From NCBI GenBank assembly GCA_029256725.1, contig JAQSXJ010000017.1, positions 55,556 through 119,555 on the forward strand: DNA of 64,000 nucleotides, written 5' to 3'. The notes under the pieces were generated by a model that ran no database searches, was not told where the DNA came from, and saw nothing but the letters and a program-made list of their open reading frames with translations. Within the stretch, counting starts at the first letter, position 1; each line of letters starts with the position of its first letter. The stretch is from Anaerocolumna sp. Its GTDB lineage: Bacteria; Bacillota; Clostridia; Lachnospirales; Lachnospiraceae. This document shows, one piece after another, positions 1-64,000 of this stretch. A program made the position numbers and the translations under genes.

Positions 1-1250
1 AGGTTCCCGGCGATAAATCCATCTCTCACCGCAGCGTAATGTTTGGTGCTCTTGCAAACGGTACAACAGAGGTGACTAATTTTTTAGAAGGTGCGGATTG
101 TCTGTCTACTATAAGCTGTTTTCGCAGAATGGGTATACATATTGAACATATAAAGGGAAATACTTCTGTACTTGTACGAGGCAAAGGATTAAGAGGCTTA
201 AAAGCACCTGAGGGTATGCTGGATGTAGGTAACAGCGGAACAACGATGCGTCTTATGTCAGGAATCCTATCCGGTCAGACTTTTGAAACAACAATAACAG
301 GAGATTCCTCTATACAAAAACGTCCTATGGGCAGAGTTATAGAACCCTTATCTCAGATGGGTGCAAATATCAGAAGTATATCCGGAAACGGTCTAGCTCC
401 ACTACTAATAACACCTGTCAGTAACGGTATTTACGGTATTAACTATATTTCAAAGGTTGCATCTGCACAGGTGAAATCTTCTATTCTCCTGGCAGGACTT
501 TATGCAGAAGGTCCAACTTCCGTAACTGAACCCTATGTATCAAGAAATCATACTGAGATTATGTTAAAGAGTATGGGGGCAGATATTATTTCTAAGGATA
601 CTACTGTTACTTTAAATCCGGGTACAGAACTTACAGGAAACCGTATTGAGGTCCCTGGAGATATCTCTTCTGCTGCTTATTTTATTGCTGCCGGCCTTTT
701 AGTACCGGGCTCTGAAATTCTGATTAAGAATGTAGGTATTAATCCTACCAGAGATGGAATTATACGAGTGATAAAAGCTATGGGAGCTGATTTTGAAATT
801 CTTGACATCCGCAATACCGATTCTGAAGCTGCTGCTGATATACTTGTTCGCCATAGTAACTTAAAAGCAACAGAAATTGGTGGAGATATTATTCCAACTC
901 TAATCGATGAGATTCCCATTATAGCTGTTATGGCTTGTTTTGCAGAAGGCACGACAATAATCCGGGATGCTGCTGAGCTGAAAGTAAAGGAATCCAACCG
1001 TATTGATGTTATGGTTAAGAACCTGTCTCTTTTAGGTGCTAAGGTTCAGGCAACAGAGGATGGTATGATAATAACCGGAGGAACCGCCTTAAAAGGAAAT
1101 ACCATAGATAGTATGGACGATCATCGAATTGCCATGTCCTTTGCCATTGCAGGCTTATTGGCTGATGGAGAAACCAAGATTTTGAATGCTGACTGTGTGA
1201 ATATCTCATATCCCGGCTTTTATGATGATCTGCAGAAATTAGGAAAATAA
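1..1250 (+). CDS. aroA: 3-phosphoshikimate 1-carboxyvinyltransferase (EPSP synthase), 5' partial
   Basis: Transfers enolpyruvyl from PEP to shikimate-3-phosphate, the sixth step of the shikimate pathway (cytoplasm). The track ORF starts at an internal ATG at 39. The same frame runs open to the window edge and encodes PGDKSISHRS, the substrate-binding N-terminal signature, so the real start lies upstream of the window. Further family motifs are NSGTTMRL, SRNHTEIMLKSMGA, KESNRIDVM and DDHRIAMS near the C-terminus. The C-terminus is complete and a strong terminator follows. Perhaps 15-20 residues are missing from the start. Identity is very secure. Confidence 0.97.
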   Translation, partial: VPGDKSISHRSVMFGALANGTTEVTNFLEGADCLSTISCFRRMGIHIEHIKGNTSVLVRGKGLRGLKAPEGMLDVGNSGTTMRLMSGILSGQTFETTITGDSSIQKRPMGRVIEPLSQMGANIRSISGNGLAPLLITPVSNGIYGINYISKVASAQVKSSILLAGLYAEGPTSVTEPYVSRNHTEIMLKSMGADIISKDTTVTLNPGTELTGNRIEVPGDISSAAYFIAAGLLVPGSEILIKNVGINPTRDGIIRVIKAMGADFEILDIRNTDSEAAADILVRHSNLKATEIGGDIIPTLIDEIPIIAVMACFAEGTTIIRDAAELKVKESNRIDVMVKNLSLLGAKVQATEDGMIITGGTALKGNTIDSMDDHRIAMSFAIAGLLADGETKILNADCVNISYPGFYDDLQKLGK

Positions 1251-1269
1251 TAGAACAAGAATGATATAA

Positions 1270-1316
1270 CTGCCGGATATTACAATTAATATTATTGAAT
1301 GTCCGGCAGCTTTTTT
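1270..1316 (+). terminator. Rho-independent terminator after aroA
   Basis: An 8-bp stem CTGCCGGA/TCCGGCAG (1270-1277 with 1302-1309) with a 24-nt loop is followed by CTTTTTT. It sits just after the aroA stop and also faces the end of queA, so it may act on both strands. Confidence 0.85.
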
Positions 1317-1336
1317 ATATTCATATAATAAAACGC

Positions 1337-2389
1337 CTAAGATATAAACATGGCATCGCCAAAGCTAAAGAATCGATAGCGTTCCTTTACTGCTGCTTCA
1401 TAAGCTGCCATAATATTGTCTCTTCCGGCTAATGCAGAAACTAACATCATTAAAGTAGACTCAGGAAGATGGAAGTTAGTAATCAAACCATCCAGAACCT
1501 TAAAACGGTAACCAGGATAAATAAAGATTGTTGTGTCTCCGCTTCCGGGATGAATAATACCGCTCTCATCCGATGCGGATTCTACGGTACGGCAGCTGGT
1601 GGTACCTACACAAATAATCCTGCCACCTTTCTTTTTGGTTTCATTTATAGTTGCAGCTGCTTCTTCTGTAACCTGATAGAACTCTGAATGCATATGATGC
1701 TCCAAAACATTATTAACTTTAACCGGCCGAAATGTACCAAGCCCTACATGAAGAGTGACATTGGCTACTGAAATGCTCATCTGCTCAATCTGCTCTAGGA
1801 GTTCTTTTGTAAAATGCAGCCCTGCCGTTGGTGCAGCAGCAGATCCTTCTACTTTGGCATAGACTGTCTGATAACGGTTTTTATCCTCTAATTGATGTGT
1901 AATATAAGGAGGAAGGGGCATCTCGCCTAACTTATCCAGTATCTCTTCAAATATTCCCTCATATTTAAACTGAACCAATCGGTTCCCGTCCTCTAGCTGA
2001 TCAATAATCTCACCAATCAATATCCCGTTACCAAAGCTTATTTTTGAACCTGTCCTTGCTTTTTTACCCGGTTTTACAAGAGTCTCCCAGATATCATTTT
2101 CTCTGCGTTTTAACAGGAGGAGTTCTATTCTGGCACCAGGTGTTTTAGCCTCGCTGCTTTCACCTTCATGGATTTTCTCCCCTAGAAGTCTTGCAGGTAT
2201 AACCTTGGTATTATTAATAACCAGACAGTCTCCTTCTTTCAGGTAATCTGTTATTTGCTTAAAAATTTTATGTTCAATGTTACCTGTATTCTTATTTAAC
2301 ACCATCAGTCTTGAACCCGAACGATCTTCAAGGGGATCCTGTGCAATAAGCTCTTCCGGTAAATCATAATTAAAATCCTGTGTCTTCAT
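1337..2389 (-). CDS. queA: S-adenosylmethionine:tRNA ribosyltransferase-isomerase
   Basis: Transfers and isomerises the ribosyl group of SAM onto 7-aminomethyl-deazaguanine in tRNA, giving epoxyqueuosine. Family motifs: [40 protein letters not shown] and [15 protein letters not shown]. The 350-aa length is normal. The track start is a TTG at 2416; the ATG at 2389 ([17 protein letters not shown]) matches the family N-terminus and has a modest ACAGG seven bases upstream. It lies 83 bp downstream of the ttcA-like gene on the same strand, so the two are probably cotranscribed tRNA-modification genes. Confidence 0.95.
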
Positions 2390-2472
2390 GTTTACGCCTG
2401 TCTCATACCGCAACAATTTCTATGGATTGTGACTTTTACGGCATCCTTTCTGTTATCTGCTTAATCTGTTAG

Positions 2473-3321
2473 TTAATCCTCTTCTACGATTTCTGTTCTG
2501 TCATAATCATCTAAAAAGCTGTGAGGAACCTGATGCTTCTGATAACCAATCATAGTATCCAGATTGACATTGTGGACACTCCTAAAGATATTCATATCAA
2601 TAACATTGCTTGTCTGTCTGAATTTCTTTACAAGTTCTTTCATTTCCTGGCGTTTGGAACCCATACCGTTGTCTCCAAGCATACAGTTTTCTGTCAGTCT
2701 GCAGGCACACTGAATGAAGTTAAGATTATTGTATTTCTTCCAGGCGAGGATATCCGCTTCTTTCACCATATAGAGCGGACGTATCAACTCCATTCCTTCA
2801 TAATTCGTGCTATGAAGTTTAGGCATCATGCCTTTCATCTGTCCGCTGTAGAGCATGCTCATTAGTACGGTTTCGATTACATCATCAAAATGATGTCCTA
2901 ACGCTATCTTATTACATCCTAACTCCTTCGCATGCTTATAGAGATAACCCCTTCTCATCTTAGCACAAAGATAACAGGGTGAATCCGGCACAGAAGCAAC
3001 AACCTCAAAGATATTACTATTAAATACCGTAATCGGTATATTAAGATATTCGGCATTATCCAGTATAATCTGCCTATTATATGGATTGTACCCCGGGTCC
3101 ATTACCATAAATACAAGGTCAAAGTGAACTCTTCCATGTTTCTTAAGCTCCTGCATACATTTTGCAAGAAGCATAGAATCCTTACCACCGGATATACATA
3201 CTGCAATCTTGTCCCCTTCACTGATTAACTGATAATCATTCACCGCAGTAATAAATTTTCTCCAGATTTCCTTACGGAATCTTTTTATAATACTTCTCTC
3301 AATATCTATATAATTATCCAT
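2473..3321 (-). CDS. TtcA-family PP-loop tRNA sulfurtransferase (tRNA 2-thiocytidine synthase-like)
   Basis: ATP-pyrophosphatase superfamily enzyme of 282 aa. The PP-loop CISGGKDSMLL is near residue 43, and CYLCAKMRRGYLY plus the later C-A-C cluster (QCACRLTENC) supply the cysteines that hold an Fe-S cluster in TtcA. HHFDDVIETVLM is the family ATP-binding motif. It probably thiolates tRNA position 32 or a related site; the exact target is not visible from sequence. The start ATG has AGAGGAATA directly upstream. It lies between a cysteine desulfurase and queA, and the desulfurase is the natural sulfur donor. Confidence 0.85.
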   Translation of the reverse strand: MDNYIDIERSIIKRFRKEIWRKFITAVNDYQLISEGDKIAVCISGGKDSMLLAKCMQELKKHGRVHFDLVFMVMDPGYNPYNRQIILDNAEYLNIPITVFNSNIFEVVASVPDSPCYLCAKMRRGYLYKHAKELGCNKIALGHHFDDVIETVLMSMLYSGQMKGMMPKLHSTNYEGMELIRPLYMVKEADILAWKKYNNLNFIQCACRLTENCMLGDNGMGSKRQEMKELVKKFRQTSNVIDMNIFRSVHNVNLDTMIGYQKHQVPHSFLDDYDRTEIVEED

Positions 3322-3436
3322 TATTCCTCTTTTCTAACGTACAATTTACTCTGTTTCATTCGTTCTAATTCTTTGGCTTCAATTCTTTGACTTCAATTCT
3401 TTAGCTCTAATTTTTGACTCCATTACTTGAAATCAC
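3322..3436. repeat. Short imperfect tandem repeat between the desulfurase and ttcA-like genes
   Basis: About four imperfect copies of a 14-17 nt unit resembling AATTCTTTGRCTTC lie at about 3363-3420 in the 115-bp gap between the two minus-strand genes. The tract is A/T-rich and non-coding. No terminator is seen, so readthrough from the desulfurase into the tRNA genes is plausible. Confidence 0.55.
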
Positions 3437-4549
3437 CTAATTTTTTAGAGCTGCTTCAAATACCTCAAGAAATGTATCAATCTCCTCCTCTGTTGTCAAA
3501 TGACTTAAACTAACACGCAGAGTGGCCAGGGAAAGCTTCTTGTCCTTTGTCATGGCATAAACGGGTTTTGATACGGTATTTACAGCGCAGCAAGCTGATT
3601 TGGTCGCAACATAAATATCCTTTTCATTAAGAGCAGCTAAAAGCAGATTGGTATTTATATTTTTTATACTGATATTTAATATATACGGTGAACCATTCTC
3701 AGGAGTGTTAATTACTATGTTCTTATTTCTTTCGAAGGCCTTACGAAGTTTTCTATTCATGCTGGCAACACGATCTCTGTGTTGGTCAATATTTACTGTA
3801 GTTAACTCAATTGCCTTTTCTAAAGAAACTGCCAGAGCAAGGGCCGGTGTTCCACTTCGAAAGCTCGTAGTACTTAAACCACCGTGAATCAATGGTTCTA
3901 GTATAACATTCTCTTTTTTAAGTAACAACCCAACCCCTGTCAAACCATAAATTTTATGACCGGAGCATGTAAACAAATCCATGTGCTCAAAAGCTACCGG
4001 AATCTTACCTACTGCCTGGGTTGCATCCACATGAAGAAAACAGTGTTTTTTTTCCTTGACTATTTCATATATCTTATCAATAGGTTGAATAACACCTATC
4101 TCACTGTCTACAATAGCCAGCGATACTAAGATGGTATCCTCTCTTAAAAGTTCTTTTAAGTGTTCAAGATCGATCTCACCGGTTTTGGTGACATTAACAA
4201 AATCTATTTCAAAGCCTTCATTTTGCAGTGCAGCAGCCGGTCCTGTTACAGAGGCATGCTCTAAAAAGGAAGTTATGATATGTTTACCGTATCTCTGATA
4301 ACTCTTCGCAACGCCTTTAATTGCCTGATTATTGGATTCACTGGCACCAGAGGTATATATTATTTCTTCCGGTTTGGCAGACAGCATACTGGCAATATGA
4401 GCTGTAGCTTCTTCCATTCTCTTCAATGCCTCAAGACCTAGTGCATGGGGTGAATTAGGATTTCCCGGATACTGGAGTGCTGCATCCCCAAATGCCTTCA
4501 AAACGTCTGCATCAACAGGGGTATGGGCTGCATAATCTAAATATATCAT
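3437..4549 (-). CDS. Cysteine desulfurase, NifS/IscS family (PLP-dependent)
   Basis: Releases sulfur from cysteine as an enzyme-bound persulfide. The 370-aa protein starts MIYLDYAAHTP and carries the PLP-lysine motif TCSGHKIYGLTG. The mobile-loop sequence SACCAV contains the candidate persulfide cysteines. The start is supported by AGAGG six bases upstream. It is first in a minus-strand run with the TtcA-like gene and queA, so its likely client is tRNA thiolation, not bulk Fe-S assembly; the window has a separate SufS at 44-45 kb. The client assignment is inference from neighbourhood. Confidence 0.93.
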   Translation of the reverse strand: MIYLDYAAHTPVDADVLKAFGDAALQYPGNPNSPHALGLEALKRMEEATAHIASMLSAKPEEIIYTSGASESNNQAIKGVAKSYQRYGKHIITSFLEHASVTGPAAALQNEGFEIDFVNVTKTGEIDLEHLKELLREDTILVSLAIVDSEIGVIQPIDKIYEIVKEKKHCFLHVDATQAVGKIPVAFEHMDLFTCSGHKIYGLTGVGLLLKKENVILEPLIHGGLSTTSFRSGTPALALAVSLEKAIELTTVNIDQHRDRVASMNRKLRKAFERNKNIVINTPENGSPYILNISIKNINTNLLLAALNEKDIYVATKSACCAVNTVSKPVYAMTKDKKLSLATLRVSLSHLTTEEEIDTFLEVFEAALKN

Positions 4550-4938
4550 TGTAACCTCTTTCCTTCTATCAAAATATATTCTTACGCATTCGAATAATAG
4601 TCTAAGTATAAATATTCCTATTTTGTCATCTTTGTTATGACTAACTGAAACATACGAGATTTATCATACTTTTCCTAAAGAGTTTTGTCAATCCCAATGG
4701 AGATAAATCTCCTATTGATATAAATCATTTTCATGAACTTCTAACACTTGCAAACAAATGTTCTTCAAATACTTACAACCTTTCAATAAAAACTAAGTTC
4801 AACTAATGACATTATATTCATAAGAATATTATATTTCATGGTTTGTTTATCAAATTTTACAAAATTTTTAGAATTCTATTGCATTATCTTCAAAAGCATA
4901 GTATATTATGAAGGAAAAAAGAAGAAAGGGTGAATAAA
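4550..4938. other. Divergent intergenic region
   Basis: This AT-rich gap separates the minus-strand desulfurase from the plus-strand small gene. It holds the plus promoter listed separately. No ORF with a ribosome binding site and no recognisable riboswitch were seen. Confidence 0.5.
4879..4907 (+). promoter_or_regulatory. Sigma-A-type promoter for the 104-aa gene
   Basis: TTGCAT (4879-4884), a 17-bp spacer and TATATT (4902-4907) lie about 30 bp upstream of the ATG at 4939. Confidence 0.6.
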
Positions 4939-5253
4939 ATGAATTTTACTCATACTAGTGACGCTACCGAGCATCACAAAAACGAATTCGAGCATATTAA
5001 GGAAACTATTTTTAAGTTATGTATCGGTGATATTCCCTTCACTTCCGTTAATAAGCCCGTTACTCTTGATTATAAAAACAGAGAAGTTCTTTTATTAATA
5101 GAGGGTGAACTATTAGGTAGTGTTCCATTTGAAATCATTTATTTTGATATAAAGAGAAGACAATTGGATGTTAAGGATTATGCTTATGCTATTGCAGAGC
5201 TCATAAGAGAAGAAATCAGCAAGTTAACAGTTGTTAAAACAGCTCTTGCATAA
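4939..5253 (+). CDS. Conserved-looking hypothetical protein, 104 aa
   Basis: I do not recognise the family. The product is small, acidic and soluble-looking, with no signal peptide or membrane segment. It has a His/Glu-rich N-terminus, a central beta-rich stretch (VTLDYKNREVLLLIEGELLG) and a C-terminal helix. The track start is GTG at 4930, but AAAGGGTG lies at the right distance from the ATG at 4939, so I use that. It has its own promoter and a perfect terminator, so it is a monocistronic, real gene. Function unknown. Confidence 0.8.
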   Translation: MNFTHTSDATEHHKNEFEHIKETIFKLCIGDIPFTSVNKPVTLDYKNREVLLLIEGELLGSVPFEIIYFDIKRRQLDVKDYAYAIAELIREEISKLTVVKTALA

Positions 5254-5260
5254 CAAGCAA

Positions 5261-5288
5261 AATGCGCCCTATAAACTGGCGCATTTTT
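5261..5288 (+). terminator. Rho-independent terminator
   Basis: Perfect 8-bp stem AATGCGCC/GGCGCATT with a 9-nt loop followed by TTT, eight bases after the stop of the 104-aa gene. Confidence 0.9.
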
Positions 5289-5330
5289 CATATATTATTC
5301 TATCTTATTGAATCTCATATTTACTAATTG

Positions 5331-5352
5331 AAAGCCTTTATAAGGCTTTTTT
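5331..5352 (-). terminator. Terminator-like hairpin at the end of the GNAT gene
   Basis: AAAGCCT-TTATA-AGGCTTT forms a short stem next to T-runs and lies just beyond the minus-strand GNAT stop at 5356. It could act in either direction. Confidence 0.6.
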
Positions 5353-5355
5353 CAT

Positions 5356-5883
5356 TTATCCTTTACTAAGTGACAGGCTATAAATATTGTGAAGATACTT
5401 CTCATTTCGAAATAATACATACTCAGTACCTGCTACCTTAAAGCCCAAGCTTTCCGCCAGTCGTATGGATTTGTCATTATCAACAGAAATTATAGCTCGT
5501 ACTTCATGAACTTTCATTACCTCTTCTGCATATATGATTATTTCTTTTAAGGCTTCCTGCATATAGCCCTTTCCCCAGTACTCTTCTCTTAAATCATAAC
5601 CAATATCAATTATTCCTTCATTCTTATTCCAGCAATGAAATCCGCAGGTTCCCATTTTCACATTATCAGCTGTTCGAATTACAATCCAACGATGCTGCAA
5701 TCGCGGTTCAGGGTAGATGTAGAAATCTATAATTTCATCTGCCTGCTCAAGTTTCGTCAAAGGCTCTGCATCAAACAAATATCTGTTGACTATATCATTT
5801 GAAAATTGATGGAATATGAAATCCCTATCTTCCATTTCTATGTTCCTTAAAATCAATCGATCCGTTTCCAAGTTCTTAAACAT
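5356..5883 (-). CDS. GNAT-family N-acetyltransferase (RimJ/RimL-like)
   Basis: Acetyl-CoA-dependent N-acyltransferase of 175 aa. It opens with the family-typical LETDRLILRNIEMED. The acetyl-CoA loop region is YDLREEYWGKGYMQEALKEI, and VRAIISVDNDKSIRLAESLGF is the usual C-terminal GNAT motif. The substrate cannot be deduced. Tandem ATGs occur at 5886 and 5883; GGAGG is better placed for 5883. It appears to be monocistronic. Confidence 0.88.
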   Translation of the reverse strand: MFKNLETDRLILRNIEMEDRDFIFHQFSNDIVNRYLFDAEPLTKLEQADEIIDFYIYPEPRLQHRWIVIRTADNVKMGTCGFHCWNKNEGIIDIGYDLREEYWGKGYMQEALKEIIIYAEEVMKVHEVRAIISVDNDKSIRLAESLGFKVAGTEYVLFRNEKYLHNIYSLSLSKG

Positions 5884-6028
5884 CATACCTCCCCAACTCC
5901 CGTAGATTAACTATTAGCTTAAAGATATTTCTCATCCCTAAATTATATATTGATACTTCCAGATATTCAGGCGAGTTTTCAGGCAGTATTACAGGTCTGC
6001 CTGCCATACTGCCTAAGTAATAAGTAAC

Positions 6029-6781
6029 TTATACACTAACTTTCTTATCTAACATCCATGCTGTAGTAATATAGGCAATGATTGTTACAACAACATGAAA
6101 CAGTATTCCTACTATTAAAGAAGTATCATTAATTGCATTTATACCTAATGCAAACAATAAAAAGTCTTCTAACTTCCCTATAGAGATTATCATAATAAAA
6201 AAGATTACAAAACTAATAAAGCTTTTTCCTCTCTTATCTGCCAGGAAAGTAGCACTTAAGGTAATTGAAAGATAGGAAAGTGTAATTATAGTTATCCATG
6301 TAACCAGAATCACTAATATCACCAGAACCAAATATTTATAATCCAGATTTATATTAAACTGCAAATTTACAAACTCTTTAAGGGCTCTATTGATTTCATT
6401 TAAAGATGAATATTTCGCCAATAGGACAGCTCCATCCATTATAAACAATAAAGCAAAAGCAAGACCGGATAACATTATTTGCAGTGCTGAGCTTATAACC
6501 TTAGCCCCAATAATCGAATATGTGGTATTCGGTGTTAGAAAGAGCATATAACTGTGTTTTTGTTTAAGGTCACTCTGAAAAGTCATAATAGACTCAAAAG
6601 CTATAAAAAATAATGCTCCGACAGTAAACAAACTAAGTAACCCAAGTGCAAGCCCTATCGTTTCACTTTTATCCATAATAAATCCTGTAAAGAACATGAT
6701 TTCACCAAGTAAAGCTATCGCTAAAATTATTAACTTGGAAAATGCCTGCTTTCTCAATTCATACTTCATTAATTTTAACAT
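6029..6781 (-). CDS. ABC-2-type transporter permease
   Basis: A 250-aa membrane protein with about six hydrophobic segments starting at residue 15 (LIILAIALLGEIMFFTGF) and ending with VVVTIIAYITTAWML before a short basic tail. The ORF track extends to 6826, but GGAGG lies directly before the ATG at 6781 (MLKLMKYELRKQAF), which gives a typical ABC-2 permease N-terminus. It is last in the GntR-ATPase-permease operon. The substrate is unknown; YtrA-type modules in Firmicutes usually respond to cell-wall antibiotics. Confidence 0.88.
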   Translation of the reverse strand: MLKLMKYELRKQAFSKLIILAIALLGEIMFFTGFIMDKSETIGLALGLLSLFTVGALFFIAFESIMTFQSDLKQKHSYMLFLTPNTTYSIIGAKVISSALQIMLSGLAFALLFIMDGAVLLAKYSSLNEINRALKEFVNLQFNINLDYKYLVLVILVILVTWITIITLSYLSITLSATFLADKRGKSFISFVIFFIMIISIGKLEDFLLFALGINAINDTSLIVGILFHVVVTIIAYITTAWMLDKKVSV

Positions 6782-6888
6782 AATTTCCTCCATCTTTGCG
6801 CACCTATACGCTTTATACGCCAACAATTAGGCTTTCTATATTTAAATACTACGTCTTTGACCCCTTTAAACTATCATTTAATGCTTAC

Positions 6889-7578
6889 TTAAGCATAAAT
6901 CTCTTTATATAATTCTACTATGGACTTCTTATGTGTCTCCCTTAATTCCTCAGCAGCACCTTCCAGGGCAACTGTACCATTCTTTATAAAGATTGCATTA
7001 TCTACAACAGCTTCTAACTCATCAACCAGATGTGTTGAAATTAGAATGGTATTATTATCACCAACAGCTTCCAGTATTGTTGTCATAATCTTTTCCCTTG
7101 AAATAATATCAATTCCGTTAAGCGGTTCATCCAGCATATAAAGATCTGCTTTACGGGCAAGAGTTGCGGCAAGCTTTAACTTAGCTGCAAGACCGGAAGA
7201 TAGTGCCTTTGCTTGGTCTTTCTTGTTTAAATCCATTCTAACAAGTAATTCTTCATATCTCTTCATATCAAAATCTTCAAAGAAATCCTGATAATAAACA
7301 CCTACATCATCTATGGTCATGTAATTATAGAAGAAAGGTTCTGTTGACATATATGCTACTTTCTTTTTAGATTCTACCCCGATTGGATTTCCCATAAAGG
7401 TGATACTTCCGCTGGTGGGTTTTACAAGACCGGCCGCCATTTTCATAAATGTGGTTTTTCCGCTGCCATTTGGTCCAAGAAGTGCATATATCTTTCCTCT
7501 CTCTATATCAAGATTCAAATTATCTACCGCTACCTTTGTCATGTATTTCTTTTTTAAGTTACTGCATTGCAAAAACAT
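6889..7578 (-). CDS. ABC transporter ATP-binding protein
   Basis: Cytoplasmic ATPase subunit of 229 aa that pairs with the downstream permease. It carries Walker A GPNGSGKTT (about residue 36) and Walker B LYMLDEPLNGID. The signature region reads ALSSGLAAKLKLAATLA, a degenerate LSGGQ as in other YtrB/EcsA-like proteins. A GGAGG ribosome site precedes the ATG. It is the middle gene of the operon, about 85 bp after the GntR gene. Confidence 0.92.
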   Translation of the reverse strand: MFLQCSNLKKKYMTKVAVDNLNLDIERGKIYALLGPNGSGKTTFMKMAAGLVKPTSGSITFMGNPIGVESKKKVAYMSTEPFFYNYMTIDDVGVYYQDFFEDFDMKRYEELLVRMDLNKKDQAKALSSGLAAKLKLAATLARKADLYMLDEPLNGIDIISREKIMTTILEAVGDNNTILISTHLVDELEAVVDNAIFIKNGTVALEGAAEELRETHKKSIVELYKEIYA

Positions 7579-7662
7579 ATGAATTCCTCCTATTATTTCA
7601 TTAAGTTTAATAACTCTTATTCTTTGTATTTAACCCTGTGATATGGTAACTAAAGTTTTCTT

Positions 7663-8019
7663 CTAATTGGCATACCTTTCATCAAGAAGAATCATTATTT
7701 CCTGTTTCTGTATTCCCAATGACTTCATTCCATTTATAAACTGTTCCAATATTTCGTTAGCCATATCTTTCCTGATACTTATAATCTTCTCATTCTCCTC
7801 TGTTACAAAAGTTCCAAGGCCTCTTTTTGTAAAACAAATCTCCTGCAACTCCAGTTCACGGTATATACGACTGGCTGTATTAGGATTAATCTTATACTTT
7901 AATGCCATATCTCTGCCTGATGGCAACTTATCACCGGGTTTTAGTACCCCAGTAATGATATCTTTCTTAATATCCTGAATAACTTGAATATAAATTGGGA
8001 TATTATTATCAAATTCCAT
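7663..8019 (-). CDS. GntR-family transcriptional regulator, YtrA-like
   Basis: A 118-aa regulator with an N-terminal winged helix (IPIYIQVIQDIKKDIITGVLKPGDKLPSGRDMALKY, then NPNTASRIYRELE) and a short C-terminal helical dimerisation tail, the YtrA subfamily layout. It is first in the ABC operon and 85 bp downstream of a promoter overlapped by a large palindrome, so autoregulation is very likely. The ligand is unknown. Start ATG supported by AGAGG. Confidence 0.93.
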   Translation of the reverse strand: MEFDNNIPIYIQVIQDIKKDIITGVLKPGDKLPSGRDMALKYKINPNTASRIYRELELQEICFTKRGLGTFVTEENEKIISIRKDMANEILEQFINGMKSLGIQKQEIMILLDERYAN

Positions 8020-8103
8020 ATTTACCTCTTTTCTCCAACCACATTAATGTTGCTTTACAATTTGGATTTTTATTAAAACACCCACCCTCTTAATATTTTG
8101 TGT

Positions 8104-8135
8104 TACTAGTGAACTATTTATATAGTACACTAGTA
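8104..8135 (-). promoter_or_regulatory. 32-bp palindromic operator, probably for the YtrA-like GntR regulator
   Basis: TACTAGTGAACTATTT paired with TATATAGTACACTAGTA is a near-perfect palindrome: 14 of 16 base pairs match about the centre at 8119/8120. It covers the -10 box and spacer of the promoter for the GntR-ABC operon, as expected for a steric repressor site. Confidence 0.85.
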
Positions 8136-8150
8136 TTTTGTTTCTGTCAA
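8122..8150 (-). promoter_or_regulatory. Promoter of the GntR-ABC operon
   Basis: On the minus strand a perfect -35 TTGACA (8150-8145), a 17-bp spacer and -10 TACTAT (8127-8122) lie about 100 bp before the regulator start. The -10 lies within the palindrome. Confidence 0.88.
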
Positions 8151-8490
8151 TAATATTTATATTATTTTTTTGAAAATAATCATATACTCCCTCACATCTA
8201 ATTAATACTGCTACTTTAAAAACATATGTATTACTGAACTTTTCTATTGCAGTAGAAAATGCCGACTGACATTTCATCCACACTCTGCGTAAAAACATAT
8301 ATTTTGCCTCTGGCATTATTCATACAATCTATGATTGCTAATGCATACAAAGCGTTAATATGTTTTGCAAAAAGTGTAAAAGAAAAGCCAATCGGCATTT
8401 TATAAAAACAGTAAGTTTACATCACTCGTTTCTTCTTGGTATCTAAATAACTCCGTAACTTCCACTACAAGAAATAAAAAGACCAGAATT

Positions 8491-9027
8491 CTAAGAAATA
8501 TTTCGCTTATTACAATGATACTTACAAGCTGTATTAGGACAACTGCAGCTATTGTATACTTCATCTTCACAGTATTCACTGTCATCGCTCTGGCTTTTGA
8601 TCAATACCGTTATATTTTCAACATCCTCGACGCCTTGAGCAGCTAACATTTTCTGTAGTTCTGTAAACCACAACCCTTTCTGTACTTTAAGGGTTTTATC
8701 GTTATTTTCATCTATATAAAGAGTCTGTTCTTCTTTTAAGTTCAGATTTTTATAGTCAATTTGATATAAGTTTTTTCTGTTTATAACACCCAGATCTTCC
8801 AAGGTCTTAACCATACGGTAAACCGTTGCGATACCTACTGTAGTATCCTTTTTTACTGCTTTATAATATATCTCTTTACAACTGGAGCATTCGTCTTCTA
8901 AAATTACATCAATTAATAATCTTCTTTGTTCTGTAATACGAAATTTCTTCTTTCTCAATTCATTAATGATAATTTCTCTTTTATGAATTTTAGCTAAAAT
9001 AGTATCTGATTCAATTGCGGCATTCAT
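8491..9027 (-). CDS. Fur-family-like winged-helix regulator with atypical Cys-rich C-terminus
   Basis: A 178-aa protein. Residues about 25-90 form the Fur DNA-binding domain (FRITEQRRLLIDVIL, then TTVGIATVYRMVKTLEDLGVI). The canonical C-terminal Fur dimerisation and metal domain, with its HHHDH-type histidine run, is absent. In its place are about 90 residues ending YCEDEVYNSCSCPNTACKYHC, five cysteines and a histidine that could bind metal or a cluster. It lies just after the feo genes and has a strong AGGGGGATA site. I infer an iron or redox sensor for the feo locus; ligand and mode are unproven. Confidence 0.85.
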   Translation of the reverse strand: MNAAIESDTILAKIHKREIIINELRKKKFRITEQRRLLIDVILEDECSSCKEIYYKAVKKDTTVGIATVYRMVKTLEDLGVINRKNLYQIDYKNLNLKEEQTLYIDENNDKTLKVQKGLWFTELQKMLAAQGVEDVENITVLIKSQSDDSEYCEDEVYNSCSCPNTACKYHCNKRNIS

Positions 9028-9064
9028 GACTGATATCCCCCTTTACAAGTGGTTTAGAACAAAG

Positions 9065-9097
9065 GGCCTTTTATCTACACTTACTTGATAAAAGGCC
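9065..9097 (-). terminator. Hairpin between the feo cluster and the Fur-like gene
   Basis: GGCCTTTTATC (9065-9075) pairs perfectly with GATAAAAGGCC (9087-9097), an 11-bp stem with an 11-nt loop. On the minus strand it is followed by CTTTGTT, so it probably ends or attenuates feo transcription. Confidence 0.65.
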
Positions 9098-9138
9098 AAT
9101 TGCCTATATTCCTACGTCTATTGTTTCAGTTGATACCT

Positions 9139-9294
9139 TTATTTATTGCAAGAATCTGTTGCTTTACTGCAACCGGAACAACCGCATCCACAGCCTGCAC
9201 CTTCTTTTTTTGCTTTCAGTGTTTTAAAACCGGCAAATCCGATGCCTCCAAATACAATAGCTCCAACTACGATGTTTGCAATTATAGTTCCCAT
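9139..9294 (-). CDS. FeoB-associated Cys-rich membrane protein, 51 aa (absent from ORF track)
   Basis: This small ORF is below the track cut-off in its frame. It starts MGTIIANIVVGAIVFGGIGF, a single membrane helix, followed by a basic stretch and the cysteine tail GAGCGCGCSGCSKATDSC. That layout matches the short Cys-rich proteins encoded next to feoB in Clostridia. The site AAGAGG lies six bases before the ATG. It follows feoB by 75 bp on the same strand. A role with FeoB in ferrous iron handling is known only by association. Confidence 0.88.
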   Translation of the reverse strand: MGTIIANIVVGAIVFGGIGFAGFKTLKAKKEGAGCGCGCSGCSKATDSCNK

Positions 9295-9369
9295 ATGAAC
9301 CTCTTTTCCGGATAAACAGTCTTTCGTTTATCCTATATAAACAAAATTAACAGTGTAGGAAAATATTTT

Positions 9370-11508
9370 TTATGCATTTACTGTTTTCTTTGCCTTCTTG
9401 TCTTTACTAACAGAGGGTTTGCGAACCAGTAAATAAATTAGAATAATAGCTAAAAGTAATCCAACAGCAGTTCCAACATTAAAACCATTTCCGGTAACAA
9501 AATTTCCAAGCTGGAACACAATAGTTGATACAATATATGCAAGAACTGTCTGATAGCCTACCGCGAATAATGTCCATCTGTTTGATCCCATTTCGCTTCG
9601 GTTAGCTCCAATTGCTGCAAAACAAGGTGCACATAAGAGATTGAATATTAAAAAGCTGTATGCAGATAACTGTGTGAATTCACTCTGCATATTTTTCCAG
9701 AACTCTCCACCATCTTCAGCAACTTCTGCAAAACCATATAAGATACCAAAGGTACCAACTACGTTTTCTTTAGCAATAAGACCTGTTACAGTAGCAACCG
9801 CTGCTTTCCATTCTCCCCATCCAAGAGGGATAAATATAGGAGCGATTACTCTACCGATTGCAGCCAGTATGGAATCTTCAATATCAACCATCTGGAATTT
9901 CCAGTTGAAAGTACTTAAGAGCCAAACTAAAACAGTTGCCAGCAGAATTATTGTAGTAGCTTTTTTAACGAAGTGTTTGGTTCTATCCCAAACATGGATT
10001 AATATACCCTTGATACCAGGAAGATGGTATGCCGGAAGTTCCATGATAAAGGGTGCCGGATCGCCAGAGAAAATTCTGGTCTTCTTTAAGACAATACCGG
10101 AGAAAACGATAGCAGCCATTCCTACGAAATATGCAGAAGGTGCAACCAGAGAAGATCCAGGGAATAAAGCACCTGCAATAAGTGCTATAATCGGAAGCTT
10201 GGCACTGCAGGGAATAAATGTTGTTGTTATAATTGTCATTCTACGGTCATGTTCATTCTCTATAGTACGTGTAGCCATAATTCCGGGAACACCACAACCT
10301 GTACCAATAAGCATGGGGATGAAGGATTTACCGGATAATCCGAATTTACGGAATATACGATCCATAATGAAGGCGATTCTTGACATATATCCACAGTCTT
10401 CTAAGAATGCCAGACACAGGAATAATACCATCATCTGAGGCAGGAATCCAAGAACAGCACCAACACCGGCAACAATACCGTCTAAAATCAGGGAGTTCAG
10501 CCAATCAGCAGTTCCAAGCGTCTCCAGAAGGTTATTGATGGCTGTAGGTACCCAATCACCGAACAAGGTATCGTTTACCCAGTCTGTCGCCATTCCGCCA
10601 ATTGTATTAATAGAGATAAAATAAACCAAAAACATAACAACTGCAAAAATAGGAAGTGCAAGCCATCTATTGGTCACAATTGCATCTATTTTATCAGTTG
10701 CACTCTTTTTTGAGGTATTCTTTTTATGAACTGCTTGTTTTACAACTTTACCTATGTAGGAATAGCGCTCATTGGTTATGATGCTTTCTCCGTCATCCTT
10801 AAGCTTGTTTTCACAATCCTGAACAACTTCCAAAACAGTTTTTAGGGTACGATCATCTAATGACAAGGATTCTAATACTTTTTCATCCTGCTCAAAAAGT
10901 TTGATAGCAAGCCAGCGTTCATTTGTGCTGTCTACTTTCCCTTTGATAATCTCTTCTATCTTAGCAAGGGCATCTTCAACCTCTTTTGAAAAACTGTGTT
11001 TTGGTGTAGCTGCTGCCTTTGCTTTTGCAAGTTCCACTGCTTTCTGGGCAACTTCTTTGGAACCGATTCCTTTGAGAGCAGAGGTTTCAACAACTGTACA
11101 GCCCAGCATTTCTTCCAGTTTCTTAAGGTCAAGGGTATCACCGTTTTTACGGACAACATCGATCATATTAAGAGCCATGACAACTGGAATGCCAATTTCA
11201 AGCAGCTGTGTACTAAGGTAAAGGTTACGTTCTATGTTTGATGCATCAATAATATTAATTATAGCATCCGGCTTATCATTAATAAGATAGTTTCTGGAAA
11301 CTACTTCTTCAAGAGTGTAAGGAGACAAGGAATAAATACCAGGTAAGTCCTGAATAATAACTTCTTTCTGTCCTCTTAGAGTACCTTCCTTTTTTTCTAC
11401 CGTTACGCCTGGCCAGTTTCCGACATACTGTGAACTACCTGTCAAATCATTGAACATTGTAGTTTTACCACAGTTGGGATTACCTGCTAAAGCAATTTTG
11501 ACTGTCAT
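9370..11508 (-). CDS. feoB: Ferrous iron transport protein B
   Basis: GTP-driven Fe(II) importer of the inner membrane, 712 aa. An N-terminal G domain has G1 GNPNCGKTT, G3 DLPGIYSLSPY and G4 NMID. A helical spacer follows to about residue 270. Two Gate repeats with long membrane helices include CGYMSRIAFIMDRIFRKFGLSGKSFIPMLIGTGCGVPG. The track start is TTG at 11514; GGGAGG is spaced for the ATG at 11508. Two FeoA genes lie directly upstream and a Cys-rich small protein directly downstream. Confidence 0.97.
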   Translation of the reverse strand: MTVKIALAGNPNCGKTTMFNDLTGSSQYVGNWPGVTVEKKEGTLRGQKEVIIQDLPGIYSLSPYTLEEVVSRNYLINDKPDAIINIIDASNIERNLYLSTQLLEIGIPVVMALNMIDVVRKNGDTLDLKKLEEMLGCTVVETSALKGIGSKEVAQKAVELAKAKAAATPKHSFSKEVEDALAKIEEIIKGKVDSTNERWLAIKLFEQDEKVLESLSLDDRTLKTVLEVVQDCENKLKDDGESIITNERYSYIGKVVKQAVHKKNTSKKSATDKIDAIVTNRWLALPIFAVVMFLVYFISINTIGGMATDWVNDTLFGDWVPTAINNLLETLGTADWLNSLILDGIVAGVGAVLGFLPQMMVLFLCLAFLEDCGYMSRIAFIMDRIFRKFGLSGKSFIPMLIGTGCGVPGIMATRTIENEHDRRMTIITTTFIPCSAKLPIIALIAGALFPGSSLVAPSAYFVGMAAIVFSGIVLKKTRIFSGDPAPFIMELPAYHLPGIKGILIHVWDRTKHFVKKATTIILLATVLVWLLSTFNWKFQMVDIEDSILAAIGRVIAPIFIPLGWGEWKAAVATVTGLIAKENVVGTFGILYGFAEVAEDGGEFWKNMQSEFTQLSAYSFLIFNLLCAPCFAAIGANRSEMGSNRWTLFAVGYQTVLAYIVSTIVFQLGNFVTGNGFNVGTAVGLLLAIILIYLLVRKPSVSKDKKAKKTVNA

Positions 11509-11543
11509 TTTCAATTTCCTCCCGTAATAAAGCTCTTATCCTA

Positions 11544-11765
11544 TTACTTGCTGACTTCTATTTGTGCAGCTTCATCTTTTCTGAGACTCAACTCATAACC
11601 TCTGATATTAATCTCTATAGGATCCCCTAAAGGTGCTATCTTAACAACCTTAACAGCTACACCACGGGTAATTCCCATATCCATGATTCGACGCTTTAGC
11701 GGTCCTTTCTCTCCGATGCTTAATACTGTTCCCGTCTCGCCGGGTTTTAAATCCCTCAAAGTCAT
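11544..11765 (-). CDS. feoA: FeoA-family protein
   Basis: SH3-like FeoA protein of 73 aa that supports FeoB. It contains LKPGETGTVLSIGEKGPLKRRIMDMGITRG and ends in a basic-acidic beta strand region, as in the family. An AGGAGG site precedes the ATG. It is the second of two tandem FeoA genes and lies 35 bp before feoB. Confidence 0.93.
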   Translation of the reverse strand: MTLRDLKPGETGTVLSIGEKGPLKRRIMDMGITRGVAVKVVKIAPLGDPIEINIRGYELSLRKDEAAQIEVSK

Positions 11766-11776
11766 TTCTTTTCCTC

Positions 11777-11989
11777 CTAAGCTACCATGATCTTGGTTGC
11801 CAGATTTTTATTAATTGCTATCCTGACACCTTTTACCATAATGATAAAACCACTGTCATTTTCTGATAACAATTTAACACTTTCTCCTTTTACAAAACCC
11901 AAATCCTGCAAATGGCGCTTGATATCGTCCTTGCCCGTAAAGTCTACAATAACTTTTGTCTCTCCAATTCCAGCAAATGCTAGTGACAT
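11777..11989 (-). CDS. feoA: FeoA-family protein, first copy
   Basis: A 70-aa FeoA-domain protein that is distinct in sequence from its neighbour: ETKVIVDFTGKDDIKRHLQDLGFVKGESVKLL, then GVRIAINKNLATKIMV. It is the first gene of the feo operon, with AAAGGAG before its ATG and only 11 bp to the next FeoA gene. Tandem unlike FeoA proteins are common in Clostridia. The two may bind FeoB together, which is inference. Confidence 0.92.
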   Translation of the reverse strand: MSLAFAGIGETKVIVDFTGKDDIKRHLQDLGFVKGESVKLLSENDSGFIIMVKGVRIAINKNLATKIMVA

Positions 11990-12008
11990 AATACCACACT
12001 CCTTTATT

Positions 12009-12027
12009 CATTATGAAAGCCATTATC
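12009..12027 (-). promoter_or_regulatory. Candidate Fur box of the feo operon
   Basis: On the minus strand GATAATGGCTTTCATAATG matches 13 of 19 positions of the Fur consensus GATAATGATAATCATTATC. It lies just downstream of the -10 box, where repressor binding would block transcription. Confidence 0.65.
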
Positions 12028-12038
12028 ATTTGTATAAT

Positions 12039-12067
12039 ATTATATGCCCATTGATTTTGCTTGTCAA
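12039..12067 (-). promoter_or_regulatory. Consensus promoter of the feoAAB operon
   Basis: Perfect TTGACA (12067-12062), a 17-bp spacer and perfect TATAAT (12044-12039) on the minus strand, 50 bp before the first feoA. A promoter this strong needs a repressor, in agreement with the adjacent Fur box. Confidence 0.9.
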
Positions 12068-12168
12068 CGACATATTGTATTCAATTGAAAATAAATATCA
12101 TTTTTAGTAATATTTTCGACTGATAATTATTTAACGGTTGCAATTATTACTTTTCGACCACACTATAC

Positions 12169-12231
12169 TAAAGAAGAAACTCTATTATTCTGAAACTGTA
12201 AATTTACATAAAACCTGTCGTTTCTTCTTTA
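12169..12231. other. Long-range inverted repeat between the AAA gene and feo promoter
   Basis: TAAAGAAGAAAC (12169-12180) and GTTTCTTCTTTA (12220-12231) are perfect 12-bp arms. The 39-nt loop contains a small palindrome, TGTAAATTTACA. No clean U-tract follows on either strand, so a terminator is not certain. The rest of the 12068-12343 gap shows nothing else. Confidence 0.5.
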
Positions 12232-12343
12232 TTCGCGGATCATGCGATATTGTTTTCATTTACTTTGATAAAAGCTCTGACTTTATTATTTAAACATTAA
12301 AACTCTAACATAAAAATCTCTATCTGATCAAAAATTTACTGCA

Positions 12344-13666
12344 TCAGTTCAATTTACCTAACAGGTAATTAATAAATTGCTGGGCGGTTCTTCCGGAACG
12401 ACCTCCATGGCTCATTTCCCATCTGTTAGCTTCCAATGTAAGCTCCTCGTCACTTAGTTGTATCTGCGGATGCTTCTCAGCCAATCCTTTTACGATGTCA
12501 AAGAATTCTCTCTGGTCAGGTTTGGAATAATTAATTGTAATTCCAAAACGCGCAACCAAGGACAACTTCTCCTGCATGGTATCACTTCTGTGAAGTTCAT
12601 CCTTTGACATGTCAGACCTGTCACTCCAAGTCTCACGTATAAGATGTCTTCTGTTCGAGGTTGCATAAATCAACACATTATCGGGTTTTATCTCAAGTCC
12701 GCCTTCAATGACTGCCTTAAGATATTTGTATTCGATTTCGAATTCTTCGAAGGACAGATCATCCATATATATGATGAACTTATAATTTCTGTTTTTGATT
12801 TCTGCAATAACTGAGGATAGATATTGAAACTGATGTTTATATATCTCTATAATTCGAAGTCCCTGATTGTAGTATTCATTCAGGATAGCCTTAATACTGG
12901 AGGATTTGCCGGTTCCGCTGTCTCCGTAAAGCAAGCAGTTATTTGCCTTTCTCCCCTGTACAAAAGCTTCTGTATTCTCTATGAGTTTTTTCTTTTGCAG
13001 TTCATAACCAATCAAGTCCTTAAGCTGAGATTCATCTGTATTAAAGATTGGAATGATATCCGGTTCATTCTGCTTTTCCTGTATACGAAATGCCTTATTC
13101 AGTCCGAATTTTCCAACTCCATAATCTTTGTAGAAACTAGTAACAACCTGCAAGAGCTCTTGTTCACCGGTAGCTTTTGCAATTGCTTCTGATAGCATTT
13201 TTATCTTGTCACTTACACTTTTGTTATAACGCCTCTCGTTTTTCTCAATTGCCTGGTAGTTAGTAATTGTTGTAAAGCAGTTAATCCCAAGCCGTTCTTC
13301 CACTCGGGTAAAATCATACTCCGATAGCTTTTTATATATCAGAAGGTCTGATCCAGCAAATACATTAACGGAACCTTCAAGTGTACCCTTCTTCTCACAA
13401 CTGATGCTAAAGGGATTCTCACTGACCGCCAGCAGATAAGCCAGGTAATTCTGCCACAGATTCTTATCAAAACCATAGTCAGTAGCCAGAACCAGCAACC
13501 GGTTAATCTGTTCGTAAATCTCACTGATATATTTCTCATTTGCTTCTGCTGAAACCGTTACCGGATATTCCTCATCCAGTCTTTTTATAATATCAGCCAA
13601 TGAAAAGAGAATCGAATTCTCTTTTGTATGTCTGTAGATAATGAGTTTAGCCGTGTATTGATACAT
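12344..13666 (-). CDS. AAA+ ATPase, DUF815 family
   Basis: A 440-aa cytoplasmic protein. The N-terminal half (to about 230) is helical and unrecognised. The C-terminal half is a P-loop ATPase of the DUF815 type, with Walker [17 protein letters not shown] and Walker [15 protein letters not shown]. Then come [14 protein letters not shown] and the sensor-like AQQFINYLL end. The family is widespread but its biological role is unknown. Start ATG supported by AGGAGG. Seems monocistronic. Confidence 0.9.
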
Positions 13667-13781
13667 CTTCTTACCTCCTGTACAAGTATTTATCCCGCTT
13701 GCTTAACGTGTATTAAACAGAATACTTATGCTCCGATACACCTGTGCTTACTTCATCAAGTAATAAGCTAATTATACCACT

Positions 13782-15920
13782 TTAAATACGAAACATGTTA
13801 ATCGCTTCATTTAAGTCTTTCGAATTCTCTGCCAATACTAAGGATGCTTCCTCTAAAGCTTTTACCGATGCATTCTGCACATGCACTGTATCTTCAACCA
13901 TCTCAGAAGCTGCCAGGGTCTGCTGTGAGATTGCCGAGATACTTTCAACAGCATTCAGTGTTCCCCCTCTTGCTGAATCCATATTAGTTACATTCTGCCC
14001 AATAACCTCCAAACTGCTTGCCAGCTTCTGGATTCCATCTCCAATATTTCTAAAGGTTGCAATGGTATTCTCAACAATGCCGTTCTGTTTGCTGACAATC
14101 TGCTCCGCATCTTTTGCAATACTAACAGTATCCGTAGTCTGTTTAATTATATCATCGATGACACTATTTATTTCACCAGCTGCTTTTATAGATTGCTCAG
14201 CAAGCTTTCTGATTTCATCTGCCACTACTGCAAATCCCTTTCCTGCTTCTCCTGCTCTTGCAGCCTCAATGGAGGCATTAAGTGCCAGTAGATTGGTTTG
14301 ATCAGCTATCTCATTGATAACTTGTATGATTCTTTCAATGGAATGGGATTTTTGCTCTAAGGCGGTGATATTATTCATAACGAATCTGGTAATATCATTG
14401 GTAGCTTCTGACTGTTTTGAAAGTTCTTCCATGGTACCGATTCCTTGGGTTATCATATTGTTAGAATTTTCAGCAATTATTTCGATTTCTTCTATATTAG
14501 TATTAACCGTCTTGATTTTCTCGGACAGCTCATCCATTTGCGCAAGGCAGTTTTGGGAATCCTGTGCCTGTCCCGATATACCATGGCCAATTTCATTAAT
14601 TGATACAGAGATTTCACTGCTGGCAACGGCTATGTTCTCTGAGGCTTTTAAGACACTGTCTGCCGATTCAGAAACCAACCTACTGACATTAGTAACTTTT
14701 AAGATCAGCTTTCTCATATTACTAATCATATCTTTTGTATTTCCAGCAAGAACAATGAATTCATCCCTGTGTTTGTGTTCCATGGATATGGTAAAATCGC
14801 CTTCAGCCAACTGCTTAAGACTTCGATTAATATGTTTAAGGCTTAAAGCGATACCTTGTGAGAGAAATGCTGCAATAAGAACAGCAATAACAGCTGCTAC
14901 CACCACAATAATAGTCGTAAAGGACTTAATACTGTCCGCTTGCTCCATAAAGCTGGCTTTTGGAATTAAAGCACATAGAACAACTCCGGTTCCTGCTATT
15001 TTATTGTATAAGAAAAGGTATTCCTTCCCATCATATGTAACATAATTCTGCCCTTTAGCGGCAGCTCCTGAAACTGAAGTCTGATAATATTTCTCTGTAG
15101 TAAAATGAAACTCTTCCTTGTTGTCTCCTAAATATATCGTTGACATTTCATTTTTCTTATCCGTACCAGCCTTAATAAGCATTTCATTTCCATCGGCTGT
15201 TACAACACCCACAATACTATCATCCCCAAAATCCAGATCCTTAAGGAAACTGTTGATTTCCCTTTTCTTTATGTCTATAATAATAACAGCTTCATCAATC
15301 TGAAATTTCTGCACCAGAGCAAAAGCATAATCTTCAGTTTTAGTACCTAATCTTTCATCCACTATAGGATGGCTTCCTATCCAGAAATGATCTATTTTGG
15401 TATCAGATATCTTTGTAAATATTGGATCACTTTTAAGCTCATTATAAAATCCTTCTGCCGAACGGTTAGAGCTAGTAGCAACCTGACTGTGAGATTTCGG
15501 AATAATATGTATATCTTCAATCATTGATTCAGAGTCTGTTTTCTTGACCAGATCTGTACTAAGACTCTGTATATATGCTTTCTTATTAAAGTCATCGGTA
15601 AAATTCTGATTCTGTATGTAATAATAAATTCCTGTATCTTTCGTATACAACGAAGCGATGGATTCTACCCCTTTAAAACTATAATCCAGATATTTAGCAG
15701 CCATCTTCATTGTATTTTCCGTAGATTTCTCATAATTGCTAACCAATCCGTCAGAGGCCTTCCAATATGATAATAATCCAAGCCCTATTATACAAAAGAT
15801 CGGTATTGCAAATCCAATAATTAATTTAAAGCGTATCCCCATTAATTTCTTCTTTTCCTTAACATTTATCCTCTTTTTGCTCTCTTTTTTCTTATCCTCG
15901 ATACGTCGACTTTTTTTCAT
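13782..15920 (-). CDS. Methyl-accepting chemotaxis protein
   Basis: Transmembrane chemoreceptor of 712 aa. A basic N-terminal tail is followed by TM1 ([23 protein letters not shown]), an external Cache-like sensing region to about residue 330, TM2 ([18 protein letters not shown]) and HAMP. A long coiled-coil signalling domain has the hairpin-tip sequence [40 protein letters not shown]. The track start at 16025 is too early; the ATG at 15920 follows GGGAG. The ligand is unknown. It is a single gene, away from any che operon in this window. Confidence 0.95.
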
Positions 15921-16248
15921 ACGAACTCCCATCTGTGTGTCTATGCACACGTATAAATCAGGATGTTTAATTACATAATAACTCCCATTGCATGCCACAT
16001 CTACTCGCAGATGTACTATTGCCATAAATCAGGGGGGTGAATTGTGCTTTTCAATACTTCACGAATTAATTGAATATTTGATGCTGCAATTATCCTTCTT
16101 CAAATTAACGCTTTATAGCTTTATTACAAAAAAGTGTCGATGAACTACTCAATAAGAGTGGCCTCATCGACACACCAAATTTTACATCATTTTTTTATGA
16201 AATGCAAGTTAAAATCGCTAAAAATGACAGACAAATTTCTGCTTATTT
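15921..16248. other. Intergenic region between argS and the chemoreceptor gene
   Basis: It contains the strong argS terminator and, presumably, the receptor promoter. No RNA gene or ORF with a good ribosome site was seen. Confidence 0.45.
16134..16173 (-). terminator. Rho-independent terminator after argS
   Basis: GTGTCGATGA/TCATCGACAC (16134-16143 with 16164-16173) is a perfect 10-bp stem. An inner ACTC/GAGT pairing extends it. On the minus strand it is followed by TTTTTT. Confidence 0.9.
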
Positions 16249-18009
16249 CTACATTCTGTCTGGAGATTCAAATCCTAATAAATCAATACCGGTTTCAAGT
16301 ATACCTTTTATCAGAGTTATTAAAGCAATCCAGGATTTCTGCTTCTCTTTATCTTCTTCTGCAAGAATCTTATTCTCATGATAGAAGCTGTTAAATGCAT
16401 TTGCTACACCATAGAGATACTGACAGATTTTATGAGGAGCATACTCACTACCGGCTGTTTCTACTACATCATTAAATCTTGATGCTTCTAACATCAGATT
16501 AATTTCAGAAAGTGTTTTGCCTGGAATAAGTGCCTCTGTTGTAATACTGTCATTACCGTATTTCTGGATAATGGATTTGATACGCACTATTGTATAGAGT
16601 AAGTAAGGGCCTGTATTTCCTTCAAAGGAAATGAAACGTTCCAGATCAAAGATATAATCCTTGGATGCCTGATTAGAAAGGTCTCCATATTTTAAAGCTG
16701 CCAGACCAACGATTTTTGAAATAGCTTCTGCTTCCTGCCTGTCCATTTCTCTGTTTTCAAGTATTTTTTCAAGAACTTCATTACTGATATTACTGATAAG
16801 ATTCTCAAGGCGCATAACACCGCCGTCACGAGTCTTAAAGGGTTTACCATCTTTTCCGTTCATTGTACCAAATCCCAGGAAAGTCAGTTTGGTATCCTCT
16901 TCTACCAGCTTGGTTTTCTTAGCACAACGGAAAACAGTCTCAAAGTACAGTTCCTGTCTCTTATCTACTACATAAAGAATCTCATTCGGTGCAAACAATT
17001 CCATTCTTTCTACCATTGTGGCAAGGTCGGTTGTATTGTAGAGGGTACCACCGTCAGATTTCAATATCATACAAGGAGGCATCTCTTTGGTATCTGTCTC
17101 TTCCTTAACATCAACAACCAATGCACCCTCACTGATTCTTGCATAATCATGCTCTTTCAAATATTCTACCATACCGGGAATATAACTCTGTGCATCACTT
17201 TCCTTCTTCCAGAGATCAAAATCCACCAGTAGATTGTCATAATTTTTTTTCAAATCTTCAATGGATACATTCAGGATATGCTGCCATAGAGCAAGATAAC
17301 CGGGATCTCCGTTTTGCAGTTCTACCGTAGCTGCTTTCGCTGCTTCTCTGAACTCATCATTTTCCTTTGAATAAGCACTTGCTGCTGGATATATCTGCTC
17401 CAGTTCACTGATTGTAAAAGGTGCTTCTTTTGGATATTCACCTTCGTAATCCTTTTTAAAATACACTAAATCCGGCTGGTCCATCTTGATTTTCATCATA
17501 ATAAGACCAATCTGCAGCCCCCAATCGCCTAAATGCACATCACCAATAACATTATGTCCTAAAAAGCGATCAATACGTTTGATACTTTCACCGATAATTG
17601 CCGGACGTAAGTGACCTACATGAAGAGGTTTGGCAACATTGGCACCGCCGTAATCTATAACGATAGTTTTCGGTTTATCGGTTTTCTCGCAGCCATACTG
17701 ATTCTCTTTAGAAAGCTGCTTTACATAACCGGTTATAAATTCACTGGTTAAAACAATATTAATAAAGCCGGGTGCTACTGCTTCTATCTTCTCATAGGAA
17801 TTGCTTTTTGACAGTACTTCTACTACTTCTCCTGCAATTGCAAGAGGTGCTTTCTTGTAGACTTTAGCTGCTGCCAGCGCACCGTTGCATTGATATTGAC
17901 ATAAATCAGGTCTGTTAGAAAGTGTAACAAAGCCGTATTTAGTCTCATAACCACAGCTTTCAAATGCCTCCCTAACTTCCTTCCCTATGATATCAATTAA
18001 TTTCTGCAT
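16249..18009 (-). CDS. argS: Arginyl-tRNA synthetase
   Basis: Class I aminoacyl-tRNA synthetase of 586 aa that charges tRNA-Arg. It has the N-terminal Add1-type domain, the HIGH-like motif HVGHLRPAIIGES (about residue 135) and a C-terminal DALR anticodon-binding domain ending LIKGILETGIDLLGFESPDRM. GGAGG precedes the ATG. No T-box leader (AGGGTGG-type motif) is visible upstream. Confidence 0.96.
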   Translation of the reverse strand: MQKLIDIIGKEVREAFESCGYETKYGFVTLSNRPDLCQYQCNGALAAAKVYKKAPLAIAGEVVEVLSKSNSYEKIEAVAPGFINIVLTSEFITGYVKQLSKENQYGCEKTDKPKTIVIDYGGANVAKPLHVGHLRPAIIGESIKRIDRFLGHNVIGDVHLGDWGLQIGLIMMKIKMDQPDLVYFKKDYEGEYPKEAPFTISELEQIYPAASAYSKENDEFREAAKAATVELQNGDPGYLALWQHILNVSIEDLKKNYDNLLVDFDLWKKESDAQSYIPGMVEYLKEHDYARISEGALVVDVKEETDTKEMPPCMILKSDGGTLYNTTDLATMVERMELFAPNEILYVVDKRQELYFETVFRCAKKTKLVEEDTKLTFLGFGTMNGKDGKPFKTRDGGVMRLENLISNISNEVLEKILENREMDRQEAEAISKIVGLAALKYGDLSNQASKDYIFDLERFISFEGNTGPYLLYTIVRIKSIIQKYGNDSITTEALIPGKTLSEINLMLEASRFNDVVETAGSEYAPHKICQYLYGVANAFNSFYHENKILAEEDKEKQKSWIALITLIKGILETGIDLLGFESPDRM

Positions 18010-18120
18010 TTTTTGTCCTCCGTTAAAGCATCACATAGATTCCAGAATAGATATATCTATTCGTGGTCATTAAAAAATACTTTATCATAATTACTTGTTC
18101 CTGTAAATAACTATTCATAA

Positions 18121-18161
18121 AATAACAAAAACAAGCCGAATCTGCTTGACGCTGCCGGCTT
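18121..18161 (-). terminator. Terminator after the pspC-like gene
   Basis: AAGCCG (18133-18138) pairs with CGGCTT (18156-18161). On the minus strand this is followed by GTTTTTGTTATT, 40 bp after the pspC-like stop. Confidence 0.65.
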
Positions 18162-18200
18162 ATTTTTGTAGATACATATGGCTTACTTCCATATCAGCTT

Positions 18201-18392
18201 TTACGGTTCATTGGGTACTATAATTGCAGCAATCAGATATATCCAGATACCCGCTGAGGCACCGAAAAATGCAAGCAGTACAAACACCAATCTTACAATC
18301 GTGGGATCGACTTTCAAATAATCAGCTGCGCCACCGCATACCCCCGCAATCATTCTGTTACTTCTTGAACGGTATAATCTCTTATCCTCCAT
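18201..18392 (-). CDS. PspC-domain small membrane protein
   Basis: A 63-aa PspC-domain protein. The cytoplasmic part RLYRSRSNRMIAGVCGGAADYLKVDPTIVRL is the PspC signature and one hydrophobic hairpin or helix follows (VFVLLAFFGASAGIWIYLIAAIIV). The track start GTG at 18401 overlaps the ribosome site; AGGGTG is spaced for the ATG at 18392. It lies downstream of the padR-DUF1700-DUF4097 operon, and these families often occur together in envelope-stress modules in Firmicutes. Confidence 0.9.
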   Translation of the reverse strand: MEDKRLYRSRSNRMIAGVCGGAADYLKVDPTIVRLVFVLLAFFGASAGIWIYLIAAIIVPNEP

Positions 18393-18613
18393 AATCTGCA
18401 CCCTGCCGCATATTTAATTACCAGCCTTATGGTTTTTTATATTCCAACTGCTGGGGTAACCTGCGGCATTTCCTTTCCTATTTAATATAATTTTAACTAC
18501 TACAACTATATGGTATCTATAAGCAATCGAATTGTTAATCTTATAGCTATATTATACCATATATTTCTTTAGATAATGCACCCTGCGTTAAATTGCCTGA
18601 ACAGTTCTGGTTA

Positions 18614-19648
18614 TCAATCGATATCCATATCAATGCCACCGAAATCACAAGATAATAGCATAGTGTTTGCTGCTTTATTCTTTTGGGTTATTTGGGTATT
18701 GATACCGCTGTATCTTTCACCGTTTAATGAAAGGGAGCCAAGCTTACAGTTAACAGAATAATCGTAGTCTTCTTTATTACCTTCAAGATCCAGGTCAATA
18801 TAACCTAAGGAAGAACTAATTCTACTCTCACCTGTTATAACTCCGTCTATATCCACACTGCCAACAGCACAGTCAATTTTAGCATTATGAATAACTGCTT
18901 CACTTATTTTCAGCATACCTGCTGCTACTTCATAAGTGGATTTCTCATTGACATACAACTCATCTATGATAATAGATCCGGCTCCTACTGTTATCTTGCC
19001 GGTATTAGCAGCAAGTGTATCAGCATTAATAAGACCTGCTTCAACGGATAAGTCTATTTCTTTTGCAATAAAATCCTCCGGCAAAGTAATATTGATCTCA
19101 ACAGCGTTATTTCTTCCTTCCATATCTTCAAGATCAATGTCAACTCCGAACACACTTAAGGTTCCTGCACCACCGGAGGAACTATTCTTTTCCCTGATGA
19201 TCCATTTACCGTCCTTTACTTCACTTACTATTTTATTCTCACCGTTATCACTTACATCAATGGAAAAAGTATCGCCTTCCCTTATCTGTAGTTTTCCAGC
19301 CAATATATAAATTTTAAGTTCACTTACATCTTTATAAGTAATGGGATATACCGATTCCGTATCCTTATCATCAATGGATGCAACTTCTTTGGAATCATTG
19401 CCAGACTCTGTATCAGCTATGTGGTCCGATCCACTATTACTGTCCTCGTACTTATTATAATCGTCTTCACTATTATTATAGTAATCTTCATCAATCCAAT
19501 GAAACCAACCATTTACCAGATTAAAATTAACCTTATTCCACTTGGCATATACTTGATTATCCATACTAAAGGCAACCACTCCAAGAATCAAGCCGATAGC
19601 TATAGCACCTCCGGCAATCCGTAGTAAATTTTTCAAAAATACCCTCAT
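18614..19648 (-). CDS. DUF4097-family putative adhesin, membrane-anchored
   Basis: A 344-aa protein with one N-terminal membrane anchor (IAGGAIAIGLILGVVAFSM). An acidic Ser/Asp/Asn linker follows to about residue 95. The rest is a DUF4097 beta-helix-like region in which short strands repeat (LSVEAGLINADTL, TVGAGSIIIDEL, CAVGSVDIDG, SSLGYIDLDL). It is outside the membrane by topology. Its ATG overlaps the DUF1700 stop by 4 bp, so translation is coupled. Function unknown; the neighbour PadR and DUF1700 suggest an envelope-related system. Confidence 0.85.
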   Translation of the reverse strand: MRVFLKNLLRIAGGAIAIGLILGVVAFSMDNQVYAKWNKVNFNLVNGWFHWIDEDYYNNSEDDYNKYEDSNSGSDHIADTESGNDSKEVASIDDKDTESVYPITYKDVSELKIYILAGKLQIREGDTFSIDVSDNGENKIVSEVKDGKWIIREKNSSSGGAGTLSVFGVDIDLEDMEGRNNAVEINITLPEDFIAKEIDLSVEAGLINADTLAANTGKITVGAGSIIIDELYVNEKSTYEVAAGMLKISEAVIHNAKIDCAVGSVDIDGVITGESRISSSLGYIDLDLEGNKEDYDYSVNCKLGSLSLNGERYSGINTQITQKNKAANTMLLSCDFGGIDMDID

Positions 19649-20427
19649 GCGTATACCCTCCTTTTGTGGAAAATCTTGCCCCAGATCATCTTAATCCAGT
19701 TGAATACAGCGGGTATTGCTTTTCCTGCAATCCATATGGTAGCAATACCAAAAAGTATTCCAATACCTAAAACAATAAATCCACCACCTGCCAAACTTAA
19801 GCCCAGAGCAGGCGCTATGGATAATTGCAATACTCCTGATATAGCAAGAACGATACCCACAATCAGTAAAGCGACAGATACAGCAAAGAATGCTATCCAG
19901 ATACTAAACATCGTTGCAACTACTGCAACAAATAATCCAAATATTGTAGCTGCTACCGGAATTGCCATAGGAATAGCAAAAAATAAGAGAATAATTAGCA
20001 GTATAGTATTTCCAGTACTACGCTTGTTCTTATAGTCTTTTGTGTAACCTTCTTTGTTTTTGCTATAATTATTTTTATAACCACCACGGTTACCTGCTTC
20101 TGTGCTTTTATCACTTCCGTTAGTGTCTTTATCTTTATCGTTTCTTGTATATCTGCTGAAAACAGGTAAATTGGGTTTTTCCTGATAAGCATTATGATAA
20201 CCGTTCTCCGAAAAGTATCCTTCTTCTGTACTTCCAGACTCAAGGGATTTTTTGATACTGTCTGCTACTTCCTTTGGTGATCCTAATTCCTTTATAACAG
20301 TTTCTTCCTCTTCCAGTCCTGCTTCATCAAAATAATTCCGATAGAACTCAAGAGCTTCATTTTTTTCTTCTTCTGAAATATCTACTAGCAGATATCCCAG
20401 CTCTTGTATAAACTCATTCTTTGTCAT
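19645..20427 (-). CDS. DUF1700-family membrane protein
   Basis: A 260-aa protein. The N-terminal HAAS-like helical domain has MTKNEFIQELGYLLVDISEEEKNEALEFYRNYFDEAG and the GSPKEVADSIK motif. A low-complexity charged linker (about 85-135) follows, rich in Lys, Asn, Asp and Tyr. Three or four membrane helices end in a short basic tail. It overlaps padR upstream and the DUF4097 gene downstream by 4 bp each. In related operons it links the PadR regulator to the DUF4097 protein; the mechanism is not known. Confidence 0.88.
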   Translation of the reverse strand: MTKNEFIQELGYLLVDISEEEKNEALEFYRNYFDEAGLEEEETVIKELGSPKEVADSIKKSLESGSTEEGYFSENGYHNAYQEKPNLPVFSRYTRNDKDKDTNGSDKSTEAGNRGGYKNNYSKNKEGYTKDYKNKRSTGNTILLIILLFFAIPMAIPVAATIFGLFVAVVATMFSIWIAFFAVSVALLIVGIVLAISGVLQLSIAPALGLSLAGGGFIVLGIGILFGIATIWIAGKAIPAVFNWIKMIWGKIFHKRRVYA

Positions 20428-20747
20428 GAGACTTCCACCCCCACAAAAATGTTATTAATCTTAGCCGCGTAATTCTTCCATTCATATATATAAAGTTTTA
20501 ACTGGGCTTTTCCTTTATCCGTAATCTTGTAATATCTTCTGTTCCGGCCGTCAAATGCCTGATCATAGACCTCCAGACAATCCTCTTTCTGAAGTCGTCT
20601 GAGTACCGGGTACAGAGTGGACTCCGATATTTCAATAACCTGACGGATATCCTGGGTTATTTTATAGCCATAAGTACCTTCCTGATCTTTGGATACGATA
20701 CCAAGAACAATGGCATCCAGTAAAGCTGCTCCTGTATTAAATACCAT
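20424..20747 (-). CDS. PadR-family transcriptional regulator
   Basis: A 107-aa winged-helix regulator: LLDAIVLGIVSKDQEGTYGYKITQDI, then ISESTLYPVLRRLQKEDCLEVY and RRYYKITDKGKAQL, all classic PadR. The ORF track extends to 20786, but the ATG at 20747 (MVFNTGAALLDA) is the family start and has AAGGAAG upstream. First gene of the operon, so probably autoregulatory. Confidence 0.93.
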   Translation of the reverse strand: MVFNTGAALLDAIVLGIVSKDQEGTYGYKITQDIRQVIEISESTLYPVLRRLQKEDCLEVYDQAFDGRNRRYYKITDKGKAQLKLYIYEWKNYAAKINNIFVGVEVS

Positions 20748-21582
20748 GATAACTTCTTCCTTTCTGACAGTTTTCAAAATAACCACTCAATAATCATACT
20801 AAATTTACCATTTTTATAGTACTGGGTATATTATATTATCCCGATCGCTATATTATATGACGTATAATATTGTTTGATAAATAAAATATAAACAATCACA
20901 GGATTATTGTCAAGATAAATTTGTGTTCTAATGTTATTTTAATAAATGGTTTTGTTAAAAAGGGATTATCATCTTAATCAATTATTTATTAATATCATTA
21001 AGATATTATTTGTTAGTTAGGATGTATTAGCAAATCATTTAACTGTTCTTAAATCCTCACTCCGCGGTTTTCTGCTTACAATTTTGAAAACGTGCACCTA
21101 CCAAAATCCCGCCATACAACCCACTAAAATGAAACGTCCAAACCTGCCACAATCATTTTATTAACTCAGCCCATATCAACTGGTTTGGTACAAAAAAAGA
21201 AAGCATAACAGTTATAATCTGCCACACTTCCTTTTCAAAAAACACATTACTATAATTTCAGCATCAAAAGCCTTGTTTCCATACGATTTCAGGTAAATTG
21301 CACAAACCAGAAGAACGAATGCGCCTATGGAAAGGTATTAGAAGTCCTTTTCTCTGAATATTTTGTGCTATATAATGAAACAGATTGTTTGAGTACACAT
21401 AGTGTACTCATGCGTAGCGAGTTATCTGTTTCATTATATGTCAAGCACAAACTATCCAGAGAATTAGGACTTCTTATACCTTGGAATTGAAGCATGAGTT
21501 TTTCTGGTTTGTGCAATTTACCGTCCCCTAGTGAACAACTGTCTTTTACCCCTTCAATCCTTCTTACTTCATAGATTATATA
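20748..21582. other. 835-bp intergenic region holding structured element A
   Basis: It is AT-rich near padR (promoter region, 20780-21060). The second half holds the 231-bp palindromic element described separately. No gene of normal composition was found; the track ORF 21325-21516 lies inside the element. Confidence 0.6.
21292..21528 (+). repeat. Long-palindrome dispersed element, copy A (full length)
   Basis: Outer arms GGTAAATTGCACAAACCAGA and its exact complement form a 21-bp stem. Inside are the conserved core ATGCGCCTATGGAAAGG, a second stem GGTATTAGAAGTCC/GGACTTCTTATACC, and a third stem ATATAATGAAACAGAT with its perfect complement around an apical hairpin (GAGTACAC/GTGTACTC). A CCGTCCCC motif flanks the right end. 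Closely related copies lie at 30423 and 57996, and the stems vary by compensatory changes. Confidence 0.9.
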
Positions 21583-22455
21583 TTAGTTGCACAAACCACA
21601 TAACGCACAAGCGCTTGGTGCTGCTGCCATACCCCCAAGGGCTGTTTCTCTTAGTTCACCCGGAAGTCCCTTGCCTACACGGTACATAACGTTGACCGCT
21701 TCATCAAAAGGCACTACATTACGAATTCCACTCAAAGCCAGCTCCGCTGATATTAAAGCATTTGATACACCAATTGCATTTCTCTGCTGACAAGGTGCCT
21801 CCACCAGGCCACCAATAGGATCACAAACCAAACCCAGCAGATTAGAGATTGCACTGGTAGCTGCATGAAGACTGCTCTCTGTGCTTCCTCCCAGCAGCTC
21901 TGTAACAGCAGATGCTGCCATTGCAGATGCACTTCCAACCTCTGCCTGACATCCTCCTTCTGCTCCGGCTATTGTTGCATTATAAGTTATAAGATATCCA
22001 ATCGCACCTGCATGGAACAGTGCCATGATCATTTGCTTATCCGAAAACCCATACTCCTCCTGCATTGCAAGAAAGGTACCAGGTATTACACCGGAAGCTC
22101 CTGCTGTAGGTGCCGCAACAATCAATCCCATGGAACTGTTAACTTCAAGAACCCCCATAGCATAGGATATTGCCTTTGACATAAGACCTCCGCAAGCCGA
22201 GAGGTCCCCGGACATTCTTCTTTGTGTCAGCTTTAAGGCCTCACCGCCAATTAATCCTCCCATGGATTTAAGCTTCCTGGTAAGCGCATCTTTGGCAGAT
22301 GTCTTCATAATATTCCAGGAATGTTCCATTCTTAAAAATACAGTGTCCCTGTCAGTCTGACTGATTTCCATTTCTCTTAGAAGCATAACTTCAGAAATGG
22401 GAATTTGATTCTCTTTGCACAATTGAAGCAGCACTTTTCCTGTTTTAAATTCCAT
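21583..22455 (-). CDS. sdaAA: L-serine dehydratase, alpha subunit
   Basis: Fe-S enzyme that deaminates L-serine to pyruvate, 290 aa. The substrate-loop motif is SMGLIVAAPTAGASGVIPG. Conserved cysteines occur in LGLVCDPIGGLVEAPCQQRN and the C-terminal CALCGLC, which hold the [4Fe-4S] cluster in this family. It lies 22 bp after sdaAB in the same operon. GGAG is rather far (12 nt) from the ATG. Structured element A lies 55 bp beyond its stop. Confidence 0.95.
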   Translation of the reverse strand: MEFKTGKVLLQLCKENQIPISEVMLLREMEISQTDRDTVFLRMEHSWNIMKTSAKDALTRKLKSMGGLIGGEALKLTQRRMSGDLSACGGLMSKAISYAMGVLEVNSSMGLIVAAPTAGASGVIPGTFLAMQEEYGFSDKQMIMALFHAGAIGYLITYNATIAGAEGGCQAEVGSASAMAASAVTELLGGSTESSLHAATSAISNLLGLVCDPIGGLVEAPCQQRNAIGVSNALISAELALSGIRNVVPFDEAVNVMYRVGKGLPGELRETALGGMAAAPSACALCGLCN

Positions 22456-22477
22456 CTTCTGTTTTATCTCCTACTCT

Positions 22478-23152
22478 TTATAGCTTTTCAATCAGAAAGG
22501 CTTGATATATATTGGGCAATTCTTCTATTTCATCTATAACCGCTTCCTCAATAATATCATCTGCTTCGATAATGGAGTAAGCAATCGCGCCTTTGTTTTC
22601 CCTGTACAACTTCATAAATGCGATATTAATTGAAAATTGACCCAGAATATGTGTAACAGCTGCTACCACACCAGGGAAATCTCTGTGCTTTATCACAAGT
22701 GTATAATAATCTCCGGACAAATCTATCTCCACACCATTGATTTTCTTAAGCTCTGCTCTGCCGCCACCAACAGAGATGCCGGTTACAGAGGTTTCTTCTC
22801 CCTTTTCATCAATTATCAGGATGTCAACGGTATTAGGATGAAGATCCTTCTCTTCTTTGTTTATTATAAAATCATAGGATAATCCGGCTACTTCTGCGTA
22901 GTGAAATGATTCCTTAATTCTGCCGTCCTCTGTATCATAGCCCAAAATTCCTGCTACCAGAGCTCTGTCTGTACCATGCCCTCTATATGTCATGGCAAAT
23001 GAACCATATAAAGTAAAGACTACCTGCTTGATAGGGTTTTTCACCATATTAGCTGCAAGTCTTGCTATCCTTAGAGCTCCCGCTGTGTGGGAACTGGAAG
23101 GCCCAATCATATTAGGTCCAATGATATCAAATACACTAATTTCCTTCGGCAT
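22478..23152 (-). CDS. sdaAB: L-serine dehydratase, beta subunit
   Basis: A 224-aa partner subunit. The N-terminal SDH beta domain starts ISVFDIIGPNMIGPSSSHTAGALRIA and a C-terminal ACT domain starts near residue 148 (YTLVIKHRDFPGVVAAVTHILGQFSINIAFM). ACT domains usually bind an amino acid, here probably serine. AAAGGG precedes the ATG. First gene of the sda operon. Confidence 0.95.
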   Translation of the reverse strand: MPKEISVFDIIGPNMIGPSSSHTAGALRIARLAANMVKNPIKQVVFTLYGSFAMTYRGHGTDRALVAGILGYDTEDGRIKESFHYAEVAGLSYDFIINKEEKDLHPNTVDILIIDEKGEETSVTGISVGGGRAELKKINGVEIDLSGDYYTLVIKHRDFPGVVAAVTHILGQFSINIAFMKLYRENKGAIAYSIIEADDIIEEAVIDEIEELPNIYQAFLIEKL

Positions 23153-23304
23153 ATAAACCCTTTCATCTGAAAGCTGTTAAATAAGCTTTTGTTTTTGTAA
23201 TTATATATTTTAAAGTATAGCACAAAATACCAGAAATTAATACAGCACACCTAACGATAATAAGCAACTAATTGAAGAGTTTTCACAAGATATTACTACA
23301 ATAA

Positions 23305-23346
23305 AATACCCCATCACTTTCAATAGCTGAAAATTTCAGGGGCATC
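23305..23346 (-). terminator. Terminator-like hairpin after bceB
   Basis: CCCC/GGGG outer pairs with an inner TTTCA/TGAAA stem and a following TATTTTA on the minus strand, right after the permease stop at 23354. The stem has internal loops, so confidence is moderate. Confidence 0.55.
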
Positions 23347-23353
23347 TCATTCT

Positions 23354-25363
23354 TTATTTAAATTTAATGATTCGGTAATATGTCCTTGCGGTAAATCGAT
23401 ACACACAAACATAAATAACAGCAAATATAATACCAGAACCAATAATGCATACAGTTGAAAGCATTGTATCAAACAAGTAGAAAGATTCAAGCATTTTTAA
23501 TATCATATGTCTGGCAGCACTAAGATGAAGTACTGCTGCCGCAAGGGGAAGAAAGAATACAAGCAGAATCTGCCTGCTTATTGTTTTTCTTACTTCTTTA
23601 TCATCCATACCTACTTTCTGAAGAATATTATATCTTTCTCTATCATCATAACCTTCTGAAACCTGTTTAAAATAAATTATCAGAACTGTTGCACATAAGA
23701 ACATGATTGTAAAGAAAATCCCAAGAAAGAGTAATCCACCAAAAAGACCGTAATCTTCCTGACGTCTTAAATCAATTGAAGATATAGAAATTGCTTTGTC
23801 TTCTTTTTCACTTAATATTTTTTCTTTAAGGCTGTTAGTGAATTCCACCAAATCCTTTTCTTTTCCCTCCATATTCAGAATAACTTTATATTTCAAAGCC
23901 TCTTCCTGCTTTTCCTGAAACATTTGCTCTATTAGCTTTTCAGCGTTTTTTTCATCAGATGTAATAAGGAAGACATCAGTAACTGGTGTATTTTTTCCTA
24001 TGTTAAATACTGTATCACTTAAGGAATCCTTTATAACGAAATCCTTACCAAAGGTTTTCTGATCTATTACTTTAAGATTCTCCTTATCAGTTACTAATAA
24101 TACTTCATTATCAGCAAGTTCCCTTTTATCCCCGGTTACAGCAATATAGTCAGTCAAAGGAACTACTTGCAACCCACGAAGATGTGACCATAATTCATAC
24201 ATGGGTATATCTTGATCAATTTCAGGACTATTATATGGCAATATTTTACCATTAAACAAAAACACAGAAGAAGTAGAACCATAATACTTATAGAAATCAC
24301 GAATCTCTATCGCCTTTTCACTTGCTTCCTTCTCAATGGTATTATCTATACTACTAATCTCATCTTCTGACAACTGATCGAATACTATTATCTCAAGATC
24401 ATTGGGATTATTATACTTTAACATATCCTCCTGTCCCAGATAAAGGGCAACACAGGTTGAAATTGTAACAAGTACCATTGTTGAGAGAATACATATATTA
24501 GCTAAACCTGCTGCATTCTGCTTCATACGGTGGAATAAACCGGATATTGCAATAAAGTTATTTGCCTTATAGTAGAATTTCTTCCTGCTCTTTAACCATT
24601 TTAAAACAAACTGACTTCCGGCCTGAAATAAAAGGTTCGTAGCAAAGATAACCATAATAACAGCTATAAAGAATTGATTAAGAGCAGCACCCCCATTTTT
24701 TACGGTATTCGCCATATAATAAGCAGCAATCAATAATACGGTTCCAATAATTGTTTTTAACAGGATGAATCGTACCTTCTTCTCACCGATCTGTTCTCCT
24801 TTTAATAGATCAATAGGGTTAGCTATTCTTACTTGTATATAATTAAATGCTGTGGTCAATACAAATATAACTGCAAATAGTGCTGTAGTTATGACGAAAG
24901 GATGCCAGGTTAAGGAAAAATGGCTGTCAGGTGAAACCTTTAATGCATTCAGCAGCAGCAGGAATATTAAATTTCCGAACACACAACTGGATATGATACC
25001 TAGTACTAAGGAAATAAAGCTTAATATAAAATTTTCAGAGATAATGATACGGCTTACGTGTCTTTTCTCAAGACCCAGGATTCCATAAAGACCGAATTCC
25101 TTCTTTCGTCTTTTTATCAGGAAACTGTTGATATATAACATAAAGATAACTGTTGTAATATTCATAATAATCATTCCAAAAGCAAACATCGATTTTATAC
25201 TATCGTTTGCTGGAACATTTTTTAACCCGTCTGTTGTCATTAGGGCGATAACCATAAAATAGATGGCAGAAAAGATGATATAGGATATGGCATATGGGAC
25301 ATACATACCCTTGTCTCTTCTTAAGTTCGCCGCTGCCATTCGTAAGTAGAAATTCTTAGCCAA
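23354..25363 (-). CDS. BceB-type ABC transporter permease (FtsX-like)
   Basis: A 669-aa permease with the Bce layout: four N-terminal membrane helices, two more pairs, a large external region from about 310 to 515, and three C-terminal helices. The opening MAAANLRRDKGMYVPYAISYIIF is typical. In known BceAB systems this subunit both removes cell-wall antibiotics from lipid II-cycle targets and activates the cognate kinase. The track begins at GTG 25372, but GGGAGG is spaced eight bases from the TTG at 25363. It overlaps the ATPase gene by 8 bp. Confidence 0.9.
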   Translation of the reverse strand: MAKNFYLRMAAANLRRDKGMYVPYAISYIIFSAIYFMVIALMTTDGLKNVPANDSIKSMFAFGMIIMNITTVIFMLYINSFLIKRRKKEFGLYGILGLEKRHVSRIIISENFILSFISLVLGIISSCVFGNLIFLLLLNALKVSPDSHFSLTWHPFVITTALFAVIFVLTTAFNYIQVRIANPIDLLKGEQIGEKKVRFILLKTIIGTVLLIAAYYMANTVKNGGAALNQFFIAVIMVIFATNLLFQAGSQFVLKWLKSRKKFYYKANNFIAISGLFHRMKQNAAGLANICILSTMVLVTISTCVALYLGQEDMLKYNNPNDLEIIVFDQLSEDEISSIDNTIEKEASEKAIEIRDFYKYYGSTSSVFLFNGKILPYNSPEIDQDIPMYELWSHLRGLQVVPLTDYIAVTGDKRELADNEVLLVTDKENLKVIDQKTFGKDFVIKDSLSDTVFNIGKNTPVTDVFLITSDEKNAEKLIEQMFQEKQEEALKYKVILNMEGKEKDLVEFTNSLKEKILSEKEDKAISISSIDLRRQEDYGLFGGLLFLGIFFTIMFLCATVLIIYFKQVSEGYDDRERYNILQKVGMDDKEVRKTISRQILLVFFLPLAAAVLHLSAARHMILKMLESFYLFDTMLSTVCIIGSGIIFAVIYVCVYRFTARTYYRIIKFK

Positions 25364-26123
25364 TGTCAGCACCTCCCTCTGACAGAACTGACAGATTAGA
25401 TACTATTTTATCAAAAAATTCTTTCTTGCTATCGTTACCCTTATAAACCTGGCTAAAGAGTTCGCCGTCTTTTATGAATAGCACTCTTTTTGCATAGCTG
25501 GCTGCCATTGCACTGTGGGTTACCATAAGAATGGTCTGGCCATTTTTGTTTAATTCCTCGAAGAGTGAGAGTACCAGCGAAGAAGCTTTGGAGTCCAGCG
25601 CACCGGTAGGTTCATCTGCCAATATCAATTTAGGATTAGTAATAACTGCTCTGGCCATAGCTGTTCTTTGCTTCTCTCCTCCAGATACCTCATAAGGGAA
25701 TTTCTCCAGAAGTTTCTCTATACCAAGGCGCTTTACAAGCGGCAGAAGCTTTGCTTCCATTGACTCGATTGATTCTCCCGATAGCACCAATGGCAGCAGA
25801 ATATTATCTTTCACCGAAAAGTTATCTAATAGATTAAAATCCTGAAATACAAATCCCAGATTTGTTCTGCGAAAGGCGGATAATTCTCTGTCCTTTATAA
25901 CAGATAGTCCTTTTCCCTCCAGAAAGACCTCACCTGAAGTAGGTTTATCCAGCGATGCTATAATATTTAAAAGAGTTGTTTTGCCGGAGCCTGAAGCTCC
26001 CATAATAGCAATGAACTCACTTTTTCCTATATCAAAGCTGACATCATTCAGAGCATTGACTTTCTGCCCGCCTAATCTAGTGCTGTATACTTTTTTGAGA
26101 TTTTGAACCTGTAATAATTCCAT
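25356..26123 (-). CDS. BceA-type ABC transporter ATP-binding protein
   Basis: A 255-aa ATPase: Walker A GASGSGKTT, Q-loop VFQDFNLLDNF, signature VSGGEKQRTAMARA, Walker B LILADEPTGALD and switch His in MVTHS. It pairs with the overlapping BceB-type permease. The 364-bp gap upstream holds a candidate BceR site and promoter, so the transporter forms a separate unit induced by the two-component system. Confidence 0.93.
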   Translation of the reverse strand: MELLQVQNLKKVYSTRLGGQKVNALNDVSFDIGKSEFIAIMGASGSGKTTLLNIIASLDKPTSGEVFLEGKGLSVIKDRELSAFRRTNLGFVFQDFNLLDNFSVKDNILLPLVLSGESIESMEAKLLPLVKRLGIEKLLEKFPYEVSGGEKQRTAMARAVITNPKLILADEPTGALDSKASSLVLSLFEELNKNGQTILMVTHSAMAASYAKRVLFIKDGELFSQVYKGNDSKKEFFDKIVSNLSVLSEGGADIG

Positions 26124-26333
26124 GTTGATCCTGCCTTTCTGATTATGTTACTGCTATTTTTGTTTCGCTAATTCATAAATTACAACTGCTGTTTATAGAT
26201 TGCTGTTGTTATATAGATTCCCTCTGTATTTATATACTACAATGATATATACATTATATATCTGTATTTATAAACTACAGTGATACAAATATCTTGTATC
26301 TGCATTCATGCAACTTAGCTGTTCTTATGCAGT

Positions 26334-26362
26334 AATTATAACGAAAGGCATCGCCTGTTTCC
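26334..26362 (-). promoter_or_regulatory. Candidate bceAB promoter
   Basis: Perfect -10 TATAAT (26339-26334) with a poor -35 GGAAAC 17 bp upstream. That combination is usual for an activator-dependent promoter. Confidence 0.55.
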
Positions 26363-26393
26363 ATCGATTAACATTACATATATAATTTTAAAC

Positions 26394-26407
26394 TTACAAT
26401 TCTGTCA
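26394..26407 (-). promoter_or_regulatory. Candidate BceR-type response-regulator site
   Basis: TGACA-GAAT-TGTAA on the minus strand fits the known Bce-family inverted repeat TTACA-N4-TGTAA with one mismatch. Its centre is about 75 bp upstream of the predicted start point. Confidence 0.65.
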
Positions 26408-26487
26408 CATTCATAGATTTCTGAACCAGTGCGTGTCTGAAAGCTCATTTCACAGTACTAGACTTTCCACTTTGCAGTTTTCGGACC

Positions 26488-27474
26488 CTAATCAAAAATT
26501 TCAACAGGGTTTTCTGGAAATTCAAGAATTGCTTTTGTACCTAACCCAAGCTTTGATTTGATTACAATACGGATTGAGATTGCATCCGCAACTTTCTTTG
26601 ACAAATACAAACCAATACCACTGGCTTTTTTATCCAGTCTGCCATTGTAGCCGGTATATCCTTTTTCAAATATCCGCTCAAGGTCCTCCGGTCTGATACC
26701 AATCCCCGTATCTTCAATTACCAGCCTGTTCGCATCCGTATAGATCGCTATTCCACCTTTATTCGTATATTTGACAGCATTGGATAATAGCTGTTCAATT
26801 ATAAAGGAAATCCATTTACTATCTGTTAATGCAAAAAAACTTGATGGTTCAATGGTTACACTTAATTTCTTATTAATAAAAAGTGAGGCATACTTTTTTA
26901 CACTTGTTCTGACGATTTCTATAAGTTCATATTCACGAATTACAAGGTCGGAAGCCAGATTCTTAATCTTCACATACTGCAGTGCCATTTCCACATATTG
27001 TTCTATTTTAAACAACTCTCCTTCGATAATCCTGTTATCCAGAGAATTTCGGCTGTTCTTTATGGTAAGTTCCATAGCTGCTATTGGAGTCTTAATCTGA
27101 TGCATCCACATAGTATAGTACTCCATCTGCTCACGGTAATCCTTCTCCATTGCCAGCAGGTTAGCTTTCATATCATTATAAAGGTTTGTAACTATCTCCT
27201 GATAGCTTAATTCCAGTGCATTATAAGAAAGGGGCAACTCCATCAGCTCCACTTTTTTATTCTCGATAATAACTTTTAAACATTTCCATCTTTTCTGATA
27301 ATAATAAAAATCAATCAGAAAATAAATCAGAACAATAAAGGAAAAGAGCGCCAAGGCATAAAGTATAGATATCAATTCGTGGTCATAAAGAAAGCTGACT
27401 AAAGGAAAAAAAATCCATAACAGCAACAATAGCAGTATAAGATTAATGCGGTATTTAAGATAATCCTTAATCAT
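26488..27474 (-). CDS. BceS-type intramembrane-sensing histidine kinase
   Basis: A 328-aa kinase with two N-terminal membrane helices (INLILLLLLWIFFPLVSFLY and ISILYALALFSFIVLIYFLIDFYYY) and almost no external loop, so it has no ligand domain of its own. Phospho-acceptor His is in MWMHQIKTPIAAMEL; the N box is LLSNAVKYT and the G boxes are IEDTGIGIRPEDL and GIGLYLSK. This layout is known to sense flux through the partner BceAB transporter. It overlaps the response regulator by 8 bp. Confidence 0.93.
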   Translation of the reverse strand: MIKDYLKYRINLILLLLLLWIFFPLVSFLYDHELISILYALALFSFIVLIYFLIDFYYYQKRWKCLKVIIENKKVELMELPLSYNALELSYQEIVTNLYNDMKANLLAMEKDYREQMEYYTMWMHQIKTPIAAMELTIKNSRNSLDNRIIEGELFKIEQYVEMALQYVKIKNLASDLVIREYELIEIVRTSVKKYASLFINKKLSVTIEPSSFFALTDSKWISFIIEQLLSNAVKYTNKGGIAIYTDANRLVIEDTGIGIRPEDLERIFEKGYTGYNGRLDKKASGIGLYLSKKVADAISIRIVIKSKLGLGTKAILEFPENPVEIFD

Positions 27475-28141
27475 GAATCATATACCCCATGCCTTTCTTC
27501 GTCTGTATAAATTCCTTTAAATCCATATCCTCCAGTTTCTTTCTTAGCCGGTTTACATTAACGGTCAGAGTATTGTCATCTACAAAACAATCACTGTTCC
27601 ACAGACATTCCATAATTTCTTCCCGTAATACCACCCGATTCTTATTCTCCATTAGAAGTTTCATTATCTTGAATTCGTTCCTGGTTAGCTCTATAACCTG
27701 TCCGGCTGTTTCAAGACAAGTATCTGCAAGATTAAGTGAAACCCCTTTAATATCTAATGTTTTGCTCTCCACATAATAATCATAAGTTCTTCTTAAAAGT
27801 GCCTGAATCTTAACCACCACCACATCCATGGAAAAGGGTTTGGTAATGTAATCGTCCCCACCCAGATTCATAGCCATTACCAGATCAAGATTCTCGGTAT
27901 GTGAGGTTAAAAATATGATCGGCACCTTTGATTTCTTCCTAATCTCACTGCACCAGTAAAAACCGTTATAAAAGGGCAGGGAAATATCCAGAAGAATCAG
28001 CTGGGGAGATATTTCTGCTACTGCTTCGGTTACTTTATTAAAATCCGTGACACAAACAGCTTGAAATCCCCATTTAATCAGATTCTCCCGCAACAGAGAA
28101 GCTATTGTCATATCATCTTCTACTATCAGAATGTTATACAT
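27467..28141 (-). CDS. BceR-type response regulator (OmpR family)
   Basis: A 224-aa regulator with receiver domain 1-115 (phospho-Asp in LLDISLPFYNG, Lys in TKPFSMD) and a winged-helix DNA-binding domain from about 130. It should activate bceAB through the box at 26394. Its ATG lies 3 bp after the stop of the GH43-like gene, with AAGGGTAGG overlapping that gene's end, so the two are cotranscribed. Confidence 0.93.
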   Translation of the reverse strand: MYNILIVEDDMTIASLLRENLIKWGFQAVCVTDFNKVTEAVAEISPQLILLDISLPFYNGFYWCSEIRKKSKVPIIFLTSHTENLDLVMAMNLGGDDYITKPFSMDVVVVKIQALLRRTYDYYVESKTLDIKGVSLNLADTCLETAGQVIELTRNEFKIMKLLMENKNRVVLREEIMECLWNSDCFVDDNTLTVNVNRLRKKLEDMDLKEFIQTKKGMGYMIHD

Positions 28142-28144
28142 ATC

Positions 28145-29044
28145 CTACCCTTCATCTCTTTCACAGTATAAATTATTACCGTCTGTAGTCAGTCTCACTG
28201 CCTGCACTGCTGTAATTGCTTTTCTGCTGTCACTGTCTTCCTTTTCAAATGGGTGACAGAAGTAAAATAGATATGCTTCTTCGCCTATTACCAGTACATC
28301 TGCATGATGACCAATTCCGGTATCCATTAGTTTCATACCTGGCTTCTCTAAGATATTAGCCTCACAGCGATTCCACCGGGTAAAATCTTCTGATTGGTAT
28401 ACCCCTAGCCCTTTCCAGAAATCTGTAATCATCCATTTCACACCACCAAACTCAAATACATTGGCACCTTCATGGGAACAGTCACTAATTTCTTCTCCTG
28501 TCACTTCCCACTGATACAAATCCCTGCTAATGGCAGCGTAGGTATGGCTGTCATGATTTTCATCTTTATACCATAATTTGAACAAGCCTTTTTCCACTTC
28601 ATAGACACAGGCATCAATAACCCTTCTGGAAGAAAGCTCTATTTCACCTGCATATTTCCACTCCCATAGATTACCTGCTGTATAATGGAGCATTCTTCTT
28701 TCATAATTCCAATCTGTTGGTATACCGGTTATATAGGATACATACATATGATACTCTCCTAATGCGTAAATAACCTCCGGTGCCCAGAAAGTATTGTGCC
28801 CCGATTCAATATCAAGTCCTGGTAAAGTTCCTCTGTACAGCCATTTCTTTAAATCCTTTGAGGAAGCAACTCCAATCTTAGATCCGTGAATACTGGATAC
28901 ACCAATCTGTACAGAAGTAGACCTTCTCTGGGTATAGAACATATAATAACATTCCTCTTCTCTGTTCCAGATTACTACCGGATCAGTTGCACCATCGTAA
29001 ATTGGATCTCTGAATAAGGGGGACGGAAATTCTGTAATTTTCAT
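28145..29044 (-). CDS. Glycoside hydrolase family 43-like five-bladed beta-propeller protein
   Basis: A 299-aa protein of the GH43/GH32-like superfamily. Probable catalytic residues lie in DGATDPVVIW (Asp), RRVIDACVYEV (Asp) and SHEGANVFEFGG (Glu). Propeller repeats of the form IGVASSKDLKKWLYRG and AAISRDLYQWEVTG are clear. There is no signal peptide, so it acts inside the cell on oligosaccharides or is not an enzyme. The substrate is unknown. It is upstream of and nearly touches bceR, an odd partner. Start supported by AAAGGAG. Confidence 0.8.
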   Translation of the reverse strand: MKITEFPSPLFRDPIYDGATDPVVIWNREEECYYMFYTQRRSTSVQIGVSSIHGSKIGVASSKDLKKWLYRGTLPGLDIESGHNTFWAPEVIYALGEYHMYVSYITGIPTDWNYERRMLHYTAGNLWEWKYAGEIELSSRRVIDACVYEVEKGLFKLWYKDENHDSHTYAAISRDLYQWEVTGEEISDCSHEGANVFEFGGVKWMITDFWKGLGVYQSEDFTRWNRCEANILEKPGMKLMDTGIGHHADVLVIGEEAYLFYFCHPFEKEDSDSRKAITAVQAVRLTTDGNNLYCERDEG

Positions 29045-29470
29045 ATAACTCCTTTCGTGAATAATAAGCTCACTAGTACTGCTTTGCTTATATTTATCTT
29101 TTTATCCGTATCAGGTATTTGAACGAAGGCCACCCAGTACTAGTTTCTTATGGTTTCTAGTTATTGATTTAAGTAAAATATTATATCAAATTGTAAATCT
29201 AACTATGAAGTATGTCAATGTTTCAGCGGCATTACATGGTTTTTAGCAGATAGTGAGCTTGGATATCAAACGGAAGCTTAACTTTCACACTTTTTTATTT
29301 CCCATATTTGTAAATATTTTATAGATAATTGTTAATAAATGCTATATAATTATACTATACATATAAAATATTTAAAGTGTGTAAATAAGAATAACTGAAA
29401 TATATTTAATTAAATTACACCAAATGACGATTATAAGAAGCAATGAAGAGGTAGGATTAGAGGAGTACAA
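29045..29470. other. Divergent intergenic region
   Basis: It holds presumed promoters for the GH43-like gene and for the plus-strand remnant. A 10-bp inverted repeat, ACTAGTACTG (29072-29081) and CAGTACTAGT (29134-29143), flanks about 52 bp and is a possible operator. The remainder is AT-rich with nothing else visible. Confidence 0.5.
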
Positions 29471-29629
29471 ATGGATATTGCCGTTTTAAGTGACATACAT
29501 AGCAACTATATTGATAGAGCAATTCAGCTATGTAAGGAAGATAGCGGTATAGTTCTATGGCCTCATATCGCTGAAAAATATTGGGAGAAAGCCATAGCAG
29601 AACAGGAAATATCATTAATACAAAGATGA
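29471..29629 (+). pseudogene. Metallophosphoesterase remnant, internally deleted (52 aa)
   Basis: A good GAGGAG site precedes MDIAVLSDIHSNYIDRAIQL, the start of a calcineurin-like phosphoesterase with its metal motif D-x-H. After only about 26 residues it passes into IVLWPHIAEKYWEKAIAEQ and stops. Intact relatives are about 230-280 aa, so the core metal-binding motifs (GDxx, GNHE and others) are gone. It looks like an internal deletion that kept the frame. Whether the short peptide is made is unknown. Confidence 0.65.
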
Positions 29630-29666
29630 TCTTATAAAGAATGAATTTACTGAAAGGAGATTGTTT

Positions 29667-30131
29667 ATGCAGTATGTACGTGTTATTGATTTTCCCAGAT
29701 TAAAAGTGGTGAGTTCAGGTCCTATCACCACAATGGAGGAGTTTGATAAATTTGATCGATGGTGGTCGGCCATTGATTCAAAGGATTACATAACTCCCCG
29801 GGATTTTATGTGGTACAATGAAAAAGAAAATTATATGGAATGGATATTCGCAGTACCAAAGGACTGCTACGATTTTGGCGACTATGCCCTTACCGAATTT
29901 CCCGGCGGTCTTTACGCTGCTGTAACCTCAAAAGATACGGACGAGGATTGTAAATTAGCAAAAGAAGAAATCAGTAACTGGATTGATGAAAGTAAATGCT
30001 TCGAACTCTCTACTCCTTGTAACGACAAAATAACAAGGTATACCATGTCACACATCGTAACACCTCGCATTTTTAAGAAAAGAATGGGTTATCATCTTAC
30101 AGATACCTTTGTACCAATAATAGCAAAATAA
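29667..30131 (+). CDS. GyrI-like / effector-binding-domain protein
   Basis: A 154-aa stand-alone SOUL/GyrI-like fold: strand VRVIDFPRLKVVSSG, helix TMEEFDKFDRWWS, then WIFAVPKDC and FPGGLYAAVTSK, typical of AraC effector-binding domains. There is no DNA-binding domain. Relatives bind small hydrophobic molecules; the ligand here is unknown. The track starts at TTG 29661, but AAAGGAG is spaced for the ATG at 29667. It follows the phosphoesterase remnant by 37 bp. Confidence 0.75.
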   Translation: MQYVRVIDFPRLKVVSSGPITTMEEFDKFDRWWSAIDSKDYITPRDFMWYNEKENYMEWIFAVPKDCYDFGDYALTEFPGGLYAAVTSKDTDEDCKLAKEEISNWIDESKCFELSTPCNDKITRYTMSHIVTPRIFKKRMGYHLTDTFVPIIAK

Positions 30132-30269
30132 CCATTCAATTAAAAATATTTCTATAGGTACTAACCACGGATTACAAAAGATGAGAATCCATTATTTAAA
30201 ACTCTACATATTAGCTTTAACATATAGAGCTACTATATGTTGGACTAAGTTCCTTAACCATTATAAACA

Positions 30270-30320
30270 AAAGACATATCTCATCTGCCCTATAATGTGA
30301 CAGTGTAATATGTCTTTTAT
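30270..30320 (+). terminator. Possible terminator after the GyrI-like gene
   Basis: AAAGACATAT (30270-30279) pairs with ATATGTCTTT (30308-30317), a perfect 10-bp stem but with a 28-nt loop, followed by TATG. Moderate support. Confidence 0.5.
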
Positions 30321-30422
30321 GTTTAAAGTCCTTATACTGGATTAGCTCTATACTTATTAAGTAAATAATTAATTATGATATAACTGTCAAACATCTAAAT
30401 ATCTTACTTCCATAAAAGTACA

Positions 30423-30526
30423 GGAAAGTTGCATAAAACAGTAAAACTCATGCGCCTATGGAAAGGACTTCTTATGCCTTGAAATCGAAGCATGAGTTTT
30501 ACTGTTTTGTTCAACTTTCCGTCCCC
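30423..30526 (+). repeat. Long-palindrome dispersed element, copy B (short form)
   Basis: Outer arms GGAAAGTTGCATAAAACAGT and TACTGTTTTGTTCAACTTTCC continue into AACTCATGC/GCATGAGTT, about 29 of 31 pairs. It keeps the core GCGCCTATGGAAAGG and the right-hand GAAGCATGAG but lacks the roughly 110-nt inner stems of copies A and C. The gap corresponds to a precise loss between two AGG motifs. CCGTCCCC flanks the right end. Confidence 0.85.
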
Positions 30527-30563
30527 TTGTGAAATACTGACATTCTGATGCTCACGTTATTTG

Positions 30564-32060
30564 CTATTGATTAATATAACTTACAAACCCGTCAAAAGCT
30601 TTCTGTCCTTCATCATTTCGTTTATAGACTCCGGCATGCTCCAATACCTTCATAAATACAATCCCAATTTCCTGCTGAAGGATTTCTTCTATATTTTCAG
30701 GCGTAACAGAAGTATATTTTGGCAGGAATTCTTCCATCCACATTTTATGTTTGTATATAGCCTCCTCCTCTAAGATATCTCTTCCCGACAGGATTGCCTC
30801 ACGAAGCTCTTCCATCTCATCCTTCAAGCGGGCAGGCAATACCGCAAGACCCATTACCTCTATAAGTCCGATATTCTCTTTCTTAATGTGATGCAGCTCT
30901 CCATGCGGGTGATAGACCCCAAAAGGATGTTCATTTGTTGTTACATTGTTTCGAAGCACCAGGTCAAACTCATAGAAACCATTTTTCTTTCTGGCTATTG
31001 GTGTAATTGTGTTATGAGGTTCTAATTCCTTACCTGCCTTAACCAGTTCTTCTGCCTCTGCTGTATTTAGCAGTTTTCCTTCTAAATCAGAAAATGCATA
31101 CACGAAAGCGCTTTCATCAGTGTAACTTCTCCAGGCTTTTAAAATATAATCACCTAATTCCACCAGTTCCTCAGGGTCCTCGCTGCGAAGCCTGATAACA
31201 GACATCGGCCACTTAACAATCCCTGCCTGAACCTTCTCATATCCTTTTATCTTGAACTCTTTCTCAATCGGTGCCTTAGCCATTGCAAATTCATAATTAC
31301 CGCCCTGGAAATGGTCATGGGTAAGAATGGAACCGCCTACAATTGGGAGATCTGCATTAGATCCAACCATAGGGGTATGTTCACTATTTAACACGATACA
31401 GTGTTCGTTGTAATACACATAGGGTGAATACTGAAAACCAAAACCCTGATTATTAATAGTAATAGGTATTATTCTGTGATTCTGTCTGGCAGGATGATCT
31501 ACCCTTCCGGCATAACCTTCGTTTTCCACACAGAGGAGGCACTTAGGGTAACCGCTCTGTTTCTTTAACTTGGCTTCTGCTATGGCCTTAGGATCTTTTT
31601 CAGGTTTTGACAGATTAATGGTTATATCCATATTGCCGTATTCAGTTTCAGTTACCCATTTGATATCCTTAACAATTCGGTATCTTCTGATATAATCGGA
31701 GTCCTGGCTGAGTTCGTAGTAATAGTCCGTAGCTTTTTTAGGGTCTTCTTTGTAAAGGCAGTTAAAAGTTTTGATTATTTCGGAAGGTGCAGGAACCAGA
31801 AGTCCCATTATCTTTGTATCGAACAAATCTCTGTATACGATACTGTCGCTTTTTAATAAACCTTTTTCAGCAGCAAATTTAAGGATTCCATCTAATATTT
31901 CTTCTAAATCCATGGCAGAGGTATCTTTATCAGGCTCTTCATACTCCTCCAGCTCAAGGACTTCCAAAAGCTTATTTATGGTATAATACTTATCCTGTTT
32001 CTCTATTAAACCTGCAGTCAATGCATACTCAGTCAATGCTTTTATATATTCATTAATCAT
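30564..32060 (-). CDS. galT: UDP-glucose--hexose-1-phosphate uridylyltransferase, class II (Firmicutes type)
   Basis: Leloir-pathway enzyme that swaps UMP between UDP-glucose and galactose-1-phosphate. At 498 aa it is the long Firmicutes class, unrelated in length to the E. coli type. Diagnostic sequence HTPMVGSNADLPIVGGSILTHDHFQGG contains the HxH active site. AAGGGTG precedes the ATG. Third gene of the galK-galE-galT order. Element B lies about 40 bp beyond the stop. Confidence 0.95.
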   Translation of the reverse strand: MINEYIKALTEYALTAGLIEKQDKYYTINKLLEVLELEEYEEPDKDTSAMDLEEILDGILKFAAEKGLLKSDSIVYRDLFDTKIMGLLVPAPSEIIKTFNCLYKEDPKKATDYYYELSQDSDYIRRYRIVKDIKWVTETEYGNMDITINLSKPEKDPKAIAEAKLKKQSGYPKCLLCVENEGYAGRVDHPARQNHRIIPITINNQGFGFQYSPYVYYNEHCIVLNSEHTPMVGSNADLPIVGGSILTHDHFQGGNYEFAMAKAPIEKEFKIKGYEKVQAGIVKWPMSVIRLRSEDPEELVELGDYILKAWRSYTDESAFVYAFSDLEGKLLNTAEAEELVKAGKELEPHNTITPIARKKNGFYEFDLVLRNNVTTNEHPFGVYHPHGELHHIKKENIGLIEVMGLAVLPARLKDEMEELREAILSGRDILEEEAIYKHKMWMEEFLPKYTSVTPENIEEILQQEIGIVFMKVLEHAGVYKRNDEGQKAFDGFVSYINQ

Positions 32061-32267
32061 ATTTCACACCCTTGCATATCACAGATTTGCCTGCGATACT
32101 GCCATAAATAAAACGAACAAAAGAATTTTCCGGCAACCTTTCATTTTCTATTTTTCTTTCGTTCTTACTTAGAGCGCGCCTGAAAACTCATTGCACCATT
32201 TGTATCACCCATCAAAGCACAAGCAATTTTCAGAACATACCCTAATATAAATTAAAAACATTACAGA

Positions 32268-33260
32268 TTATTTTGACTTATAACCTTCCGGATGGCTCTG
32301 ATGCCACTTCCAGGCAGTTGCAATAATTCCCTTAACATCTTCAAATTCAGGTTTCCAGCCAAGGATTTTTTTCGCTTTTTCACTGGAGGCAATGAGTTTG
32401 GCAGGATCTCCCGCTCTTCTAGGTGTAATAACAGCCGGTATCTTAGAGTCAGTAACCTCTTGTGCTGCCTCAACGATTTCCTTAACAGTGAAACCAACGC
32501 CGTTACCCAGGTTAAAGATATCGCTTTCGCCACCTTTTACCAGATAATCTACAGCAAGGATATGTGCCTGTGCCAGGTCTGTTACATGAATATAATCTCT
32601 TACACAGGTACCATCTTTTGTATCATAATCATCGCCATAGATGTTAACGGCTTCTCTTTTCTTATTGGGAACCTGAAGAACAAGAGGAATTAAATGAGTT
32701 TCCGGATTATGTGCTTCACCGATTTCGCCGCTCTTATGTGCACCACAAGCATTAAAGTAACGAAGTGATACATATTTTAACCCATGGGCCTTATCCGTCC
32801 ACTTAAACATCTTCTCCATGGAAAGCTTTGTCTCGCCATAGCAATTGGTAGGCTCTGTCTTATCCGTTTCCAGAATGGGTACTTTTTCAGGCTCTCCATA
32901 AGTAGCAGCTGTGGAAGAAAATACAATTTTCTTCACATCATGCGCTATCATGGATTCCAAGAGTACCTTTGTTCCATTAAGGTTATTATCATAGTATTTA
33001 AGGGGGTTGGTCATACTCTCGCCAACCAGGGAATTGGCAGCAAAATGAATTACCGCATCGATCTTTTCATTCTCAAATACACTGTCAACAAAATCTCTGT
33101 TACGGATATCCCCCTGGTAGAATCTTGCTTTCGGATGAACAGCTTCTTTATAGCCGGTTTCCAGATTATCTACGATTACCACATCTTCGCCTTTATCAAT
33201 CAATTCATATACTGTATGGGAACCAATATAGCCAGCTCCTCCTAATACTAAAACTGTCAT
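32268..33260 (-). CDS. galE: UDP-glucose 4-epimerase
   Basis: Short-chain dehydrogenase-type epimerase, 330 aa, interconverting UDP-galactose and UDP-glucose. NAD motif GGAGYIGSHT, catalytic SSTAATYG with CYGETKLSMEK (YxxxK), and HVTDLAQAH are all present. GAGAGG precedes the ATG. Middle gene of the gal operon. Confidence 0.96.
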   Translation of the reverse strand: MTVLVLGGAGYIGSHTVYELIDKGEDVVIVDNLETGYKEAVHPKARFYQGDIRNRDFVDSVFENEKIDAVIHFAANSLVGESMTNPLKYYDNNLNGTKVLLESMIAHDVKKIVFSSTAATYGEPEKVPILETDKTEPTNCYGETKLSMEKMFKWTDKAHGLKYVSLRYFNACGAHKSGEIGEAHNPETHLIPLVLQVPNKKREAVNIYGDDYDTKDGTCVRDYIHVTDLAQAHILAVDYLVKGGESDIFNLGNGVGFTVKEIVEAAQEVTDSKIPAVITPRRAGDPAKLIASSEKAKKILGWKPEFEDVKGIIATAWKWHQSHPEGYKSK

Positions 33261-33340
33261 ACTTTACCTCTCATTCCTCCGCCTTTATGCGGCATACGCT
33301 TTTATGCGATATCTTCCTTCATGCAGCATTTTTTCATACT

Positions 33341-33410
33341 GCATGTTATTTTATGCAGCATGCTATTTTATGCGGCATGTTATTTTATGCGGCATGTTAT
33401 TTTATGCCTT
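33341..33410. repeat. 17-bp tandem repeat in the galK-galE gap
   Basis: About four copies of GCRGCATGYTATTTTAT follow one another, with two identical units in the middle. Each unit contains GCAT...ATGC and can form a small hairpin. The array lies 80-150 bp upstream of the galE start inside the operon. Confidence 0.8.
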
Positions 33411-33440
33411 ATCTCCACGCTATTGTTTAATATTAATTTC

Positions 33441-34601
33441 TTATAATCTTACAGGGCCATCTCCCACTTCAACTACATAGAAATCAGCCTTATAACCGAT
33501 TTTATCTTCATAAATCTTACCAACATTTTCGATATAGGTATCAACGTTAGCGTTTTCAACAATACTTACAGTACATCCCCCAAAACCAGCTCCTGTCATA
33601 CGAGCTCCAATTACACCTTCTTGTGCCCAGGAAGCTTCTACAAGAGTATCAAGCTCTATTCCTGTTACCTCATAGTCATCTCTTAAAGATACATGAGAAG
33701 CATTCATCAGTTCACCAAATAAGGTTATATTTCCAACTTCTAAGGCTTTTACAGCTTTAACAGTTCTTTGATTTTCGTAAACTGCATGTTTTGCACGTTG
33801 TGTACGAACAGGGTCACCGATTATATCTTTGTGTTTTTCAAATTCTTCTTCTGTAAGTTCACCAAGAGATCTAATGTCTAACTTAGTCTGCAGAGATGCG
33901 AGTGCATCTTCACATTCCTGTCTTCTCTCATTGTATTTGGAATCGCCAAGGCCTCTTTTCTTGTTGCTGCAAGCGATAACAATCTTTGCATTCTCAAGCT
34001 TGATCGGTGCATATTCATAAGCCAGATTGCTGGTATCTAAGAATATAGCATTATCTTTTTTGCCCATAGCAATGGCAAACTGGTCCATAATACCGCAATT
34101 AACTCCAATGAAGTTGTTTTCTGCATACTGGCTTACCAAAGCAATATCAATAAGGCTGATATCCAGTCCGAAAAGTTCTTTTGCAATAAAACCTGTAAGT
34201 ACTTCTACAGAGGCAGAAGAGGATAATCCGGAGGCATTGGGTATGTTACCGAAATATAATAGATCCATACCTTCATCTATTACAAAGCCTCTTTCCTGTA
34301 AAGTCTTAATAACTCCCTTAGGGTAATTAGCCCAGTCATCTTTCTTATCATAGGTAAGACCTTCAAGTGATACGCTGATTACTCCAAGTTCTTTAAAGTT
34401 CAGGGAATAGAATCTTAATACCTTCTCACCATTTTTTCTTGCTGCTCCGTACGTACCAATGGTCAGTGCACAGGGAAACACATGTCCACCGTTATAATCT
34501 GTATGCTCTCCAATTAAATTAACTCTGCCCGGAGCAAAAAATAGCTCAGGTTCATTACCTCCAAATACTTCCTGAAAACTTGCTACTAATTCCTTCTTCA
34601 T
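33441..34601 (-). CDS. galK: Galactokinase
   Basis: GHMP kinase of 386 aa that phosphorylates galactose at C1. Galactokinase signature PGRVNLIGEHTDYNGGHVFP, ATP loop NASGLSSSASVEVLTG and C-terminal ARMTGAGFGGCTVS. TAGGAG precedes the ATG. First gene of the operon; its leader carries a long tandem repeat. Confidence 0.97.
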   Translation of the reverse strand: MKKELVASFQEVFGGNEPELFFAPGRVNLIGEHTDYNGGHVFPCALTIGTYGAARKNGEKVLRFYSLNFKELGVISVSLEGLTYDKKDDWANYPKGVIKTLQERGFVIDEGMDLLYFGNIPNASGLSSSASVEVLTGFIAKELFGLDISLIDIALVSQYAENNFIGVNCGIMDQFAIAMGKKDNAIFLDTSNLAYEYAPIKLENAKIVIACSNKKRGLGDSKYNERRQECEDALASLQTKLDIRSLGELTEEEFEKHKDIIGDPVRTQRAKHAVYENQRTVKAVKALEVGNITLFGELMNASHVSLRDDYEVTGIELDTLVEASWAQEGVIGARMTGAGFGGCTVSIVENANVDTYIENVGKIYEDKIGYKADFYVVEVGDGPVRL

Positions 34602-34690
34602 TGTAAACTCCTATCTGTATGCTCTAGCACACTTATAATCAGGCTATGATCTCCTGTTATTCTTACTAATATCAAATGTTACTTTTAATG

Positions 34691-34873
34691 ATACTCTTAT
34701 ACTTATTATGCTCTTAAGCTTTTGTTATGCTCTTATGCTTTGTTATGCTCTTATGCTTTTGTTATACTCTTTTACTTTTGCTATACTCTTTTACTTTTGC
34801 TATACTCTTAAGCTGTTGTTATACTCTTTTACTTTTGTTATACTCTTATACTTTTGTTATACTCATGCTACTT
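34691..34873. repeat. 19-bp tandem repeat upstream of galK
   Basis: Nine to ten imperfect copies of ATACTCTTWTACTTTTGTT run between galK and the ArsR-type gene. Some units carry ATGCTCTTATGC or CTTAAGCT variants. The plus-strand track ORF 34727-34957 (Leu/Tyr/Cys-rich) is only a translation of the repeat. Confidence 0.88.
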
Positions 34874-34892
34874 GTAATCCTTGAACGAAATA

Positions 34893-35807
34893 TCAAAAAA
34901 CTAGTTTCATACGAATATCTTGCTGATAATCTCCAAAGCCGTTTCCAAATAAGTTAACCCCGCCTACATGGACAGCATCCTCTTTAATCCCAAGTCTTAC
35001 GGATATATAAGCGTTGGCAGCCAGTTCATAAGTATCAATTGTTCTGTTATTAACCGGCATATCATCAATAAAAGTTCCCTCCTCTGATAATTTCCAGGTC
35101 TTTAAAACTCCAAACTGGGAATTTTTATCAGGCCACCAGGTAGGATTGAACTTACCTCTTCTTCCTCCAAAATCCCCCGGACAAGTCCAGGTTCCGGCTT
35201 CAATGCCGTTAATCCAAAGTGTTATATCAGAAGGATAGTTCAGGTTATACTCATGATCTTCGGAACACAGCTCCATTGATATTTCCATTCTCTTAATCTG
35301 TCTGCTGGTCAGCAGATAGTTAGGGAAACGGTATTCCACATATCCTTTACCAAACCACAAAAGTTTGGCACCGGTTCTACCTGGGTTATAGAAACATCTG
35401 GGTTCATCTTCTTCATCAATATGATTCTTCTCATTAACAATTCCGCAGGTTGGCTCCACATAATAGTCAACAAAATTGCCTATTGGCATATTTATTATTT
35501 CTGAATCCTCTTCCCTGTTCGTTTCCATGTTAAGTTCCAGTGATCTTAATTCCCTTTTGCATATTTTCATAGAACCTCTTACTGCCGGAACCAGTTCGGT
35601 TGCTATGAGCCCCGCCTCTTCTAACAGCTTAACATGAGTTGCAGCAGAAGACTGGGGGAGATTTAACTGCTCTGCGATTTCATTGATGTTATAATTACCT
35701 CTGCACAAAAGCTTTAATATTTCCAGCCTTATTTCTGCTGATAATGCCTTGGCAGTAAGTGCCATTTTCTCTGTATCATCTAAATCTAATCTGATGATTT
35801 TACTCAA
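34893..35807 (-). CDS. ArsR-type HTH regulator fused to a large beta-rich C-terminal domain
   Basis: A 304-aa protein. Residues about 10-90 form an ArsR-like winged helix (KALSAEIRLEILKLLCRGNYNINEIAEQLNLPQSSAATHVKLLEEAGLI). From about 125 to the end there is a jelly-roll-looking domain (FPNYLLTSRQIKRMEISMEL, DITLWINGIEAGTWTCPGDFGGRRG), suggesting carbohydrate binding. It lies just upstream of galK on the same strand, so it may regulate the gal genes. The start is unusual: AAGGAG is only two bases from the GTG at 35813 but eight from the TTG at 35807, which I choose. Confidence 0.82.
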   Translation of the reverse strand: MSKIIRLDLDDTEKMALTAKALSAEIRLEILKLLCRGNYNINEIAEQLNLPQSSAATHVKLLEEAGLIATELVPAVRGSMKICKRELRSLELNMETNREEDSEIINMPIGNFVDYYVEPTCGIVNEKNHIDEEDEPRCFYNPGRTGAKLLWFGKGYVEYRFPNYLLTSRQIKRMEISMELCSEDHEYNLNYPSDITLWINGIEAGTWTCPGDFGGRRGKFNPTWWPDKNSQFGVLKTWKLSEEGTFIDDMPVNNRTIDTYELAANAYISVRLGIKEDAVHVGGVNLFGNGFGDYQQDIRMKLVF

Positions 35808-35919
35808 TATCACCGCTCCTTTTATATCAGGATTTTTGATATAAACTTATTTTCTTGTTATGAATATAATATCATAATTCTATGAAAAAGAAAAGTATAT
35901 AGTAACAGTTTGCAACATT

Positions 35920-36087
35920 TTAACAAAAAAAATAAGCCCATGTATTTTTTGGATTTCTACAATAGGCTATAACACTGTCTTTCCCGTTGAACTTAAAAAA
36001 GCCGGTAGTATTATCATACTCACGGCTAACAAAAATTTTAATACTTCCCACCAAACAGACAGGATTACCCTTTAAAAAATCTGACAT
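35920..36087 (-). CDS. Possible 55-aa hypothetical protein
   Basis: An ORF that starts 5 bp after the S8 pseudoprotease stop (MSDFLKGNPVCLVGSIKIF) and ends at 35920. No Shine-Dalgarno is visible, so it would depend on translational coupling. It has no signal peptide and no recognised family. It may be noise. Confidence 0.3.
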   Translation of the reverse strand: MSDFLKGNPVCLVGSIKIFVSREYDNTTGFFKFNGKDSVIAYCRNPKNTWAYFFC

Positions 36088-36092
36088 TTTTA

Positions 36093-37754
36093 TTATTGTA
36101 TATACCCATAACCCCAATCTCTGTTTGGGTATTTCATATCCCGTCTTCTGACGCCATTGATCATTAAACTATTCTTAATGGCAGCTGTAGTCAACAATCG
36201 GCTGTCATTGTGGCTTAACCCTTCTTCCATTAGTCCTGCACAGATACCCGCAGCATAAGCAACCGCCAGACAAGTTCCAGATATAGGTACTATGGTATTA
36301 TGAATAGTTGGTGCAAGAAGATTAATGCCCGGCGCTGTAATCGTGGGTTTCGGCAAATTCATGGAAGTAAACCCTCTTCCGGTAAATGGTGCAAGAGTGA
36401 TGCTTACAGGTTCATAGGCACTAATTGTTATAGGAAAATCTGCATTCCCGGGACCAGATATCGTTGTATAAGGATCAGCATTATAGAAAAACGTTTCCTC
36501 AGAGATAAAGTTTCTTATAGGCAGCCACATATGAAATTCCGTCTCCAAATTATCCGTACCTGATACGATAAACTGCCAGACACCATCCGTTATATTTCGA
36601 AATCGAAACATTATAAGCTGCTGTTCTGAATATGCTTCACTATTATAACTGTCTATAAAAACTACCATATCATGATACATTATGCTTATATTACGTTGGG
36701 AAGCAAAATCAGACTTAAGATCATATATAATTTCACCGCCCGGTGCTATAAGTCTTACGTTTAGCAGACTGGGAAGTACTCCCCACATTTCAGCCGTGAA
36801 ATTTTTATCTTCTTTCCCAACGTTTAGATACACTGTATCAGAATTAAAAGGCGGAGTGAGCAGCCGGAAATAATGATGGCTCTGATCCCCTTCATTCCCT
36901 GAGGCCAGCAGAATGCATATGCCTGGTTTGTTGGTATTCTCATTAATATAGTTGCTTATGATATCTTCCCCTTTATGAGAACCTTGGGAAGAACTTACCC
37001 CCAAACAGATAACAACAGGTTTTTTCAGTCTTTCTGCTGCTCTTATCAGATATTCGATACCCATCATAATATCATTTTGCTGAAAACAAACCTCATCTTT
37101 TGGAATACCATAGAAATCCATAAGATAACTTTTGGCTGGTTTTAACTTCACAACAGCTAGGTTTGCTCCTGGTACTACTCCTAATACATCAATAATATCA
37201 TCTGATAATCCGGTAGCGACCCCTGCCATAGCCGTTCCTTCACCAATCAGATCAATTGACGGCACGATATCCAACGGATTATTAGAAGCTAAAGCACTGT
37301 TGATGTCTGCTGCCGAATATTCCGTGCCATAATAAAAATCTTTGGGATAATTATTACTTATAATTGTCTGATCCCATATCATTTCAATCTTCGTTGTATT
37401 ATCCTCTCTGATAAATATCCGATTCCTGTAATCAATTCCCGTATCAATAATCCCAATCACGATTCCAACACCAGAATTTTCACTGGTATTTACGCTATGT
37501 GCACTAACGCCTTCTACCCTACCCGTAAGAAAAGCAGTAAGTCCGAAACACTTTGGCAGGATATGATAACCGAATTCCTGAACTGCATTTTCATTAAAAT
37601 CTTTAACAGGTATATGCACCACCGCATACTTATCATTAATCAAATTATAAGTATAATCATGATAACGTTCAAAAAACTGCAGATTATTACTGTATTCCAC
37701 AACTAAATCAGCAAATGCCTCACTTATTATCGTATGTCTTTCCCACTCATTCAT
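36093..37754 (-). CDS. S8 (subtilisin) family pseudoprotease, Csp-like
   Basis: A 553-aa protein homologous throughout to the S8 protease at 49442. It has the Asp motif GIIDTGIDYRNR. The His motif reads LIGEGTAMAG where the sibling has ELGHGTALAG, so the catalytic His is Glu (GAA). The Ser motif reads SGTCLAVAYAAG, with Cys (TGT) for Ser. It is therefore probably not an active serine protease. There is no signal peptide, like the spore Csp proteins, where CspC is a known pseudoprotease germinant sensor. AAGGAG lies ten bases before the ATG at 37754. A SPOR amidase gene lies upstream. Confidence 0.88.
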   Translation of the reverse strand: MNEWERHTIISEAFADLVVEYSNNLQFFERYHDYTYNLINDKYAVVHIPVKDFNENAVQEFGYHILPKCFGLTAFLTGRVEGVSAHSVNTSENSGVGIVIGIIDTGIDYRNRIFIREDNTTKIEMIWDQTIISNNYPKDFYYGTEYSAADINSALASNNPLDIVPSIDLIGEGTAMAGVATGLSDDIIDVLGVVPGANLAVVKLKPAKSYLMDFYGIPKDEVCFQQNDIMMGIEYLIRAAERLKKPVVICLGVSSSQGSHKGEDIISNYINENTNKPGICILLASGNEGDQSHHYFRLLTPPFNSDTVYLNVGKEDKNFTAEMWGVLPSLLNVRLIAPGGEIIYDLKSDFASQRNISIMYHDMVVFIDSYNSEAYSEQQLIMFRFRNITDGVWQFIVSGTDNLETEFHMWLPIRNFISEETFFYNADPYTTISGPGNADFPITISAYEPVSITLAPFTGRGFTSMNLPKPTITAPGINLLAPTIHNTIVPISGTCLAVAYAAGICAGLMEEGLSHNDSRLLTTAAIKNSLMINGVRRRDMKYPNRDWGYGYIQ

Positions 37755-37955
37755 ATCATACCGGCTCCTTGGCATGGCTTAATACTTAACAGTTTAGCAT
37801 TATGCAATAATTACTAATAACTTATGATGTTTTTTTGCATATGTTTCCTTTCGTACTAAATTTCTTAAAGTAATTTGCCGGTTTGTAAAACCTTTCGCTA
37901 TCAGAGAATTTCAGGAATTATGCAGGCAGAACCGGCAAAGCTTTTAAGGCGATTA

Positions 37956-39014
37956 TTAACGCCTGCCATCTCTAACTATTAAAGTGCTATACCCCATCTG
38001 TCTTAAGGCATCCTCTTCTTTGGCCGCTTCATCAAGATTGCTAAAACTACCCGTAGTTACAGCGTAAACCTCACCCTGTCTTATGATATCTGCCGGTATA
38101 CCGTTCTCCATCAAATTCCTGATCAAGTTGTTGGCATTATTAATATCATTGAACAAACCAAGCTGAATGTGATAAACCGGCTGTTCACCATTCTCACCAT
38201 CCCTAAAATCCGTATCCGTTTCAGATTCTTCGCTCATACCATTATTCTCTTGATTGCTTCGATTTTGGCTACTTCCATTCTGCCTTTCTCCATTTTGATT
38301 ATCATTCTGTGATCTGTCATTCCTCATATCCTCATTCTGATAATCTCCGTTGCGAGGTCTGCCATTCCGAGAATTTTCATTTTGATATCCATTGGGAGAA
38401 CTGCCATTTTGAGCATTCTCATTATACATATCCTCTTCATTGTAATACTCATCCTCAGAATATTCCTCACCACTGTCTGCATTCTCACCAAGAGTATCCA
38501 GTATAGCTGCTGCTATTGCATAAGCGATTTCATCAAATCTTTCATCGAATAAAGTATTATCTGAGTCTGTGTTAATAAATCCCACTTCAACTAATACTGC
38601 CGGCATATTTGTTCTTCGCAGAACAGCCAGATCTGTCCTCACGGTTATACCAAGATCAGAAAACCCCACTTCTTCAAGCTCTTGATTAATATTTGCCGCA
38701 AGCACTGCCGAAGGATCATCCATATCATATACAAGTGATTGAACACCGCTGTAGGTATTCGGTGTAGGACTTGAATTTCTATGAATAGAAACGAAATAAT
38801 CTGCGCCTTCCAGATTAGCCATATATGCTCTTTCTAAGGGCGATACATAGATATCATCTACTCTGGTATACAGTACGTCCACTCCGTTGTTATTAAGTAT
38901 TTCACCTATTTCCAGTGTCAGGTCAAGGTTATCGTATTTTTCCATTCGTCCAAAATACACTGCACCGTTGTCATAACCGCCATGTCCGGCATCTAGAATT
39001 ATTCGATTAGCCAT
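37956..39014 (-). CDS. N-acetylmuramoyl-L-alanine amidase (Amidase_3) with C-terminal SPOR domain
   Basis: Zinc amidase of 352 aa that cleaves peptidoglycan stem peptides. The catalytic domain (1-165) has ILDAGHGGYDNGAVY, a His in FVSIHRNSSP and a Glu in AVLVEVGFINT. An Asn-rich linker of about 60 residues is built from 5-residue units of the type N-G-x-x-Q/R. A SPOR domain (about 275-350) follows and binds glycan strands. No signal peptide is seen, as in sporulation amidases of the CwlC type. TGAGG is spaced for the ATG at 39014, not the TTG at 39026. Confidence 0.9.
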   Translation of the reverse strand: MANRIILDAGHGGYDNGAVYFGRMEKYDNLDLTLEIGEILNNNGVDVLYTRVDDIYVSPLERAYMANLEGADYFVSIHRNSSPTPNTYSGVQSLVYDMDDPSAVLAANINQELEEVGFSDLGITVRTDLAVLRRTNMPAVLVEVGFINTDSDNTLFDERFDEIAYAIAAAILDTLGENADSGEEYSEDEYYNEEDMYNENAQNGSSPNGYQNENSRNGRPRNGDYQNEDMRNDRSQNDNQNGERQNGSSQNRSNQENNGMSEESETDTDFRDGENGEQPVYHIQLGLFNDINNANNLIRNLMENGIPADIIRQGEVYAVTTGSFSNLDEAAKEEDALRQMGYSTLIVRDGRR

Positions 39015-39173
39015 AGATAGCCTCAAAGTAATCTTTTAGCCTATCATATGCCACAGCCAAGTCCCTTGTTACTCTTACAAATGTACATATATTCTGACTC
39101 CATTGATAGCAATATTAACTTTCTGTATATTTACGTAATCAACAGAGTTTAAGCCAATTCATGATTTTCTCTA

Positions 39174-39229
39174 AAGAACAAGGGGCTGTTACATCAACAT
39201 TGTTTAAAATGCAACAGCCCCTTGTTCTT
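39174..39229. terminator. Strong bidirectional terminator
   Basis: AAGAACAAGGGGCTGTT (39174-39190) and its exact complement (39213-39229) form a 17-bp stem with a 22-nt loop. The right arm overlaps the last two bases of the GNAT stop codon. Confidence 0.88.
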
Positions 39230-40103
39230 ATATTTTCTTATAATGATAATCATATTGTTCTAAAATAGTAAATCCGAAATCTTTATATAGTTGAAAGGCT
39301 TCCATGCTCTCACTTTCAACCTGCAAAATAACTTTTTCTCTTCCCATATCTTTAAGCGCTGACAAGGTCCATACAAGAAAAGCTCTGCCAAAGCCCTTCC
39401 TCCTGTTCTTCTTATTGATACCAAAACCGTAGATGGAGGCATCCATACTGCCAAGATGAAGACTTAAGGTACCAATCGCTGTCCCTTCTGTACGCAAAAG
39501 AAAGGTCTGTGTTCCGGAATCCTTAAGAGAAAGTTCCATCATTTCCTGAACTGTTTCGTGTTCCCATTCAAAAATTTCTTGGAATACTTCAGTCCCTTCC
39601 ACAAGATTATTCTTCGTAAGCTGCTCTACAGTATAATTCTCTTTAAAGACCTCTTGATACTCTTTATAGCTCATATCAAGCTTTATCTCATAAGACATCA
39701 AATAATCCGATCTGCCTGATTTTGCTTTTAATGCTTCTGCACAGGCCTTGCCGGAAATACTATTATTTTCAACGACTAATACTGCAATGGAAATATGATA
39801 TTTCTTAAGTTCCTTAATCGCCTCCGCATAAAGAGATTTAAAATAACCCTGCCTTCTGTACGAAGGCAGGGTATAGGCTGAAATCTCGGCTTCATCCGGA
39901 TAAGGTTGATATAGTATCAGGACACTTGCAAGAACATTCTTCTGGTAGAAGCAATAGTAACTCTTAAGTTCGGGAGAATAATTGTCCTCCTCTTCTAAAA
40001 CCGGCAGCCGCTTAAGTTTGTCATATTCATTACAGGCAGTAATCAATTGATTTATTTCTTCTCTTTGTTTTTCATTCAAAGTGTGAAGTGTAATAATCGA
40101 CAT
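39228..40103 (-). CDS. GNAT-family N-acetyltransferase, two-domain
   Basis: A 291-aa protein with a degenerate N-terminal GNAT-like half (SYYCFYQKNVLASVLILYQ, ISAYTLPSYRRQGYFKSLYAEA) and a complete C-terminal half (IYGFGINKKNRRKGFGRAFLVWTLSALKDM, then LQVESESMEAFQLYKDFGF). Both halves show the acetyl-CoA R/Q-x-x-G-x-G/Y motif. The substrate is unknown. It starts 15 bp after pyk, so it is the second gene of that operon and ends at a strong terminator. Confidence 0.88.
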   Translation of the reverse strand: MSIITLHTLNEKQREEINQLITACNEYDKLKRLPVLEEEDNYSPELKSYYCFYQKNVLASVLILYQPYPDEAEISAYTLPSYRRQGYFKSLYAEAIKELKKYHISIAVLVVENNSISGKACAEALKAKSGRSDYLMSYEIKLDMSYKEYQEVFKENYTVEQLTKNNLVEGTEVFQEIFEWEHETVQEMMELSLKDSGTQTFLLRTEGTAIGTLSLHLGSMDASIYGFGINKKNRRKGFGRAFLVWTLSALKDMGREKVILQVESESMEAFQLYKDFGFTILEQYDYHYKKI

Positions 40104-40118
40104 ATACTCCCGCCTTTA

Positions 40119-41546
40119 TTAATAATGGTTTCCTGCAATATGAACTTTAATGATATTTGTTGTACCGGAAGTTCTAAGAGGAACACCTGCAGTAATAACT
40201 GTTAACTCACCATGTTTTAAATAACCCTTTTCTTCCACCGTAGCTACAGCATGTTCAAATAATACAAAAGTATCCTGCTCTTCTTTGATTAAGAGAGGTT
40301 TAACACCCCAAGATAAATTAAGCTGTCTGCAAACATGGCTCTCCGTTGTGCATCCGATTATAGTGCAGGCAGGACGATATTTGGAAATCATTCTGGCAGT
40401 CTGTCCGGATTGGGTAACTGTTATAATCATTGCTGCATTCAAATCATGAGCTGTTGTACAGGTTGCATGGGAAATTGCATCTGTAATACTTGGATTCTCT
40501 TCTGTCTCCAGTAAACGGAAACGTTTCTTATAATCGATATCCTGCTCGGTACGAATAGCAATACGTACCATTGTTTTAAGTGCATCCACAGGATACAATC
40601 CTGCTGCGGTCTCACCCGATAACATAATCGCACTGGTACCATCATATATAGCATTAGCAACGTCAGTTGATTCTGCTCTGGTAGGTCTTGGATTCTTCAT
40701 CATGGAATCAAGCATTTGTGTTGCTGTAATTACCTGTTTACCGGCATTATATACCTTCTTGATGATCATCTTCTGAATAACAGGAACATCCTCTAAAGGT
40801 ATCTCAACACCCATATCACCTCTTGCAATCATAATACCGTCGGCTGCTTCAATAATCTCATCGATATTTTCAACGCCTTCCAGATTTTCGATTTTGGCAA
40901 TAATGTTGGTTCTTGTATGATCGTAATCAGCAAAAATCCTGCGAATCTCCATAATATCTGCTGCACTTCTTGTAAAAGAAGCTGCAATGAAATCATATCC
41001 TTTTTCTACTGCAAATATGATATCCTCTCTATCCTTAGGGCTGATAAACGGCATTGTAAGCTTTGTGCCGGGTACATTTACTCCCTTGTTGTCAGAAATC
41101 GCACCATCATTTTGAACTGTACAAATGATATCTGTTTCAGTAAGACTTTCAACTGTCATACCTATCAGACCGTCATCAATCAGAATGGTAGCTCCTACAC
41201 TTATGTCTTTTACCAGATGCTCATAATTTATATAAACAATATCCTGTGTTCCTTCTACTTGTCTGGTTGTCAAAGTGAATGTTTGTCCCTTTACCAGGCT
41301 AACTTTTTTATCTGCAAATTTTCCGATACGAATCTCCGGTCCTTTTGTATCCAGTAAAGCCGCTATGGGAATATCCAATTCCTCTCTGATTTGTCTTAAA
41401 CGAACTAAACGTCCATAATGCTCCTCATGGTCAGCATGTGAGAAGTTAAATCTTGCACAGTCCATACCTGCAAGAGCCAATTCTCTCATTACATCACCCT
41501 TATCCGTTGATGGGCCTAATGTACAGATTATTTTGGTCTTTCTCAT
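40119..41546 (-). CDS. pyk: Pyruvate kinase
   Basis: Glycolytic enzyme converting PEP and ADP to pyruvate and ATP, 475 aa. MRKTKIICTLGPSTD start, active-site MIARGDMGVEIP, and TQMLDSMMKNPRPTRAESTDVANAIYDGTSAIMLSGETAAG. It lacks the extra C-terminal PEP-utiliser domain of Bacillus enzymes (about 585 aa). AGGAGG precedes the ATG. Confidence 0.97.
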   Translation of the reverse strand: MRKTKIICTLGPSTDKGDVMRELALAGMDCARFNFSHADHEEHYGRLVRLRQIREELDIPIAALLDTKGPEIRIGKFADKKVSLVKGQTFTLTTRQVEGTQDIVYINYEHLVKDISVGATILIDDGLIGMTVESLTETDIICTVQNDGAISDNKGVNVPGTKLTMPFISPKDREDIIFAVEKGYDFIAASFTRSAADIMEIRRIFADYDHTRTNIIAKIENLEGVENIDEIIEAADGIMIARGDMGVEIPLEDVPVIQKMIIKKVYNAGKQVITATQMLDSMMKNPRPTRAESTDVANAIYDGTSAIMLSGETAAGLYPVDALKTMVRIAIRTEQDIDYKKRFRLLETEENPSITDAISHATCTTAHDLNAAMIITVTQSGQTARMISKYRPACTIIGCTTESHVCRQLNLSWGVKPLLIKEEQDTFVLFEHAVATVEEKGYLKHGELTVITAGVPLRTSGTTNIIKVHIAGNHY

Positions 41547-42203
41547 ACCTTAATCCTCCTTGTGAATTTTTTAATTATTTCAAATCACCCTGGATACAGA
41601 TTACATTTCCACGAAATCACCTAATTTTTTCTGTTGAAAATATTCTGCATAAGCTGAATCTTAATTTATCATCTTCCTGCACCAAATTATATTCCTATGG
41701 CATTTTTAACGTTGAAAATGAAGCAATCATATAATTCTTCTTATAAAATCCCTGCGTTCCTTAACCCACGGGAATAATGATACACCATTTTCCATAATAA
41801 ATCTACAGAAAATTTATAGATTATCTTAATTAATAGAGTATTTTACATAAGTCTTTTTGTCTATACAAGAAATCTACAAAGAATTTACTGACTTCTTACT
41901 CTTTCCTAACATTTCATACAATGGTATATTTTTCCCATAATTAGTATGATTGTTATATATTTAACTATCCATGCAGAATATTCTAAAAGCTCACCTGTAA
42001 TTTGTTTAATACCTCCAGATAAATGCCACCTCCAGATAAACTAAACTTTGCTTTTTACCTCTTTCACATAAAAAAGCCTGCTATTCTAGCCTTTTTTATA
42101 CCCAAAAGCTTTTTTGGGCAGTAATCCTTTTATACTTAGATGCTTTTATACAAGGATGCATTTTTATACAAGGAGAATAGAAAAACACAAATTCAACTTA
42201 TAG
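41547..42203. other. 657-bp intergenic region upstream of pyk
   Basis: It contains the pyk leader, a 13-bp direct repeat ACCTCCAGATAAA (42011 and 42028), and hairpins near the hydrogenase end: AAAAAAG/CTTTTTT at about 42070-42096 and CCCAAAA/TTTTGGG at 42101-42118. Related CTTTTATAC-type runs follow to 42175. No gene seen. Confidence 0.55.
42070..42118 (-). terminator. Hairpins after the hydrogenase-like gene
   Basis: Two adjacent stem-loops, AAAAAAG/CTTTTTT and CCCAAAA/TTTTGGG, flanked by T/A runs, lie about 90-130 bp beyond the minus-strand stop. Likely terminator but not textbook. Confidence 0.5.
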
Positions 42204-43442
42204 TTAAAATTCTCTCGTGAATATATCGCTATGCTCCAGCAGACTCTCTACCGTATCAAAGCCTAAACGATGCAGCAGTTCGATTACATAGGGATTATCA
42301 ATGGGTGTGGGGTAAGCGGCGCTGTCACCATACTCATTAACATTCTTTCTTCCCTCTTCCCTGTCAATCATAACCTTAGGACCACCTACACAGCCTCCTA
42401 CACAACCCATACCTTCAAAGAAATTAGCATCTCCATTGCCTTCTTGCAGTTCATTGATCATCTGCTTACAGGATGGTACACCGTCTGCCTGTCTGGTTTT
42501 CACATGGATTTGTCTATCCGGATTCAGACGTTCTACCGTACTCTTAACTGCTTCACTAACTCCACCAGTTCTGGCATAGATCCTACCTGCTCTTGAGGAA
42601 TGGTCCTTTTCGCTCTCTTCCATTTTGCTGGGGTCAATACCTGCATATTCAAAAATGTCCTGAACCTCCTGAAAGGTAAGTACAAAATCAACAGCATCAC
42701 TGATATCCTTTTCTCTTGCTTCTGCCTTCTTAGCCATACAGGGTCCGATAAATATGGTAATTGCCTCAGGATGCAGTACTTTAATAGTTCGTCCGCAGGC
42801 TACCATAGGAGAAACCGCTCCCGGCACATGGGGCATAAGGTCCTTATAGATTCTTCTGATCATACCTATCCACATAGGGCAGCAGCAGCTGGTCAGCTGA
42901 TAATCCTTTTCAGAGAGAATATTTTTATCAAATTCCAATGCTTCTTTTAAGGTTAGTATATCAGCAAATAAAGCCACTTCTATCATTCCCTCAAAACCTA
43001 AATACTTAAAGGCATTTCTAAGTTTACCAGGTGTTATATCTTCATTAAATTGCCCTAAAAATGCAGGAGCTATCAAGGCATACACAGGTCCTTTTGCCTC
43101 ATGAATAGCCGTCAGAGCCGGAAGTACGTCCTTGCTGGCAGTCAGCTTATCCGCCTTACAGGCATCAACACAGGCGCAGCAGCCGGTACACAACTCTTTA
43201 TCAATTATCAATTTACCATTCTCATCTTTTTTAATTGCTTCAAATATACAACTATCCACACAGGCAGAAGGTTTATCCGGAGGACAGGAACATTCACCAA
43301 AATGCAAAATCGGAGGGTATTTCTTCGGGTTTAAGAGACAGTCCAATTGATGTGGATCATACTCATCAAAATTAATATTCTTTTCCTTTCCTTCAACATA
43401 TTCCTTTGTTAACTTGCGATACATATCATCAAATCTAGTCAT
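42204..43442 (-). CDS. [FeFe]-hydrogenase-like protein, TSCCCP type (group C/D-like)
   Basis: A 412-aa soluble protein. Two N-terminal [4Fe-4S] motifs (C-S-CPPDKPSAC-VDSC and CTGCCACVDACK) precede an H-cluster domain. The H-cluster motifs are L1 TSCCCPMW, L2 FIGPCMAKKAEARE and L3 EGMGCVGGCVGG, so all four cluster cysteines remain. TSCCCP, not TSCCPGW, is the mark of the poorly studied group C/D enzymes, often proposed as sensors or low-turnover hydrogenases. The ATG at 43442 follows TGAGGTG. It lies downstream of suf on the same strand; a hairpin separates them. Confidence 0.87.
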   Translation of the reverse strand: MTRFDDMYRKLTKEYVEGKEKNINFDEYDPHQLDCLLNPKKYPPILHFGECSCPPDKPSACVDSCIFEAIKKDENGKLIIDKELCTGCCACVDACKADKLTASKDVLPALTAIHEAKGPVYALIAPAFLGQFNEDITPGKLRNAFKYLGFEGMIEVALFADILTLKEALEFDKNILSEKDYQLTSCCCPMWIGMIRRIYKDLMPHVPGAVSPMVACGRTIKVLHPEAITIFIGPCMAKKAEAREKDISDAVDFVLTFQEVQDIFEYAGIDPSKMEESEKDHSSRAGRIYARTGGVSEAVKSTVERLNPDRQIHVKTRQADGVPSCKQMINELQEGNGDANFFEGMGCVGGCVGGPKVMIDREEGRKNVNEYGDSAAYPTPIDNPYVIELLHRLGFDTVESLLEHSDIFTREF

Positions 43443-43498
43443 AGAGCACCTCACTTTTCCTAGTCATTATTTTTGCCAAAAGTATGGGAAATAACCAA

Positions 43499-43540
43499 AA
43501 TGCCATAAAAAGATGCGAAGTGCATTCTTCTATGGCATTA
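43499..43540 (-). terminator. Hairpin terminator after sufU
   Basis: AATGCCATA/TATGGCATT with an inner AAGATGC/GCATTCTT stem, followed by TTGG on the minus strand, 60 bp after the sufU stop. Confidence 0.65.
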
Positions 43541-43598
43541 TCATACTTATTAGATTATTATCCAGTTATGTTATAGCGACTATTCAGTCAGTTAAAGC

Positions 43599-44033
43599 TT
43601 ATTCATTATCTTTATTTATCGCCTCTGACAGAGTGTGCCAGCCCAATACGGCACATTTGACTCTGGCAGGCATGTGGGATATGTCCTTAAGCGCAACAGC
43701 GTCCTCTAGTATCTCAAGCTCATCTTCATTTTTGATTTCATTTTTTATCATTCCAGTAAAGGTCTGAGCAAGTACTTCCGCTTCTTTAAGACTTTTACCT
43801 TTTATCAGATCTATCATAATTGATGCAGAGGCCTGGGATATGGCACATCCACTGCCTACAAAGGAGGCATCGTAAATGATTCCGTCTTTGATGCTTAATT
43901 CCAGCTCGATCTCATCCCCACAGCTTGGATTAATGCCACGTTTGGTCCTGTCAGGATGTTCAAGATGATGCTTGTTATGATTGGAATTCGCATGTTCCCT
44001 TAAGATTTCAGAATATACATTTTCAATTCCCAA
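43599..44033 (-). CDS. sufU: SufU-type Fe-S cluster assembly / sulfur-transfer protein
   Basis: A 144-aa zinc-containing NifU-like protein that takes sulfur from SufS. Ligand cysteines lie in NPSCGDEIELEL, SFVGSGCAISQASASIM and ARVKCAVLGWHTL. The track start is TTG at 44039, but AGGGGGTG is spaced eight bases from the TTG at 44033 (MGIENVYSEILREHA), the better start. Its 5' end overlaps the sufS stop by about 11 bp. Last gene of the suf operon. Confidence 0.92.
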   Translation of the reverse strand: MGIENVYSEILREHANSNHNKHHLEHPDRTKRGINPSCGDEIELELSIKDGIIYDASFVGSGCAISQASASIMIDLIKGKSLKEAEVLAQTFTGMIKNEIKNEDELEILEDAVALKDISHMPARVKCAVLGWHTLSEAINKDNE

Positions 44034-45261
44034 GACCAAGCCACCCCCTAACTTTTTTTAAGCTCGTTATAAACATATCAATATCTTCTTTGGTATTATA
44101 AAAATAGAAAGATACTCTGCAGGTAGCTGCCGCACCTAAATACCTCATGAAAGGCTGAGCACAATGATGGCCTGCCCGAATACAGACACCATCTGCATTT
44201 AATAAGGAGGAGACATCGTGGGGATGTACCTCCTGAACGTTAAAAGATATTACACCGCTTCTGTCAACTGATGTATATTTTTCGCCATATATAGTAACAT
44301 AAGGTAATTCTCTTAATCTGTCAAGAGCATAGGCTGTAAGTTCTTCTTCAATTTCACGAATTTTGTCATATCCCGTCTCTTTAATATACCTGATTGCTTC
44401 TCTAAGCCCTATTGCACCTCCTACATTTGGTGTTCCCGCTTCAAATTTCTGAGGTAAAGGCGCAAAGGTTGCTTCCTGTTCTGATACAAAATCAATCATC
44501 TCGCCTCCGGTAAGAAAAGGAGGCATTTCCTCCAGAAGAGCTTTCTTTCCATAGAGAACTCCTATTCCCATGGGCCCAAGCATCTTATGTCCGGAAAAAA
44601 CTGCAAAATCTGCATCCAGTTCAATTACATCAAGAGGATAATGAGGAATACTCTGTGCACAGTCAATAACAGTTACCGCACCTACACTGTGGGCTTTCTC
44701 AGTTATTTTCTTAACAGGATAAACCGCACCGGTTACATTTGACACATAGGCAAAAGCTACGATTTTGGTTTTAGCTGTTATCTTTTCTTCTATCTCCTCA
44801 TCCTTTAGACGTCCTTGCTCATCTGTATAGAGATACTTTAGTACAGCATTTTTTTCTTTCGCAAGCTGCTGCCAGGGAATTAAATTGCTGTGATGTTCAG
44901 AGATTGGGATAAGAATTTCATCCCCTTCTTTAAGATTGCTTTTACCATAGCTATAGGCTATAAGGTTAAGGCTTTCCGTTGCATTTCGGGTAAATATGAT
45001 TTCTGCAGCATCTTTTGCCTTTATAAATTCAGCAACTGCTTTTCTTGCCTCTTCATATTCAAAAGTTGCTTTTTCACTGATATCATACAGTCCCCGGTAA
45101 GGATTCGCATTATATTCTTTATAATACTCTTCCATTGCTTCCAGCACAGACTCCGGCTTCTGGGTAGTAGCCGCATTATCAAGATAAACTATAGGTTTTT
45201 CACCATTGCCTTTTAATAAAGGGAAGTCATTGATATACGAATTACTGCAGGCTGCTGACAT
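44023..45261 (-). CDS. sufS: Cysteine desulfurase SufS
   Basis: Class II cysteine desulfurase of 412 aa supplying sulfur to SufU/SufBCD. VYLDNAATTQKP start region, PLP Lys in FAVFSGHKMLGPMGIGVLYG, and catalytic Cys in VCIRAGHHCAQP. It overlaps sufD upstream and sufU downstream, so translation is coupled. Confidence 0.96.
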   Translation of the reverse strand: MSAACSNSYINDFPLLKGNGEKPIVYLDNAATTQKPESVLEAMEEYYKEYNANPYRGLYDISEKATFEYEEARKAVAEFIKAKDAAEIIFTRNATESLNLIAYSYGKSNLKEGDEILIPISEHHSNLIPWQQLAKEKNAVLKYLYTDEQGRLKDEEIEEKITAKTKIVAFAYVSNVTGAVYPVKKITEKAHSVGAVTVIDCAQSIPHYPLDVIELDADFAVFSGHKMLGPMGIGVLYGKKALLEEMPPFLTGGEMIDFVSEQEATFAPLPQKFEAGTPNVGGAIGLREAIRYIKETGYDKIREIEEELTAYALDRLRELPYVTIYGEKYTSVDRSGVISFNVQEVHPHDVSSLLNADGVCIRAGHHCAQPFMRYLGAAATCRVSFYFYNTKEDIDMFITSLKKVRGWLGLGN

Positions 45262-46381
45262 GGCTCATCCTCTCCTTCACATAATTTTTAACTTTTTCCT
45301 TTAATTCCTCTGTGGGGATGTTTTTAAGAGCCGGATGAAACCAGGCTTCCAGCATTAATTTTTTCGCTTCGGTCTCACTTAATCCTCTGGACATCATATA
45401 GAAAAGTTTATCCTCATCTATCTTTCCGCTGTTTGCTGCATGCTTACCGGATACATTTTCTTCTCCGCATAAGATTAAAGGGACGGATACATTCTTTATG
45501 GTTTTATCAAAGAGCAGGGTATATTCACCTTCCGCACCTTCTGCACCAGAAGCTCCTCTTTTAAAATCAATGGTACCTCTGAATATTTTCTTGCTGCTGT
45601 CCAGCAATGCTCCGTTAATATTCATCTCGCTTTTTGTATTCTTACCATAATGATTAACCACATAATTAAAATCTAAGGATCGGTTCTTATCACCAAAATA
45701 AATGGTATCCACCAAAAACTCACTGTCTTCCCCTTTTAGATCTGCCTGAATGCCGCTTGCCAGATAACCAGCACCTAATTCACACTGGGTAATCCTTATT
45801 TTTCCGCCATCTTTGCATTCTGCTCCTATATTACTCAGATGTACACCGGAATCCGGCAGCAGCTGTATCTGTATAAGGTTTATCAAGGCATTCTTTCCTG
45901 ACATCAGATATAATAACCCGCCATGAAATAACGGCTCTTCTTCTCTTCCCTCATACGTAAGAACCAGGGTCAATTCACTTTCTTCTTCTGCTACTATGAA
46001 TATCTCTTCTGCCAGCGCCGCATTCTCATCATCCAGCAGATTATTTATAAATAGAGGTTCTGATAACTTCTTACCCTTAGGGCAGGTTAAAGTCAGACTT
46101 CTATTTCTGTTATTTTTTATAAATTCTTCCGCATTTTCTCCCATTCCGGTCTGGGGGATTTTCTGAATAGAAAAAGTATTATCTTTTGTTACTACAAGTT
46201 GATCAATGCTCTCTCCTATAAGCTCAGAGACCTTTACAGGTTTAATATCCGGAATTTCCTGTTTGATGTTTAGCTCATTTACACCCAGCCAACGAAAAGT
46301 CTTCATAGGCAGCTTATTGGTATCTTTTAATTCCAGTATCATCGTTTTCCCCATTTCCGCGCTGCTTTTTCTTCCTATCAT
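45242..46381 (-). CDS. sufD: Fe-S cluster assembly scaffold protein SufD
   Basis: A 379-aa beta-helix scaffold protein paralogous to SufB; DGGKIRITQCELGAG and FKRGASGAEGAEGEYTLLF are in the core. The C-terminal LFYMMSRGLSETEAKKLMLEAWF is shared with SufB. No good ribosome site precedes the ATG at 46381; in-frame ATGs at 46354 and 46342 (MILELKDTN) are alternatives. It lies 29 bp after sufB. Confidence 0.9.
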   Translation of the reverse strand: MIGRKSSAEMGKTMILELKDTNKLPMKTFRWLGVNELNIKQEIPDIKPVKVSELIGESIDQLVVTKDNTFSIQKIPQTGMGENAEEFIKNNRNRSLTLTCPKGKKLSEPLFINNLLDDENAALAEEIFIVAEEESELTLVLTYEGREEEPLFHGGLLYLMSGKNALINLIQIQLLPDSGVHLSNIGAECKDGGKIRITQCELGAGYLASGIQADLKGEDSEFLVDTIYFGDKNRSLDFNYVVNHYGKNTKSEMNINGALLDSSKKIFRGTIDFKRGASGAEGAEGEYTLLFDKTIKNVSVPLILCGEENVSGKHAANSGKIDEDKLFYMMSRGLSETEAKKLMLEAWFHPALKNIPTEELKEKVKNYVKERMSHVSSLQ

Positions 46382-46409
46382 GTGCCCAGCGCAGACACAA
46401 CTTTTATTT

Positions 46410-47822
46410 CTATCCTATACTGCCTTCCATTTCAAGGCGTATCAGCTGATTCATCTCAAGTGCATATTCCAAAGGAAGTTCTTTTGCAATAGGTTCAGCA
46501 AATCCACTAACAATCATGGCTCTGGCATCTGCTTCACTTAAACCTCTGCTCATAAGATAAAAAATCGTGTCATCACTAATCCTGCCTATCTTAGCTTCAT
46601 GTCCAATGTCAACATTATCGTTTCGAATATCCATAACTGGAATGGTATCAGAACGTGATTTAGAATCTAACATTAAGGATTCGCAGGATACTGCACACTT
46701 GGCACCATCCGCTTCTGTTCCCATAACAACCGCACTTCTAAAAGTGCTTGTTCCGCCATCCTTGGATATTGACTTTGAACTCATGTGTGAAGATGTGTTA
46801 GGAGCAGCATGAACCACCTTAACCCCTGTATCCAAACTCTGACCGTTACCGGCAAAGGTTATACCGGTATATTCCATTTTGGCATTTTCACCCTTTAAGA
46901 TACTCATAGGATACAGATAGGATACTCGGGAGCCAAAAGAACCGGATACCCATTCCATGGTTGCGTCTTTCGCTACCGAAGCACGCTTTGTATTCAGATT
47001 GAACATATTCTTAGACCAGTTTTCAATGGTTGAATAACGAAGCCTTGCGCCTTCTCTGACAAACAGTTCCACACAACCCGCGTGAAGATTGGCTACATTA
47101 TATTTAGGTGCAGAACATCCTTCAATAAAATGCAGATTCGCTCCTTTATCAACTATTATCAGCGTATGCTCGAACTGTCCTGCTCCGGGAGCATTTAAAC
47201 GGAAATAGGATTGCAGAGGAATCTCAACGGATACACCAGGCGGTACATAAACAAAGGAACCACCGCTCCATACCGCTCCGTGTAGAGCCGCAAACTTATG
47301 GTCTCTTGGGGTTACCAGTTTCATAAAATGCTCTTTTACCAAATCCTCATGCTCTCTTAAGGCGCTTTCCATATCCGTATAGATAACACCGAGACTTTTG
47401 ACCTCTTCTCGTACATTATGATACACTACCTCTGAGTCATACTGGGCGCCGACTCCTGCAAGGGAGGTACGCTCAGCCTGGGGTATTCCTAAACGCTCAA
47501 AGGTGTTTTTGATATCCTCAGGTACTTCCTCCCACTTCAGCTGCATCTGTGTGTTCGGTTTGACATAGGTAACAATATCCTCCATATGAAGCCCCTCAAT
47601 ACTTGGTCCCCATACCGGAATATCCAGTTCATTGTATATTTTTAAAGATTTCTGCCTGAACTCTCTCATCCATGCCGGATCATTCTTCTCAAGTGATATG
47701 GAATTAACGATTCCGGATGTCAATCCTCTGGATGCTTTGTAGGAGGCATTAACCTTATCTTTGATGTCATAAATACTTCTGTTAACATCTTCAACATAAG
47801 TCTTATTCTTCATTGTTTCCAT
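46410..47822 (-). CDS. sufB: Fe-S cluster assembly scaffold protein SufB
   Basis: A 470-aa scaffold, the most conserved Suf subunit: AALHGAVWSGGSFVYVPPGVSVEIPLQSYFRLN, HFIEGCSAPKYNVANLHAGCVELFV and DTIFYLMSRGLSEADARAMIVSGFAEPI. It assembles [4Fe-4S] clusters with SufC and SufD. AGAGG precedes the ATG. Confidence 0.97.
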   Translation of the reverse strand: METMKNKTYVEDVNRSIYDIKDKVNASYKASRGLTSGIVNSISLEKNDPAWMREFRQKSLKIYNELDIPVWGPSIEGLHMEDIVTYVKPNTQMQLKWEEVPEDIKNTFERLGIPQAERTSLAGVGAQYDSEVVYHNVREEVKSLGVIYTDMESALREHEDLVKEHFMKLVTPRDHKFAALHGAVWSGGSFVYVPPGVSVEIPLQSYFRLNAPGAGQFEHTLIIVDKGANLHFIEGCSAPKYNVANLHAGCVELFVREGARLRYSTIENWSKNMFNLNTKRASVAKDATMEWVSGSFGSRVSYLYPMSILKGENAKMEYTGITFAGNGQSLDTGVKVVHAAPNTSSHMSSKSISKDGGTSTFRSAVVMGTEADGAKCAVSCESLMLDSKSRSDTIPVMDIRNDNVDIGHEAKIGRISDDTIFYLMSRGLSEADARAMIVSGFAEPIAKELPLEYALEMNQLIRLEMEGSIG

Positions 47823-47883
47823 AATTACCTCTCAATCCTGCCGCTTACACGGCTTACAATCTAACTGATCAAATAGCCTCAAG

Positions 47884-48624
47884 TTATTTATGAAGTGCCT
47901 TAAAGCCTTTGCGATTCACTGCCTCAATAAGCTCTGCCCCGCCGGTCATGGTCAGTTTTCCTTCTGAAAGAATATGAACATAATCAACATCCAGATATTC
48001 CAGAATCTTAGTATTATGTGTTATAATAAGAAGCGCATTCTGCTTATTTTTAAAGGCTTTAACTCCTTTTGAGACAATTTTGACAGCATCTACATCAAGA
48101 CCGGAATCCGTCTCATCCAGTATGGCAAGCTTGGGATTTAACATAAGCATCTGGAGGATTTCTGACTTCTTCTTCTCTCCTCCGGAAAATCCAACATTTA
48201 GATATCTGTCTGCATATTCTCTGTCCATGCCAAGATTTTCCATCGTCTTACTCAGCTCTTTCCGATAAGCCATTATTTTAGGCAGTTTGCCGTCAATAGC
48301 TGTTTTGGAGGATCTTAAGAAGCTTTCAAGGCTTACTCCCGTTAATTCTTCCGGATTCTGAAAGGATAAAAATAATCCTTTCTTTGCCCTAATATCAGTT
48401 TTTTCATTCGTGATATCCTCACCTTCAAAGAGGATCTCTCCTTCTTCTACTATATATTTTGAATGCCCCATGATAGAATAGCCAAGGGTAGACTTACCTG
48501 CTCCGTTTGGCCCCATTATTACATGGACTTCTCCTTTGTTTACCGTAAGATTCAATCCATTTAATATTTCCTTATTCTCTACACTCACTCTGAGCCCTTT
48601 AATTTCAAGTAATTTCTCTGACAT
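47884..48624 (-). CDS. sufC: Fe-S cluster assembly ATPase SufC
   Basis: A 246-aa ABC-type ATPase of the SufBCD complex. Walker A GPNGAGKST, signature VGFSGGEKKKSEILQML, Walker B LAILDETDSGLD and TGVSLESFLR specific to SufC. The ORF track runs to 48732, but MSEKLLEIKGLRVSVENKEIL at 48624 is the family start. The nearest AAAGG lies 14 bases away, so initiation is not well defined. First gene of the suf operon. Confidence 0.94.
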   Translation of the reverse strand: MSEKLLEIKGLRVSVENKEILNGLNLTVNKGEVHVIMGPNGAGKSTLGYSIMGHSKYIVEEGEILFEGEDITNEKTDIRAKKGLFLSFQNPEELTGVSLESFLRSSKTAIDGKLPKIMAYRKELSKTMENLGMDREYADRYLNVGFSGGEKKKSEILQMLMLNPKLAILDETDSGLDVDAVKIVSKGVKAFKNKQNALLIITHNTKILEYLDVDYVHILSEGKLTMTGGAELIEAVNRKGFKALHK

Positions 48625-48798
48625 GTATACATCACTGACCTTTCTACATAATTTTAGCAGCTTATTAATTCCTACCGTTTTAATTCCCACTAATTTAATC
48701 CCTATTATAATACTCGGATATAATCTTTGCAAGCCCTAAATCATCCTTAATTGCATTTCTCTGCCAATAACACGTTTTTTTTACTGGCCTTACAGAAC

Positions 48799-48896
48799 AG
48801 AAAAAGTCCTGTGATATTCTTATCTTTACACTTTGAAAGCCATTTATCTCTCAAGTGAAAAGACGAAATACCATAGGACTTTTTCTCTTTCACAGA
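48799..48896 (-). terminator. Long hairpin terminator after the small-protein genes
   Basis: AGAAAAAGTCCT (48799-48810) and AGGACTTTTTCT (48885-48896) are perfect arms around an imperfect inner stem (CTTTTCACTTG against CAAAGTGTAAAG). It lies just after the 56-aa gene stop and upstream of sufC. Confidence 0.7.
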
Positions 48897-48904
48897 TTCT
48901 TAGT

Positions 48905-49075
48905 CTACCATTTTCCGTCAAATTTTATGGGATTAGCCTTTTCATGCCCACTTTTCGCCTTACCCTGAATCTCCGGTACAGGCTTCTCATCATTTTTCTT
49001 ACCCTTATATCCTATATGCTCCATTGTTCCATGGGGTTCTTTTGGGTCCGGGCGTCTCATTCCTGCTTTCGCCAT
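48905..49075 (-). CDS. Small hydrophilic protein, 56 aa (absent from ORF track)
   Basis: An excellent AAAGGAGG site lies seven bases before the ATG. The product starts MAKAGMRRPDPKEPHGTMEH and is Lys/Pro/Gly-rich without hydrophobic segments. I do not know the family. Its composition resembles minor small spore proteins, which is only a hint. It is the second of a pair of tiny genes on the same strand. Confidence 0.75.
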   Translation of the reverse strand: MAKAGMRRPDPKEPHGTMEHIGYKGKKNDEKPVPEIQGKAKSGHEKANPIKFDGKW

Positions 49076-49111
49076 ATCAATCCCTCCTTTGTCTCTTATA
49101 ACAGCATATGC

Positions 49112-49246
49112 TTACACATCATTATGCTCCGTTGATTGTTTCTTCGCATTTCTGTTTTGATTCTGGTTTTCTCTGGTTATAGGTGTCTGGTAATTTGCTT
49201 TTTCCATTCTTGCCTTTTTATTATCAGGCTGACTATCTTTTGGCAT
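49112..49246 (-). CDS. Small hydrophilic protein, 44 aa (absent from ORF track)
   Basis: Starts MPKDSQPDNKKARMEKANYQ and is rich in Asn, Gln, Lys and Glu with no hydrophobic core. AAAGGAG lies five bases before the ATG. It is 36 bp upstream of the 56-aa gene and downstream of the S8 protease gene. Composition resembles minor small acid-soluble spore proteins. Function unknown. Confidence 0.7.
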   Translation of the reverse strand: MPKDSQPDNKKARMEKANYQTPITRENQNQNRNAKKQSTEHNDV

Positions 49247-49441
49247 ATTTACTCCTTTCCTGAATAACAAATCCTAGATTTGATATTCCTGAATCCATAG
49301 ATGCAAAGTCTTTAGTTTTTCAACCCAATTACCTCTGTGTGCTTTACCACACGTATTATCAGGAGGTTTCAACATAATCCTCTTTTTTAAATACTTGCAG
49401 GATAAGTATGCTTCTAGAGAAAAAACTTATGCATTTAATTT

Positions 49442-51148
49442 TTATAATGTAGACTCTCCTCTTAAACTGTCAAAAGTCCTGAAAATATCTATCATGCCGA
49501 ATCCCCATACTTTATTGGGATAGGTTTCATTCGTACTTCTTTTTACGCCGCGAATAAGAAATTGCTTTACAGCTGTTGAATCCATATAGATTAATTTACC
49601 GCGCACGAGCCCCCATTCTAAAAGCAGAGCACAAATCCCCGCTGTTACAGCTGCAGACAGACTGGTACCTGTTTTTGATACAAATCCCTCTGAGCTTGGA
49701 CATAGTAGTTCTACCCCAGGTGCCGCTAATTCAGGCTTTATATTATTTAATCGTGTAAATCCTCTCCCTGCATTTAAATAAATGCTCTGATTTCTGTAAT
49801 CATAAGCAGTTACGGTTATTGGAATACCTGCATTTCCTGGTGTTGTTATCGTAGTTTCCGGATTAGGTTTTACAAATCTGGTTGCTTCTCTTACAAAGCC
49901 AGTCATAGGGAGCCAGATATGAAAACCAGTGGTGATATCCTTGATTCCATATACCCTAAAGCGCCATATTCCCGGTGCAGGCTTAACAAACCGCAGAAAT
50001 ATGAGTTGATCTCCGGTTTGAGCTTCTGCTATCAGATAACTTATATATAAGATGGTACTTTCAAACAAAAAACGAATGGTTCTGCTTTCCCCTAGTCTGG
50101 CCGGTATTCTGGGTATGTATTCCCCCGAAGGCGAAGTGATATCAATGGAATATACTCCCGGAGCCTGCCCCCATAATTCCATGGTAAAACCACTCTCCTG
50201 TTCGGCAACATTAACCTCTACTAAATTACTATTGACTGTATCTTCAACGGTACCAAAATAATGATGTCCGGCAGCGCCTTCATTACCCGCTGGTATAACG
50301 ATAACTACTCCATTTCTTTCACCCAGCCTCGAAAGCATGAGACTTATCGGTTCTCTCCCATCATGCCCTCCCATATTCGATCCCAGACCTATACAGATAA
50401 CAATTGGTTTATTCCTTTGTTTTGCTAGATTAACAAGATACAATACACCTGCCATAATATCATTTTCCTGATATGCAACGGTTTCTTTGGGTATAAACAG
50501 ATAATCCCTGATATTATCTTTTGCCCGTTTTAATTTAACTACTGCAATCTCTGATAAGGTTGCAATTCCTGTAAAGTTTTCTACCTGCACTTCACCTCCG
50601 CCCGCCAAACCTGCCAAAGCTGTTCCATGTCCCAGTTCGTCCACACTAGGTACAACCGATAAAGGTGATTCACTTCTTAGCGCCTCATTAATATTATCTT
50701 CTGTGTATACTTTGCCATAGTTGTAAGTCTCAGGTGTTGCTTCCGGATTAACTATGGTCTGATCCCAGATAGATATAATTCTGGTTGTATTGTCACTTTT
50801 TCTGAATACTGAATGGGTATAATCTATTCCCGTATCAACAAACCCAAGAATAACTCCTTCTCCTTGCAGATTAAGTCCGGGTAGTCTGGATAATCTGTTA
50901 AGTCCAACAGCTTCAAGAGTTGGTGATTCCACCAGTCCAAATAATTTAGGTATGGCGGTATAGCCTATATCACCTACTAACCTTTCCTGGACTTTACTGG
51001 CAGGTATATATGCTACTGCATAGGTTTCATCTAATATCTGTATGGTTTCACCATAAACATCTTTTATACGCGAGAGATCTACATCATACTCGATCAATAT
51101 ATCTATATAGTCATTACTGATTATTTTATTCTGCTCTTCCTGCGTCAT
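49442..51148 (-). CDS. S8 (subtilisin) family serine protease, Csp-like, active-site intact
   Basis: A 568-aa protease. Asp in ILGFVDTGIDYTHSVF, His in DELGHGTALAGLAGG and Ser in KTGTSLSAAVTAGICALL complete the triad. An N-terminal prodomain-like region (about 1-95) and a roughly 150-residue jelly-roll insertion between His and Ser are as in clostridial Csp proteases. No signal peptide. In spore formers Csp proteases activate the cortex hydrolase SleC. It is a paralogue of the pseudoprotease at 36093 but lies 12 kb away. Confidence 0.9.
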   Translation of the reverse strand: MTQEEQNKIISNDYIDILIEYDVDLSRIKDVYGETIQILDETYAVAYIPASKVQERLVGDIGYTAIPKLFGLVESPTLEAVGLNRLSRLPGLNLQGEGVILGFVDTGIDYTHSVFRKSDNTTRIISIWDQTIVNPEATPETYNYGKVYTEDNINEALRSESPLSVVPSVDELGHGTALAGLAGGGEVQVENFTGIATLSEIAVVKLKRAKDNIRDYLFIPKETVAYQENDIMAGVLYLVNLAKQRNKPIVICIGLGSNMGGHDGREPISLMLSRLGERNGVVIVIPAGNEGAAGHHYFGTVEDTVNSNLVEVNVAEQESGFTMELWGQAPGVYSIDITSPSGEYIPRIPARLGESRTIRFLFESTILYISYLIAEAQTGDQLIFLRFVKPAPGIWRFRVYGIKDITTGFHIWLPMTGFVREATRFVKPNPETTITTPGNAGIPITVTAYDYRNQSIYLNAGRGFTRLNNIKPELAAPGVELLCPSSEGFVSKTGTSLSAAVTAGICALLLEWGLVRGKLIYMDSTAVKQFLIRGVKRSTNETYPNKVWGFGMIDIFRTFDSLRGESTL

Positions 51149-51320
51149 ATACCCTGCTTGAATACCGTTTTGGTTATATATATGATGTTTTAGTCAAATT
51201 AATATCAAAGGTATCAATAGAAAACAACAAAAAGAGTATGAGATGGCTTTTTACAATTCATCTCATACTCTTTTCTATCATCACTTACTATGCTGATAGC
51301 AGCAAGTTATTATTGATTGA

Positions 51321-53166
51321 TTAATATCTCATAGGAAGGATATTTCCATAATCCTCTAAAGATCCGTTGTTAAAGAAGCAGTCAATAATCTCTCTTCCTA
51401 AAGGATCAAGCTCGTCAGTCTTAAACTTAACCAGCTCATCTTTAAAGAAATCTACTAATAATTTAGCTCCCTTATCATAACCTTCAATTCCTACTTCAGC
51501 CTGAAGTTCCGGACGAAGGAAATCCTGTCTGATAATAACCAAGAATATTGCAACGTGCTTCCACTAACTGCTCAGGCTTGAACTTAGCTCCGCCTCTTCT
51601 TGCAATATACTCCCTGGCTACCCACTGAGGCATGAAACCAACCTCATATACACCGATATGCTGATTCGGTATCAGTACGTATCTGGTATGAGTGGAATGC
51701 TTTACCTGATTAAGCAGCAGGTTAGCCTGTGTTACCATCTTTCCGGTAGCAAAAGGCCAATAGGAACCAACACCTTCACTAGTCATCTTATTGGTAGAAT
51801 TAATACTGGGGTTATTGTAACCTCTGGGAGCTACAAGTCTCCACAGCCATGCAAGTGCAGGAGGAAGTACGTGGAACAAACCAATTACACCATAACTGGG
51901 ATTCTCTTTGGTACAGGGCGGTGTTCTTACACCAAAGCTTCTGATATCAACCTCAGCAAGTTCACTGACTACGTTCTGCACATACTCTCTGGGCAGAATA
52001 ACTCTGGGGTTGGGGCAGGGCTTGCCATCGGAATCAATAATATGCTCCCAAGGAAGGCAGGTTGCCTTCTCTATAGCCTGCATATTAATATATACTAAGG
52101 GTCTTGGCGGCTGAATAAGTATACTCTCCAGCTGAGGAGAATCCCCGTATTTCTTTATGTTATCAAGACGTAAGAACCAGCCATCCTCTGCATCTTTAAC
52201 AACCAGCTTATGGCTTTCATTCTGCATATCTGTATGACAAAGAGCCATATCATCGGTAATTGGACGAAGCTCACAGGCATCCACCAGTTCGATATATGTC
52301 TTTTCTTTGGTAAGGGTGTTCACACCAAGAACAACTTTACCATCTAACTCTCTGTGAATGTTTTCTGTCATTTCACTCTTACCGCCGCCGGATGCACCTT
52401 CATGCATAATAACAATTTCATTATCATAGGGAGTGATAACTTTAACAGTTGAAGCGTGACATGTAGTCCAGCCTTCATTTTCACCTATATTTAAAAGCAC
52501 ACTGTAAATACCTTTTTTGGCACTGGGACCCGGATAAAGATTGTAAGAGAATACTTCATGTACATCATCCAAACGATTATGAACTACAACCTGTTTTCCA
52601 TCAAAATGAGTATGACGGAAAGGAGGTGCAAGATAAACCACCGCTTTGGGTTCAAAGCCGCCTTCGATGTCATTAACGCTTACAAATTCCTGTAAATCTG
52701 CTAAAGCAGCACCAAAGAATCCTGCGTTAACAGGAGCTAAGAGAATAGCTGGATATCCATACTCTCTTCCGCCGGCCATAACAGGTACAATAAAAAGATC
52801 CTGCTTCTTAAGCCATTCAAAAGTCGCTTCTCTTAATTCACTAAAATCTTTTTTGTATAGGTCCTGATATCTGGGTTTATCTGACTCTTTATCATCAGAT
52901 ACCAGATTACAGTCCGGATCTCTTCTTCTCATATAATCTTCCGGATAGTTACCGATAACACCATTTCTACATCTGGTTACGGTAGCTTCCAGAACAGAGC
53001 CTTTGCCTTCCACGTCATATCTTACTTCGAAATCGTTTCCGCCTTCAGGGCCAAAGGAAAGAGCCAGCAATTCCTCTTTTGTAGCAGGGATTACTACGCT
53101 CTTACAACTGTCCAGTATTGCTTGTAATTCTTTAGAAAAATTAAATTTCTGTAACAATTCTTTCAC
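51321..53166 (-). pseudogene. DUF4914 (PEP carboxykinase-like P-loop) gene with a frameshift
   Basis: Two track ORFs (51496-53166 and 51321-51542) are parts of one gene. The first reads to VEARCNILG and then enters noise (YYQTGFPSSG). Skipping one base at about 51543 gives CNI-LVIIRQDFLRPELQAEVG, continuous with the second ORF to a proper end. The joined product would be 614 aa, near the family length. HEGASGGGKSEMTENIHRE is the P-loop. GTG start with AAAGGAT. Function of DUF4914 is unknown. It is a frameshift mutation, a sequence error or, least likely, recoding. Confidence 0.82.
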
Positions 53167-53231
53167 CTAATCATCCTTTCTAGCTATATGCCATCTCTGG
53201 CTATCTGCTATTACAGCTTGTTCTTCATCAG

Positions 53232-53249
53232 ATATGTCAATTGACATAT
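53232..53249. promoter_or_regulatory. 18-bp perfect palindrome in the DUF4914 leader
   Basis: ATATGTCAATTGACATAT is a perfect two-fold symmetric site about 70 bp before the GTG start. It may be an operator; the binder is unknown. Confidence 0.45.
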
Positions 53250-53478
53250 GATTTGTTGTTCAGAGCCATTTAGCATAGTACCGTTCCAACATTTATAAAA
53301 ATCGATCTCCTATGTACCTTAGGGACATCGGTTTCATACAACTTATCGTAAGCTGCTTCTTGCTGTCTGCTGTACTTGTCAACATGTTATTAACCTGTTT
53401 GCCGTCTTAATTCACCAGTTTTCAATTCAATAAGAAGTATGCATTTTTTCAAGAAAAACAGCTTAAATCAGCCCTTTT

Positions 53479-53492
53479 TGTAAACGCTTACT
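53479..53492. promoter_or_regulatory. Candidate CcpA cre site
   Basis: TGTAAACGCTTACT fits the cre consensus TGNAANCGNTNNCA except for the last base. It lies immediately downstream of the -10 box, around the expected start point, a position where CcpA represses. Confidence 0.65.
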
Positions 53493-53501
53493 TTCCTTCC
53501 G

Positions 53502-53530
53502 ATTATAACCCATTTTGTGGGCACTGTCAA
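53502..53530 (-). promoter_or_regulatory. Consensus promoter of the DUF4914 gene
   Basis: Perfect TTGACA (53530-53525), a 17-bp spacer and perfect TATAAT (53507-53502) on the minus strand, giving a leader of about 330 nt. Confidence 0.85.
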
Positions 53531-53820
53531 CCTGCCTTTTTAAGACAAAATGTTATCAGAGCATGAGGAAAGTCTTGAAAATACAGGTTTTTCAAGACTT
53601 TGCATAATTGTATACAATAAAACAATTCATAAATTTAAGAGTGTTTATCAATAATTTAGAATTAGGACATCATAAAAAATTTCGTATTTCTAGCAGCGTA
53701 AATACATGTATTTTTATAAAGATAATTGTATAATTAATTAATACATCTCTCGCTTTCGCTTATCAATTATAAACCGTATTATCCCTTATTTCCTATATCT
53801 TATCCGCTTACCGTAATCAG

Positions 53821-54110
53821 TTAGGCATAATACTTTGCCTGAGCTTTCCAGAGTTTTGCATAAATACCATCTTTCTCTAACAAAATAACATGACCACCTC
53901 TTTCTGCCACCTCACCCTTTTTCAGTACCAGGATATCATCACAAAAACGGCAGCTGCTCATTCCGGCCTGCTCCAGACACCGAAGTACTGAACTTTCATC
54001 ATACTCTTTTACAGCTGCAATATTTTCACCCACAGGAAAAGCAAAAAGCATGAAATCCTGAAATACGTTTCTCCAATAGCTTAAGTTCTGCTTTTCCCAG
54101 TCGTTTCCCT
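53821..54110 (-). pseudogene. ABC exporter ATPase-domain remnant
   Basis: Track ORF 53821-54051 reads MLFAFPVGENIAAVKEYDES and ends RFCDDILVLKKGEVAERGG...GIYAKLWKAQAKYY, both typical of ABC exporter ATPase domains. The frame continues upstream as NLSYWRNVFQDF, the Q-loop region. The stretch that should carry LSGGQ and Walker B is missing, and so are the membrane domain and Walker A. No ribosome site is present. This is a decayed, internally deleted gene end. Confidence 0.75.
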
Positions 54111-54158
54111 TGTATTTACTATGTTTTGATGCACTTTTTAGAAGCCAGTACTAAAACC

Positions 54159-54187
54159 TTGCTATAATATCAATTCTATGCTATAAT
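54159..54187 (+). promoter_or_regulatory. Promoter of the HlyC/CorC gene
   Basis: TTGCTA (54159-54164), a 17-bp spacer and TATAAT (54182-54187), followed by TAGGAGG and the ATG at 54220. Confidence 0.75.
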
Positions 54188-54219
54188 AGACACAAAATTT
54201 TTTAGGAGGAATAATCATA

Positions 54220-55487
54220 ATGGATCCTGACCCTGACGGGGATAGTTTTCCTGTGCCGAGATGGCCATGGTATCATCAAACAAAAACAAAATTAAGAGGC
54301 TCGCTGATGGCGGTAACAAAAAAGCCGAACTGGTGCAAAAGATTATGGAAGAACCCACAAAGTTCTTATCAACCATCCAGGTTGCCATAACCTTAGCTGG
54401 TTTCTTCTCAGCAGGTTCTGCAGCCACCGGACTTTCCGGACCTATGGGAGAATTTCTTTTAAAGATTCATATTCCCTATGGAGATGAAATTTCCTTTTTC
54501 CTTGTAACAATTATACTGGCTTTCTTTACTTTGGTTTTCGGTGAATTAGTTCCCAAAAGAATTGCTCTTTCGAAAACAGAAGAAATCAGTATGTTTGTAA
54601 TTGGCCCTGTTAATCTTTTATCCAAGGTCGCATCACCTTTTATCAGATTACTTTCTTTCTCGACCAATTTGGTTATGAAATTATTCGGTTCAAAGGTAAA
54701 TGTCCAAGAGGATATTCTGTCAAGAGAAGAAATTAAGTCTTTAATTGATGAGGGACAAGTACATGGTGTACTAAATGAAAATGAAAGGGAAATGATCAAT
54801 TCCATTATAGAATTCGATGATACTCTTGCCAAAGAAATCATGACCCCCAAGGTTAATGTTTTTGCTATCAATATTCTGGAACCCACAGAAAACTATGTAG
54901 ATAAGTTGATGGACACAAAATATTCCCGAATCCCGGTATATGAGGATGATATTGATAACGTCATCGGTATTTTATATTTTAAGGATTATATGAAGGAAGC
55001 TATCAAGGTAGGCTACAGCAATGTCAATATGCGTTCTATTCTAATTAAGCCTTATTTAGTTCCTGACAGCAAGAATATCTATGAGCTATTCAAAGAGCTT
55101 CAGGTCTCGAAAAACCATATTGCGGTATTAATAGATGAATATGGCGGTTTTTCCGGTATTGTTACCATGGAGGATCTTGTGGAAGAAGTTATGGGTGATA
55201 TCGAAGATGAGTACGATATTTATGTCCCCAAAATCAAGATGCTTGATAATTCTACTTACTTACTGGATGGCCTGCTCACTATAGACGAGCTCAATGATGA
55301 ATTAGATTTAGGTATTTCTTCTGAAAATTATGATACCATTTCCGGTTTCCTCATCGATACTATGGGTGCTATTCCTAGCGATGACGAAGACCGTACCATA
55401 GAAATTGATAACTTAGTATTTAAGATTATCTCCGTTAAGCAAAAGAGAATCGATAAGATTAAACTTTATATCGGAACTGCATCTTAA
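54220..55487 (+). pseudogene. HlyC/CorC-family (CNNM plus CBS) membrane protein gene with 5' deletion
   Basis: A good promoter and TAGGAGG lead to ATG 54220 encoding MDPDPDGDSFPVP, the usual start of this family. The body from 54258 (AEMAMVSSNKNKIKRL) is in another frame. The segment that should encode the first membrane helix is missing, so a deletion of about 50-70 bp broke the frame. The rest is complete: CNNM helices, a CBS pair (EIMTPKVNVFAINI, then ILIKPYLVPDSKNI and AVLIDEYGGFSGIVTMEDLVEE) and a CorC_HlyC domain. Internal ATGs at 54261 or 54267 lack a ribosome site, but a shortened protein (408 aa) cannot be excluded. Confidence 0.78.
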
Positions 55488-55527
55488 TTAACGTAAATAC
55501 TTATAGCATAGATTATAAAATGCGTAC

Positions 55528-55596
55528 AAAGAAGGGCTTTGCTCTGTTTATGGTAGTTATCTACCATATTACAGGAGCATAAGCCCTTCTTTCATT
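55528..55596 (+). terminator. Terminator after the HlyC/CorC gene
   Basis: AAAGAAGGGCTT (55528-55539) and AAGCCCTTCTTT (55581-55592), extended by inner GCTCTGT/ACAGGAGC and TGGTAG/CTACCA pairings. It faces hppA from the other side and may serve both. Confidence 0.85.
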
Positions 55597-55670
55597 TATT
55601 TTTATTCTGTCTTCATTCATCAGTTCAATCTAATCTTAACACAATACTTCACAGCTGATTTACTCATAAC

Positions 55671-57761
55671 TCAGCCAAACAATGAGATTGTCAGGAAGAC
55701 TGTTGCGGTAAGGGAAGCAATCAGCGATACCACTGTTATCTGCGTATTGAGAGACGGACCGGCTGTATCCTTAAAAGGATCTCCGACTGTATCTCCAACT
55801 ACAGCTGATTTATGAGCAGCTGAATTCTTGCCGCCATGGTGCCCTGATTCAACATACTTCTTTGTATTATCCCATAACCCACCTGCATTGGACATAAATA
55901 AGGCAAAAATCAGGCCGCTTACAATATTACCGGTTATAAATCCGCCTACTGCTGTTACACCGCCTATAAAACCAACCAAGAGTGTTGCAATAATAGTCAT
56001 TAACCCTGCAGGCACTAATTCTTTCAGTGCACCATTGGTGGCTATTTCAATGCATTTATCATATTCAGGTACAACACCGTCCTTGCCTTCTTTTAGACCT
56101 TTGATATCCCTGAACTGCCTGTGTATCTCATCTACCATCCTCTGCGCATTCCTATCCACTCCTAACATCAGCATAGCAGAAAACAAAGGAGGTATTGCCG
56201 CTCCAAATAGCAGCCCGAAAAATACTGTTGGATTTAGAATATCAAAGCCAGTTATAAGAGGTTTGCCAAGCTCGATTGCTGCTGTATTTACTTCACTGAT
56301 AAAAGCACCCAGCAATGCAATAACTGTAAGTCCTGCTGCTCCTATGGAGAAACCTTTGGTAACGGCTTTTACAGTATTCCCTGCACTGTCAAGCGTATCA
56401 GTAACTTCAAGGGCCTTCTCTCCCAGCCCTCCCATTTCCACTAGTCCTCTTGCATTATCAACAATAGGTCCATAGGCATCATTGGATATAATCATTCCTA
56501 CAATAGATAACATTCCAACAGCTGCCATAGCGATTCCAAACATGGGATAACCTGCACCTAAAGGTTCGCATATTTTATAAGCTGCCAATGCGGATATACC
56601 AATTCCTATCATGGAAGGCAGAATGCTCATTAACCCATAAGATATACCTGATAATATGGTAAAGGCCGGTCCTGCTTCGGAGGCTTTGGCCACCATATGG
56701 ACAGGCTTTCTGGAATCATTGGTAAAGTAATCACTGGCCAGACCTATAACAACTCCGACTGCCAGACCTATGGCACTGGCAAACCAGATACGCCATTCAA
56801 ACTTAAATATATATGTAGCAAGAGCTGTCAGTATACCGTATAAAACAGTCGTTACATAAGTATTACTGTTTAATGCCCTACCGGGGTTACCGCCTTCTTT
56901 CATCCTTGCTGTAAGTACACCTGTGATAGAGGCAAGAAGTCCCAATGCACTATAACAGAAAACCATACTGGCGTTGCTGCTTCCGCCGCCGCTTTTGTCC
57001 AGGGCGCTTGCCATAACCAGCGCTGCTGCCATAGATGCTACATTGGAATCAAATAAATCTGCTCCCATACCAGCCACATCACCTACATTATCTCCTACAT
57101 TATCAGCAATTACTGCCGGATTTCTCGGATCATCTTCCGGAATTCCAAGCTCCACTTTCCCTACCAGATCGGCACTGATGTCGGCAGTTTTTGTGAAGAT
57201 CCCACCGCCGGCTTTGGCAAATAGCGCCATGGAGCTGGCACCGAAACTGAAGCCAAGAAGAGCTGTCGTATTATTGGTAAGCAATAGTACCAAGGTAACT
57301 CCAAGAAGGCTGGAACCTACCACCGCCATACCCATAACTGCTCCTCCGCGAAAGCCCGCCATAAAGGACGGTCTGATACCTTTGACAGATGCTTCCGCTG
57401 ATTTAATGTTTGCAATAGTGGCTATGCTGATACCGACCTTTCCCGCTGCACCGGAAAAACAAGTACCAAAGATATAGGACAATGCCATCAATACATTGTC
57501 TAAAAGACCGCCTTCCCATATCGGGTCAGGCAAAAACAGAAAGATAACAACTGCGATCACACCGCAGAAACGGGATAAAACTTTGAATTCTTTCACTAAA
57601 AATGTGTTTGCACCATTACGTATCAGCTTTCCTACATGAGCAATCCGCTCATTGGAAGAAGGCCTTTTGTTTACCCAGCGATACAGCCAAAAGGCTGCAA
57701 TAAAGGCAAGGATTGAAACAATAATGGATGCAGCTTGAAAAACCTCTACATTGATATCCAT
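55671..57761 (-). CDS. hppA: Membrane-bound ion-translocating pyrophosphatase
   Basis: Integral membrane pump of 696 aa with about 16 helices that couples pyrophosphate hydrolysis to H+ or Na+ export. Signature EDDPRNPAVIADNVGDNVGDVAGMGADLFDS and the second acidic site KSAVVGDTVGDPFKDTAGPSLN are present. SAGNTVKAVTKGFSIG has Lys at the position that usually marks K+-independent enzymes. The ORF track runs to 57824; TTGGAG is nine bases before the ATG at 57761 (MDINVEVFQAA). Confidence 0.95.
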   Translation of the reverse strand: MDINVEVFQAASIIVSILAFIAAFWLYRWVNKRPSSNERIAHVGKLIRNGANTFLVKEFKVLSRFCGVIAVVIFLFLPDPIWEGGLLDNVLMALSYIFGTCFSGAAGKVGISIATIANIKSAEASVKGIRPSFMAGFRGGAVMGMAVVGSSLLGVTLVLLLTNNTTALLGFSFGASSMALFAKAGGGIFTKTADISADLVGKVELGIPEDDPRNPAVIADNVGDNVGDVAGMGADLFDSNVASMAAALVMASALDKSGGGSSNASMVFCYSALGLLASITGVLTARMKEGGNPGRALNSNTYVTTVLYGILTALATYIFKFEWRIWFASAIGLAVGVVIGLASDYFTNDSRKPVHMVAKASEAGPAFTILSGISYGLMSILPSMIGIGISALAAYKICEPLGAGYPMFGIAMAAVGMLSIVGMIISNDAYGPIVDNARGLVEMGGLGEKALEVTDTLDSAGNTVKAVTKGFSIGAAGLTVIALLGAFISEVNTAAIELGKPLITGFDILNPTVFFGLLFGAAIPPLFSAMLMLGVDRNAQRMVDEIHRQFRDIKGLKEGKDGVVPEYDKCIEIATNGALKELVPAGLMTIIATLLVGFIGGVTAVGGFITGNIVSGLIFALFMSNAGGLWDNTKKYVESGHHGGKNSAAHKSAVVGDTVGDPFKDTAGPSLNTQITVVSLIASLTATVFLTISLFG

Positions 57762-58249
57762 ATTTTCCATCTCCAATCTATTATAATGCAATTTTATCAT
57801 AACATTACTAGAGGATATGTTCAATATGAAGTTGTTAGTCCATGCATTTTTGTATATTTAATACAAGATACATGTAATATTTTTCCTGTTTATTAGTGCA
57901 ATATTTAATTCATTATCTCTTTATAATACATTATACTAGAGCCTCAAAATTTCTTGTTGATTTAACGTGCTAAAGCTAATTTTTATGCACTTTCAGGAAA
58001 AATACCCAAAACTGAAAGAGCGAATGCGCCTATGGAAAGGGATTAGAAGTCCTTTTCTCTGAAAATTTTGTGCTATATTCTAAAACAGATTGTCTGAGCG
58101 TTAGCGAGTTATCTGTTTTAGAATATGCCCAGCACAAAATGTCCAGGGAATTAGGACTTCTTATCCCTTGGAATGAAGCATGAGTCTTTCAGTTTTGGGT
58201 ATTTTTCCGTCCGTATTACAACAACACAGAGCTTTTGACTCTCCAGACA
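57762..58249. other. Intergenic region with element C
   Basis: It holds the hppA promoter region (AT-rich, 57770-57960) and the 213-bp structured element C. Nothing else was recognised. Confidence 0.55.
57996..58208 (+). repeat. Long-palindrome dispersed element, copy C (full length)
   Basis: Outer arms GGAAAAATACCCAAAACTGA and complement form a perfect 24-bp stem. The core ATGCGCCTATGGAAAGG is shared with copies A and B. The second stem GGGATTAGAAGTCC/GGACTTCTTATCCC and the third stem ATATTCTAAAACAGAT with its perfect complement differ from copy A by paired changes. The apex is TGTCTGAGCGTTAGCGAGTT, shorter than in copy A. The right flank reads CCGTCCGT. Confidence 0.9.
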
Positions 58250-59101
58250 TTATAAAAGTTTACCGGAAATAGACTCTGTTGTCCTTGCCTTATTCTCAGC
58301 ACACTGGTTGTAATGCTTTACAAAAAATTGAAGATATAAGATTTCTAAAATATAGAGCTGTACGATGGAAGTGGTTGATGCACCGCCATCAAGAGGTCCT
58401 TCATTCGAACCGCATAAAAGAATGGCATCTGATTGGGCGGTGAGAGCAGTTTTTGCAAAATGGGTAACGATAACAGAAGGACAACCGTTTCCCTTTAATA
58501 GCTTATGAACTTCAATCATATCTTTTGTAGAACCGGAATAGGAGAAAATGATTGCCAAATCCCTGGAATCCATAAGTGATGCAGCTATATGCTGCATATG
58601 TGCATCTCCTGTAAATTCAACATTGGGTATGATTCTCATGAACTTCTGTTTCGCCTCTAACGCTATAGTTCCCGAGGACCCTACTCCAAAGAAATGAATT
58701 CGTCGGGCGGCTGACATAAGATCTGCTGCTTTTGCAACCTGTTCATAATCCAGCAACTGGTAAGTCTCTCTGAGTCCATCCATATGAGCAGAAAGAGTCT
58801 TCTCACATATTGTCTTTGTATCATCTCCACTTTCAATGATACCTGCTACCTGCTCCTTCATTTCTCCCATTTTAGTTATATCCTGAGCCAGAAGCATTTT
58901 AAAGTCCTGATATCCGTTTAATTTCAACTCTTTGCAAAATCGAAATACTGTGGTATCTCCCACTTTACAATTCTGAGCCAAGTCTGTAATTGAGGTATAC
59001 AGCACTTTTCTAGGATTCTCAAATATATAATCTGCTACCTTTTTTTCGGCTTTCGTAAATCCAGCGTAGTTCTCTTTTATTCGGTCCAGTATTCCTGCCA
59101 T
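58250..59101 (-). CDS. RpiR-family transcriptional regulator
   Basis: A 283-aa regulator with an N-terminal HTH_6 domain (FTKAEKKVADYIFENPRKVLYTSITDLAQNCKVGDTTVFRFCKELKLNGYQDFK) and a C-terminal SIS sugar-phosphate-binding domain (FFGVGSSGTIALEAKQKF, IIFSYSGSTKDMIEVHK). It starts 26 bp after nanE, with GAGAGG before the ATG. It probably senses an amino-sugar phosphate and controls nanE and the divergent nagBA. Confidence 0.93.
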   Translation of the reverse strand: MAGILDRIKENYAGFTKAEKKVADYIFENPRKVLYTSITDLAQNCKVGDTTVFRFCKELKLNGYQDFKMLLAQDITKMGEMKEQVAGIIESGDDTKTICEKTLSAHMDGLRETYQLLDYEQVAKAADLMSAARRIHFFGVGSSGTIALEAKQKFMRIIPNVEFTGDAHMQHIAASLMDSRDLAIIFSYSGSTKDMIEVHKLLKGNGCPSVIVTHFAKTALTAQSDAILLCGSNEGPLDGGASTTSIVQLYILEILYLQFFVKHYNQCAENKARTTESISGKLL

Positions 59102-59127
59102 GTTAGCCTCTCATTCTTTTCTCTATG

Positions 59128-59820
59128 TTAATTATTTTTTATAGCATTTGTAAATCTTTTTGTGATTTCAACCGGTCTTGTTATGGCTGTTCCGACTACC
59201 GCTGCATAAACTCCAGTGGCAAGTGCTGCTTTTAATTCCTCCGGCGAACTGATGCCTCCTTCAGCAATTACTGGAATTGGGAGGTTTTCTGCCAGCTCCT
59301 TCATTAGTGAAAGTGCAGGAAGCTTCTCCTTACTAGTGTCATTTGTATACCCGCAGAGAGTAGTCCCTACAATATCAAAGCCTAATCTATATGCCTTCAT
59401 AGCCTCCTCAAAGGTAGCACAATCCGCCATAAATATCATAGCTGGAAATTCTTCCTTGACCTTAAGAAAAAACTCTTCTAATCCAATCCCCCCAGGCCTT
59501 AAACGATTTGTAGCATCCAAGGCAATAATATCAGGATGCGCCGCCATAAGTTCCGTTACTTCTTTTAAGGTTGGCGTTATATACACCTCACTGTCCTTAT
59601 AAATACTTTTGGTAAGACCAATAACAGGCAAGTCTACTGTTTCTTTAATGCATCTAATATCCTCAGGTGTATTTGCTCTGATGCCGCAAGCCCCGCCTTT
59701 GCTCGCCGCCAGAGCCATCCGCGCCATAATGTAAGAACTATGTAGTGGTTCTTCAGCCAAAGCCTGGCAGGACACAATCAAGCCTCCCTTTATCTTTATA
59801 AGTACTTCTTCTTTATTCAT
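59128..59820 (-). CDS. nanE: Putative N-acetylmannosamine-6-phosphate 2-epimerase
   Basis: TIM-barrel epimerase of 230 aa converting ManNAc-6-P to GlcNAc-6-P. Motifs IKGGLIVSCQALAEEPLHSSYIMARMALAA, GGACGIRANTPEDI, IALDATNRLRPGG and VIAEGGISSPEELKAALATG. The track start at 59832 is replaced by the ATG at 59820 (MNKEEVLIKIKGG) after GGGAG. First gene of the nanE-rpiR unit; its product feeds NagA and NagB encoded divergently. Confidence 0.94.
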   Translation of the reverse strand: MNKEEVLIKIKGGLIVSCQALAEEPLHSSYIMARMALAASKGGACGIRANTPEDIRCIKETVDLPVIGLTKSIYKDSEVYITPTLKEVTELMAAHPDIIALDATNRLRPGGIGLEEFFLKVKEEFPAMIFMADCATFEEAMKAYRLGFDIVGTTLCGYTNDTSKEKLPALSLMKELAENLPIPVIAEGGISSPEELKAALATGVYAAVVGTAITRPVEITKRFTNAIKNN

Positions 59821-60238
59821 ATAAACTCCCATCTGTGTACCTGCCTCTTATTGTGCAGCCTTTGTATATTAATTATCTCTCACACTTTCTTACCGGCAGC
59901 TTTCTTGCTATTACTAACAACTCTTTAAATAGGTCTAAAATGAGCAGTAAGATTTGTAACGGTGAAAAATTTTTTTATATTAGAATTGTATCCTTGTACT
60001 TTTCATCTGTCAATGAATTCTGACCTATGCTACAAAGCATAACTTCTTTTGCTTATTCAAAATAAAAATATTTTTCTTTTATTATTGGAATTTATTTTTA
60101 TTTTCCTTGATTTTTAGAATTTCATAAGATACTATAGAATCAGTTATACTAGATAAACTACGAAAGAATGACAACAACAATATAATCTACATTTCTATAA
60201 TTCTTTCATCTATAAAAAATTATTGTGAGGTACTTATC
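59821..60238. other. Divergent nanE / nagB control region
   Basis: AT-rich, about 420 bp. It holds the nagB promoter. Dyads that could bind the RpiR regulator include GGAATTTATTTTTATTTTCC (60088-60107) and GAAAGAAT/ATTCTTTC (about 60163-60208). No ORF is credible here. Confidence 0.5.
60107..60135 (+). promoter_or_regulatory. Candidate nagBA promoter
   Basis: TTGATT (60107-60112), a 17-bp spacer and TACTAT (60130-60135), about 100 bp before nagB. The left end abuts the AT-rich dyad. Confidence 0.55.
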
Positions 60239-60949
60239 ATGAATCTGATTAAAGCGAACGGTTATAAAGATTTAAGCAGGAAAGCAGCTAATGTGGTCTC
60301 TGCCCAGGTTATCCTAAAACCTTCAAGTGTCTTAGGACTAGCTACAGGCTCAACTCCTGTTGGAACCTACGAACAGCTAATTGAATGGTATAAGAAAGGA
60401 GATATCGATTTTTCACGTGTTGCTTCTATAAATTTAGATGAGTATTGCGGTTTATCGCCAGAAGATTCCCAGAGTTACCGATATTTTATGAATGATCATT
60501 TCTTTTCTGCTATCAATATCAAACCTGAAAATACCCATGTTCCCAATGGACTGGCTCAAGATTTAGAAGCCGAATGTATTCGTTATGAAAATCTCATAGC
60601 TGACTTAGGCGGAATCGATCTTCAAGTATTAGGTATCGGACATAACGGACATATTGGGTTTAATGAACCTGGTAATTCATTTGAAAAAGCTACCCATATC
60701 GTGGACTTAAACGAAACTACCCTTCAGGCCAATGCACGTTTCTTTAAAAATATTGATGAAGTACCAAAGAAAGCTATCACTATGGGTATCAAATCCATTA
60801 TGCAGTCAAAAAAGATTCTGTTAATTGCAAACGGCCCTGACAAGGAAGAGATCATTCACAAAGCAATATTTGGACCGGTTACGCCAGATGTTCCCGCTTC
60901 CATCCTGCAATTCCACCCTGATCTAACTGTAGTTTGTTCCTTTGAATAA
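60239..60949 (+). CDS. nagB: Glucosamine-6-phosphate deaminase
   Basis: A 236-aa enzyme converting GlcN-6-P to fructose-6-P and ammonia. Motifs LGLATGSTPVGTYEQLIEWYKKG, NLDEYCGLSPEDSQSYRYFMNDHFF and LGIGHNGHIGFNEPGN are complete. It is the short Firmicutes form without the C-terminal allosteric extension of E. coli NagB. GAGG lies eight bases before the ATG. Confidence 0.96.
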   Translation: MNLIKANGYKDLSRKAANVVSAQVILKPSSVLGLATGSTPVGTYEQLIEWYKKGDIDFSRVASINLDEYCGLSPEDSQSYRYFMNDHFFSAINIKPENTHVPNGLAQDLEAECIRYENLIADLGGIDLQVLGIGHNGHIGFNEPGNSFEKATHIVDLNETTLQANARFFKNIDEVPKKAITMGIKSIMQSKKILLIANGPDKEEIIHKAIFGPVTPDVPASILQFHPDLTVVCSFE

Positions 60950-60994
60950 TGTCAATGAATACGCTCTAATGCTACATTTCACACGCAAATTTGT

Positions 60995-61018
60995 GCCTGC
61001 GGCTTAAAGTTTGCAGGC
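60995..61018 (+). promoter_or_regulatory. Small hairpin before nagA
   Basis: GCCTGC/GCAGGC with a 12-nt loop ends a few bases before the GAGAAAGG site of nagA. It may tune translation or protect the processed message. Confidence 0.35.
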
Positions 61019-61030
61019 TATGAGAAAGGC

Positions 61031-62170
61031 ATGGTTATTATTATGTTATTTCAGAATGCATCTGTCTTTATTAACGACAGTTTCCAAAGAGCAGACCTAA
61101 AGGTCTTAGAAGGTAATTTTTCAGAAATTACAAACCACAAAAGAAACGAAATGCAGGAGTCTGCAATAGACTGTACTGATAAACTTATTATTCCGGGTTT
61201 TATTGAGCTTCATTCCCATGGCTGTATCGGATATGATTTCACCACTTCTTCACCGGAAGAACTGAAAAAAATGTGTACCTTCTATGCTGCAAACGGCATT
61301 ACTTCCCTGCTTGCCACCACTATGACAATTGGTTATGATACATACAAAAGAGCTATGCTTAACATCAAAGAAGTTTGTGAAGAAGGTACTGGTGGAAGTC
61401 GCATCATTGGTATTAATATGGAAGGCCCTTTTTTAGGAGCTTCTAAAAAAGGAGCTCATGATACCAGATACCTTCTATCCATTAACGAAGAAAAATACGA
61501 AGAACTCAATGCACTTTCAGGCGATAGGATTAAAATCATCGATCTGGATCCCGATCTTCCCGGCGCAATACCTTTTATAGAAAAATACTGTAAAAACAAA
61601 GTAATATCTCTGGCGCATACTTCCTGTGATTACGATTCAGCTGTAAATGCTATTAAAGCTGGTGCCAGCCATGTAACCCATCTGTTTAATGCTATGAACG
61701 GCCTCCACCACCGTGCTCCCGGTATAATTGGTGCAGTATCAGACTGTGACGTAAATGCAGAAATCATATGTGATGGAATTCATATCCATCCCTCGGTTAT
61801 ACGCCTGATGTTTAAGGCAGTTCCTGAGAAACTGATTCTGATCTCCGATTCCATGAGTGCTGCCGGTCTGGAGGATGGTATCTATGAATTAGGCGGGCAG
61901 AAAGTTACCGTAAAAGACGGAAAGGCAACTTTAGATGACGGTACAATAGCAGGATCAACGACAACTATCTACAAAGCTTTCCTTAAAGTACTGGAAATTG
62001 GTATACCGGTAGAACAGGCTATCTTAAGTTCGACCCTGTATCCTGCAAGAGCCATAGGTGCTGATAAGGAAACCGGTTCGATACAAATCGGTAAAAAGGC
62101 AGATTTTATAATTATGGATAAAAATTACCAGATTGAGAGTGTTTATTCTAACGGTATTCAGATTTTTTAA
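61031..62170 (+). CDS. nagA: N-acetylglucosamine-6-phosphate deacetylase
   Basis: Amidohydrolase of 379 aa. Metal motif GFIELHSHGC, INMEGPFLGASKKGAHD, SLAHTSCDYD, HVTHLFNAMNGLHHRAPG and catalytic Asp in ISDSMSAAGLEDGIYELGG. It makes GlcN-6-P for NagB. The start is unclear: GAGAAAGG is 1 nt from the ATG at 61031 and 13 nt from the in-frame ATG at 61043. Second gene of the nagBA operon. Confidence 0.95.
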   Translation: MVIIMLFQNASVFINDSFQRADLKVLEGNFSEITNHKRNEMQESAIDCTDKLIIPGFIELHSHGCIGYDFTTSSPEELKKMCTFYAANGITSLLATTMTIGYDTYKRAMLNIKEVCEEGTGGSRIIGINMEGPFLGASKKGAHDTRYLLSINEEKYEELNALSGDRIKIIDLDPDLPGAIPFIEKYCKNKVISLAHTSCDYDSAVNAIKAGASHVTHLFNAMNGLHHRAPGIIGAVSDCDVNAEIICDGIHIHPSVIRLMFKAVPEKLILISDSMSAAGLEDGIYELGGQKVTVKDGKATLDDGTIAGSTTTIYKAFLKVLEIGIPVEQAILSSTLYPARAIGADKETGSIQIGKKADFIIMDKNYQIESVYSNGIQIF

Positions 62171-62310
62171 AATTTTATAATAGACAATTTTACTGCTTTA
62201 ACAATATGTAACTGAATAAAAAACCATGAAAAAAACCATTCTATTTAGTGCAATGAAAATTAAAATCTATTGCTAAAAGCCATTGTGCTCATTAGAAAGG
62301 AGTTATAAAA

Positions 62311-62484
62311 ATGGAAATTAATTCAAGCATCGGATGTAGTGTAACAGAATGTCAATATCATGCAGGTGAGAAACAGTATTGTACTCTTGATAAAATTATG
62401 GTAGGAAAATCAGAATCCTATACTTCCAAAGTCGAAGGTACAGATTGTGAATCTTTTAAAGTAAATGAAAACAAAACGTTTTAA
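62311..62484 (+). CDS. DUF1540-domain protein, 57 aa (absent from ORF track)
   Basis: A small protein with the DUF1540 pattern: IGCSVTECQYHAGEKQYCTLDKIMVG, then a late Cys in TDCESF. The conserved Cys/His set suggests metal binding. AAAGGAG lies eight bases before the ATG and a strong terminator follows. The family is common in Clostridia; its function is unknown. Confidence 0.88.
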   Translation: MEINSSIGCSVTECQYHAGEKQYCTLDKIMVGKSESYTSKVEGTDCESFKVNENKTF

Positions 62485-62524
62485 TTCTTAAACAGTACGA
62501 AAAAATCTGTAATAGGAATATAAA

Positions 62525-62563
62525 AAGACCGCTGCCCGACGAATCATAATCGGCAGCGGTCTT
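62525..62563. terminator. Bidirectional terminator between the DUF1540 and dedA-like genes
   Basis: AAGACCGCTGCC (62525-62536) and GGCAGCGGTCTT (62552-62563) form a perfect 12-bp stem with flanking A and T runs. Confidence 0.9.
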
Positions 62564-62619
62564 CTTACTTTAGTTTATTTTTTCTTGCTTTGAATTCATT
62601 TCCGGAAATCGAATTAAAA

Positions 62620-63243
62620 CTACTCTTTCTCTTTCTTCTTGCTCTTTCTGTAAAAATAAAAGGCAGCACACAGAATAAACAATACGCCTAGCACTATTAT
62701 GGTAATATGAGTAAATGCGTCTGTCTTATCGACAATATTTTCCCAGGAATTGCTGGCAGCTTTTCCCAGAAGCACTAAGACCGTATTCCATACTAGGGAA
62801 CCAATGGTTGTCAGAAGAAAGAATATCCAAAAATTCATATTTGCCATACCAGCTGGTATGGATATCAAGCTTCGGATTACAGGTATACATCTGCATATTA
62901 AAACCGTTATCTTTCCTTTGGAGTTGAACCAGTCATACGCCTTACTAACATCTTCTCTCTTAAGACGCAGAATTTTACCTATACGACCATCCAATATCTT
63001 ACCCAGTCTATCCATTGTCAACAGATTGCCTGCTCCATACAGAATTGCCGCACCCAGTAATGAACCAATAGTTGAGAATAATATAACTCCCTGTGCAGTC
63101 AGACTAGTAAATGTAGTCATAAATCCGCCAAAGGTTAAAATAATCTCAGAAGGTATAGGCGGAAACACATTCTCCAATGCGATGAGAAAAGTAATTCCCA
63201 GATATCCGAATTGATTCATAAATTCAATAATCCAATCTTTCAT
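62620..63243 (-). CDS. DedA-family membrane protein
   Basis: A 207-aa protein of the DedA/SNARE-associated family with about five membrane segments. Family sequence: NVFPPIPSEIILTFGGFM and CRCIPVIRSLISIPAGMANMNFWIFFLLTTIGSLVWNTVLVLLG. Basic C-terminal tail. Members act as lipid flippases (undecaprenyl phosphate or phosphatidylethanolamine); which one here is unknown. AGAGG precedes the ATG. Confidence 0.92.
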   Translation of the reverse strand: MKDWIIEFMNQFGYLGITFLIALENVFPPIPSEIILTFGGFMTTFTSLTAQGVILFSTIGSLLGAAILYGAGNLLTMDRLGKILDGRIGKILRLKREDVSKAYDWFNSKGKITVLICRCIPVIRSLISIPAGMANMNFWIFFLLTTIGSLVWNTVLVLLGKAASNSWENIVDKTDAFTHITIIVLGVLFILCAAFYFYRKSKKKEKE

Positions 63244-64000
63244 ATAACCTCTTTCTTAAAAATTTCCAGTATGTAGATACCAATCCATTATATTGTATGA
63301 CAGTCAGGATTACAACCCACTTTTGAAATAAGTCAAAAATAGTGGATTTACGACAAGCAAATATAAAACCTATGCATTAAATATCTAGACGTCTGTATAT
63401 CGAATCAATCATTACTTTATTAAGAGTATGTATAATATAAATAAAATCATACATAATAAAGAGTGGATAGCAAAATCAAATACCTTCCTTTAAGAACATG
63501 AACCTGATGCAGATATCTTCTATCACAAAATATAAGTACAATTTGTTAATGAGTAATGTCTTGGAGGAATAAAAGGTTTTGTGCAGTTATCCTTTCATAT
63601 AAAATTGAAAGTACAGTTTTATCCTATTCTGTATACAAAATAAAAATGGGTTAATCATAGAAGCCTTTCTGACAAAACTTGTTATGTAAGGCTTCTTTTT
63701 TTGTCTTTTTTACTTCCATTAATTACCGTCAGCTCCTAAGTATAGATACTTGACATCTGCGTATAATAAGGGATGGATACAAAGCAAATGGTTTCAAAGC
63801 CCTTGTAAATACATGTGCTCACAATCAAATGCCTCCTGTATTCCATTGACTAAGATAAAGAAAAGCAGTAGGTCTCGAACTGCAAAAAAACTTATTCACA
63901 AAGCAAATTTAGGAGATGGTTAAGTTGGACTGGCTTATGTCATAAAAGTTATTCGGATCCAAGTAGTTTGCTAAAAACTGAATATTGAAAGAGACAATTG
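63244..64000. other. 757-bp AT-rich region without a clear gene
   Basis: It contains the dedA promoter region and a plus-strand terminator at 63659 with a possible short transcript before it. From 63710 to 64000 nothing convincing is seen. A short ORF at 63557-63658 (33 aa, MSWRNKRFCAVILSYK) has no ribosome site. Confidence 0.5.
63659..63702 (+). terminator. Orphan rho-independent terminator
   Basis: AGAAGCCTT (63659-63667) and AAGGCTTCT (63688-63696) followed by seven T residues on the plus strand. No plus-strand gene precedes it, so it may end a small RNA. Confidence 0.8.

Follow-up and report, generated by a model that had tools for sequence, protein, structure and literature searches.

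The gene studied here lies on the minus strand of the window (the whole stretch of 64,000 nucleotides of Anaerocolumna sp. DNA that was analysed) and, as the initial annotation had proposed, it encodes an S8 pseudoprotease that adjoins a cell-wall amidase (Table 1). Read from its first ATG, the open reading frame runs from 36093 to 37775 and encodes 560 aa. The second ATG (Met8) aligns with the starts of the paralogues and is preceded, ten bases upstream, by AAGGAG; the gene is therefore more likely to begin there. It is a stand-alone gene, with no cspBA-cspC operon or fusion, placed between the amidase, which begins right at its catalytic domain, and an ArsR-like regulator. The latter, an ArsR-type HTH protein (34893-35813), carries a long C-terminal extension without Pfam match and is 96-99% conserved in two relatives.

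Table 1. Features of the pseudoprotease locus and of the linked paralogue, in window coordinates.
Feature	Position	Strand	Basis
Csp-family S8 pseudoprotease (alternative upstream ATG at 37775)	36093..37754	-	Pfam, NCBIfam and PDB matches, alignment
N-terminal region, putative divergent and shortened CspB-type prodomain	37476..37754	-	sub-threshold Pfam match, 17.9 bits
Triad Asp codon (D111, DTGIDY), kept	37443..37445	-	alignment
Catalytic His position, Glu (E179, GEGT)	37239..37241	-	alignment
Oxyanion-hole Asn (N294, SGNEG), kept	36894..36896	-	alignment
Nucleophile position, Cys (C502, SGTC)	36270..36272	-	alignment
Sigma-K-type promoter AC-N16-CATAAGTTA, conserved in orthologues	37818..37844	-	motif search
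Amidase_3 + SPOR cell-wall amidase, CwlC-like layout, syntenic neighbour	37956..39026	-	Pfam, synteny
Sigma-K-type promoter-like site AC-N17-CATATGATA upstream of amidase, conserved in KNHs205	39042..39069	-	motif search
Paralogue with intact Asp/His/Ser, linked in some species only	49442..51148	-	alignment, synteny

Csp family membership and active-site residues

Pfam assigned the protein to Peptidase_S8, and all eight PDB matches at E 1e-35 or better were Csp chains, with C. perfringens CspB first (179 bits, 9e-52), followed by C. difficile CspA and CspC. The best NCBIfam models were CspBA and CspC, both below cut-off. The protein is thus a Csp relative, as had been supposed, whose nearest solved structures are those of CspB, CspA and CspC. 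At the N-terminus the best match, below cut-off, was the CspB prodomain PF18425 (17.9 of 25 bits); the canonical CspB of the same genome scored 105 bits with this model. An AlphaFold model made with three sequences was too poor for use (pLDDT 38).

When aligned with the sibling at 49442, the protein has GEGT for GHGT and GTC for GTS (E179 and C502) and keeps the Asp motif (D111), all three as first described; the oxyanion-hole Asn, which that description did not include, is also retained. The four catalytic positions read D, E, N and C identically in three species. Because the E179 and C502 substitutions recur at 93-94% identity in two other species, including the isolate Clostridium sp. KNHs205, sequencing errors were rejected as their cause. 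KNHs205 is filed under Clostridium by NCBI, and it probably belongs to a lachnospiral lineage; the genus studied here lies in a large GTDB family. The protein lacks the catalytically competent His and Ser of the active Csp members, and it has the pattern of the CspA and CspC pseudoproteases, in which two of the three triad residues are replaced and the Asp is kept. By residue content, these data show an active site that is dead, both the catalytic His and the Ser being lost.

Nine Csp-like paralogues, each about 530-576 aa long, are encoded in the genome. Asp, His and Ser are intact in seven of them and the other two are pseudoproteases; a canonical CspB with a PF18425 prodomain is present besides, as a separate gene on contig C114 (350 bits). 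There are thus, in addition to the sibling at 49442, six more His/Ser-intact expanded paralogues and the canonical CspB. The second pseudoprotease (contig C148, L015:5061-6653) also carries GEGT; relative to G005 and G013, about 78 bases are deleted in frame across its Ser region, and in its orthologues the Ser is changed to Gly. Also present are sigK (score above the curated cut-off), SleC (matching the solved pre-pro-form at E 9e-123), another SleC-like gene, and a gerA operon encoding a Ger receptor. YabG was sought in the genome and not detected.

Age of the His loss and selection on the gene

We looked for orthologues in 15 genomes of the genus. Ten carry the pseudoprotease, with the frame intact in all ten, and no orthologue was found in the other five, one of which is 99% complete, so the protein is not essential for germination in the genus. 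Trees were computed from 112 homologues and, more carefully, from 59 homologues after removal of the catalytic columns; the latter tree included CspA. All 19 His-less homologues of the genus formed one clade, with a support of 100 in the larger tree and 100/100 in the smaller. This clade is surrounded by His-bearing paralogues, and its nearest relatives are proteins with an intact triad. The trees show that, within the genus, the His was lost once and anciently. When about 400 genomes of the GTDB family were sampled, the nearest homologues outside the genus all kept the His, and in this sample the loss appears in this genus only. Glu occupies the His position in 13 of the 19 His-less proteins. 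The orthologues of the pseudoprotease have Glu or Gln there and mostly keep the Ser, the change to Cys being confined to the branch leading to three close species and later than the His loss. In the sister clade II, the nucleophile position holds Gly or nothing.

In the tree of 59, which lacked CspC, C. difficile CspA fell outside the expanded family (100/100). Judged from this position, the pseudoprotease is not a CspA orthologue and its loss of activity is independent of that of CspA. Thus, of the kinship with CspA, CspB and CspC that was to be checked in a tree, the membership among Csp relatives stands and a shared origin with CspA does not.

Between species, dN/dS was 0.024-0.038 for the pseudoprotease as compared with 0.025-0.11 for the intact-triad paralogues, which shows a strong purifying selection as strict as that on the active paralogues. 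Among the species with the conserved Cys, dS was about 0.5-1.1. At least eight genomes share the order pyk, GNAT, amidase, pseudoprotease, some of them with other genes inserted. Recent damage, which the initial annotation had named as a finding that would overturn its reading, was rejected on the single supported clade, the low dN/dS and the shared synteny; the substitutions are ancient and maintained by selection. At 24 positions the ten orthologues have an invariant or almost invariant residue that seldom occurs among 81 intact-triad paralogues. As 21 of these 24 lie outside the His segment (e.g. K268, E270, D271, N275, E279, Y382 and E384), constraint has shifted elsewhere in the protein. 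Past the GYG motif the His-to-Glu proteins all have three more residues (five in one), whereas the intact-triad paralogues extend for another 12-30; this tail is lost in all the His-to-Glu proteins.

Catalytic residues are also replaced in other branches. In one Csp-like branch (L032, L034, L035, L036, L049) the His is changed to Gln and the oxyanion Asn to Asp or Glu, with the Ser kept, which is an unusual composition for such a site. Conversely, the Ser is replaced by Gly (GTG) and the His kept in the Csp-like paralogues L042, L043, L044, L047, L050, L061, L064, L066 and L090, as well as in L135, L144 and L148 of other genera. Among the His-bearing paralogues, the Ser-to-Gly replacement represents at least about four separate changes.

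Sporulation promoters and split germination genes

The motif AC-N16-CATAnnnTA, of which the pseudoprotease gene has a perfect copy, was present upstream of eight of the ten orthologues (all three close ones and five of the seven others), of 2 of 93 His-bearing paralogues and of none of 83 control upstream regions, with about 0 in shuffles; since it was found and judged on the same relatives, these counts are of related sequences and not of independent events. A looser spacing and a longer window gave two strict matches among the controls, both at the neighbouring amidase, and the tighter pattern gave none. AC-N16-CATAnnnTA is the sigma-K form; this consensus and the ATA/CATA one are those of sporulation promoters in B. 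subtilis and C. difficile. The sporulation-sigma promoter that had been suggested as a check is therefore present, in a sigma-K-type version. Among the His-bearing paralogues, 61 of 93 have a CATATA mother-cell-type −10 sequence (3 of 83 controls), preceded in 30 of 93 by an ATA at sigma-E spacing (0 of 83 controls). The frequency of the CATATA −10 sequence makes the entire Csp-like family look like a sporulation regulon. For the pseudoprotease itself, the promoter motif supports expression in the mother cell. In C. difficile, the csp operon is sigma-E-dependent and sleC is sigma-K-dependent (PMC3789822).

In related genomes, cspB and sleC are themselves interrupted. In at least six relatives cspB is split at the GHGTHV catalytic His motif (L166 in G013, L167 in G002, L168 in G014, L169 in G012; also G005, G011 and G009) by elements of 4.8-27 kb, which encode a large serine recombinase in those examined in detail and end in direct repeats of 11 and 14 bases in G013 and G002. 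Joining the flanks in G013 restored a CspB of 583 aa, 97.6% identical to the intact gene. In six relatives, elements of 2.6-43 kb interrupt sleC near codon 300, at GW/MTQ (L170 in G004, L171 in G011, L172 in G012, L173 in G009; also G001 and G003), and it is intact in G000. The four sleC elements examined carry a serine recombinase different from that of the cspB elements, and three of them have the repeat GGATGACC at both ends; the joined flanks gave open frames in three genomes. Most cspB and sleC elements examined in detail end in short direct repeats (8-14 bp). The cspB-splitting element looks like a skin-type sporulation excision element, comparable to that splitting sigK. In the literature searched, the targets named for such excision elements are sigK, spsM, spoVFB, gerE, spoVR and yabG; neither cspB nor sleC is among them. 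Since a Csp-like paralogue (569 aa; L173:1976-3685, G009) sits inside a sleC-splitting element, mobile elements may help to spread the family.

Possible function and comparison with known systems

The pseudoprotease is very probably under selection and expressed in sporulation. The explanation we favour, with moderate confidence, is that it is a dead Csp-family member made by the mother cell as a spore pseudoprotease that regulates the active Csp proteases and hence SleC. It would be produced late in sporulation, be packed near the spore cortex and bind an active Csp protease and/or pro-SleC; this binding would set when Csp proteolysis of pro-SleC begins, in the manner of CspA and CspC in C. 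difficile but alongside a Ger-type receptor. The Csp pseudoproteases of C. difficile regulate germination (PMC6636752, PMC6464247, PMC12880746); because the present protein is not orthologous to CspA, such a function is attributed to it by analogy. Against a regulator role, the canonical CspB/SleC pair could work alone. As a tentative extension, Csp pseudoprotease germination sensors might have evolved here a second time, independently, each paralogue sensing or gating a different cue. If so, dead and live Csps would form a combinatorial germination switch in a genus with a Ger receptor and many intact-triad Csp paralogues.

A structural or chaperone-like protein of the spore coat or envelope, in which the dead Csp fold serves as a scaffold or in the maturation of spore proteins without germination signalling, is unlikely but deserves consideration. 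The sigma-K-type promoter is typical of coat genes (in C. difficile, e.g. cotA and cotE; PMC3789822), the CwlC-like amidase next door has a promoter-like site too, which points to late functions of the mother cell, and the pseudoprotease is not universal in the genus. However, the germination pathway is the better fit for a relative of CspA, CspB and CspC in a genome that also encodes CspB and SleC.

The initial annotation had instead paired the protein, as a sensor or decoy, with the protease 12 kb away, and an action specific to this sibling seems improbable. The two genes share the same locus block, with pyk, hydrogenase and suf genes between them, in G000, G003, G005, G013 and G002, that is five of the ten genomes; however, conservation extends over the entire block, which makes the linkage unspecific, and in three single-contig genomes with a pseudoprotease gene (G004, G011 and G012) no full-length member of the sibling's clade was found. 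The exclusive form of the pairing is thus unsupported, and the sibling is one candidate partner whose linkage is not general.

We consider very improbable an enzyme of altered chemistry, in which Glu replaces His as the general base and, in three species, Cys is the nucleophile. The frequency of Glu in the His-less proteins, the Ser retained in many orthologues, the conserved Asp and oxyanion Asn, and a Cys maintained over the synonymous divergence given above would all fit. S53 sedolisins, whose fold is related to that of subtilisin, carry a Ser-Glu-Asp triad in which Glu takes the place of the subtilisin His. However, all orthologues have Met where sedolisins have Asp at Glu+4 (GEGTAM or GEGTSM), the oxyanion residue is Asn and not Asp, the nucleophile here is Cys, in some members of the clade the His is replaced by Gln, and in clade II the nucleophile is Gly or missing altogether. 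We know of no precedent for a Glu-Cys pair on this fold. Since Ser is retained in the majority of orthologues and a His general base is absent from all of them, the different Cys chemistry that had been raised at first is unlikely to be the purpose of the clade. Finally, a decaying, functionless paralogue, although compatible with a large family that has some truncated copies and with the deletion in the C148 pseudoprotease, is hardly credible given the dN/dS of 0.02-0.04, the intact frame in ten genomes and the conserved promoter and synteny, and it is refuted by the purifying selection unless this signal is an artefact.

The regulatory pseudoprotease that we favour resembles C. difficile CspA, the pseudoprotease domain of CspBA, in its Csp family, in keeping Asp and Asn while His and Ser are replaced, and in being a putative sporulation gene in a genome with same-family proteases and SleC. 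It differs from CspA in having Glu and Cys rather than Gln and Ala (PDB 9pr9), in not being fused to CspB, in belonging to a separate expanded family with an independent loss, in the lack of a detected YabG and in a sigma-K-type rather than sigma-E promoter. CspBA itself was not found in a class-wide genome sample, a result that does not show its absence. C. perfringens CspB (PDB 4i0w), the best single structure match, has the same order of prodomain, which is putative in the present protein, S8 and inserted domain; its His and Ser are active, and its counterpart here is the C114 gene.

Csp pseudoproteases have been described as restricted to the Peptostreptococcaceae, the Csps of Clostridiaceae and Lachnospiraceae being all active (PMC6636752, PMC12880746). 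At the level of sequence, and whether or not KNHs205 is lachnospiral, this restriction is contradicted by the present protein, an old, independent and selected loss of activity outside the Peptostreptococcaceae, accompanied by recurrent Ser-to-Gly losses in other paralogues. One can now test whether evolution has arrived more than once at the control of germination by pseudoproteases. C. difficile CspC (PDB 6mw4) resembles the present protein in length and in being an unfused Csp pseudoprotease (127 bits by sequence), but C. difficile is without Ger receptors whereas this genome has one, so that the comparison also makes it possible to ask whether pseudoprotease control needs the absence of Ger receptors.
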